Source: Microcaldota archaeon (GTDB lineage: Archaea; Micrarchaeota; Micrarchaeia; Micrarchaeales; Micrarchaeaceae). From it: a stretch of 34,281 nt of DNA. Under the pieces are notes generated by a model. The model made no database searches, was not told where the DNA came from, and saw only the letters and a program-made list of their open reading frames with translations. The DNA lies in NCBI GenBank assembly GCA_021789815.1, contig JAJYIZ010000009.1, positions 1 through 34,281 of the forward strand. The letters run 5' to 3'. Within the stretch, counting starts at the first letter, position 1. Each line of letters begins with the position of its first letter. Of the stretch, positions 1-34,281 are shown one piece after another. Made by a program: the position numbers and the translations under genes.

Positions 1-872
1 GCTAGCAGCTTTCATGCTCTGCTCTATACTCTGTTTGAGCCTTGCGCTGCCGTTGTTTATCAGCCATCCGTTAATCAGGAATTTCTCCTTCACTGGCTGT
101 GCCCCGTGGTCAGATACGACCATGACGGTTGCCTTCTCTCGCTCGGCCCTTCTCTCGACCCATGTCAGGAAGTCTGATACTCCTTCATAGAGTTTCAATA
201 TGTACTGCTCCCAGTTTGGAAGATTAAGGCTGAAGTGCTGTATCCTGTCCTGCTCTGTGAAGCAGACGAACGTAAGATCATAATCCTTCTTTTCTATAAG
301 ATCCTTGCTCACCTTGCTCCTCTCCTCTATGCCTTCAAGGTATCTCTCTGAGCACTCCTCCAGGGTCATCTCGCCGCTTCTCATCTGCCCCTCTATCTCT
401 GGTTCTCCTGCAAACCCATGCGAATCGGCAACCTCCTTGACATACTTAGAGCTGAACCTGCCCGGCAGAGGATACCCGGTAATCATGTCTATCCCCTTGG
501 TCTCTGTTGGCTTTACAAGCATAGCCGGGGTTATGACAAGACTCTTCAATCCCCTTCTTCAAGCTTCTCCCAGAACGGTTCCTTTATTTTTGGATCGTAA
601 TACACGAGCGTCTTTGTGTACGATGACTCTAGCTTGAAGAATTCTGGCACCCCGTGGTCGCCAGGCCTGTATCCAGTATATATGCTTGGCCAAGAGGGTC
701 CAGTCATGGGCGGTATCGTCGATTCTAGGTCCATTAGCGTACCGTCCTTGATTAGGTGCTCGAACCCCCCGAACCTGCGCTTTTTGTAGTAATTCTTGAT
801 TATCCACAAAGGCGCAGAGTCTATTCCTACTATATAGAGCTTCTTCCTCTTCGCTTCGCTCATCCTTTTCAC
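1..872 (-). CDS. AlkP-superfamily phosphodiesterase/nucleotide pyrophosphatase, frameshifted and 3'-truncated by the window
   Basis: The first 108 residues (872 down to 546) carry the N-terminal metal-site motif GIDSAP and the nucleophile region PPMTGPSWPSIYTG of type I phosphodiesterases, then stop at LEEGD. Past the stop, another frame continues the same protein without a break: SLVITPAMLVKPTE, FTEQDRIQHF (an Asp/His metal-ligand pair) and VVSDHGA (the second Asp-His metal site). One extra G in the G run (C run 551-554 on the plus strand) would join the halves as LEEGGLKSLVITPAM. The gene is therefore either a real pseudogene or carries a one-base sequencing error. Members of the family hydrolyse phosphodiester or pyrophosphate bonds; the substrate here is unknown. 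The 3' end lies beyond base 1. The start is the ATG at 872; nearby ATG 863 (MSEAKRK) is an alternative. Confidence 0.8.
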
Positions 873-1005
873 TCAAGTATATTCTCTAATCGATTTTTTA
901 AGCGTGCTGTTGGGTTTTTGCCACTATTTTTGTTTAACGAGAAGAAAAAATCCGAACCCGGTCGAAAGGTTTAAAAAGGATTGCTTTTTTTCATAACAAA
1001 GTATA

Positions 1006-1094
1006 TATATCAAGAATCAGTAATATCTCTGTCCTACACCGGACGGGGAATTCCGGGCAAACAATTAATAGATATACTCAAAGAAAGTTTGTGT
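1006..1094 (+). other. Intergenic stretch with TATA-like box and small GC-rich hairpin region upstream of tRNA-Leu
   Basis: The 873-1094 gap separates the divergent phosphodiesterase gene and the tRNA. It holds a strong box A-like run (AGTATATATATC, about 1008-1019) and, about 26 bases later, a GC-rich island with short inverted repeats: GTCC 1031-1034 with GGAC 1041-1044, and CCGGA 1039-1043 with TCCGG 1052-1056. A second A/T-rich element (ATAGATATACTC, about 1068-1079) lies just upstream of the tRNA and may be its promoter. No credible coding region is seen. A small RNA is possible but unproven. Confidence 0.3.
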
Positions 1095-1192
1095 GCAGGG
1101 ATGGCGGAGCTTGGTCAAACGCGGCGGACTCAAGATCCGTTGGCTTAGGCCTGCGGGAGTTCAAAACACGTGAACAAATCTCCCTCCCTGCA
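1095..1192 (+). tRNA. tRNA-Leu (anticodon CAA) with a 13-nt insertion in the T loop
   Basis: The acceptor stem GCAGGGA (1095-1101) pairs with TCCCTGC (1185-1191), followed by discriminator A1192; CCA is not encoded. The D stem is GCG/CGC (1104-1106, 1120-1122). The anticodon stem GCGGA/TCCGT (1124-1128, 1136-1140) encloses the loop CTCAAGA with anticodon CAA at 1131-1133, which reads UUG. The long variable arm 1141-1154 is typical of type II tRNA-Leu. The T stem GGGAG/CTCCC (1155-1159, 1180-1184) encloses 20 nt instead of 7. Removing 13 nt restores a normal TTCAAAT loop, so a short non-canonical archaeal intron is likely. GTTCA (1159-1163) can pair with TGAAC (1171-1175) in the precursor. Confidence 0.9.
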
Positions 1193-1199
1193 TATTCGA

Positions 1200-1886
1200 A
1201 TGATGATGAAAATGAGCAAGAAAACAAAAAAGACGTCAAGGAAGGCATCTGGCGCTGCGCGCAAGCTTAGCGAAGCAAAGATATTCGAGATTCCTAATTA
1301 TGCACAGACAGAGCAGTTCACGAGCTCTGCCGCGTGCGCTCTGATGGTTCTTAAGTACATAAACAAGAAGACGCAGCTCAAGAAAGAAACAGAGTTTGAG
1401 ATATGGCAGCAGGCAGTCAACGGAAGCGTCTGGCACGGCTCAAGGTACGGGCTTGCTTATGCGCTTGCGAGGAGGGGTGCAAGGCCTCAGATAACCAGCA
1501 ATGTGAAGGATGAGGGCTACGAGAAGAAGCTTGCGGTCTACGAAGGAATAAACCTCGATACACTGAGCGCCTCATTCAACGAGATAAGGAACAAGTCACG
1601 CGATATGAAGATAAAGGAGAGCTATGGTACTGCAAGCCTCAATTCGATAAAGAAGGCGCTGAACAGCAGGAAGATACCTATAGTTCTTGTCAATGCTAAC
1701 ACAATTAACCCATATTTAGAGTCGTCTCCTCATTGGGTGGTGGTGAAAGGCTACGATAAGGATACATTCTACATAAACGATCCTTATTCTGACAGCACAG
1801 TGACAATGGAACCGGACGCGTTTAGGTCAGCACTTGGTTATGAGAACGAGTTCCACATGATTACTGTTGATGCTAAGAAGAAGTAA
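1200..1886 (+). CDS. C39-like cysteine peptidase family protein
   Basis: This 228-residue protein resembles the C39-like/papain-fold peptidases of the double-glycine peptidase group. A catalytic-type Cys46 lies in SSAACALMVLKYI, the His178 region is SPHWVVVKGYD and the Asp194 region is YINDPY: the order and spacing of a Cys-His-Asp triad. There is no signal peptide or membrane segment, and the N-terminus (about residues 4-22) is very rich in Lys, Ser and Ala. No ABC exporter is fused to it, unlike bacteriocin-processing C39 enzymes, so the substrate is unknown. An in-frame GTG at 1170 lies inside the tRNA-Leu gene and is rejected as a start. ATG 1200 is used; 1203, 1206 and 1212 are equally possible. 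It may be read through from the tRNA promoter. Confidence 0.75.
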   Translation: MMMKMSKKTKKTSRKASGAARKLSEAKIFEIPNYAQTEQFTSSAACALMVLKYINKKTQLKKETEFEIWQQAVNGSVWHGSRYGLAYALARRGARPQITSNVKDEGYEKKLAVYEGINLDTLSASFNEIRNKSRDMKIKESYGTASLNSIKKALNSRKIPIVLVNANTINPYLESSPHWVVVKGYDKDTFYINDPYSDSTVTMEPDAFRSALGYENEFHMITVDAKKK

Positions 1887-1899
1887 AACTAATTATTAA

Positions 1900-2316
1900 T
1901 TAGATACTGTAGGCTTCTGCCTGCTTCTTCATCAGCTGGCCCATTATGCGCTTTCTCAGGCTGCTGCGATCCGCTTCTGCGCCACCAGTTCGTATCATCC
2001 TTATCCTGTTCCTTCTCAAGGACTTGTTGTAGCACGGGCTGCATGCAAGTCGCTCTTGGACAGGCATTGATGCAGAGCCATAGGCAGTTGAAGGCAGCAC
2101 AAACTTTACCTGTCGCCTGTCTAACAGCTTGCCGCATAGGGAGCAGCTGTTCTTTAGCATGTACCTTGCGTCTAGCTCCTCCGCGCACTTGACGCAGTAC
2201 CTCTGCCTATCGCTTATTGCTATTCTTGTAGAGAAAGGATATATTGCAGAGCCGCATCTAGTGCACTTTTCTTCTGATACCCCAGATATACCATATTCTT
2301 CCACATGCCCCACCAT
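1900..2316 (-). CDS. Small zinc-knuckle protein of unknown function
   Basis: This 138-residue protein has four CxxC pairs: C18/C21, C41/C44, C58/C61 and C92/C95. That is enough for two zinc sites of the treble-clef or zinc-ribbon kind. The second half turns basic (KSLRRNRIRMIR, about 98-109) and ends in a Lys/Gln-rich helix, which would suit nucleic-acid or ribosome binding. I do not recognise a named family. The ATG at 2316 is the first in frame. Upstream, TATAAATA on the minus strand (about 2391-2398) would give a leader of about 50 nt with a G-rich stretch, unlike the leaderless neighbours. It lies downstream of trm1 on the same strand. Confidence 0.7.
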   Translation of the reverse strand: MVGHVEEYGISGVSEEKCTRCGSAIYPFSTRIAISDRQRYCVKCAEELDARYMLKNSCSLCGKLLDRRQVKFVLPSTAYGSASMPVQERLACSPCYNKSLRRNRIRMIRTGGAEADRSSLRKRIMGQLMKKQAEAYSI

Positions 2317-2326
2317 TTCCTAGACA

Positions 2327-2361
2327 CCCACCCAGGCGTCCACCCCTTAATCCCTAACCCC
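2327..2361 (-). promoter_or_regulatory. G-rich leader segment (possible G-quadruplex) ahead of the zinc-knuckle gene
   Basis: On the minus strand this stretch has five G-tracts: GGGG 2361-2358, GGG 2354-2352, GGGG 2346-2343, GGG 2333-2331 and GGG 2329-2327. Spacers are 3, 5, 9 and 1 nt. If transcription starts about 25 nt after the TATAAATA at 2398-2391, the tracts fall in the mRNA leader just before the ATG at 2316. Structure formation is inference. Confidence 0.3.
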
Positions 2362-2430
2362 TGTCTGTACTTAAATTCTGGGGTTTCAGATATTTATACC
2401 TTATCAATAAAAGCGAGAAGCGGAATTGAG

Positions 2431-3498
2431 CTAATCTTTTATACACTCCTTTAATGTTCTAAAGTCAGCATTGGTTTTTATTCCGCTGGCGTCGAACTGG
2501 GTCCTCGTAGCCTCGAATCCCTTTTCTTTAAGTTTGCGTATAACCTCGTTTGGGCTGACAGACTGGATGTGCATGATTTTCGTCATTATTGGTATCGAAT
2601 AGAAGAACGGTACATCATATTCTTCATTTATCATTTTTATTGCTGAGATTCCTTCGTAGTCCTCTCTGAAGTGTTTGAGCAGGTTTTCCTTCTCGTTCTT
2701 TTGATAAAGACTGCCGAGCCAGAGTCTGCCAGCCGTATCCGTAGGGGAACCGCATTCCTTGCATGGAGACACATTCGCTATAAACCCATTCTCATATCTT
2801 CTGAAGCCGCACTTCCTGCAGTAATGCAGATATCCGTTGCTCTTTACTGCTGCAAGGGCGGCAGCGCTTCCGTGTTTCAGCCTTAGGAAGACGCGCATGT
2901 AATGGGCGTCCCAGACAGATAGCAGGACCTCTATCCCATAGTTGAACTGGGCTGCTACGCCTGCAACAAAGCCTATCATTATTCTGATTCCTGCCTCTTG
3001 GCAGAGCTCGTTGTGCATCGGCTTTGCTCCATAGATCTTCATGCACGCGGATGCGTGCGCCCCGCAGAGTACAGCGCCGTCTGTTGAAGTGAGCATCAGA
3101 TATGTGCCGTCTTTTGATACCTTCATTGCGTCATAGACATACGGAGCTATCCCCCCAAATGGATCAACATCTATGAAATCGAATCTCTCCTTTGTGGTGT
3201 TGGCGAACTCCTGAAGGCTCGTGGATATTATATCAGCCTTTACCTTGTTTGCTGCAGAATTCTGAACCGCTGACCTGAATGCGCTTCTATTCATATCGAG
3301 CATTGTTATGTGCTTTGCATTAGTCTCGAGATAGTATCTTATGCCGCGTATGCCCGTTGCTGCTGTTGCGTCCAGTATCTTTGTCTTCTTTGTTGACTTG
3401 TCAGCGATGAAGGCAACGCTGATGTCTCTTAGGAACCTTGCCCTTGGGTTAAGGAATGCCTTTCCTTGCTTTATGCGTGCCTTGCCTTCCTTGTACAA
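2431..3498 (-). CDS. trm1: tRNA (guanine(26)-N2)-dimethyltransferase Trm1
   Basis: Trm1 uses S-adenosylmethionine to make N2,N2-dimethylguanosine at tRNA position 26. The 355-residue protein has the expected order: NPRARFLRDISV near residues 17-28, SAM motif I DATAATGIRGIRY (43-55), the family signature DVDPFGG (110-116), TSTDGAVLCG (137-146) and NELCQEAGIRI (163-173). A C-terminal zinc site follows, CRKCG ... CKECG, near 232-255. Length is normal for archaeal Trm1. The TTG start at 3498 follows directly on the TAA stop of the DUF357 gene, so the two are co-transcribed and probably translationally coupled. Confidence in the function is high; the start codon is less certain. Confidence 0.95.
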   Translation of the reverse strand: MYKEGKARIKQGKAFLNPRARFLRDISVAFIADKSTKKTKILDATAATGIRGIRYYLETNAKHITMLDMNRSAFRSAVQNSAANKVKADIISTSLQEFANTTKERFDFIDVDPFGGIAPYVYDAMKVSKDGTYLMLTSTDGAVLCGAHASACMKIYGAKPMHNELCQEAGIRIMIGFVAGVAAQFNYGIEVLLSVWDAHYMRVFLRLKHGSAAALAAVKSNGYLHYCRKCGFRRYENGFIANVSPCKECGSPTDTAGRLWLGSLYQKNEKENLLKHFREDYEGISAIKMINEEYDVPFFYSIPIMTKIMHIQSVSPNEVIRKLKEKGFEATRTQFDASGIKTNADFRTLKECIKD

Positions 3499-3741
3499 TT
3501 AATCACCAGACATCTCTTTTGCGGCATCAAGAAGGCCGTGTGCATATGATATACACGAGAAGGATGTGTAGAAGTCCTTCTTTGCAAGGTAGCTCTTTGC
3601 ATCGCTGGCGTACATCTTTGCCAGTTCGACGACCTTTGCGGTCTTGCCGTTCCTGCTGATCTTGAACGAATCTAGGTTCGAGAAGAACGAGTTTATGTCC
3701 TTCTCTACCCTCTTTTCTATCTGATTGCCAGGCTCTTCCAT
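3499..3741 (-). CDS. DUF357 family protein
   Basis: This 80-residue all-helical protein matches the archaeal DUF357 family pattern: A..Y..DA..YL.KKDFYTSF..ISYAHGLLDAA in the C-terminal half, which gives a helical hairpin. The family is archaeal and has no assigned biochemical function. The gene starts at ATG 3741 and its TAA stop abuts the trm1 TTG start. The promoter must lie in the 50-bp gap shared with the plus-strand gene at 3792; an A/T-rich element ATTTATTAATATG reads toward this gene at about 3752-3764. Confidence 0.8.
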   Translation of the reverse strand: MEEPGNQIEKRVEKDINSFFSNLDSFKISRNGKTAKVVELAKMYASDAKSYLAKKDFYTSFSCISYAHGLLDAAKEMSGD

Positions 3742-3791
3742 TACATCATATTAATAAATCATTTCATCCTTAAAAGATAGAGGGTGAATTT

Positions 3792-4391
3792 ATGGCGGAC
3801 TTGTGGAGTGATTATACAGACGCGCTTCTAAAGGATATTGACAAGAGCATAGGAGAAAAGTATGATGTTCAGATTCGTGAGCTTCTTGGCAACCTGCCGA
3901 AGTATACTGCAAAACAAAACATAGGCATCACGATCAGCAACATGAAAGAAGACGCGAACAACTACATAGACAACGCGCTCAAGGACATGCCAAATGAGAC
4001 GAGGGCTCTTGATGACAGCATGTCAAGGGTCAGTGCTATAACAGCACAGCTTTCGCAGAACATATCCATGCAGACAAGGCAGCACAACGTTCCGTTTATA
4101 AGACCACTGGACATCATCAGGAGTACGGGATCCGACGAGGAGATACAGATAAACACAGTTGACGATCAGCTGATGAGGCTTGTTGAGAAGATGGTTGAGA
4201 GCTCTAACATGGTCGCAGATTTCAGCTACACATTCAAAGACTACAAGATAGGCTCCTGGCTGTTTGACAGAAACCAGAAGAATTACATTCTAACAGTATT
4301 CGTGCCCCAGAACGATGCGCTTGATTTGGAGAACGGAAGGCAGGAACTGAACGACCTTTTCGACTCTGCAGCAAATTTCGTAAGGGGTTAG
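3792..4391 (+). CDS. Hypothetical protein, mostly helical, unknown family
   Basis: This 199-residue soluble protein has no signal peptide or membrane segment. Residues 1-110 look helical and rich in Asp, Asn and Met (IDNALKDMPNETRALDDSMS). Residues 115-195 look mixed and contain FSYTFKDYKIGSWLF and ILTVFVPQNDALDLENG. The start ATG 3792 is preceded by GAGGGTGA, a purine-rich ribosome binding site. The following kinase gene begins immediately after the TAG, so the two are probably one operon. I do not recognise the family and assign no function. Confidence 0.65.
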   Translation: MADLWSDYTDALLKDIDKSIGEKYDVQIRELLGNLPKYTAKQNIGITISNMKEDANNYIDNALKDMPNETRALDDSMSRVSAITAQLSQNISMQTRQHNVPFIRPLDIIRSTGSDEEIQINTVDDQLMRLVEKMVESSNMVADFSYTFKDYKIGSWLFDRNQKNYILTVFVPQNDALDLENGRQELNDLFDSAANFVRG

Positions 4392-4422
4392 TTGCATAAA
4401 GGGAAAACGTCTTGTTGTTGCT

Positions 4423-4974
4423 GTGACAGGCATTCCTGGCACTGGGAAGAGCCACTTTGCCAAGCGGTTATCCAGGTTTTTGGGAAATGCTAAACTGATT
4501 GAGATAAATGAGATCGTTGAAAAGAAAAGACTCTTCTCAGGTGTGGATGAGCATGACACAAAGATAGTGAAGATGAGACCTCTCGAGAAGGAACTAAAGA
4601 GCCGCATCGCAGCGTTTGATGGACCTATAATAATCGTGGGACATCTCGCAGCGGATCTTAACCTTCATTATGATATTGCCGTAGTGACACGTGCAAGATT
4701 GTCTAAACTTGCAAGGGTTTTCAAGAGAAGAGGATACGCAAAGAGTAAGTCAAGAACCAATCTTTTTGCAGAAGCGCTGGATTACTGCGGTGCAAATGTG
4801 GAGAAAAAAACTGATGAGCTCTACGAAGTAGAGAATGAATCTGATAAAAGGAAGATTATGCTCTACATGAAGGCTAGAATTGGAGGCAGGAATCCAAAGA
4901 GGCCAGAGGCAAGGCAAATATCTAGAGCCAAAGAACTAATTTCCTTGATACACGAGACGGGTATCAACCCTTAG
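4423..4974 (+). CDS. AK6/Fap7-like nucleotide kinase (putative adenylate kinase)
   Basis: The P-loop GIPGTGKS (residues 3-10), the lid-type element FKRRGYAKSKSRTNLFAEALDYC (102-122, compare RGY..K..EN..AE in AK6) and the length fit the archaeal AK6 nucleoside-monophosphate kinase family. Such enzymes transfer phosphate between ATP and AMP or act as ATPases in ribosome assembly. The GTG at 4423 is the only standard start in frame, but it removes the first beta strand: the frame upstream encodes KRLVVAVTGIPGTGKS, with a stop at 4381. Losing one A from AAAA (4404-4407) would put TTG 4392, right after the upstream stop, in frame as MHKGKRLVVAVTG. The true start or a small sequence error is unresolved. 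The 3' end overlaps the convergent hydrolase gene by 11 bp. Confidence 0.8.
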   Translation: MTGIPGTGKSHFAKRLSRFLGNAKLIEINEIVEKKRLFSGVDEHDTKIVKMRPLEKELKSRIAAFDGPIIIVGHLAADLNLHYDIAVVTRARLSKLARVFKRRGYAKSKSRTNLFAEALDYCGANVEKKTDELYEVENESDKRKIMLYMKARIGGRNPKRPEARQISRAKELISLIHETGINP

Positions 4975-5719
4975 CCTTGTAACCTATGAATTGTAGAACA
5001 GCGTCACGCGTCGCTTCCGGTTGTTCATAATGTGGGAAGTGTCCAGCACCCTGTATTATTTTCAACTCGCTTCCCTTTATCATGCTGTGGAAGAGCATCG
5101 CATACTTTATTGGCACGGTTTGATCATCTGCACCCCATATGAGCAGTGTTCTTCTGCGTATATTTGAAAGCATCTGGCTTGTGAGCCTGTCCTCCTCGTC
5201 ATTCGTGTAGAGCATGCTGCGTATCACATACTCCTTGTTGTTGTGCTCTAGAGAATCCTTCAGTATATTTTCCCGCTCTTTGTTGGCTTTGCCGCTTGCT
5301 AGCAGGTCCTCGAACTGCTCGTTGAGGCCTGCAGAATCTTCCAGTATCAGGCCCTTGCAGGTGTACGGTTGCGTAGCATAATAGGCCGCGACCCACGCTC
5401 CATAAGAATGCCCAAAGATGTAACTGTCGCCGTTATTCTGCAAAGAAACGAACTCGCGAAACGCTTGGAACTGCACACTTACCATGTAGTCAATTTCTGG
5501 CGCATCGGATTCCCCGTGGCCCAGAAGGTCCACGAGGTAGATGTCAAGATCATCGGGCATATAGGTCATGAGCCTTTTCCATGCGCGTGTTGTTCCACCT
5601 ATCCCATGTAAGAATATTATCTTCTCGCCATTGCCAGGGTGGTGCTTGAAGTGTATCGCGCCAAGCGATGTATAAGAAAAGGCGTCCTCAAATGTCTCAT
5701 AATCCATGTAGGCACTCAC
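4964..5719 (-). CDS. Alpha/beta-fold hydrolase in the 2-oxoacid dehydrogenase operon
   Basis: This 251-residue alpha/beta hydrolase has an oxyanion segment HGIGG (39-43), the nucleophile elbow GHSYG with Ser105, the acid region WGADDQTVP (Asp198/199) and the catalytic His227 in GAGHFPH. It carries no signal peptide. Its start overlaps the 3' end of the dihydrolipoyl dehydrogenase gene by 4 bp, so it looks like the last gene of the complex's operon. In bacterial acetoin dehydrogenase systems related hydrolase domains are attached to E2; whether this one acts on acyl-CoA, lipoyl esters or something else cannot be read from sequence. The catalytic assignment is strong; the substrate is unknown. 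Confidence 0.9.
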   Translation of the reverse strand: MSAYMDYETFEDAFSYTSLGAIHFKHHPGNGEKIIFLHGIGGTTRAWKRLMTYMPDDLDIYLVDLLGHGESDAPEIDYMVSVQFQAFREFVSLQNNGDSYIFGHSYGAWVAAYYATQPYTCKGLILEDSAGLNEQFEDLLASGKANKERENILKDSLEHNNKEYVIRSMLYTNDEEDRLTSQMLSNIRRRTLLIWGADDQTVPIKYAMLFHSMIKGSELKIIQGAGHFPHYEQPEATRDAVLQFIGYKAKG

Positions 5720-7089
5720 TTGTTTTGCTTACCATAGAAGAAGTGTATTCCCCTGCCGAGGGCTGCCTCGGCGGCCTCTTGGATGGCCTCGCTGTATGTT
5801 GGATGCGGGTGTATAGTGTCTGCTATGTCCTCTACGGTAGCGCCCATCTCTATTGCGAGAGTTGCCTCTGCGATCATCGAGTTGGCATCCTGGGATACTA
5901 TCTCGACACCCTTGACAAGGCCGTCATCCTCATATGCAATTTTCACAAATCCGTTTGTCGAATCTAAAGCGATCGCCCTGCCAAGTGCGCTCAGCGGGAA
6001 CTTTGCAACCTTTACGCCTTCTGTCTCTTCTATGCTTCCTGCTATGGCGATTTCTGGATCTGAGAATATCACTGCAGGTACGACTATGTTGTCGTATGAG
6101 GAATTCTGTCCAGCTGCGACCTCTCCGGCAACAACACCTTGGCGTATCGCCTTGTGGGCGAGCATTGGCTCACCAATCACGTCACCGACAGCAAGTATGT
6201 TTGGGTCCGAAGTCTGCATCGTGTTGTCAACAGTTATGAAGCCTTTCTCATCCATTTCTACCTTTGTGTTCTCAAGGCCCAAGCTTTGTGTATAAGGAGA
6301 GAGTCCTGTAGCGACTACTATCACATCAACCGTGACTGTCTGGCCGTTGCTCAGCGTTACGGTGTTCCCGCTCCTCGAAGCCGGGTTAACTCCAGTAATC
6401 ACATTGATGCCAAGCTCCTGCATTCTTTTCTTGACAAGGTTAACTGCATCGCGGTCAAAGTGCGAAAGCACATCGGACCTTGCTAGTATTGTCACCTTTG
6501 TGCCGAACTTTGCGTAGAGGGTTCCTATCTCTACTGAAACGTAACCGGCACCTATGATCAGCATCGACTTTGGGATTGTATCAAGCATGAGTGCCTGCTT
6601 GTAATCGATTATTCCATTGCCAAACTCAAATCCCTTCAATGTTGTTGGCTCTGAGCCCGTCGCTATTATCGCTTTTTTGAATTCAAGCGTAACCCCATCG
6701 GTGAGCTGTATGCTGTTGGATGAGAGGAAAGTGCCAGTACCATTGAAAACATCTATGCTGTTGGACTTGCATAGAAAGGCGACCCCGTCTTCAAGTTTCT
6801 TCGCAACGCTCATTCGCCAATCGAGCATCTTCTTTGCGTCGATCGAAGCTGATTGGACATTTATTCCGAACTTTTGTGAATGCTGTGACTGATAGAATAT
6901 GTCTGATATGTGGATAAGGGTCTTCGATGGTATGCAGGCGTAGTTGAGACAATGTCCTCCTAGTTTATTCTTCTCAACAAGAGCGACACTCTTCCCTAAT
7001 TGCGCGGCTCTTATCGCAGCTACATATCCTCCTACACCTCCACCTATAACTGCGACATCAACTTGCTGTGGAAGAGAGCCCATAACCAT
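5716..7089 (-). CDS. lpdA: Dihydrolipoyl dehydrogenase (E3)
   Basis: E3 is the FAD-dependent disulfide oxidoreductase that reoxidises dihydrolipoyl-E2 with NAD+. The 457-residue protein has the FAD dinucleotide motif GGGVGG (16-21), the redox disulfide in GGHCLNYACIPSK (Cys47, Cys52), a second dinucleotide fold beginning IIGAGYVSVEIG, the FAD-contact motif ILAVGDV and the C-terminal dimer/catalytic motif HPHPTYSEAIQEA. All key residues are present. The gene starts at ATG 7089, 5 bp after the E2 stop, and overlaps the next gene by 4 bp. An alternative ATG lies two codons downstream. Confidence 0.97.
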   Translation of the reverse strand: MVMGSLPQQVDVAVIGGGVGGYVAAIRAAQLGKSVALVEKNKLGGHCLNYACIPSKTLIHISDIFYQSQHSQKFGINVQSASIDAKKMLDWRMSVAKKLEDGVAFLCKSNSIDVFNGTGTFLSSNSIQLTDGVTLEFKKAIIATGSEPTTLKGFEFGNGIIDYKQALMLDTIPKSMLIIGAGYVSVEIGTLYAKFGTKVTILARSDVLSHFDRDAVNLVKKRMQELGINVITGVNPASRSGNTVTLSNGQTVTVDVIVVATGLSPYTQSLGLENTKVEMDEKGFITVDNTMQTSDPNILAVGDVIGEPMLAHKAIRQGVVAGEVAAGQNSSYDNIVVPAVIFSDPEIAIAGSIEETEGVKVAKFPLSALGRAIALDSTNGFVKIAYEDDGLVKGVEIVSQDANSMIAEATLAIEMGATVEDIADTIHPHPTYSEAIQEAAEAALGRGIHFFYGKQNK

Positions 7090-7094
7090 GTTAA

Positions 7095-8318
7095 TCAGCC
7101 CAACATCTCTAGGAAATCAGGGTCTTCTAGATATTTTATCAAAGCGTTGCCGAGTTTGACAGCCTCAGCGCCATCGACAACCCTGTGGTCGAACGTTATC
7201 GTGAAGGGCAGCACCTTGCCCATAGCGAGCTTGCCATTAACATCAAATACCCAGTCCCTTATGGATAACACTCCAACTATAGCGACGTCCGGAGGGTTTA
7301 TCATGGGCACAGCAAGGAATCCTCCGCCCAGGCTTCCTATGTTCGTTATGGTTATTGTCGTGTCCTTCATCTCATCTATCGTTATAGTCTTGTCTTGCAC
7401 CTTCTTGCTTAATGCCTGGATATCTTTTGCTATCTGGGTTATGCTCTTCTTGTCTGCTTTCTTCACAACTATGACCTTCAGTCCGTCCTCCGATTCAGCA
7501 GCGAGACCTATGTTGTAGTACTTCTTTACTATTATCTCCTGCTTGTCTTTGTCGTAGCTCGCGTTGAAGTGCGGATTGTCTTTCAGCGCCTGGATAAGTG
7601 CCTTGATTATGAACGGCAAGAATGTCAGGTGTACATCCATCTCCTTCAACTTTGGCTTCTCTTTTGCAACCAGGTTCCAAAGCTCTGTTGCATTTATCAG
7701 GTCCATGTGCGTCGCCCTTGGGATCTTCCAGGATTCTTCCATGTTGCGGGCTATCGCCTTCCTCGTCATAGACATAGGCTCTCTTTCAACTTCTTCATCG
7801 TGCTTTTCCTCAAGAACCTCAGAGTATTTCATCTGCGGAGCGGCCTGTTGAACAACTTTACCTGCTGCGCTTCTTACATCGTTCTCCACTATTCTGCCAT
7901 TTGGTCCGGTTCCCATTATCTTGCTGAGATCAACACCAAGATCGTGTGATAGTTTCCTGACTGCAGGAGTGGCGATTATCTCTTTTGAAGTTTGTTGCAC
8001 TTTTGGGACAGGAGCAGCTGACGAAGGCTTTGCTGAAGTTGTTGCTGTCTTTGCGGGTGTGCCTTTTGCTGTGCTTTTGAGCTCATCCGGAGTTCCGATC
8101 CATGCTAGCGTGTCTCCGATGTGAAGCGTGCCTCCTTCCTGTATATTTATTTTTATTGTACCTGTTATAGGGGACGGAACGTTGACAACTGCCTTGTCTG
8201 TCTCTACCTGTACAACAGATTGATCCTCCTTGACCTGGTCTCCATCCTTAACAAGCCACTTTTGGATCTTTCCTTCTGTGATTCCCTCGCCAACATCAAC
8301 AAATCTTATGTCCTTCAA
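7095..8318 (-). CDS. Dihydrolipoamide acyltransferase (E2) of a 2-oxoacid dehydrogenase complex
   Basis: E2 carries the swinging lipoyl arm and transfers the acyl group to CoA. The 407-residue protein has one lipoyl domain (about 1-78) with the lipoylation Lys42 in ETDKAVVN, a Pro/Ala/Ser/Thr-rich linker, a peripheral subunit-binding domain (116-152, TPAVRKLSHDLGVD and GTGPNGRI), a second linker rich in Glu, and the catalytic domain (180-407) with FDHRVVDGA (His378, Asp382). This is the normal one-lipoyl architecture. Sequence alone does not separate pyruvate, branched-chain and acetoin specificity. The gene sits 4 bp after E1-beta and 5 bp before E3. Its lipoyl domain should be a substrate of the LplA/LplB/LipA proteins encoded nearby. 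Confidence 0.96.
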   Translation of the reverse strand: MKDIRFVDVGEGITEGKIQKWLVKDGDQVKEDQSVVQVETDKAVVNVPSPITGTIKINIQEGGTLHIGDTLAWIGTPDELKSTAKGTPAKTATTSAKPSSAAPVPKVQQTSKEIIATPAVRKLSHDLGVDLSKIMGTGPNGRIVENDVRSAAGKVVQQAAPQMKYSEVLEEKHDEEVEREPMSMTRKAIARNMEESWKIPRATHMDLINATELWNLVAKEKPKLKEMDVHLTFLPFIIKALIQALKDNPHFNASYDKDKQEIIVKKYYNIGLAAESEDGLKVIVVKKADKKSITQIAKDIQALSKKVQDKTITIDEMKDTTITITNIGSLGGGFLAVPMINPPDVAIVGVLSIRDWVFDVNGKLAMGKVLPFTITFDHRVVDGAEAVKLGNALIKYLEDPDFLEMLG

Positions 8319-8322
8319 CGGA

Positions 8323-9288
8323 TCACTCAGACATTATCTTATCTATAGCCTGCGACACTTTTAGCTCGTTCGGTATGTAGTACTGCTCGTATCCCGGGTA
8401 GGGATATGGTAGGCTTGCAGATGCGACCCTGAGCACCGGCGCATCAAGCTCGAATATTGCCTTCTCGGCTATCCTCGCTGCTATTTCTGCACCTGCACCA
8501 AAAGACAACTGCGCTTCGTGGACTATCATAGCCCTGCCGGTCTTCTTCACGCTGTCTATTATCGTGCTCTCATCAAGCGGGTTTATTGTCCTTATATCTA
8601 TTATCTCAGCGTTCGCTCCCTTTTTCTCTACAGCGTTCCTCACTACCGGAACCATTGTGCCCCAAGTTATTATTGTAAGGTCGTCTCCTTGCTTGATCAC
8701 GTTCGCCTTGCCTATCGGCACTTCGTATGACCCATCTGGCACCTCCTGCTTGAATAATCTGTAGAGTTTTGTTGGTTCCAAGAATACAACAGGATCGTTC
8801 ATGTGCGACGCACGTATCAGAAGACCCTTTGCATCATAAGGGTTTGATGGCTCGACAACTATCAGGCCTCCAACGTGCGAATAGTATGTCTCTGGGCTGT
8901 CAGAATGGTGTTCCAATGTCCTTACACCCCCGCTTACCGGGGTCCTGACTATCATTGGTATGCTCTTTGTTGACCTTGTCCTGCTCCTGTATCGCGCAGC
9001 GTGGTTTATGAGCTGGTCGAACGCGAGGTACATGAACCCTGCAAATTGTATCTCGGGTATGGGCCGCATTCCTCCAAGGGCCATGCCGATCGATGTTCCG
9101 ATTATTCCTGCCTCAGATAAGGGGGTATCGATCACCCTGTCGACACCATATTTTGCCTGCAGTCCATCGGTAACTCTGAAGACTCCTCCGTCCTTGCCTA
9201 CGTCCTCTCCCAAAATTACCGTATCCTTATTTTCTCGGAGTATTATGTCAAGCGCGCTGTTCAGTGCACCTACCATGTTTTGCATCAT
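8323..9288 (-). CDS. 2-oxoacid dehydrogenase E1 component, beta subunit
   Basis: This protein is about 321 residues and pairs with the alpha subunit to form the alpha2-beta2 ThDP-dependent E1. It has the transketolase-like pyrimidine-binding domain with GEDVGKDGGVFRVTDGL and DTPLSEAGIIGTSIGMALGG, the central segment RTPVSGGVRTLEHHSDSPE, and the C-terminal domain with DIRTINPLDESTI and VHEA. An upstream TTG-type extension into the E1-alpha gene is open but unlike the family, so the ATG at 9288 (MMQNMVGALN) just after the E1-alpha stop is chosen. Four bases separate it from E2. Confidence 0.95.
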   Translation of the reverse strand: MMQNMVGALNSALDIILRENKDTVILGEDVGKDGGVFRVTDGLQAKYGVDRVIDTPLSEAGIIGTSIGMALGGMRPIPEIQFAGFMYLAFDQLINHAARYRSRTRSTKSIPMIVRTPVSGGVRTLEHHSDSPETYYSHVGGLIVVEPSNPYDAKGLLIRASHMNDPVVFLEPTKLYRLFKQEVPDGSYEVPIGKANVIKQGDDLTIITWGTMVPVVRNAVEKKGANAEIIDIRTINPLDESTIIDSVKKTGRAMIVHEAQLSFGAGAEIAARIAEKAIFELDAPVLRVASASLPYPYPGYEQYYIPNELKVSQAIDKIMSE

Positions 9289-9292
9289 GTTA

Positions 9293-10393
9293 TCATCCCG
9301 TACCCTGCCAGAAGTTTGCCGAAACCGCGTCGTCCAGCTCCTCCTTGAGAACATCTGGCATGTAGCTGTATAGGTTCTGGTACATACTTTTTGGGTCTGC
9401 CTTGAATGCCTCTGCCTTTTCTACAGCAGCATCGATCTGCTTAAGCTGCGTATCGGCCATTGCCGATTCTTTTGAATCGTTCCATAATCCCTTATTTGTG
9501 AGGTAGTTCCTTATCCTAAGAAGCGGATCTTTTGGTTTCCATGAATCAACCTCTGCGTCACTCCTGTATTTTGATGGGTCGTCTGCCGTGGTGTGCATGC
9601 TCATCCTGTATGTCAGACATTCAATAACAGTTGGACCTTTTGATGAGTTGGCAATTGCGTCCTTTGTTGCCTTGTAAACCGCTATCACGTCGTTCCCATC
9701 AACTTGAATGCAAGGTATCCCTGCTGCTATCGCCTTCTGCGCGAGCGTTGGCGCGATTGTCTGTTCTTTTCTTGGCTCTGATATTGCCCAGCCGTTGTTC
9801 TCTATTATTATCACAACGGGTGCCTTCATGATTCCTGCAAAGTTCATAGCCTCGTAGAAGTTTCCTTCTGAAGTGCCGCCATCACCGACATACGTGACAA
9901 CTGTGCCGCCCGTCTTCTTATATTTCTGCGCAACGGCTATGCCTACAGCATGCGGCAGCTGTGTAGCCACCGGCACTATGTCTGGCACAGCGTTCACATT
10001 CTTGCCTATGGTACTGCCTTCCTCATATCCTTTCATGTAAATGAAGAAGGCGTCAAGCGGCAGCCCCCTAACAAGAAATACGCCGTGCTGCCTGAAGTTT
10101 GGCACAAAGAAGTCTTTCGGCCCCATAGCCATAGCGCTACCTATCTGCGTTGCCTCTTCGCCAACCAAAGGTGCATATGTAACTGCTCGGCCCTGCCTTT
10201 GGAGGCTCAATGCCTTCGCGTCGAGTGCACGGGCAAAGGACATCCACCTGTACATCTCTATTATTTTGTTATCATCAACATCCTTGGGAAAGAGCTGCTG
10301 GTCTATGCTGCCCTTCTCGTCCATTATCTGCATATAGTTGACAGAAGCATCAAAAATATCCTTTAGCAGAAGACCACCACAGAACCGATACAC
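9293..10393 (-). CDS. 2-oxoacid dehydrogenase E1 component, alpha subunit
   Basis: This ThDP-binding subunit decarboxylates the 2-oxoacid. The 366-residue protein has the Mg-ThDP motif running from GDGGTSEGNFYEAMN (170-184) to ENN (198-200), the pyrophosphate/acceptor region RQHGVFLVRGLP and the loop RMSMHTTADDPSKYR. The N-terminus (QIMDEKG and DAKALSLQRQGR) is closest in style to bacterial and Thermoplasma/Sulfolobus pyruvate or branched-chain E1-alpha. Specificity is undecided. GTG 10393 gives the longest frame. An A/T element (GAATATATTG on the minus strand, about 10402-10411) would place transcription start near 10380, which makes ATG 10333 a realistic alternative. It is the first gene of the operon. 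Confidence 0.95.
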   Translation of the reverse strand: MYRFCGGLLLKDIFDASVNYMQIMDEKGSIDQQLFPKDVDDNKIIEMYRWMSFARALDAKALSLQRQGRAVTYAPLVGEEATQIGSAMAMGPKDFFVPNFRQHGVFLVRGLPLDAFFIYMKGYEEGSTIGKNVNAVPDIVPVATQLPHAVGIAVAQKYKKTGGTVVTYVGDGGTSEGNFYEAMNFAGIMKAPVVIIIENNGWAISEPRKEQTIAPTLAQKAIAAGIPCIQVDGNDVIAVYKATKDAIANSSKGPTVIECLTYRMSMHTTADDPSKYRSDAEVDSWKPKDPLLRIRNYLTNKGLWNDSKESAMADTQLKQIDAAVEKAEAFKADPKSMYQNLYSYMPDVLKEELDDAVSANFWQGTG

Positions 10394-10421
10394 AACAAAG
10401 CAATATATTCATTTCCCTTCG

Positions 10422-11147
10422 TTACATCGCCTCGTAGCCTGAGAATATGTGACGGTTCTCTTCGCTCTTTGGGAAGTTTCTGTTCATGAGCTTTAGTATT
10501 GCCTCTTTGCCCAGCCTCTTTGAACATACGAATATCTTGTTGCCGAATAGCCTGGGTTCGCTTATTGTGTACATCTTGAATTTCCTTCTCAGTCTTTTTT
10601 TGAACCCGAACTGGCGCATCCCAGAGTTCTCGAACACGTAGTTCACAGCTAATATCCCATCAGGCTTCAGGGCGCTGTACGCGTAATCTATGAAGCTCTG
10701 GCTAAGGAATTCCTTGGGAACGTCAAGCTTCTTGAATATGTCAAGTACTATCAGGTCGTACTTTGTTGGAGCATTCCTTACATACTCGTATGCATCGCCT
10801 ATAGTAATCTTGACCCTTGGCCTCTTCGGAAGGAATGCTTCCATAGCCCTGATCGTGTTTTTGTCTATGTCAACTGCTTCGATGCTCACCCTTCCATCAA
10901 ATAGCTTGTTCATCTGATATGGCGTTGTCCCGCCACCTAGGCCAAGAACGAGGACGTTAGATCTCTTGTGCAGTGCTGCGAGCGGCAGGAAATAGTCCCA
11001 GTAGCCGTTTGTGTATATTGTGCTGTCCTTGAGCCTCGAATATATGATGTTCCCAGAGAGCATTATTCGGTCATTCCTTCTTTTTACAACAGTTATGCCG
11101 CTCTCCTTTATCTCAAGCAGGACCTTCCAGCCGAAGATCGATCCCAT
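10422..11147 (-). CDS. Spermidine-synthase-like SAM-dependent methyltransferase fold protein
   Basis: This 241-residue Rossmann protein has GLGGGTTPYQMNK (glycine-rich nucleoside-binding loop, about 103-115), then EAVDIDKNTIRAME (acidic residue binding the ligand ribose), GDAYEYV and YDLIVLDIFKK, as in polyamine aminopropyltransferases and the SpeE-like methyltransferase group. The short N-terminal beta hairpin region (1-80) also fits SpeE relatives. The second catalytic Asp region reads LDIF rather than the usual YDVIIxDSSD, so true spermidine synthase activity is doubtful. It is transcribed away from lplB; the intervening promoter region holds a perfect inverted repeat. Confidence 0.75.
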   Translation of the reverse strand: MGSIFGWKVLLEIKESGITVVKRRNDRIMLSGNIIYSRLKDSTIYTNGYWDYFLPLAALHKRSNVLVLGLGGGTTPYQMNKLFDGRVSIEAVDIDKNTIRAMEAFLPKRPRVKITIGDAYEYVRNAPTKYDLIVLDIFKKLDVPKEFLSQSFIDYAYSALKPDGILAVNYVFENSGMRQFGFKKRLRRKFKMYTISEPRLFGNKIFVCSKRLGKEAILKLMNRNFPKSEENRHIFSGYEAM

Positions 11148-11172
11148 TAAGTGCTCGAATCTTACGGAAACA

Positions 11173-11219
11173 CCCCGATTATGATATCTATTAAACCTTA
11201 ACTTCTTTATTAATCGGGG
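11173..11219. promoter_or_regulatory. Perfect 9-bp inverted repeat spanning a divergent promoter
   Basis: CCCCGATTA (11173-11181) is repeated inverted as TAATCGGGG (11211-11219) with a 29-nt spacer. The midpoint (11196) falls on CTATTAAACCTT, an A/T box that could serve both the minus-strand methyltransferase gene (start 11147) and the plus-strand lplB (start 11225). The right arm also overlaps the purine-rich sequence ahead of the lplB start. An operator is inferred; no regulator is identified. Confidence 0.45.
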
Positions 11220-11224
11220 GTCGC

Positions 11225-11530
11225 TTGAAAGGATCTGCTAAAGTGAAGGTTCCGAATGGCAAGATTGTTGAAGTCAAGCTTGATTTCGATGAATCAATAA
11301 ACAGCATACAGATACTTGGTGACTTCTTCATGTATCCGGAAAGCGCACTTAAGGAACTCGAATCTGTCCTTGTTGGGGTGAGCTCATCTGAGAGCGAGAA
11401 GAACCTGACTTGGATAATACTTGAGACCCTTAAAAGGAATAATGCGACGGTCATAGGCGTGACCCCGGATGCGATTGCGAACGTCATAAGGAAGGCGATT
11501 GGAAATGAAGTGGAGAGTAATAAGACTTGA
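11225..11530 (+). CDS. lplB: Lipoate-protein ligase small subunit (LplB-like, C-terminal-domain subunit)
   Basis: This protein is about 101 residues and corresponds to the accessory domain that is fused to LplA in bacteria but encoded separately in Thermoplasma, where both subunits are needed for lipoate adenylation. The features are GSAKVKVPNGKIVEVKLDFD at the N-terminus and ILGDFFMYPESALKELESVL in the middle, typical of the lipoate-ligase accessory fold. The TTG start at 11225 is preceded by GGGGG. The 3' end overlaps lplA by 26 bp, which fixes the pair as one transcript. The family call rests on motif style plus the lplA overlap. Confidence 0.88.
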   Translation: MKGSAKVKVPNGKIVEVKLDFDESINSIQILGDFFMYPESALKELESVLVGVSSSESEKNLTWIILETLKRNNATVIGVTPDAIANVIRKAIGNEVESNKT

Positions 11531-12251
11531 AACAAGGAGCGCATACTCAAACATGGCGATAGACAACGCGCTGATAGAAGGACAGAAGAGCGGTGCATCA
11601 GAACCAACCATAAGATTCTACAAGTGGCTTCCAAGCGCAGTTTCGATAGGCTGCTTCCAGAGCATGAACGATGAGGTTGACATAGAGAGGTGCAACTCAC
11701 TAGGAGTATCATATGTTAGAAGAATAACTGGCGGTGGGGCGGTTTATCACGATAACAAAGGTGAGATAACCTACAGTGTGATAGCTCCGGAGGGTCTCTT
11801 TCCAAAAGGAATAATAGAGAGCTACAAGGTCATATGCGGTTGGGTTATCGATGGTCTTGAGAATCTCAACATCAAGGCAGAGTTTGCTCCGATAAATGAC
11901 ATAATAGTAAATGGCAAAAAGATATCTGGCAATGCGCAAACAAGGAGGGACGGGGCGATACTACAACATGGCACAATACTCTATGACACAGACATAAGAA
12001 CGATGTTCAGCGTGCTAAGGGTAAGCGCCGAAAAGATATCAGATAAGATGATCAGGAGCGCAGAGGAGAGAGTAACCCGTGTGAAGGATCATGCAAACGC
12101 CACGCAGGAAGAGCTCTATGATGCACTGCTGAAGGGGTTCACAAATGGAAAGGACTACGAATTTGGAGCTTACACAGAAAAGGAATTGAAAAGAGCAGAA
12201 GAACTTGAAGAAAGTGTATACTCTAAAAACGCTTGGAACTTCAGCAGATAG
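11505..12251 (+). CDS. lplA: Lipoate-protein ligase A, catalytic subunit
   Basis: LplA activates lipoate (or octanoate) with ATP and joins it to the lipoyl-domain lysine. The protein of 248 residues has the biotin/lipoate-ligase fold signatures: YSNMAIDNAL near the N-terminus, RRITGGGAVYHDNKGEITYS (lipoyl-adenylate binding), NDIIVNGKKISGNAQTR with the catalytic-type Lys, and LQHGTILYD. Like Thermoplasma LplA it lacks the C-terminal accessory domain, which is supplied by the overlapping lplB. ATG 11505 (MKWRVIRLETR) fits the family; an in-frame TTG at 11499 adds two residues. The stop is one base from the convergent lipA stop. Confidence 0.95.
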   Translation: MKWRVIRLETRSAYSNMAIDNALIEGQKSGASEPTIRFYKWLPSAVSIGCFQSMNDEVDIERCNSLGVSYVRRITGGGAVYHDNKGEITYSVIAPEGLFPKGIIESYKVICGWVIDGLENLNIKAEFAPINDIIVNGKKISGNAQTRRDGAILQHGTILYDTDIRTMFSVLRVSAEKISDKMIRSAEERVTRVKDHANATQEELYDALLKGFTNGKDYEFGAYTEKELKRAEELEESVYSKNAWNFSR

Positions 12252-12252
12252 A

Positions 12253-13185
12253 TTACTGCTTGGCCTGCAGAACAATATTCTTGATGAAGAATTCGCCTGC
12301 TTTGTACGAACTCCTAACGAATGGGCCTGCAGCGCAGTACAGGAATCCAAGTTCCAATGCCTTCTTCCTTAGTTTCTCGAATCTTTCTGGCGTAACGTAC
12401 TCTTTGACTTCAGAGTAGAAACCATTCGACAACGGCCTGAGGTACTGTCCTATCGCAAGGAAGTCTACATTTGCATTTCTCAGATCTTTCATTGCCTCAA
12501 TTATTTCTTCTTCTGTCTCACCCAGACCTAACATCATCGATGATTTTGTGTAAACTCGTTTGCTGGACGATTTGACACTTTTTAATACAGCCATCGACTG
12601 TTCGTATGATGCCCGCTTATCTCTTACTTCTGGGCTCAGTCTTCTTACCGTTTCTATGTTGTGGCCAATCACATCTGGTTTTGCCTCAACTATTCTTTTG
12701 AGGGATTCGGTATCGCCTCTGAAATCAGGTATCAGGACCTCGACCAGTGTTTCTGGAGCATTCTTCTTTATCTCTTCGACACATCTTGCGAAGTGTGATG
12801 ACCCCTGGTCTGGAAGATCATCCCTGCATACAGATGTTATTACAACGTAATCCAAGTTCCATTCCTTTATCGCCTGTGCTAGTTTCTCTGGTTCCATTTT
12901 GTCTACGCTTATTCCGCTCTGGCTCTTTCTTACTGCGCAGAAGTGGCAGCCCCTTGTGCAGAGGTCACCTAGGACCATGAATGTTGCTGTGCCGGAGCTC
13001 CAGCATTCAGTTATATTTGGGCAGTGAGCTTCAACACATACGGTATGCAGGCCTAGCTCCTTTACCCTCTCCTTTATGACATTGTACTTCTCTGTTGATG
13101 CCGGCTTTATCGAAAGCCATTCTGGTTTCGCCATTTCAACATTAACAGATTGGAGGGAGTTTATATGAAGGTTCCTCTGATTCAC
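12253..13185 (-). CDS. lipA: Lipoyl synthase (radical SAM)
   Basis: LipA inserts two sulfur atoms into protein-bound octanoyl groups. Both iron-sulfur clusters have their ligands: the auxiliary cluster Cys50, Cys55 and Cys61 (CVEAHCPNITECW) and the radical SAM cluster Cys76, Cys80 and Cys83 (CTRGCHFC). The C-terminal GPFVRSSYKAGEFF carries the Ser ligand of the auxiliary cluster. The 310-residue length is normal. ATG 13185 overlaps the hicA stop (ATGA), so it is translated behind a toxin-antitoxin pair. It converges with lplA. No lipB/lipM octanoyltransferase is seen here, so LplA probably supplies the octanoylated or lipoylated substrate. Confidence 0.97.
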   Translation of the reverse strand: MNQRNLHINSLQSVNVEMAKPEWLSIKPASTEKYNVIKERVKELGLHTVCVEAHCPNITECWSSGTATFMVLGDLCTRGCHFCAVRKSQSGISVDKMEPEKLAQAIKEWNLDYVVITSVCRDDLPDQGSSHFARCVEEIKKNAPETLVEVLIPDFRGDTESLKRIVEAKPDVIGHNIETVRRLSPEVRDKRASYEQSMAVLKSVKSSSKRVYTKSSMMLGLGETEEEIIEAMKDLRNANVDFLAIGQYLRPLSNGFYSEVKEYVTPERFEKLRKKALELGFLYCAAGPFVRSSYKAGEFFIKNIVLQAKQ

Positions 13186-13400
13186 AGGTATTTTATTAGG
13201 TCATCTTTCTCTAACCCAGCCTGTTTTAGTATGTGATTCAAAGTCCCCTGCTTTAGTTCTCTATTGTGCATTGGGATCGTCACCCTGTGTCTTCCATCGC
13301 CCAATCTTAGATGGCTACCCTTCTGTCTTATGATTTGGAAGTTGTAATGCTTTATTAGGACTTTAAGTAGCTCTGCATCTTTTATCACTAGATACGGCAT
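13182..13400 (-). CDS. hicA: HicA-like mRNA interferase toxin
   Basis: This 72-residue dsRBD-like protein of the HicA/YcfA family has the conserved core FQIIRQKGSHLRL with the catalytic-type His30, HRVTIPMHNRELKQGTLNHI and ILKQAGL. HicA toxins cleave mRNA independently of the ribosome and are held inactive by HicB. It lies 52 bp downstream of the hicB-like gene, and its stop overlaps the lipA start by 4 bp. The ATG at 13400 is the only sensible start. All expected residues are present, so it looks intact. Confidence 0.9.
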   Translation of the reverse strand: MPYLVIKDAELLKVLIKHYNFQIIRQKGSHLRLGDGRHRVTIPMHNRELKQGTLNHILKQAGLEKDDLIKYL

Positions 13401-13452
13401 CTTACCATTCTGCCGATACGTCCGTTTGATGCAGCACCAAAATTCGCTTATG

Positions 13453-13725
13453 TTATGCCCGCGCGAGAATTGCCTTGCCGAACTTCTTAGCGATTACGCC
13501 ATCAATTCTATTCAGAACTGATACCACAAGTAAATCTCTGACCTCTTTGGATTTTGCGAGCTTGACCTTCATTTCGTCCTCTAATATTGATTCAATAGAC
13601 AGTTCTACGGCTTCCTTGAGCTCTTTCTTGAGCTCCCTAAGTGTTCGCCCCTGATCTGAAATGCCAAGGGCTGGTATATTGGCTATGTACCACCCGTCCT
13701 CTTTCCAGATTCTTATGTCATCCAT
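13453..13725 (-). CDS. hicB: HicB-like antitoxin
   Basis: The N-terminal half has the HicB partial RNase H-like fold pattern: IRIWKEDGWYIANIPALGIS followed by DQGRTLRELKKELKEAVEL, which compares with DGWYVA..P.LPG..SQG.T..EA in HicB. The C-terminal part (KVKLAKSKEVRDLLVVSVLNRI ... FGKAILARA) is not a clear HTH or ribbon-helix-helix domain. The frame extends to TTG 13752, but a box A on the minus strand (ACGTTTAATAAGTT, 13764-13751) puts transcription start near 13731, so ATG 13725 is preferred. It precedes hicA, as in many archaeal pairs. Confidence 0.85.
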   Translation of the reverse strand: MDDIRIWKEDGWYIANIPALGISDQGRTLRELKKELKEAVELSIESILEDEMKVKLAKSKEVRDLLVVSVLNRIDGVIAKKFGKAILARA

Positions 13726-13795
13726 CACAATCAGTATATTATTGCAATTCAACTTATTAAACGTTGCTCCAAATCTGCTTAGCCTGCATGATATC

Positions 13796-13803
13796 GTTAA
13801 ATA
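13796..13803 (+). promoter_or_regulatory. Box A promoter for the membrane protein gene at 13825
   Basis: GTTAAATA is centred about 25 bases before ATG 13825, which is the spacing of an archaeal TATA box driving a leaderless transcript. Confidence 0.5.
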
Positions 13804-13824
13804 GCTTCGGTGCGATAGCGTAGC

Positions 13825-14835
13825 ATGGAGAACACCGATGCAACGAAGAGGAACGTCGGACTTGCTTACGTAGCGCTCAGCTTCGGCGCGCTCATGGTGA
13901 TCTTCGGCTGCGTTTACATAGTCTACAAGCTTTCTCTTCTTTATGGAGTGGGCCTGGGAGCTGCAACGCAGAGCCTTGCCTACAATAATTCGATATCTGT
14001 TGCGCTTGGAAGCCTAGTTCTGGCTTCATCAGCGATACGCCAGAGCATACTAGAGTCGTTCATAGCATTTGTACTGGCGCTAGTTCTTGGTGCAGCATCA
14101 TTCATATTGCTCCTTAGCAGGAGGGAGCTGCCAACCAAGACCACAAGCAAGTATACAATGGTGGCTACCGTAACAGGCATCATCTTCATACTCCTATACT
14201 GGCTTGCTACATCTAGCATACCTATAGGCTACGGCAGCACCTACGAGTTGCTTCCGTACTTTGGTTTTGTGGTATGCGTAGGCAGCGTCGGCTTCATAGA
14301 GTACGTTATAAGGACAAAGCAGACCCACAGGGCTGCATCGAGGGGCAGGATGTCGATGGCTATCGATCCATCGAAACCCTTCTCAAACATGATGACCATG
14401 CAGCAGGATATCCTCTCAAACATGTCTGGTCATATACGCGTTATAGACAAGCACTTCAATTCAACTGCATTGCAGAACTTCTACAGGCTGGTGCAGAACG
14501 ACATAGGAAACTTCACAAAGTTCACTATACTTACATCAAGGGAGATGATGACGGCCAGTTTCCCACAGGAGATAAGCGACTTCAAGAAGGAGCTGACCGG
14601 TTATGGCATAGAGCTTGATGCAAGGCTCATGGATCCGAAGGACACGGTCGAGCAGCACGAGCGGATAATGCTCGACGACAAGACAGCGTACAAGGTCCCG
14701 CCGTTCAACATAATAAACAAGCGTAGCGAGCACATTACAAAGATAAACTTCAAAGAAGCTGACAGCAGATTCGCAACGCTTCTGAACCGTGCGATAAAGC
14801 TGGATAACTACCAGGTTGAGAAGGACAGAAAATAA
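13825..14835 (+). CDS. Polytopic membrane protein with a cytosolic C-terminal domain, unknown function
   Basis: The first half of this 336-residue protein has about four or five hydrophobic segments (roughly 12-36, 55-68, 75-98, 112-130 and 138-160). The second half (170-336) is soluble, with DKHFNSTALQNFYRLVQNDI, FTILTSREMM, LDARLMDPKDTVEQHERIML and IINKRSEHITKIN. The soluble part vaguely recalls phospholipase D-like or sensory C-terminal domains (a His-Glu-Arg-Ile-hydrophobic-Asp segment), but no HKD motif is seen and I assign no activity. The ATG lies about 25 bp after a box A, suggesting a leaderless mRNA. It is divergent from hicB. Confidence 0.7.
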   Translation: MENTDATKRNVGLAYVALSFGALMVIFGCVYIVYKLSLLYGVGLGAATQSLAYNNSISVALGSLVLASSAIRQSILESFIAFVLALVLGAASFILLLSRRELPTKTTSKYTMVATVTGIIFILLYWLATSSIPIGYGSTYELLPYFGFVVCVGSVGFIEYVIRTKQTHRAASRGRMSMAIDPSKPFSNMMTMQQDILSNMSGHIRVIDKHFNSTALQNFYRLVQNDIGNFTKFTILTSREMMTASFPQEISDFKKELTGYGIELDARLMDPKDTVEQHERIMLDDKTAYKVPPFNIINKRSEHITKINFKEADSRFATLLNRAIKLDNYQVEKDRK

Positions 14836-14836
14836 C

Positions 14837-14846
14837 TTATAAATAT
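14837..14846 (+). promoter_or_regulatory. Box A promoter for the rhodanese-like gene
   Basis: TTATAAATAT is centred about 25 bases before ATG 14867. It is a strong archaeal TATA element and predicts a leaderless transcript. Confidence 0.65.
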
Positions 14847-14866
14847 TTTCTAGCACATAACGTATC

Positions 14867-15205
14867 ATGCTTGATAGAAAGGATCCAGATGAAATAGGGC
14901 TGAAGGAAGCCCTAGAGCTTGTAAACTCCGGTAAGTCAATCTTTGTGTGGATTGGAGGATGGACCACAACGCCTCTTGCGGATCTGCTTGATATAGATCC
15001 TAGCAAGGTTGTTAACGAAAGTCCGTTCAAGCTTCTTCTAGACAATAAATCTTATCCAGAAGAGCTCAAGAAATTCGAGAGGCCGATCTTTGTATGCGAG
15101 CACGGAAACAGTTCCCTGGATCTAGTTAAAGAGCTCTCAACCATGGGTATAAAGGGGTACAGCCTTGCAAAAGGCATAGAGGGGATAAAGCAGCGCTTTG
15201 GGTAG
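14867..15205 (+). CDS. Rhodanese-like domain protein
   Basis: This 112-residue single-domain protein has the rhodanese layout: an N-terminal IGLKEALELVNSGKSIFVWIGG (the usual loop/strand before an Asp), and the active-site loop IFVCEHGNSSLDLVKEL with Cys77, followed by KGYSLAKGIEGI. The catalytic Cys is present, but the loop lacks the Arg of the classic CxxGxRS thiosulfate sulfurtransferase signature (Ser82 instead), so it may bind or transfer another sulfur species. It is monocistronic with its own promoter. The function is inferred from the fold only. Confidence 0.75.
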   Translation: MLDRKDPDEIGLKEALELVNSGKSIFVWIGGWTTTPLADLLDIDPSKVVNESPFKLLLDNKSYPEELKKFERPIFVCEHGNSSLDLVKELSTMGIKGYSLAKGIEGIKQRFG

Positions 15206-15256
15206 CTATAACAATCTTTATAGCCTTTCCATGCGCATTCTCTTTGGGGGATTGAA

Positions 15257-15562
15257 ATGGCAAATGCTCAGCCAAAACCAAAAGAGGAGAACATACTTTA
15301 CGTATTTGCGTATCTGCTTACGTGGCTCTCCGGGATAATTCTTTACGTGACAGAAGGACAGAAGAACAAGCGCCTCAAGTTCCATTCGTTGCAGGCAATC
15401 TTCCTTGGCATAATAATCTTCGTGCTTGTTTTCATACCCTATGCAAACATAATAGGCTGGGGTCTCTGGATATTGGGCATAGTTATCGGGGTAATAGCCT
15501 ACAACGGCCAGGACATAAGCATACCAGTCATAGGTCCGTACGCAAAGAGATATTCGAAGTGA
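15257..15562 (+). CDS. DUF4870-type small membrane protein
   Basis: This 101-residue protein has three hydrophobic segments (about 14-30, 46-62 and 66-82). The pattern ILYVFAYLLTWLSGIILYV followed by NKRLKFHSLQAIFLGI matches the DUF4870/Tic20-like family (conserved R.HxxQA motif). The molecular role of the family is unknown. The start ATG 15257 is preceded by GGGGGATT, a likely ribosome binding site. The parvulin gene starts 4 bp after its stop. Confidence 0.8.
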   Translation: MANAQPKPKEENILYVFAYLLTWLSGIILYVTEGQKNKRLKFHSLQAIFLGIIIFVLVFIPYANIIGWGLWILGIVIGVIAYNGQDISIPVIGPYAKRYSK

Positions 15563-15566
15563 TCAC

Positions 15567-15842
15567 ATGGCAAACAAGATAAGATGTGCGCACATACTTG
15601 TGGAGAAGCTTTCGCTTGCAAACGAAATCCACGACAGGATAGCAAAGGGTGAGAGCTTCGCAAAGATGGCGGAGCAGTATTCGATAGATGGGACAAGGAA
15701 GCAGGGCGGTGACCTGGGCTTCTTCGGCCACGGAGAAATGGTCAGGGAGTTCGAGCAAGCGGCCTTTGCTCTTGAGGTAGGTCAGCTCTCTCCAGTAGTA
15801 AGAACGCAGTTCGGCTACCACATCATAAAGCGCCTTGCATAA
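15567..15842 (+). CDS. Parvulin-type peptidyl-prolyl cis-trans isomerase
   Basis: This 91-residue single parvulin domain has CAHILVEK (first active-site His), FAKMAEQYSIDGTRKQGGDLGFFG, MVREFEQAAFALEVGQLSPVVRTQFGYHIIKRL. These are the hallmark motifs of the PpiC/Pin1 rotamase fold, including both conserved His residues. There is no signal peptide, so it should be cytosolic. It assists protein folding by isomerising Xaa-Pro bonds. Start ATG 15567 lies 4 bp after the DUF4870 gene, so they are co-transcribed. Confidence 0.95.
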   Translation: MANKIRCAHILVEKLSLANEIHDRIAKGESFAKMAEQYSIDGTRKQGGDLGFFGHGEMVREFEQAAFALEVGQLSPVVRTQFGYHIIKRLA

Positions 15843-15846
15843 CTAA

Positions 15847-15853
15847 TTTATAT
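15847..15853 (+). promoter_or_regulatory. Box A promoter for the tandem-HTH gene
   Basis: TTTATAT is centred 30 bases before ATG 15880 in the 37-bp gap after the parvulin gene. The spacing predicts a transcript with almost no leader. Confidence 0.5.
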
Positions 15854-15879
15854 CTGGAAAACGCACTATTTCTGATAGA

Positions 15880-16824
15880 ATGACATTAGGGTCAAGAATG
15901 CAAACAGGGGCTAGTAGTCCTGCCCCTGGAACAGTAGAAAGTACTATGCCTGTTGCTGCAGGAGCAGAGCAACAGCGTCTCGGTAAGTACGCTAGAGGCA
16001 TACACCTTGTGCCGGATGAGGTATGGATAAGGCTTCATGATGAAGGGCTTTCTACTGGAGAAGCAGCGGAACGATTACCTAAAATTGATAAAACGCTCGG
16101 ACGCAGACGCATAGACCCAATCATAGTCTGGCGCAATTGGAAGAGACTTGATCTAAGTCTCAGAGACAGGGGAGGGCCAAAAAATGATCGTACACCACAG
16201 CAAAAATCAGCAGAATGGCTAGAGCTCGAAAAGAAGGTAGAGGCTTTGGCAGTTGACCATACAAGAGGAGAAATGGCAGAGATACTTCACAGTAGTGTTA
16301 ACACCGTCAGAAGAATATGCAGAGAGAATGACATCCGGCCCGTCAAATCAAGGCGGGTATACGAAACGAGGATCCCATATTCGGAGTTTCGGAGTGTTTA
16401 CGAACAGGGTGGTAGTGATGCTGAGATTGGGAAAAAGCTTGGCGTAAGTATGTATACTGTAAGAAAATATCGCCAGGCGCACGAACTGAAACCTGCGCCA
16501 ATAATCCCATTGCGAATCCAAAAGCTTCCTCGCGAGGACTTAATGTCATACATAGAGAGTGGCCTAAATGTTACGCAGATAGCGGATGGCAAGCACATGG
16601 CCAAGAAAACGGTAAAATTGCGTGTTGCAGAAGAGGGTCTAACACTACCTGGTTACAGAAAACCGTCAGATGAGGAGCTTACAGACCTGCGCCAGAGACA
16701 CGTATCGACAACAACCGCATCTGAGGAGAGCAGTATACCAAAATCCACACTGCAAACTGGTTGGCTTAGGTTAGGTTTTCGAACCAGACTTAGAGAAGAG
16801 GATAGGGTAACCGAGCAGAAGTGA
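15880..16824 (+). CDS. Tandem helix-turn-helix repeat protein, putative DNA-binding
   Basis: This 314-residue soluble basic protein seems to be built from about five successive HTH-like units of 40-50 residues: about 46-95 (GLSTGEAAERL), 116-155 (HTRGEMAEILHSSVNTVRRI), 167-206 (GGSDAEIGKKLGVSMYTVRK), 217-258 (GLNVTQIADGKHMAKKTVKL) and 265-304 (HVSTTTASEESSIPKSTLQT). Units 2 and 3 are the clearest, with the A..L..S..TVRR pattern of a recognition helix. Residues 1-40 look disordered. There is no ligand-binding, recombinase or nuclease domain. The arrangement suggests contacts along an extended DNA site. I know of no named family with this layout. Confidence 0.7.
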   Translation: MTLGSRMQTGASSPAPGTVESTMPVAAGAEQQRLGKYARGIHLVPDEVWIRLHDEGLSTGEAAERLPKIDKTLGRRRIDPIIVWRNWKRLDLSLRDRGGPKNDRTPQQKSAEWLELEKKVEALAVDHTRGEMAEILHSSVNTVRRICRENDIRPVKSRRVYETRIPYSEFRSVYEQGGSDAEIGKKLGVSMYTVRKYRQAHELKPAPIIPLRIQKLPREDLMSYIESGLNVTQIADGKHMAKKTVKLRVAEEGLTLPGYRKPSDEELTDLRQRHVSTTTASEESSIPKSTLQTGWLRLGFRTRLREEDRVTEQK

Positions 16825-16890
16825 TTGCCTTTTGCAAAATCGGCGCATCGCAAAAGATTAATAAGAGTGGAGCGCATTTATAGAGAATTT

Positions 16891-17730
16891 ATGATAGAGG
16901 TAAGTGCGCTTAGGAAACGCTATTCTGATGGTACGGTAGCACTAAACAATGTCAGCTTCAAGCTCGACAAGAAGATAAGCGCGATAATTGGGAGGAACGG
17001 CGCAGGAAAGACAACCCTGATGAAGATACTCTCCACGCAGCTGATGCCTACATCAGGCAATGCGAAGATAAACGGGCTTGATGTGATAAGCGAGGCAGAC
17101 AGCATAAGGAAGATTGCGGTGAGCATACCGCAGGAAGCAAGACCCGTGGACTACATGCCGGCCATGGACTGCGTCAAACTTTATCTCGCTGCTAGAGGTT
17201 TTGGACCCAAACGTGCTAGAGCTGCAGCAGAGAAGGCGTTGCGCACAGTTGGCCTGGGCGATGCGATGGATAAAGTTGCGTATGAGCTTTCTGGGGGCAT
17301 GAAAAGAAAGGTTTTCGTTGCGATGGCCATAGCATCAGACGCGGATGTCATATTTCTTGATGAGCCTACAACAGGGCTCGATCCTTTCTCAAGGGTTGAG
17401 GTCTGGTCTGCAATAAGGGCGATAAAGGGCCAGATAATACTGACTACGCATTATATGGAAGAGGCGCAGGCGCTCGCAGAGGACGTTATGATGATAGATT
17501 CTGGAAAGATATTCGCGCACGGAACGGTAGACAGCCTTCTAAAACCTTTTGCTGGTCTGGTAAGGGTGGAGAGCTCGAAGAAGAGCCGTTCTTCATACAG
17601 GATAGGTAATACCTGGATATCTTACATGAAGAAAAGCACGGCAAAATCTCTTGTGGGCAAAGATGATGTCATCAAGCCAGTAACCCTAGACGACCTTTTC
17701 ATCAAACGCGGTGTAAATCTTGAATCGTAA
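16891..17730 (+). CDS. ABC transporter ATP-binding protein (ABC-2 exporter type)
   Basis: This 279-residue nucleotide-binding subunit has Walker A GRNGAGKTT, Q-loop IPQE, signature LSGGMKRKV, Walker B DVIFLDEPTTGLDP and H-loop TTHYMEEAQ, in the DrrA/CcmA-like export subfamily. The C-terminal 60 residues form the usual extra domain. The open frame begins at 16825, but the added residues are unlike the family; ATG 16891 (MIEVSALRKRYSDG) is chosen. It overlaps the permease gene by 11 bp, so the pair forms one exporter. The cargo is unknown. Confidence 0.95.
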   Translation: MIEVSALRKRYSDGTVALNNVSFKLDKKISAIIGRNGAGKTTLMKILSTQLMPTSGNAKINGLDVISEADSIRKIAVSIPQEARPVDYMPAMDCVKLYLAARGFGPKRARAAAEKALRTVGLGDAMDKVAYELSGGMKRKVFVAMAIASDADVIFLDEPTTGLDPFSRVEVWSAIRAIKGQIILTTHYMEEAQALAEDVMMIDSGKIFAHGTVDSLLKPFAGLVRVESSKKSRSSYRIGNTWISYMKKSTAKSLVGKDDVIKPVTLDDLFIKRGVNLES

Positions 17731-18442
17731 ATTTGTATTGGCACACGCTTGGCTCACAGGCGGAGCTGCGCTTAGATCCAACTGGCTCTACATGCTGACC
17801 GGAATGGGTTTTCCGCTTTCGCTGCTTTTCATAGTTGGCGTGCTTTCTGAGGGGTCGCTGCTACCCTATGCGCTTGCCGGGGGGCTCATATCGATAGTTG
17901 CATCTAACGGCATATTCACTATGGCGGATCTTGGCATGTTCAAGTTCGAGTACATGTTCAAGGACCTTATTGTCGCTACAAGGACATCGCCGATGGACTA
18001 CATGTTTGGTGTGATGCTCGCGGATTTCTTCTGGTCGATACCGAGCGTGGTGCTCTACTTCATAATGGACTATGCGTTCCACATACTTACACCATACGCG
18101 TTTGTGATGACCCTTGTTGTTGCTTCGCTCGTCCTTCTTGCTACAGCATCATTGGGTTTTGTGCTCACAAGCCTGGTGAAGCATCAGAGATTCGTCTGGG
18201 CTATAACAGGAATGCTTTCGCTTGTGATGATGACGTTCCCGCCAACTTTCTATCCTTATACATACCTACCGAAGGACATACTCTGGGCGCTTGTGATTTT
18301 GCCTACGACGCCTGGGGCCGTTCTCGAGCAGGGTTTCTTCGGCCTAGGGCATACTATGTGGTCGATGTTTGCAGTGCTCGTAGCAGAAACAATAATTCTG
18401 TTCCTGATAGCGAAGTACCTTACTGTGTGGAGGGAACGCTAG
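17720..18442 (+). CDS. ABC-2 type transporter permease
   Basis: This 240-residue membrane protein has six hydrophobic segments (about 25-42, 48-68, 88-112, 120-145, 150-178 and 205-232), the arrangement of ABC-2 permeases that partner DrrA-like ATPases. The TTG start at 17720 lies inside the 3' end of the ATPase gene, indicating coupled translation. Segment 4-5 (LVLLATASLGFVLTSLVK) matches the ABC-2 signature region in position. Drug, lipid or polysaccharide export are all possible. Its stop is 7 bp from the convergent PH-domain gene. Confidence 0.9.
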   Translation: MNRKFVLAHAWLTGGAALRSNWLYMLTGMGFPLSLLFIVGVLSEGSLLPYALAGGLISIVASNGIFTMADLGMFKFEYMFKDLIVATRTSPMDYMFGVMLADFFWSIPSVVLYFIMDYAFHILTPYAFVMTLVVASLVLLATASLGFVLTSLVKHQRFVWAITGMLSLVMMTFPPTFYPYTYLPKDILWALVILPTTPGAVLEQGFFGLGHTMWSMFAVLVAETIILFLIAKYLTVWRER

Positions 18443-18449
18443 TCCAGAA

Positions 18450-19010
18450 TCAGTGTGATGAGACTATCTTTGCCCCGCATTTGTCGCAGAACTTTGCTGA
18501 AGCAACGTTCTTTGCACCGCACTTGCTGCAGAATATGTAGCCACCAACACCACTATCAGCCTCGCCGCTCCTGTCCACTTCTCCGGCTTCCGCCTCTTCT
18601 GCCTTTTCTTCGGTGTCGGCCCTCGCGGCCAGCCTTGTGTTTATATAGTTTGAAAGGTCTCTTGCGTCGCCTCCGTGAAGCCCGAATATCTCTCCTTCCT
18701 GCTTGCCGTTCTTCAGAAGGCCCTTGTCTGTATCGTATCCCTGGACGCGTATGAAGACGCTCGATGTTATGACACCCTGCTCGAGCCTGACACTCATTAT
18801 CGAAGAATAGGGTATGACCTCGTAGTCGTGCCTTATCCCGAGCGCCTCCCTGTTCACTATTATAAGCCGCTCGTTGGTCACTATCACGGATGTAGGCACC
18901 ACCACAGACCCGCCGGGCAGAATCCTGCTCTGCCTTACCGTACCAACTACCGACTCGTTCGGCCAAAGTATCTTCTTTACAAGATTTACGTCATTAGGAT
19001 CAGTTTTCAT
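18450..19010 (-). CDS. PH-like domain protein with C-terminal zinc ribbon
   Basis: The N-terminal about 130 residues of this 186-residue protein follow the bacterial PH-domain (bPH2-like) pattern: WPNESVVGTVRQSRI, then VIVTNERLIIVNREALGIRHDYEVIPY and SIMSVRLEQGV, a beta barrel with a final helix. A Glu/Ala-rich linker follows, then a zinc ribbon FCSKCG ... FCDKCGAKI at the C-terminus. A longer frame enters the aminotransferase gene; ATG 19010 is chosen because CTTATACTTTTA on the minus strand (about 19034-19045) lies about 29 bp upstream, as for a leaderless mRNA. The function is unknown; such proteins may scaffold at membranes. Confidence 0.75.
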   Translation of the reverse strand: MKTDPNDVNLVKKILWPNESVVGTVRQSRILPGGSVVVPTSVIVTNERLIIVNREALGIRHDYEVIPYSSIMSVRLEQGVITSSVFIRVQGYDTDKGLLKNGKQEGEIFGLHGGDARDLSNYINTRLAARADTEEKAEEAEAGEVDRSGEADSGVGGYIFCSKCGAKNVASAKFCDKCGAKIVSSH

Positions 19011-19033
19011 CCAACCACGTAGATTTGATGCAC

Positions 19034-19045
19034 TAAAAGTATAAG
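19034..19045 (-). promoter_or_regulatory. Box A promoter for the PH/zinc-ribbon gene
   Basis: CTTATACTTTTA on the minus strand lies about 29 bases before the ATG at 19010, consistent with a leaderless archaeal transcript. Confidence 0.5.
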
Positions 19046-19060
19046 AAGATATCGAGATGT

Positions 19061-20389
19061 TTAGCCCTTCTTTCCCTTTGCAGCAATCCTTACCTGCTCT
19101 TCGAGTACGTCCATGCCAGACTCCAGATGGCTCTGCTCTATGGTCAAAGGAGGTATTATCCTTATCGTTGAGACGCCAGCAGGCAAAAGAAGAAGTCCGT
19201 TTTGGAAACACGCATCGAGTATTGCAGAGCGCTCGTCTACAGCAGGCGCCTTTGTCTTTTTGCTTTTCACAAGTTCGACGCCTATCATCATGCCTATGCC
19301 CCTCACATCCCCGACGATCTCGTAGTCTTCTTTCATCTTGTTCAGCCTTTTCATTACGTATCTTCCTTTTGTCTTTGCCATTCCTTCCAGCTTTCTCCTG
19401 TTCCTTTTTACATAGTTTAGCGATGCATTTCCTGCAGCCATTGCAAGAAGGTTGCCGCCAAATGTACCCGCATGCGAGCCGGCAGGAGTATCCCCAAATT
19501 CGCTTTTCGCTATTGTTGCGGCTGCAGGTAGCCCCCCTCCAAGGGCCTTTGCAAGCGTGTAGATGTCCGCTGTAACGCCGAAGTTCTCCATAGCTAGGAA
19601 CTTGCCTGTGCGCATATACCCAGATTGAATCTCGTCAGATACAAGAAGTATGCCATTGTCATCTGCCAAACGGCGCAGCTCTTTCATGAAAGATACAGGT
19701 GGCACAACATAACCACCTTCGCCCTGTATCGGCTCAACAAATATTGCAGCAACCTCTTTTGCAGAAAACTCTTTTCCGAGTATGTTCCTCTCTATATGAC
19801 TTATACACATCTTGCTGCACTCTTCCGGGTCATCAGTACCGAATGGGCATCTGTATGGGTATGGATAGAGCGCGTGGACGACATTTGAGAATGGACCCAA
19901 ATGTTCCCTCTGCTTTATGCTCGATGCAGTAAGTCCGAGCGAGCCCAGACTTCTGCCATGGAACCCGTTGTAGAACCCTATCATGTAGCTCTTCTTCGTG
20001 AATAGCCTCGCCAGCTTTATCGCATCCTCGTTCGCCTCGGTGCCTGAATTTGAGAAGAAGACCCGGCCAAAGCCCCTTGGCATCATACTCACCAGGTTCT
20101 CTGCGAACCTTACAGGCAGTTCTGCATAATAATCAAGGAAAGCCGCATGCATCATCTTGTCTATCTGCTTCTTTATTGCACTCCTTATCTCGTTGTTTGC
20201 GTTGACACCGAAGCTGTAGACGCTTATGAAGCTCGAAAAGTCAAGGAACCTGTTTCCTTCTATGTCATAAACGAAATCCCCAGAGCCGTGGTCCACAACA
20301 AACGGATAGTGCTCCCTAGTAGAGGTGAACATTATCCTTTTGTCGCGCTTTATTACATTCTTGACCTTGTCTGTTATGTTCACGGGCAT
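19061..20389 (-). CDS. Class III pyridoxal-phosphate aminotransferase (GABA/ornithine/acetylornithine type)
   Basis: This protein is about 442 residues with the class III pattern: FFSNSGTEANEDAIKLAR (phosphate-binding loop), GFHGRSLGSL, FVEPIQGEGGY, LLVSDEIQSGYMRTG with the PLP-interacting Asp252, TLAKALGGGLP with the Schiff-base Lys281, and GTFGGN. The transferred amine is probably a terminal (omega) amino group, but 4-aminobutyrate, ornithine, acetylornithine and racemase-type relatives cannot be separated by eye. The frame reaches TTG 20416; ATG 20389 is preferred because an A/T box (AATAAATAGG, about 20419-20428 minus) leaves about 34 bp. Confidence 0.93.
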   Translation of the reverse strand: MPVNITDKVKNVIKRDKRIMFTSTREHYPFVVDHGSGDFVYDIEGNRFLDFSSFISVYSFGVNANNEIRSAIKKQIDKMMHAAFLDYYAELPVRFAENLVSMMPRGFGRVFFSNSGTEANEDAIKLARLFTKKSYMIGFYNGFHGRSLGSLGLTASSIKQREHLGPFSNVVHALYPYPYRCPFGTDDPEECSKMCISHIERNILGKEFSAKEVAAIFVEPIQGEGGYVVPPVSFMKELRRLADDNGILLVSDEIQSGYMRTGKFLAMENFGVTADIYTLAKALGGGLPAAATIAKSEFGDTPAGSHAGTFGGNLLAMAAGNASLNYVKRNRRKLEGMAKTKGRYVMKRLNKMKEDYEIVGDVRGIGMMIGVELVKSKKTKAPAVDERSAILDACFQNGLLLLPAGVSTIRIIPPLTIEQSHLESGMDVLEEQVRIAAKGKKG

Positions 20390-20436
20390 GCAGGCACTAT
20401 AGCGTGACACAAGCAACCTATTTATTCATTTCTTAA

Positions 20437-20510
20437 TGGTGGACTCGGCGGGAATCGCACCCGCGACTCCCCGTTGCGAACGGGGTATTTTACTACTATA
20501 CTACGAGCCC
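20437..20510 (-). tRNA. tRNA-Ala (anticodon CGC), 3' CCA encoded, unusual core
   Basis: Reading the minus strand from 20510, GGGCTCG pairs with CGAGTCC and gives a G3-U70 wobble, the alanine identity element; discriminator A20440 is followed by an encoded CCA (20439-20437). The anticodon arm is CCCCG TTCGCAA CGGGG with anticodon CGC (codon GCG). The T arm is GCGGG TGCGATT CCCGC. Two features are odd: position 55 of the T loop is G instead of the near-universal U, and the D loop (AGTAGTAAA) has only one of the two conserved adjacent Gs, with one base too few between the D and anticodon stems. It is 71 nt without CCA. Confidence 0.88.
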
Positions 20511-20559
20511 GCGATGATACCAAGTATTTAAGGCTTATTATTATATTGTTATTGATTCT

Positions 20560-21969
20560 GTGAAGCAGCACAAGCCCGTGCTCGGCGAAAGCAAAAAGGC
20601 AAAGATAGAAAAGGTGCTGCACGAAGTCCTGATGGCCGTCAAGCCAACTCCCACAGAAATAAGAGCGCTTACAGCGCGTTCTAACGAGCTCATGGGCAGG
20701 CTCAAGCAAGCTGCTCCAAGGAATGTTGATATAATACTTGCAGGTTCTGTGGCTAGGGGCACACAGGTTCGCGGCAGCTCTGACATAGACATCTTCCTTC
20801 TGTTTCCAAAGACTATGAAAGAAGAAAAGATGGAAGCAGAGGGTCTCAGGATAGGAAAAAGGATAGTCAACAAGAAAATGAAGGAATCATACGAGATAAA
20901 ATATGCGGAACATCCGTATGTAAGAGTATTCCTTGGTGACATAAATGCAACAGCAGACATTGTGCCTGCTTTCAAGATAAGCAGGGCAGAGGAGATGGGA
21001 AGCGCTGTTGACAGAACACAGCTCCACAATGAGTTCATCAACACAAAGCTTTCAGAGAAGCAGAGGAACGATGTAAGGATACTGAAGACATTCCTGAATT
21101 CAAGAGACATCTATGGCGCAGAGGCACGCGTTGAAGGCTTTTCAGGCTACCTCTGTGAGCTTATAGTATACCATTATGGTTCTTTCATAAACTTCCTTGA
21201 GCGTTTCTCGAGCTTAAAACTGCCATCTGTTTTAGATCCGATAAACAAAGGCCAAGATGTCAAGAACGTAAGGGAACTGACAAAGAGATTCAACAGCGAG
21301 TTTATTGTTATAGATCCTACAGACAGGAACAGGAATGTTGCGGCGAACGTGTCAAAGGAGTCGATCGCAAAGGCGATGCTGGGAGCAAGAGCATTTCTAA
21401 AGAACCCCAATATTCATACCTTCTACACAAGGGGGCATTCGCACGACAATACAGTAGCAGCAATAAAGAAACTTGAGGACTTTCTTGGTGTTGACATATA
21501 CCTGCTTGCGTTCAGGTTGCCGGACATGACAGAAGACATACTCTGGCAGCAGCTCAAAAGACTCAGGATGCAGATGATACAGCATCTTGAGCGCATGAAC
21601 TTCGGACCTACCCTTTCATTCCAGTACATAACAGATAGGAGCGCAATAGTCGCTTTCTTGATGAGCAATTCAACAAACAGGTCTTCGCTCGTCAGGGGAC
21701 CGAGCGCGCTTATACTGAGCGCTGCAGAGCCATTCATAGAGGCACACTCAAAAACGTATGCGTTCTTTGATGGAGACAGATTGGTATCAATCGAAAAGCC
21801 AAAGTTCAAGAACGCGAAAGACGCTGTGCAGAACCTGCTGACAAGAAGGGACCTGAAATTCCCATCTTATTTAAATAGAAAGAGTGTAAAACTTTACGTT
21901 AACATATTTCCAGAGCATTATTCGATAATGCTCCATGATGCAATAAACGAAAAAATCGTAAGGGATTAG
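20560..21969 (+). CDS. cca: CCA-adding enzyme (class I tRNA nucleotidyltransferase)
   Basis: This enzyme adds or repairs the 3' CCA of tRNAs without a template. The 469-residue protein has the nucleotidyltransferase site AGSVARGT (61-68) and SSDIDIFLLF with Asp75 and Asp77, the third carboxylate in ATADIVPAF (Asp133), the archaeal signatures YAEHPYVRV and VDRTQLHNEFI, and GFSGYLCELIVYHYGSF. Length and domain order match archaeal class I enzymes. The GTG start at 20560 is the only start giving the family's N-terminus. It is divergent from tRNA-Ala, which already encodes CCA; other tRNAs such as tRNA-Leu here need this enzyme. Confidence 0.97.
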   Translation: MKQHKPVLGESKKAKIEKVLHEVLMAVKPTPTEIRALTARSNELMGRLKQAAPRNVDIILAGSVARGTQVRGSSDIDIFLLFPKTMKEEKMEAEGLRIGKRIVNKKMKESYEIKYAEHPYVRVFLGDINATADIVPAFKISRAEEMGSAVDRTQLHNEFINTKLSEKQRNDVRILKTFLNSRDIYGAEARVEGFSGYLCELIVYHYGSFINFLERFSSLKLPSVLDPINKGQDVKNVRELTKRFNSEFIVIDPTDRNRNVAANVSKESIAKAMLGARAFLKNPNIHTFYTRGHSHDNTVAAIKKLEDFLGVDIYLLAFRLPDMTEDILWQQLKRLRMQMIQHLERMNFGPTLSFQYITDRSAIVAFLMSNSTNRSSLVRGPSALILSAAEPFIEAHSKTYAFFDGDRLVSIEKPKFKNAKDAVQNLLTRRDLKFPSYLNRKSVKLYVNIFPEHYSIMLHDAINEKIVRD

Positions 21970-21977
21970 CTGATCAT

Positions 21978-22718
21978 ATGGCGACCTATCCAGTAGTTGA
22001 GAGAAAGTACTTCGTTTCCGAAAAGAAGGATGAAACCCCAGAGGTAATCATAATCGGAATGAAGCCGGAGGACGGCAAACCCAACGCGTTTGACCCTGGA
22101 ATGTTCATGATGGTATCTGGTGTTGATAAGAGTACAGGCCAGAGATACGTGGCAAGAGCTCTGTCTATAGCATCGGATCCATCATCATCGGATATGCAGT
22201 TCTTTGTGATAAAGAACCCTACGCACGGAGAGCATATAGGCAGGTCTCACTTCTGTGATGTCGAAATTGGGGATCCTTTCATACTCAAGGGTCCTAGCGG
22301 CCAGTTCAGGTTCGACCCTGCAAAGGACAGCAAGGTGCTCTTCCTCGCAGGCGGTACAGGGCTTGCACCATTCATGTCAATGCTGAGGCACATGAAGGTC
22401 GTGAATGCAAGCACAGACGCAGTAATGCTCTACAGCATAAAGTTCCCTACAGAAATAATAAAGAAAGATGAACTTGCAGAGTTGGCGCAACGGCTCAAGC
22501 TCAAAACAACAGTAACGGTTACAAGGCCTGCTCCCGGAGATGGCTGGGCAGGCCAGACGGGCCACATAGATGCAGCTATGGTACAGAAGTATGCACCAGA
22601 TTTTAGCGAAAGAATGTGCTACATATGCGGACCACTGACGTTCGTAAAGGCCGTGAAGGATGCCCTAGCTGCACTAAATGTTCCTACACAAAGAATAAGC
22701 GCTGATGTCTGGGGTTAG
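21978..22718 (+). CDS. Ferredoxin-NADP reductase-family flavoprotein
   Basis: This 246-residue protein has the FNR two-domain layout: RALSIAS (60-66, flavin-binding RxYS/RxxS motif), GPSGQF (105-110), the NAD(P) loop AGGTGLAPFMSML (124-136) and the terminal CGPLTFVKAVKDAL. It resembles hydrogenase-gamma or PyrK-like electron-transfer subunits but lacks the C-terminal cysteine cluster for a 2Fe-2S centre, so it is closer to a stand-alone reductase. The partner is unknown. ATG 21978 lies 8 bp after the cca stop, so the genes are probably co-transcribed. It overlaps the convergent dehydrogenase gene by 4 bp. Confidence 0.88.
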   Translation: MATYPVVERKYFVSEKKDETPEVIIIGMKPEDGKPNAFDPGMFMMVSGVDKSTGQRYVARALSIASDPSSSDMQFFVIKNPTHGEHIGRSHFCDVEIGDPFILKGPSGQFRFDPAKDSKVLFLAGGTGLAPFMSMLRHMKVVNASTDAVMLYSIKFPTEIIKKDELAELAQRLKLKTTVTVTRPAPGDGWAGQTGHIDAAMVQKYAPDFSERMCYICGPLTFVKAVKDALAALNVPTQRISADVWG

Positions 22719-23641
22719 TTGACCTTATTTGTGGGGGCTCCTTTCAAGAAACCTTTAATGTTTTCAATGAAAATTTCCTGCTTTGCTATCCTTGCTTCTT
22801 TTGATATGTAGGCGATTGGAGGGTAAGCAATGAAGTTTTTGTATTTAGAGAGCCTTTTAATTACCGGTTCCGGCATCTCATCAGAGTGGTCAAACACATA
22901 GGTTAGTTCTCCTTTCTTTAACCTTTCTTCTAATGCATCGTAATCTACAAATTCCACAGGCGCAAGGTTGATTACAATAACACTTTTCTTTAATTTTTTT
23001 ATTCTCTCTGAGTTCAGGAAATTTTCTGTTTCCTTTGCCAAAGCAAAATGCAAGGATATAATATCGCACTTCTCGAGTAGAGCGTCAGGCTCTTCGTATT
23101 TGATCCCTAACTTTTCAAGCTCTTTCTTTCTCTGTCTTGAGTAGTATCGCGTGTCAGCTCCGAAGGCATTAGCAAGTTCTGCGACTCTTAACCCTATACG
23201 ACCTGTACCAAAAACACCAAATATTTTCCCTTTTATCTCTGTCGCCTGGTAACCAACCTCAGAATACGGCCCTTTCCTTCCCTGTTGTTTTGCTCTTTCT
23301 ATTTCTCTGAGATGCTCGAGCAGTATACCAAAAACGAATTCGGCAACAGACTCTGTACTATAGCCAGGAATGTTCGAAACTGTTATCCCTTTCTTTTTGG
23401 CATGCACTGTGTCGACCTTGCCGTATGCAGTAGCAAGTACGTCAATGAATTTCAGATGTGGGGCCATGTCTATGATACTCTTATCCATGACAAATCCAAA
23501 CGGATTGACCAGCACGCAATCTGCATCTTTAAGTTGCTCTTTCATTTTGGGATCGTCCTTAGAAACAGAAACTCTTTTGGTGCACAACGAATCTATCTTC
23601 TTCCAATACTCTGCATCAAGATAAAAATCGGGGATGGCCAA
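22715..23641 (-). CDS. D-2-hydroxyacid dehydrogenase homologue with altered active site
   Basis: This 308-residue protein has the family fold: an N-terminal flavodoxin-like domain, KGITVSNIPGYSTESVAEF, the NAD loop FGVFGTGRIG (141-150) and a C-terminal return to the first domain. The catalytic Arg normally in INxxRGxxVD is replaced (INLAPVEFVD, Pro228), and the catalytic His of the usual TPHIA motif is replaced (YPPIAYISKEA, Pro275). Ordinary 2-hydroxyacid oxidation is therefore unlikely; it may be a sensor or perform different chemistry. TTG 23641 is the only start, 32 bp after the HTH regulator. Confidence 0.88.
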   Translation of the reverse strand: MAIPDFYLDAEYWKKIDSLCTKRVSVSKDDPKMKEQLKDADCVLVNPFGFVMDKSIIDMAPHLKFIDVLATAYGKVDTVHAKKKGITVSNIPGYSTESVAEFVFGILLEHLREIERAKQQGRKGPYSEVGYQATEIKGKIFGVFGTGRIGLRVAELANAFGADTRYYSRQRKKELEKLGIKYEEPDALLEKCDIISLHFALAKETENFLNSERIKKLKKSVIVINLAPVEFVDYDALEERLKKGELTYVFDHSDEMPEPVIKRLSKYKNFIAYPPIAYISKEARIAKQEIFIENIKGFLKGAPTNKVN

Positions 23642-23673
23642 TGCAACTATCTTATCAAAACGCGTTCTAACAC

Positions 23674-24369
23674 CTAAATCTTATTCAGCCTTGCGTGGAT
23701 CTCTTCCATATCTAGTTTTGTAGTAAGGAGTGGTATCTTCTCTATCTGCGCGATCTTTATCGCGAGCTTGTCTATGGTCGTTATCCCATGAAGGACGACC
23801 AGCTTCGGCTTTATTGGTGCTACCCTTATCACGACCATTGGAGATCTGCCGGTAGATACCCTGTCAAAAAGGAATGCTCTTTCTAGCGTTGACCCGAAGA
23901 GCTTCGGGTACTCTGATGGTGACATTTCGAGTATGACCTTCAGGCTATCTACCGTCGTGTAACCGAAAAGCCTAACCGCATCGAGATAACTTGGGTTTGC
24001 TATAATCTTTCCTTCTATTACTCTGTTGAAATCTATGCCGCTTATCGGGGCCGCGAAGTCATGAACTGTGTAGAACTTCTCTTCGCTTCTCTTTGGTGAA
24101 AGTTTCTCCAGACCCTGCACAACAGTGCTGCCCTTCTCTTCGTCTATTGCGAAGAGCGCGTCAACGAACCTCTTTATTACGCCTACGCCTGGGCTCATCC
24201 TCCTGTTGCTCTCATAGTCGCTTATAGTTGAAGTAGAAATCTTGATCTGCTTCGCGAGCTCTACCTGCGTTATTCCGAATAGCTCCCTCCACTTCTTCAT
24301 TGCGCTTCCGGGGCTGTCCGACAAGGCTATTTCGCCTGCTATCTTTTCCCTGAGCTCTTCCATAATCAC
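23674..24369 (-). CDS. Archaeal HTH (Xre-type) transcriptional regulator, COG1709-like
   Basis: This 231-residue protein has a Cro/CI-type HTH at about 22-62 (WRELFGITQVELAKQI and STSTISDYESNRRMSPGVG) preceded by LREKIAGEIALSD. A C-terminal domain of about 140 residues follows, with VHDFAAPISGIDF, GYTTVDSLKVILEMSPSEYPKL and LVVLHGITTIDKLAIKIA. This layout matches the archaeal COG1709 predicted regulators. The ligand and targets are unknown. Its start overlaps the membrane-protein gene by 4 bp, and the altered dehydrogenase follows, so all three form one operon. Confidence 0.9.
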   Translation of the reverse strand: MIMEELREKIAGEIALSDSPGSAMKKWRELFGITQVELAKQIKISTSTISDYESNRRMSPGVGVIKRFVDALFAIDEEKGSTVVQGLEKLSPKRSEEKFYTVHDFAAPISGIDFNRVIEGKIIANPSYLDAVRLFGYTTVDSLKVILEMSPSEYPKLFGSTLERAFLFDRVSTGRSPMVVIRVAPIKPKLVVLHGITTIDKLAIKIAQIEKIPLLTTKLDMEEIHARLNKI

Positions 24370-25127
24370 TTACCTTGTTTTGATTTCTTTTTAATGCTTT
24401 TATATAGTTGGTCTACCTGCTCGCTCGTCATGTCGGTCGCTTCTTTCTTGGATTGCTGGGTTTTCTGCATAGACGGCTGGCCCTCTGTCGTTACCACTGG
24501 GGTTTTCTTCCAGAAGCCGTACGCTATGAAGGCTATTCCAGCTATAAGCATAATAAAGAACCCGAAGCCAGCAGCGATTATGCCTATTGCGGATCCTGCA
24601 TTAGATGTGTAGCTTGCACCAGATGGATACACTACAGTGGCCTTTATGCTCGTGTTCGAGGATGCGCTTCCGTTAGTGTTGTCCACAACAGCGTAGTACG
24701 TGCCGGGCATTGCGTGGGTTATGTTAGTCTGATAGAACGGCGTTCTGTTGCCTATCCCGCTTGAGTACGGGAAGGTCCCTGAGACGGTATCATGATAACC
24801 GTATATGAGACCGTTGCCCTCTAACGAAATCGCAAACCTGTAGCCTGTCGGGGTGTTGCTAGAGCCCATGTCGCTAGACCATCTGCCGAATCCGCTTGAA
24901 TTGAAGAGATAGAAGTTGATTGGCCTGTCGCTTCCCACGCCTCCGAAGAGCAGGGAATTGCTCGTTATGGTGATCGGCACGGACGAGAAGGACATGCTGC
25001 CTATCGAGACGTTCTTCTGGTTGAAGAGCCCGCTTACAGCCGATGTGAGCACGCTGCCTGCAATCAGCAGAACAGCAAAAGCGGCTACTATAAGTGCTAG
25101 ACCTATATACAGAAACTTCTTCTTCAT
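24366..25127 (-). CDS. Membrane-anchored extracytoplasmic protein, unknown function
   Basis: In this 253-residue protein a hydrophobic helix (5-28) anchors or exports it. Residues 30-180 look beta-rich and polar (Ser, Thr, Asn, Gly) with possible N-glycosylation sites (FNSSG, TNITH, TNGSAS). A second membrane helix (about 180-207) leads to a charged cytosolic tail ending KKKSKQGK. The frame extends upstream to 25268, but the extra part overlaps the divergent gene; ATG 25127 is chosen, with GGGGGCGAAG just before it and CTAAATACTTTTA (minus, about 25151-25163) as box A. It is co-transcribed with the HTH regulator, which suggests a membrane-linked regulatory unit. Confidence 0.75.
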   Translation of the reverse strand: MKKKFLYIGLALIVAAFAVLLIAGSVLTSAVSGLFNQKNVSIGSMSFSSVPITITSNSLLFGGVGSDRPINFYLFNSSGFGRWSSDMGSSNTPTGYRFAISLEGNGLIYGYHDTVSGTFPYSSGIGNRTPFYQTNITHAMPGTYYAVVDNTNGSASSNTSIKATVVYPSGASYTSNAGSAIGIIAAGFGFFIMLIAGIAFIAYGFWKKTPVVTTEGQPSMQKTQQSKKEATDMTSEQVDQLYKSIKKKSKQGK

Positions 25128-25187
25128 CTTCGCCCCCAGATTATATCGTGTAAAAGTATTTAGCCTTGCGTATACTTCTCCAACAAA

Positions 25188-25200
25188 GCTTATTAAATAG
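25188..25200 (+). promoter_or_regulatory. Box A promoter for the KaiC-like ATPase gene
   Basis: GCTTATTAAATAG lies about 28 bases before the GTG at 25223, giving a predicted leaderless transcript. This supports the short start over any upstream codon. Confidence 0.45.
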
Positions 25201-25222
25201 TAAACCTGTATTTTAATGTCTG

Positions 25223-25972
25223 GTGTTGCGATTGGCTGAAAAAGAGAATGCTGAAGACCATATTCCAACCGGCATAGAGGGGCTCGACGCCCTTTTGTAT
25301 GGAGGAATACCGGCAGGCAACCAGGTGGTTGTGAGCGGAGGACCGGGCTGCGGCAAAACGCTCATGTGCTTTGAGATAATTTACCATATGGCGAAACGCG
25401 GGATACCCTGTGCTTTCATAGCTTTCGAGGAACAGGAGAATGTTGTTGTGAACAACTTCAAGAAAGCGTTTCCCTCCTTCTCTGATGTAGATGCGCTTAT
25501 GGAGAAGAACCTGCTTGTGGTCGACGGAGCAGACGTATCATCAAAGATGCACTCCAGCACAGAATCGGAAGCGTACTCTTTTGGTAGCGTTATATCATCG
25601 ATAGAAGAGGTGGTGCGCGCGAACAACGCCAAGTGCATTGTCATAGACTCGCTTTCGCTTGTCAAGCTCGTATTCAGCAAGCCGAACCTTTATAGAAGGT
25701 ACATGCTTGCGCTGGCGCTCAGCCTTAAGAAGCTCGGGGTAACGAGCCTGCTAACTCTTGAACTAGAGCACACGAACAGGAAAGAAGCGAGCTTCGGCCC
25801 GGAAGCGTTCGTTTTCGATGGAACGCTTGTGATGTATCAAGACCTTGAAGAGGACAAGCGCATCTTCAGCATAGAAGTAGTGAAAATGCGCGGATCCAAC
25901 CATAGCCTATCTTTCGCTCCTTACGAAATAACCAACAAGGGCTTCAGGGTCTTCACAATCAGCGAAGCCTAG
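25223..25972 (+). CDS. KaiC/RadA-like RecA-superfamily ATPase
   Basis: This 249-residue single-domain ATPase has IPTGIEGLDALLYGGIPAGN, Walker A GGPGCGKT (39-46), the catalytic-type Glu pair in AFEEQENVV, Walker B KCIVIDSLSLVKL and the KaiC-like tail ending FEITNKGFRV-style (YEITNKGFRVFTI). It belongs to the archaeal single-KaiC-domain group, whose roles range from signalling to motility regulation. It has no RadA-type N-terminal HhH domain, so it is not the recombinase. The GTG start at 25223 (TTG 25226 possible) follows a box A. The cysteine-repeat gene begins 9 bp downstream. Confidence 0.9.
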   Translation: MLRLAEKENAEDHIPTGIEGLDALLYGGIPAGNQVVVSGGPGCGKTLMCFEIIYHMAKRGIPCAFIAFEEQENVVVNNFKKAFPSFSDVDALMEKNLLVVDGADVSSKMHSSTESEAYSFGSVISSIEEVVRANNAKCIVIDSLSLVKLVFSKPNLYRRYMLALALSLKKLGVTSLLTLELEHTNRKEASFGPEAFVFDGTLVMYQDLEEDKRIFSIEVVKMRGSNHSLSFAPYEITNKGFRVFTISEA

Positions 25973-25981
25973 GTTGCTTTT

Positions 25982-27064
25982 ATGAAGATAATAGACAGCA
26001 GGGACCCAAGCAGGTCCAGACCGAATATGGGTACAAGCCATACGGAAAGGATGGTCGCTCTTGCGGCAATAACTATTGTTTTGGGAATCGCTGCTGTGGT
26101 TGTTCTTGTTGTTATGTCTGCGGGGACGCCTCTAAGCAGGTGCACCAACATTGTTGTATCACAGCAGAAATCTACATGCCTGCTTGCCCTAGCAAACAGC
26201 ACAAGGAATGCAAGCATCTGCAGCTACCTGCAGCAGTCCGAGCGCGGTCAGTGCATATCAAATGTCGCTTTGCTAAGGAACAATGTGACATTGTGCTCAA
26301 GCATATCGGACAATTCAACGCATGCGCAATGCCTCACGTACTTCGGCGAGGCGCAGCACAGCACTGCCTACTGCAGCGCTCTCTCTAGCCAGTATCAATC
26401 TGCGTGCCTTTATGGTGTAGCCGGTGCAGAGAACTTCAGCCAGATAAGCGTCTGCAACGCTATAACGAATGCCAGCCTCAGGTCTGGCTGCTCCTCAAGG
26501 ACATACTACAACACTGCTGTTCTCTTCAGGAATGTAACATACTGCAATCGCCTTCCTTCGACGCCAAATGCGAGCATTATCCAATACATGGAGCAATCGA
26601 GCAATCGCCTTCTAGGAGCGAACAGGACGGCCTATGTCATACCATTCTTGGACACCAGCCCGCAGAACTACTGCAACTACAACCTTGCCTTGCTCAAATA
26701 CAACCAGTCATTATGCAATTCTGTCACAGGAACCCTCAACACAGTTTGCAGGTCCGTGTTCTCTACAGGCACCCAGATAAACATAACAGCCAACGCGAAC
26801 AGCATTACGCTCCAGAACGTAAGCACGATATGCAGCGGGCAGCAGAGCAGCATACAGCTGATATGCGTGTATGCGCTCTACACCTATGTTGCCACACAGC
26901 AGGATAACGTCTCAATATGCGGCATGATACCAAATGGGCAGTACAAGTACGCATGCTACGCCGCTCTGGCCACAAAGTACAAGAACAGCCTGTTCTGCAA
27001 CTATATAAGCAATCTCACCGTAAGGTCTGCCTGCGAGGCAAGCTTGACAAATTCAACTTCATAA
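25982..27064 (+). CDS. Membrane-anchored cysteine-repeat surface protein
   Basis: In this 360-residue protein a short cytosolic N-terminus is followed by one transmembrane helix (about 24-46). The rest carries 20 cysteines arranged as repeats of about 25 residues: C, about 10-12 residues, C, about 13-15 residues, C, with Asn-x-Ser/Thr often just before the second-type Cys (RNASIC, RNNVTLC, FRNVTYC, KYNQSLC, QDNVSIC). About 15 N-glycosylation sequons are present. The pattern predicts disulfide-linked helical hairpins outside the cell. I do not recognise a named domain. It lies 9 bp after the KaiC-like gene and 9 bp before the DHH gene. Confidence 0.8.
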   Translation: MKIIDSRDPSRSRPNMGTSHTERMVALAAITIVLGIAAVVVLVVMSAGTPLSRCTNIVVSQQKSTCLLALANSTRNASICSYLQQSERGQCISNVALLRNNVTLCSSISDNSTHAQCLTYFGEAQHSTAYCSALSSQYQSACLYGVAGAENFSQISVCNAITNASLRSGCSSRTYYNTAVLFRNVTYCNRLPSTPNASIIQYMEQSSNRLLGANRTAYVIPFLDTSPQNYCNYNLALLKYNQSLCNSVTGTLNTVCRSVFSTGTQINITANANSITLQNVSTICSGQQSSIQLICVYALYTYVATQQDNVSICGMIPNGQYKYACYAALATKYKNSLFCNYISNLTVRSACEASLTNSTS

Positions 27065-27073
27065 GCGTTTTGT

Positions 27074-28492
27074 ATGGAAGTAAATTACGAGGGAATAGTG
27101 TCTTCTATCAAGGTTGCTCCGGATAGAAGGAACAATGTCTACACTATACTTTCCACAAAGGCAATAAATGCGAAGAGCAGGCTGCTTCTGGAACTCGGAG
27201 ACGTCGTACTTGTCAAGAGCATTGAAGATGACGTGATAGAGTCTGTAGAGACAAAGGGCAAGACATCGAAGGAGGATTACGAGAAGAGAATTGCGCATCT
27301 GGTCAGGTCATTGCAGATGAAGCAGAACATAGAAGGCATAAAGGAGGAGGACAGCGGGAAGGCATACGGCAGAGCGTTCGCCGATATGTCAAACGACATT
27401 CAGGAGGCGTGCGAGACATTTGCCAGAGCCTACATCTCTGGCGCGCCGGTCATAGTAAGATTCCACCATGACGGAGACGGCTCCAGCGGTGCCGTTTCTC
27501 TCTATAGGGCGCTCTCCAAGATCGATGAGAATATTATGATTGGGAGAAGAGGAATATCGTGGGTCATGCACAGGGGTGTAGAATACGACCCAGAGTCTTT
27601 CTATGCGGATTGCCTAGAGATGAAAAACTTTGAGAGCATGGAAAGCCCCCTGGTTTTGATAATAGACTTCGGCACAGCACCAGGCAGCGAGCATTCCATA
27701 AGCGAATCTTCGAAGAAGTTCAAACTCCTGATGCTCGACCATCACCCTATGTACAAAGGATTTCCAAAAGAAAAAACATCAAAGTACATCAATCCATGGG
27801 AATACGGCTCGGATACAAACTTCAATGCAGGGCTGCTCGCTTCTCTCTTTGCAGAATCCCTTTGCAGAGTACATACGCAGGACATGCGCACCGCATCTAT
27901 GATAAGCGACTTCAGTTCCTATGCGGATCGCAAGGACAAAGCCGGCATGCACGATGCCGTGATACTCGACTATCTCACAAACGTGGCCGGCCGCCCCGAG
28001 TCAGGAATAGCAAAGCTTACTCCCAGCTACATAGACTCTGTGCTCAAGAACAAGGAAAGGGCAGATGAAATATTCTACACAGCATCGAGCACAATGAACG
28101 AGATGCTCGATCTTGGGGTAAGGAGCGTGAAATCCTACAGATGCGGCAAGAGCATAACAGCATTCGTCCTAGAGTTTGGACTCATCCCCAAGAACGATCT
28201 GGGTTACCCACTACCTGGGAGGTATAGCTCAAGGCTGCAGGAACGACTTGAAGAGATCAACGGAATGAATACAATAACGGTACTCCATTATGGGAGCTAT
28301 GTTACCATCAGAATGTCGAAAGAGATATCCGGTGCAGTAGGCATACTGAAGATCATAGACAGGCTTGTGAAAGAGTCAGAGTATGTGGAATCCGGCGGTG
28401 GACACAACGAAGCTGCAAGCATAAAGGTGAAGAACGGGCAGCCCAAAAAGGTGGTTGACCTCCTTCTTATAGAGCTCGGGGCTAAGCTGTGA
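27074..28492 (+). CDS. DHH-family phosphoesterase, RecJ-like (possibly GINS-associated nuclease)
   Basis: This 472-residue protein has an N-terminal small beta domain (1-60), the first DHH motif FHHDGDGSSGAVSL (His131-Gly136 region), LIIDFGTAPG, the DHH motif proper LMLDHHPMYKG, and a DHHA1 domain with the substrate motif ESGGGHNEAASI. These residues bind two metals in RecJ-type 5'-3' exonucleases. Size and layout fit the archaeal RecJ homologues that associate with GINS at the replication fork, and the next gene encodes the clamp loader; that specific identity is inference. The 3' end overlaps rfcL by 11 bp, convergent. Confidence 0.9.
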   Translation: MEVNYEGIVSSIKVAPDRRNNVYTILSTKAINAKSRLLLELGDVVLVKSIEDDVIESVETKGKTSKEDYEKRIAHLVRSLQMKQNIEGIKEEDSGKAYGRAFADMSNDIQEACETFARAYISGAPVIVRFHHDGDGSSGAVSLYRALSKIDENIMIGRRGISWVMHRGVEYDPESFYADCLEMKNFESMESPLVLIIDFGTAPGSEHSISESSKKFKLLMLDHHPMYKGFPKEKTSKYINPWEYGSDTNFNAGLLASLFAESLCRVHTQDMRTASMISDFSSYADRKDKAGMHDAVILDYLTNVAGRPESGIAKLTPSYIDSVLKNKERADEIFYTASSTMNEMLDLGVRSVKSYRCGKSITAFVLEFGLIPKNDLGYPLPGRYSSRLQERLEEINGMNTITVLHYGSYVTIRMSKEISGAVGILKIIDRLVKESEYVESGGGHNEAASIKVKNGQPKKVVDLLLIELGAKL

Positions 28493-29702
28493 GCGCCATT
28501 ATGCTGTCTACTTCCTTGTCTGTCATGTCGAACCTCGATGCAAAGAAATCGTAGACTTGATCTTTGTCCTGCGCATACGCGGCCTTCGCCATCATAGATA
28601 CAAGTGGCAGTATGCTGGATTTTATTTCTCTAAGGCTCTGGTGCACCCTCTTCTGCAGCTTCTTGGCCAGGACATTGGCTGTGCTCCTATCTGCTTTTGA
28701 TGTACTGAGCGTGGATATCACCTTCGGGAATGAGTATCTTCTTCTGCTGTCTGGGTAGCTGCTCTTTGATAGCGCAACTCCGCCGGACATGAGCGCGTTC
28801 ATGTATCGCCAGTATGTGTAGTACTGCTTCCTTGAAGCTCTTGTTGAGAACTTGGTGGCGTCAGCCAATGCGTTGTACGCCTCGCTCAGATCGTTCTTTT
28901 GGCTGTACCTGTATGGGATATTCTCATCTATCCACTTTATCAGCATCTCGTTGTCGACATCCGATGTAGAGATTGCCCTAAGCGGAGCGGCAAGAGTATT
29001 TGACATGAATATCTTGTCTAGGACAGAGAATATGTCAGACTTCCTGTCCCGCATGCCTATCGAGTCTAGCATATCCTCTCCAGAACCAACCATGACAAAA
29101 AGGTCGTTCAGTGCGCTCCTTGCGTCGCCCGCAGACCTTGCAGCTATTCCCTCTATTATCTTTTTGTCGACATTCTCGCCCAGCTTTGCAGCTGCGTTCT
29201 GCAGTATTATTGAAATGTCTGGGTTTGTCAGTTTCTTGAATTCCACGTTGTCTGTTTTGCCCCTAAGGAAAGTAATCGCCTGGTCCCACATGTTGTTGGC
29301 TATCAGGATTATTGGGCTCTTTGATTCAGAAATTAGCTTGTTTATTGCAGATGCTGCACCTTCGTCGTGCCTTCCAGACAGTTCATCTATCTCGTCCAGC
29401 AGCACAACGTTTGTCTTGCCGAACAGGCTTCTTGTTCCTGACGATACATGCAGCCTCTTCTCTATGGCTTCTCCATCACGATAATCGCTGGCGCTCATCT
29501 CTATAAGGTTCCAACCCCGCCACTTTGCAAGCATGTGCGCTGTGATCGTCTTTCCTGTGCCTGAAGGGCCGTGCAGCAGGACCGGCCTTCTCCTTATTCC
29601 GTTGTCAACATCAAGAGCAAATTTCTTCAGGTAGTCGACTGCGGGCCTGTTGCCTACAATCTCTTCTATAGAGTTGATATATGAGGCCTCAAAATCAGAC
29701 AT
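28482..29702 (-). CDS. rfcL: Replication factor C large subunit (clamp loader)
   Basis: This AAA+ subunit of about 406 residues loads the PCNA sliding clamp. It has IVGNRPAVDYLKKF, Walker A HGPSGTGKT, Walker B VVLLDEIDEL, LIANN (sensor 1), ARSAGDARSALNDL (sensor 2 SAGDxR motif) and a helical collar domain to the end. The Arg finger of small subunits is absent, as expected for RfcL. No PCNA-interacting QxxLxxFF peptide is visible at the C-terminus (it ends VDSIMALTA), so the length and tail are slightly reduced. ATG 29702 is used; an in-frame GTG at 29708 adds two residues. Confidence 0.96.
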   Translation of the reverse strand: MSDFEASYINSIEEIVGNRPAVDYLKKFALDVDNGIRRRPVLLHGPSGTGKTITAHMLAKWRGWNLIEMSASDYRDGEAIEKRLHVSSGTRSLFGKTNVVLLDEIDELSGRHDEGAASAINKLISESKSPIILIANNMWDQAITFLRGKTDNVEFKKLTNPDISIILQNAAAKLGENVDKKIIEGIAARSAGDARSALNDLFVMVGSGEDMLDSIGMRDRKSDIFSVLDKIFMSNTLAAPLRAISTSDVDNEMLIKWIDENIPYRYSQKNDLSEAYNALADATKFSTRASRKQYYTYWRYMNALMSGGVALSKSSYPDSRRRYSFPKVISTLSTSKADRSTANVLAKKLQKRVHQSLREIKSSILPLVSMMAKAAYAQDKDQVYDFFASRFDMTDKEVDSIMALTA

Positions 29703-29736
29703 GAACACACTATATTTATAGTTTTATGTCTTACAT

Positions 29737-29745
29737 TTTTATAAG
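29737..29745 (+). promoter_or_regulatory. Box A promoter for the cis-prenyltransferase gene
   Basis: TTTTATAAG is centred 26 bases before ATG 29767. The 64-bp gap to rfcL also holds A/T boxes facing the other way, including CTATATTTATAG at 29710-29721. Confidence 0.55.
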
Positions 29746-29766
29746 TATAGGAGTGGACAACCCGTA

Positions 29767-30510
29767 ATGTCAGACTCCAGCATGAAACCGATACTTATGA
29801 CTGCAAAAAGAAAAACCAGGGAAAGCGTCGCACCCCTCCACATAGCGATTATTCCTGATGGAAACAGGAGGTGGGCACATGCGAACAGGCTAAACCTTCA
29901 GATGGGCTACAATGTAGGAATAGACAAGGTCATAGATGTCTGCATATGGGCCAAGAACTTTGGCGTAAAGACAGTCTCTATCTGGGCGCTCTCAAAGGAG
30001 AACATATCCGAAAGAACAAAGGGCGAGATAGGACTGCTCTACAGGCTCTATGGAAAGGCCGCGCACAGCAAGCGCATACTAAAACTGCTGCAGGACAACA
30101 AGGCAAATGTCAAGATAATAGGGAACATGTCTCTGCTGCCCAGCAAACTGAAGGATGCATTAAGGGCTGTTGAGAGGCAGACCCAGATGTACAAGGATCT
30201 TTCTATAAACCTGCTCGTAGGTTATGGCGGCAGAGATGACATAGCACAGGCCGTGAGGAGCCTCAGTTCCGAGAACGTCAAGCGCATTGATACAGATACG
30301 ATTAAATCAAGGCTCATGACAGCCGATGTTCCAGATGTAGATCTGATAATAAGGACTTCTGGCGAGCGGCGCACCTCTGGATTCCTGCCGTGGCAGTCGA
30401 GCTACTCAGAATTGTACTTTGCCAAGAAGAGCTGGCCTGATTTTGGACGCGACGACCTCAAGAGGGCCATAGAGAACTTCAACAAGCGTCAGAGAAGGTT
30501 CGGTAAGTAA
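29767..30510 (+). CDS. uppS: Cis-prenyltransferase (polyprenyl diphosphate synthase, UppS family)
   Basis: This enzyme extends an isoprenoid diphosphate with isopentenyl diphosphate to make the lipid carrier for protein glycosylation. The 247-residue protein has HIAIIPDGNRRWA with catalytic Asp31, MGYNVGIDKV, SIWALSKENISER, DLIIRTSGERRTSGFLPWQ and SELYFAKKSWPDF: all the family's conserved regions. The normal length suggests a homodimeric enzyme. It is the first gene of a plus-strand run followed by DUF2070. The product would be used to glycosylate sequon-rich surface proteins such as that at 25982; this link is inference. Confidence 0.96.
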   Translation: MSDSSMKPILMTAKRKTRESVAPLHIAIIPDGNRRWAHANRLNLQMGYNVGIDKVIDVCIWAKNFGVKTVSIWALSKENISERTKGEIGLLYRLYGKAAHSKRILKLLQDNKANVKIIGNMSLLPSKLKDALRAVERQTQMYKDLSINLLVGYGGRDDIAQAVRSLSSENVKRIDTDTIKSRLMTADVPDVDLIIRTSGERRTSGFLPWQSSYSELYFAKKSWPDFGRDDLKRAIENFNKRQRRFGK

Positions 30511-30524
30511 GCCAACGTGTTTTG

Positions 30525-32348
30525 ATGGCCGATGACAAGAGCATATCGAAGTATTCTGACATATTCTCAAAAAAACTGCCAAATACGGCCATACTCTTTG
30601 TTGCTCTCTTTGTCATGAGCGCAGTAGTAGGCATGGTCTCTGTTGCGATATTGCATTATAATCTTATTGGCAGCAGGCCTTTCGCGACCGTTCTGCTTAA
30701 CGGGACGCTAGCAGGAAGCATAGCGATACTGCTGCCTGCGGTGCTTACTGTATTTATAGTAAAGGCGACGAGGCACATCATAAGCGTAAAGCATACACTC
30801 TTCATAGCGATCATCGGTGCAGCATCGTACTCTGTCTTCTTCCTTCTGGGTAGCGTGCTCCAGGTGCTTGCGCCCGGTGCAGCAGCTGTAGCACTAATTG
30901 TCGGAGATGCAAGCATCTTCGGCTGGTGGTTTTTCATAAATAAGGTCGTATTGGGCTTCAGGAAGCGCGCCCTGATCTTCGCGCTTGCTCAGCCTACCCT
31001 TAACATAATACTCTTCTTTGTGGCTAGCAGGTTCATCTTCTCGCTCAACAGCCCTTTTCCGGTCATTCTTTTCAAGCTCTATGTAGGAATACTCATCTTT
31101 GTAATAGTGAGCTACATGCTCCTCTTCATGTTCGACAGGCCGTTGAAGAAGAATCTGGGCACTAGCGGCGTGGATGTTTTCTCAACTATGCTGCAGAACT
31201 GGCTCTTCGACATAAATACTGCTTTGTCATTCAACACGAAGCTCGGGATAAAGCCAGATGTGGAGACAAACACGTTTGTAATAAAGAACGGGAGCAGAAC
31301 AAAGGCTGTGCTTTTCATACCAGAGATACATTATGGACCTGCGGGAAGCCTTGGAGCGAGCAACTTCCCGTATCTGCTGGAAGAGCGAGTAAGGAAAAAA
31401 TACATGGCAAGCGGTTTCATAATGCACACCGCAGTGACAGCAGACAGGAATCCAATATCTACAAGCCAGATAAGCAGGGTGCAGGCCGCGCTCGATAACG
31501 GGGTTGTGAAAGGCACACAGCTAAAGGGCACTATGTCATATTCTGAGGGCTCGCATCTTAATTGCAGAGTAATACGCCTTGCTCTTGGGGGCTGGTCTAT
31601 CGTGACATTCACAAGGGCGCCGTACGTGACAGAGGACATAGCCTTCGACTCTGCCACGCTCTTCAAGAAGACACTTGCAAGGAAGTACGGCGAATCCATT
31701 ATAATAGACGCGCATAATTCAAGGTACGAGAGTGCACCGAAGAGCGAGCTGGATGGAGTCAGGTTCGACTCAAAGGCCATGAAGGACTACGTGAAGGCTA
31801 TAGATTCTATGAAAGAGAAGCACAGGGGCGTCGCACGCGTCGGCGTGCACAGCGTAGAGGCTTACAATGCTCTTGGAGCTCCGAAGGACCTTGCTCAAGG
31901 CAACCTTAATGTAGCAATCTTCTCTTTCGGCAATTTCAAGTATGCGATCTTCCACTTCAATTCAAACAATCTGTTACCGTCTTTGAGGAGCGAGATAATC
32001 TCTTACATAAAGAAGAAATACAGGATACACGCAGAGGTCTACACGACAGACACGCATGCTGTTAATTCATTGGAATACACTGCCGAGAACGTACTTGGCA
32101 GATACACAAAGTTCAAGTCTCTCAAACCATTGATAGATCAGGCTGTAGGAAAGGCCCTGGCCGACATAGGACCCGTAAGATTCTATCATAAAAGAGTGAT
32201 GATGAACAGATTCCCAGTATGGGGGCCCGAGGTAGGTGACATAATCCTTGACATGACAAAGACCGTTGTGAGCCGCGCCAGGGTGCTCAGCCCTATAATA
32301 ATCGCTTCTGGTTTCATTGTAGCTGCATTTGTTATAGCTTTTGTGTAG
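30525..32348 (+). CDS. DUF2070 family membrane protein
   Basis: This protein is about 607 residues. The first 210 have six or seven hydrophobic helices (about 22-50, 60-85, 95-120, 122-145, 152-175 and 180-200), and a large soluble domain follows. That domain has VLFIPEIHYGPAGSLGASNFP, SEGSHLNCRVIR, SIIIDAHNSR and YTTDTHAVN, containing the His/Asp-rich pattern of archaeal DUF2070 proteins (a putative metal site). A last hydrophobic segment ends the chain (about 588-606). The family is archaeal and uncharacterised. ATG 30525 is preferred over TTG 30522. It lies 14 bp after uppS, so the genes are co-transcribed. Confidence 0.85.
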   Translation: MADDKSISKYSDIFSKKLPNTAILFVALFVMSAVVGMVSVAILHYNLIGSRPFATVLLNGTLAGSIAILLPAVLTVFIVKATRHIISVKHTLFIAIIGAASYSVFFLLGSVLQVLAPGAAAVALIVGDASIFGWWFFINKVVLGFRKRALIFALAQPTLNIILFFVASRFIFSLNSPFPVILFKLYVGILIFVIVSYMLLFMFDRPLKKNLGTSGVDVFSTMLQNWLFDINTALSFNTKLGIKPDVETNTFVIKNGSRTKAVLFIPEIHYGPAGSLGASNFPYLLEERVRKKYMASGFIMHTAVTADRNPISTSQISRVQAALDNGVVKGTQLKGTMSYSEGSHLNCRVIRLALGGWSIVTFTRAPYVTEDIAFDSATLFKKTLARKYGESIIIDAHNSRYESAPKSELDGVRFDSKAMKDYVKAIDSMKEKHRGVARVGVHSVEAYNALGAPKDLAQGNLNVAIFSFGNFKYAIFHFNSNNLLPSLRSEIISYIKKKYRIHAEVYTTDTHAVNSLEYTAENVLGRYTKFKSLKPLIDQAVGKALADIGPVRFYHKRVMMNRFPVWGPEVGDIILDMTKTVVSRARVLSPIIIASGFIVAAFVIAFV

Positions 32349-32394
32349 TGCAGATAACGAATAAAAGCTTTGCAATTAAGAGATATGTGTTTCT

Positions 32395-33711
32395 ATGAAG
32401 ATATCTGCTAAGACAGTACCGATAAGCAAGGCATTGTCTAGCACAGGCAAGAGCATGACAATACGCGGCTGGATCTACAGGAAGAGGAGCAGCGGTGGCA
32501 AGTCCTTTGCAATCATAAGAGACGTTTCAGGAACGGTTCAGTGTGTCATAGACAAGGCAAAGGTTGGGGAAGAGGAATGGGGGGCTCTTGACAAGGCTTA
32601 CCTTGAATCTAGCATAATAATAAAAGGAAAACCAAGAAAGGACGAGAGGGCTCCGGGCGGGGTAGAGCTGGATGTAGAAGACCTAATGGTAGTGCACAGC
32701 GGGGAGCAGTTTCCTATCACAGAATATCAGAGCGCGGAGTTCCTTATGGATGTCAGGCACCTCTGGCTCAGGAGCCAGAAGATGACGAACATAATGAAGG
32801 CCAGGGCATTCATCTTCAGATACGCAAGAGATTTCATGGACAAGGAGGGCTTCTTTGAGGTTTCACCACCATTGATAACAAACGCTGGAGGGGAAACCGG
32901 CGCAAGCATGTTCGAGGTAGACTACTTTGGCCAGAAGGTCTTCCTTACAGAGTCATCGCAGCTCTACGGAGAAGCTATGGTCCCAGTACTTGAGAAAGTA
33001 TATACGTTTGCACCTTCTTACAGGGCCGAGAAATCGAGGACAACAAAGCACCTGACAGAGTACTGGCATCTAGAACCAGAGGCAGCATACTACAACCTTG
33101 ATGATATAATGAAGCTGCAAGAGAATCTTGTATCGAGCGTTGCAAGCAAGCTTGCAAAGGACGAGGATGTGCTTAAGGCATTGGGCGTAGAGAAGGAATC
33201 TTTGCTGAAGGTGAAACCTCCGTTCAAACGGATAACCTACGATAAAGCAATTGATATCATACAGCAGAAAGGCTCAAAGAAGAAATGGGGTGACGATCTT
33301 GGAGTCGAGGAGGAGAGGCTGCTTACAGAGCACGAAGACAAACCGATATTTGTCTATGCGTGGCCAAAGGAATTGAAGGCCTTCTATGCGTCGATCAACC
33401 CGAAGGACGAGAGAACTGTTATGGCAGCTGACATGCAGGCACCCCACGGACACGGAGAACTCACAAGCAGCAGCGAGCGTGTGTGGGTTTACGATGAGCT
33501 GATAAGGAGGATGGACGAGGTAGAGAGGGCGCAGGGTGTCAAGTTCGACAGGAAGAAGTACTCATGGTGGATAGATCTTAGAAGATACGGCTCTGTTCCG
33601 CACGCAGGTTTTGGCATAGGAATGGAGAGGATGATAAAGTGGATGCTGAACCTCGAGCACATACGCGATGCTGTACCATTCCCAAGGCTAATAAACAGAA
33701 TCTCTCCCTAG
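32395..33711 (+). CDS. asnS: Asparaginyl-tRNA synthetase (class IIb)
   Basis: This 438-residue class IIb synthetase has an N-terminal OB-fold anticodon-binding domain (about 18-105, IRGWIYRKRSSGGKSFAIIRD), then DVRHLWLRSQ, TESSQLYGEAM, class II motif 2 APSYRAEKSRTTKHLTEYWHLE and motif 3 HAGFGIGMERMIKWML. The SSQLY/RAEKSRT style and WPKELKAFY favour AsnRS over AspRS, though archaeal AspRS is a close relative and non-discriminating forms exist. An A/T element (GAATAAAAGC) lies 30-40 bp before ATG 32395. The 3' end overlaps the convergent endonuclease IV gene by 24 bp. Confidence 0.93.
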   Translation: MKISAKTVPISKALSSTGKSMTIRGWIYRKRSSGGKSFAIIRDVSGTVQCVIDKAKVGEEEWGALDKAYLESSIIIKGKPRKDERAPGGVELDVEDLMVVHSGEQFPITEYQSAEFLMDVRHLWLRSQKMTNIMKARAFIFRYARDFMDKEGFFEVSPPLITNAGGETGASMFEVDYFGQKVFLTESSQLYGEAMVPVLEKVYTFAPSYRAEKSRTTKHLTEYWHLEPEAAYYNLDDIMKLQENLVSSVASKLAKDEDVLKALGVEKESLLKVKPPFKRITYDKAIDIIQQKGSKKKWGDDLGVEEERLLTEHEDKPIFVYAWPKELKAFYASINPKDERTVMAADMQAPHGHGELTSSSERVWVYDELIRRMDEVERAQGVKFDRKKYSWWIDLRRYGSVPHAGFGIGMERMIKWMLNLEHIRDAVPFPRLINRISP

Positions 33712-34281
33712 AGCCTCTGCTGCGAGCTTTCTTGCGTTTTTCATGTTCGTTATCTCGTTTCCATGCTCGTTTATCGGAGTCTCCATAACAAAGCATCTGT
33801 TATGGAAATACCTGTTCCTGAAGAGCTCTCTGAAACCATCAGCACCGATGTTTCCTTGACCTATATGCCAATGCCTGTCTAGACCACTCCCGAGATCATA
33901 CTTTGCGTCATTCAGGTGCACCAATCCGAGTCGTTTGAAATCTATATTTGAATCGAATTCACTGCAGACTTTGTCTATACTCTCTGCTGTGCGAAGGTCA
34001 TAGCCTGCAGCGAACGCATGGCATGTGTCAAGGCATACGCCAACTCTATCAGAGCCTACAGAATCTATTATGTAACCTGTCTCGTCGAACTTGGAACCCA
34101 TGCTGTTCTTGTATCCTGATGAATTCTCAAGCAGAAGCACTGTTTTTGGTTCGCTGTCAAGGGCCCTACTTATTGTATCTATTATTGTCTTCCTTCCGTG
34201 TTGCTCCCCTTTGCCAAGGTGGGATCCCATATGAACTACCAGAGATGAAACTCCGAGCATGCTGCAGCTCTCCATATTCTT
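33688..34281 (-). CDS. nfo: Endonuclease IV (AP endonuclease, Nfo), 5' end beyond window
   Basis: This is the C-terminal part (about 197 residues) of an Nfo-type enzyme that nicks DNA at abasic sites using a three-zinc centre. Metal-binding motifs in order are VVHMGSHLGKGE, LLLENSSG, VGVCLDTCHAFAAGYD, GLVHLNDAK, DRHWHIGQGNIG and FVMETP. All are intact. The frame is open past base 34281, so the N-terminal barrel strands lie outside the window; ATG 34275 is internal. The stop at 33688 lies inside the asnS 3' end. Confidence 0.96.
   Translation of the reverse strand, partial: KNMESCSMLGVSSLVVHMGSHLGKGEQHGRKTIIDTISRALDSEPKTVLLLENSSGYKNSMGSKFDETGYIIDSVGSDRVGVCLDTCHAFAAGYDLRTAESIDKVCSEFDSNIDFKRLGLVHLNDAKYDLGSGLDRHWHIGQGNIGADGFRELFRNRYFHNRCFVMETPINEHGNEITNMKNARKLAAEALGRDSVY

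Follow-up and report, generated by a model that had tools for sequence, protein, structure and literature searches.

A putative T-loop intron with a relaxed bulge-helix-loop splice site, conserved in tRNA-Leu(CAA) genes of Micrarchaeota

Archaeal tRNA introns measure 11-129 nt, with medians mostly of 12-25 nt, and their non-canonical positions include 53/54, 56/57 and 59/60 (PMC4090602). The closest described relatives of the locus presented here are the non-canonical bulge-helix-bulge (BHB) introns at 59/60 and other T-arm sites of Thermoproteales and other archaea (PMC4090602), which are short, form an exon-intron helix with a 3' bulge and leave a standard T loop upon removal. Very short T-arm introns are also present in the nucleomorph of Guillardia theta, where some have been proven by RT-PCR; these are eukaryotic, span 3-24 nt and are removed by an unknown mechanism (PMC4090602). 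Cleavage of bulge-helix-loop (BHL) sites by epsilon2 splicing endonucleases is already known (PMC12397907, PMC6379350). The ARMAN-2 enzyme cleaves BHL pre-tRNA in vitro, its residues Y160 and K161 in the ARMAN-specific loop (ASL) are needed to cleave both BHB and BHL pre-tRNA, and its substrate pre-tRNA-Cys(GCA) combines a helix, one bulge and a loop that replaces the second bulge (PMC12397907).

Here, we analyzed a stretch of 34,281 nt (the window), which is contig C10 of a 0.68 Mb genome that is about 90% complete and which carries a tRNA-Leu(CAA) gene with an insert in its T loop. The predicted intron shares all of the above features with the archaeal T-arm introns, but occurs in Micrarchaeota, best fits a 58/59 junction and has a 3' bulge of 5 nt instead of the canonical 3; it also differs in being one intron kept at orthologous sites across two families of one order. 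It resembles the Guillardia theta introns in being very short and in the T arm. The arrangement of helix, single bulge and loop is that of ARMAN-2 pre-tRNA-Cys(GCA), and an enzyme of the ARMAN-2 epsilon2 type is likewise encoded in the genome; in contrast, the Leu(CAA) site is located in a T loop, within a class II tRNA, and its cleavage is predicted. The gene is composed of the following features:

1095-1192, + strand: pre-tRNA-Leu(CAA) gene, discriminator base A1192 included (Rfam RF00005, 44.1 bits; sequence; 107 orthologues)
1095-1101, + strand: acceptor stem, 5' strand GCAGGGA (sequence)
1131-1133, + strand: anticodon CAA (sequence)
1155-1159, + strand: T stem, 5' strand GGGAG, positions 49-53 (sequence, T-arm fold)
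1160-1164, + strand: 5' exon part of the T loop, TTCAA, positions 54-58 (register giving TTCAAAT in 97 of 97 distinct T arms)
1165-1177, + strand: predicted 13-nt intron AACACGTGAACAA, most likely junction 58/59 (absent from orthologues L081, L085, L086, L088, L377 and L378)
1172-1175, + strand: GAAC, the intron-side strand of the 4-bp splice-site helix, facing G53-T54-T55-C56 at 1159-1162 (97 of 97 distinct arms paired)
1176-1180, + strand: 5-nt 3' bulge AAATC of the precursor, with C1180 (C61) freed (fold)
1178-1179, + strand: 3' exon part of the T loop, AT, positions 59-60 (register comparison across orthologues)
1180-1184, + strand: T stem, 3' strand CTCCC (sequence)
1185-1191, + strand: acceptor stem, 3' strand TCCCTGC (sequence)

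Inspection of the gene, which reads GCAGGGA TG GCGGAGC TTGGTCAAACGC ... CTCAAGA ... GGGAG TTCAAAACACGTGAACAAAT CTCCC TCCCTGC A over 1095-1192, reveals that every stem is intact and that the T loop is the sole abnormal part. That loop, TTCAAAACACGTGAACAAAT (1160-1179), spans 20 nt versus the usual 7, so the original prediction of a normal tRNA whose T stem encloses 20 nt is borne out to the base. The Rfam tRNA model, with a cut-off of 29 bits, covers the gene over all 71 model positions with the insert present, whereas ARAGORN in default mode does not call the unspliced tRNA-Leu(CAA) in the window. The longest form of the downstream open reading frame (1170-1886) has a GTG start that falls inside the T loop; translation probably begins instead at an ATG located at or beyond about position 1200.

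Folding of the T arm addresses the form of the splice site. The minimum free energy (MFE) structure, (((((((((.......))))).....)))) at -6.4 kcal/mol, pairs GTTCA (1159-1163) with its complement TGAAC (1171-1175) and leaves a 7-nt loop and a 5-nt 3' bulge, as had been predicted from the letters of the gene. Within this helix, the T stem base G1159 (G53) pairs with C1175 of the intron in the precursor, and the 4-bp core is lengthened in the window sequence by A1163-T1171. A strict BHB has two 3-nt bulges; because a 7-nt loop lies on the 5' side and a 5-nt bulge on the 3' side, this form is excluded and the splice site is of the relaxed BHL form, in agreement with the original assignment. The MFE structure of the whole 98-nt precursor contains no cloverleaf, a lone MFE structure being weak evidence, and whole-precursor folding was left out of the evidence for an intron.

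Orthologous genes were sought in 60 relatives and then in 301 genomes of the phylum, where the insert-bearing gene is spread throughout two families of a single order. Among the 113 orthologues read, 107 contain an insert, with lengths that run from 10 nt (one case) through 11, 12, 13 (41 cases) and 14 up to 21 nt. The 10-nt case, L079 (G057:C15), is one nucleotide below the published archaeal range. The middle and length of the insert vary freely across the 107 genes, and its ends are constrained. The other six orthologues have an ordinary 7-nt loop, TTCAAAT in five and TTCGAAT in one; as for introns of the BHB class, the insert is thus absent from otherwise orthologous genes. Four of these are inside the two families (G013, G010, G032 and G037) and two in a further family (G149 and G151), and G013, G010 and G037 lack the insert although other species of their genera have it. 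Judged from genus labels only, the insert would have been lost precisely several times or, less likely, gained. Where the intron-bearing T arm has named matches that form a tRNA, these are nearly all Candidatus Micrarchaeota metagenome-assembled genomes, with a few under other archaeal labels such as Marsarchaeota. When the 107 genes were submitted to ARAGORN, none was recognized unspliced and all 107 were called tRNA-Leu(CAA) after removal of the insert, which is to say that removal yields a standard tRNA. Since the insert is absent from close orthologues, has constrained ends and a free middle and always restores the tRNA when removed, it behaves as an intron, which supports the original reading. 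Given its presence in more than 100 related genomes, in which the splice-site helix is conserved while the filling changes, comparison indicates that the intron is real and long-lived and not a one-off oddity.

The conservation of the T arm was next used to place the junction. In the window sequence alone, four registers restore TTCAAAT. Across the orthologues, removal after position 58 gives exactly TTCAAAT in every one of the 97 distinct T arms, while registers 56/57, 57/58 and 59/60 fail in 6, 5 and 22 arms, respectively. The bases facing G53-T54-T55-C56 are paired in all 97 arms, such that every arm has the roughly 4-bp helix, typical of the BHB class, that joins the 5' exon to the 3' portion of the intron; when the helix partner is slid to nine neighbouring places, 0 or 1 of 97 arms are paired. 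For random inserts of equal composition, pairing at the helix place is expected in about 2% of cases, and the insert and its helix are not due to chance because they recur in 107 orthologues. The facing bases are GAAC or, alternatively, GAGC, GAAT or GGAC, and each of the 20 deviations from GAAC substitutes a G-U pair. These one-sided changes are all transitions, of which 3 of the 4 possible kinds would keep pairing anyway, and the events are not independent; two-sided covariation cannot show because the 5' strand of the helix belongs to the exon and does not vary. An additional A57-U pair is present in only 70 of the 97 arms and is therefore optional. Archaeal splicing endonucleases cut two nucleotides past the helix ends in canonical 3-nt bulges. 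Two nucleotides past either end of the 4-bp helix lie 1164/1165 and 1177/1178, which is the 58/59 register. Register comparison and helix-end geometry are independent lines that both give 58/59, and the favoured junction, from register and known enzyme geometry, is most likely 58/59 (intron 1165-1177).

Weighing this evidence, it is highly probable that the 13 nt are an archaeal T-loop intron of tRNA-Leu(CAA), most likely lying between positions 58 and 59, for which splicing is deduced from the gene and its relatives. An unlikely alternative is that the intron is real but has its junction elsewhere, at 59/60 (or 57/58), like the intron of tRNA-Ala(GGC) in this genome. Position 59 is variable in tRNAs, such that the TTCAATT loop produced in 22 arms under 59/60 is tolerable; 59/60 is a published position (PMC4090602), and the tRNA-Ala(GGC) intron fits it by canonical 3-nt bulge geometry. 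The excised intron would be ACACGTGAACAAA for 59/60 and AACACGTGAACAA for 58/59. Only 58/59, however, gives a single loop in all 97 arms, matching that of five of the six intronless orthologues, and cuts two nucleotides past the ends of the conserved 4-bp helix yield this junction as well.

Readings in which nothing is spliced fare far worse. Retention of the insert, to give a mature tRNA with an extended T arm bearing its own hairpin, would account for a hairpin conserved in 107 genomes, but is very improbable given the normal loop of intronless orthologues, congeners included, the loss of D-loop/T-loop contacts that it would entail, the free drift of insert length and sequence and exon ends that rebuild TTCAAAT every time. 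A pseudogene would agree with rejection of the gene by a standard bacterial-mode finder, and the original prediction had named a second intact tRNA-Leu(CAA) as what would point that way; we looked for one in the same genome (0.68 Mb, about 90% complete) and found none. The gene is instead the sole tRNA-Leu(CAA) found beside the other leucine tRNAs, Leu(TAG) and Leu(GAG), it is 84-99% identical over its whole length in most relatives with stems intact, and the single-contig relatives G015, G016 and G039 likewise show one Leu(CAA) copy only, which makes a pseudogene scarcely credible.

Given a relaxed splice site, the splicing endonuclease of the same genome is of interest, as the original prediction had pointed to the unusual epsilon2 enzyme of ARMAN archaea. 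The genome has one PF01974 protein, of 388 aa (G000:C11, L219:883-2049), which aligns ungapped over residues 8-388 (381 residues) with the ARMAN-2 epsilon2 enzyme (4FZ2/9W2K) at 564.7 bits, compared with 101.8 bits for the runner-up structure. It is a single chain of about 390 aa with alphaN-alpha-betaC units, containing two stretches each of PF01974 and PF02778. In the 4FZ2 alignment, catalytic Tyr237/His252/Lys283 match Y236/H251/K282 of ARMAN-2, and ASL residues Tyr161/Lys162 match Y160/K161. By sequence comparison, this protein is therefore a full-length homologue of the ARMAN-2 epsilon2 splicing endonuclease of known structure, so the expected enzyme type is present in a genome whose relatives are Candidatus Micrarchaeota assemblies. 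Because the enzyme gene is also present in intronless species and in other families, the enzyme alone does not predict the Leu(CAA) intron. On the contig of the enzyme gene, L004 (G000:C11:7299-7373) is a tRNA with anticodon TAT, an unusual isoleucine tRNA; ARMAN-2 pre-tRNA-Ile(UAU) reportedly served as a substrate in epsilon2 enzyme work.

Together, these elements suggest a route to the mature tRNA, for which we infer transcription, cleavage, exact cut sites and ligation from the anatomy, conservation, intronless orthologues and enzyme gene described above. In the precursor, G53-T54-T55-C56 would pair with the GAAC that lies toward the intron's 3' end, leading to adoption of the relaxed BHL. 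The epsilon2-type endonuclease of the genome would then most likely cut two nucleotides past each helix end, at 1164/1165 and 1177/1178, and an archaeal tRNA ligase would join the exons into a normal TTCAAAT loop.

T-loop introns extend beyond this gene. Elsewhere in this genome, beyond the window, the tRNA-Ala(GGC) gene (G000:C17:6021-6131; L096, L221) contains a T-loop intron of about 39 nt with a TTCA/TGAA helix and a 3-nt bulge, AAT, that conceals the gene from ARAGORN and truncates its Rfam match. A T-loop pattern demanding a longer 3' bulge matched only Leu(CAA) in this genome. The strict T-loop intron pattern (GGGTTCAA...GAAANTCCC) has matches in 46 of the 60 relatives (reversed control, 0) as well as in 16 of 27 genomes that represent other Micrarchaeota families (control, 0). 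The 60 pattern-matched genes that were readable are all tRNAs after splicing and none before, according to ARAGORN, with spliced identities of Ala(GGC), Arg(TCG, TCT, CCT), Lys(TTT, CTT) and class II genes, the last poorly labelled by ARAGORN and looking like tRNA-Ser. In a genome-wide pattern scan, 52 of 117 matches gave no tRNA after insert removal and were set aside as chance, including those in bacteria, Lokiarchaeia, Woesearchaeota and Methanomethylicia. On the basis of these gene readings, T-loop introns are common in Micrarchaeota.

The Ala-type introns share a core, TAAACTTTTGGAAAAAGTTTAATCAAAA, that recurs in other T loops, those of Arg(TCG), Lys(TTT) and Ser genes. By our reading, it is also found in further tRNAs at an anticodon-loop site, for example in the Thr(GGT) gene in L325; its loci span several genera (L235, L267-L279, L285, L317, L325, L328 and L333). 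Recurrence in different tRNAs and sites suggests intron transposition, akin to that of Thermoproteales, where similar introns occupy different tRNAs and positions as relayed from a 2010 study (cited in PMC4090602, PMC4390854). The Leu(CAA) intron itself is without the core. We lean modestly toward a reading in which the Micrarchaeota T loop is an intron hot spot (58/59 and 59/60; Leu(CAA), Ala(GGC), Arg(TCG/TCT/CCT), Lys(TTT/CTT) and Ser) and in which spread of TAAACTTTTGGAAAAAGTTTAATCAAAA between tRNAs and between T- and anticodon-loop sites would represent transposition outside Thermoproteales, permitted by a broad-specificity epsilon2 enzyme. Stretches resembling the core also occur at pilin-like genes (L331, L334 and L340), immediately ahead of the SAMEYLMTYGWA segment. 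They are not claimed as mRNA introns: the reading frame of L331 runs through the stretch and would encode a basic leader peptide there, and the 42-nt insert of L340 (G010:C3, minus strand, three copies), bordered by a CAGTCCG repeat, likewise keeps the frame. Tandem copies of TTTAAACTTTTAGAAAAAGTTTAATCAAAA are present at a contig end (L284/L330, G021:C27), outside any recognized tRNA.

The Leu(CAA) T-loop intron is, on the comparative evidence, well supported as a real and known kind of archaeal tRNA intron. Neither its length nor its T-loop location is new, since lengths of 11-129 nt and such positions have been listed (PMC4090602), and the original claims that it is among the shortest tRNA introns and in a rare position were overstated: 13 nt falls inside that range, 59/60 is already on record in archaea and the T-loop position is common in this phylum. 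No description of T-loop introns or intron transposition in Micrarchaeota was found in the literature searched, which excluded the original ARMAN enzyme report (Fujishima 2011), a possible earlier listing of ARMAN-2 tRNA-Leu(CAA). As far as checked, the novelty lies in an orthologous T-loop intron retained across an order, in the resolution of its junction to 58/59 and in the abundance of T-loop introns in the phylum. More than 100 natural variants of one relaxed splice site, together with intronless sister species, form an unusually good set for probing the needs of epsilon2 enzymes. A T-loop intron should block the normal D-loop/T-loop elbow before splicing, so that, in contrast to splicing by eukaryotic TSEN, its removal should rely on a local RNA motif rather than on the fold of the tRNA. 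Because ARAGORN recognizes none of 167 T-loop-insert genes in unspliced form but all 167 after the insert is taken out, such introns may also explain tRNAs that are apparently missing from Micrarchaeota annotations.
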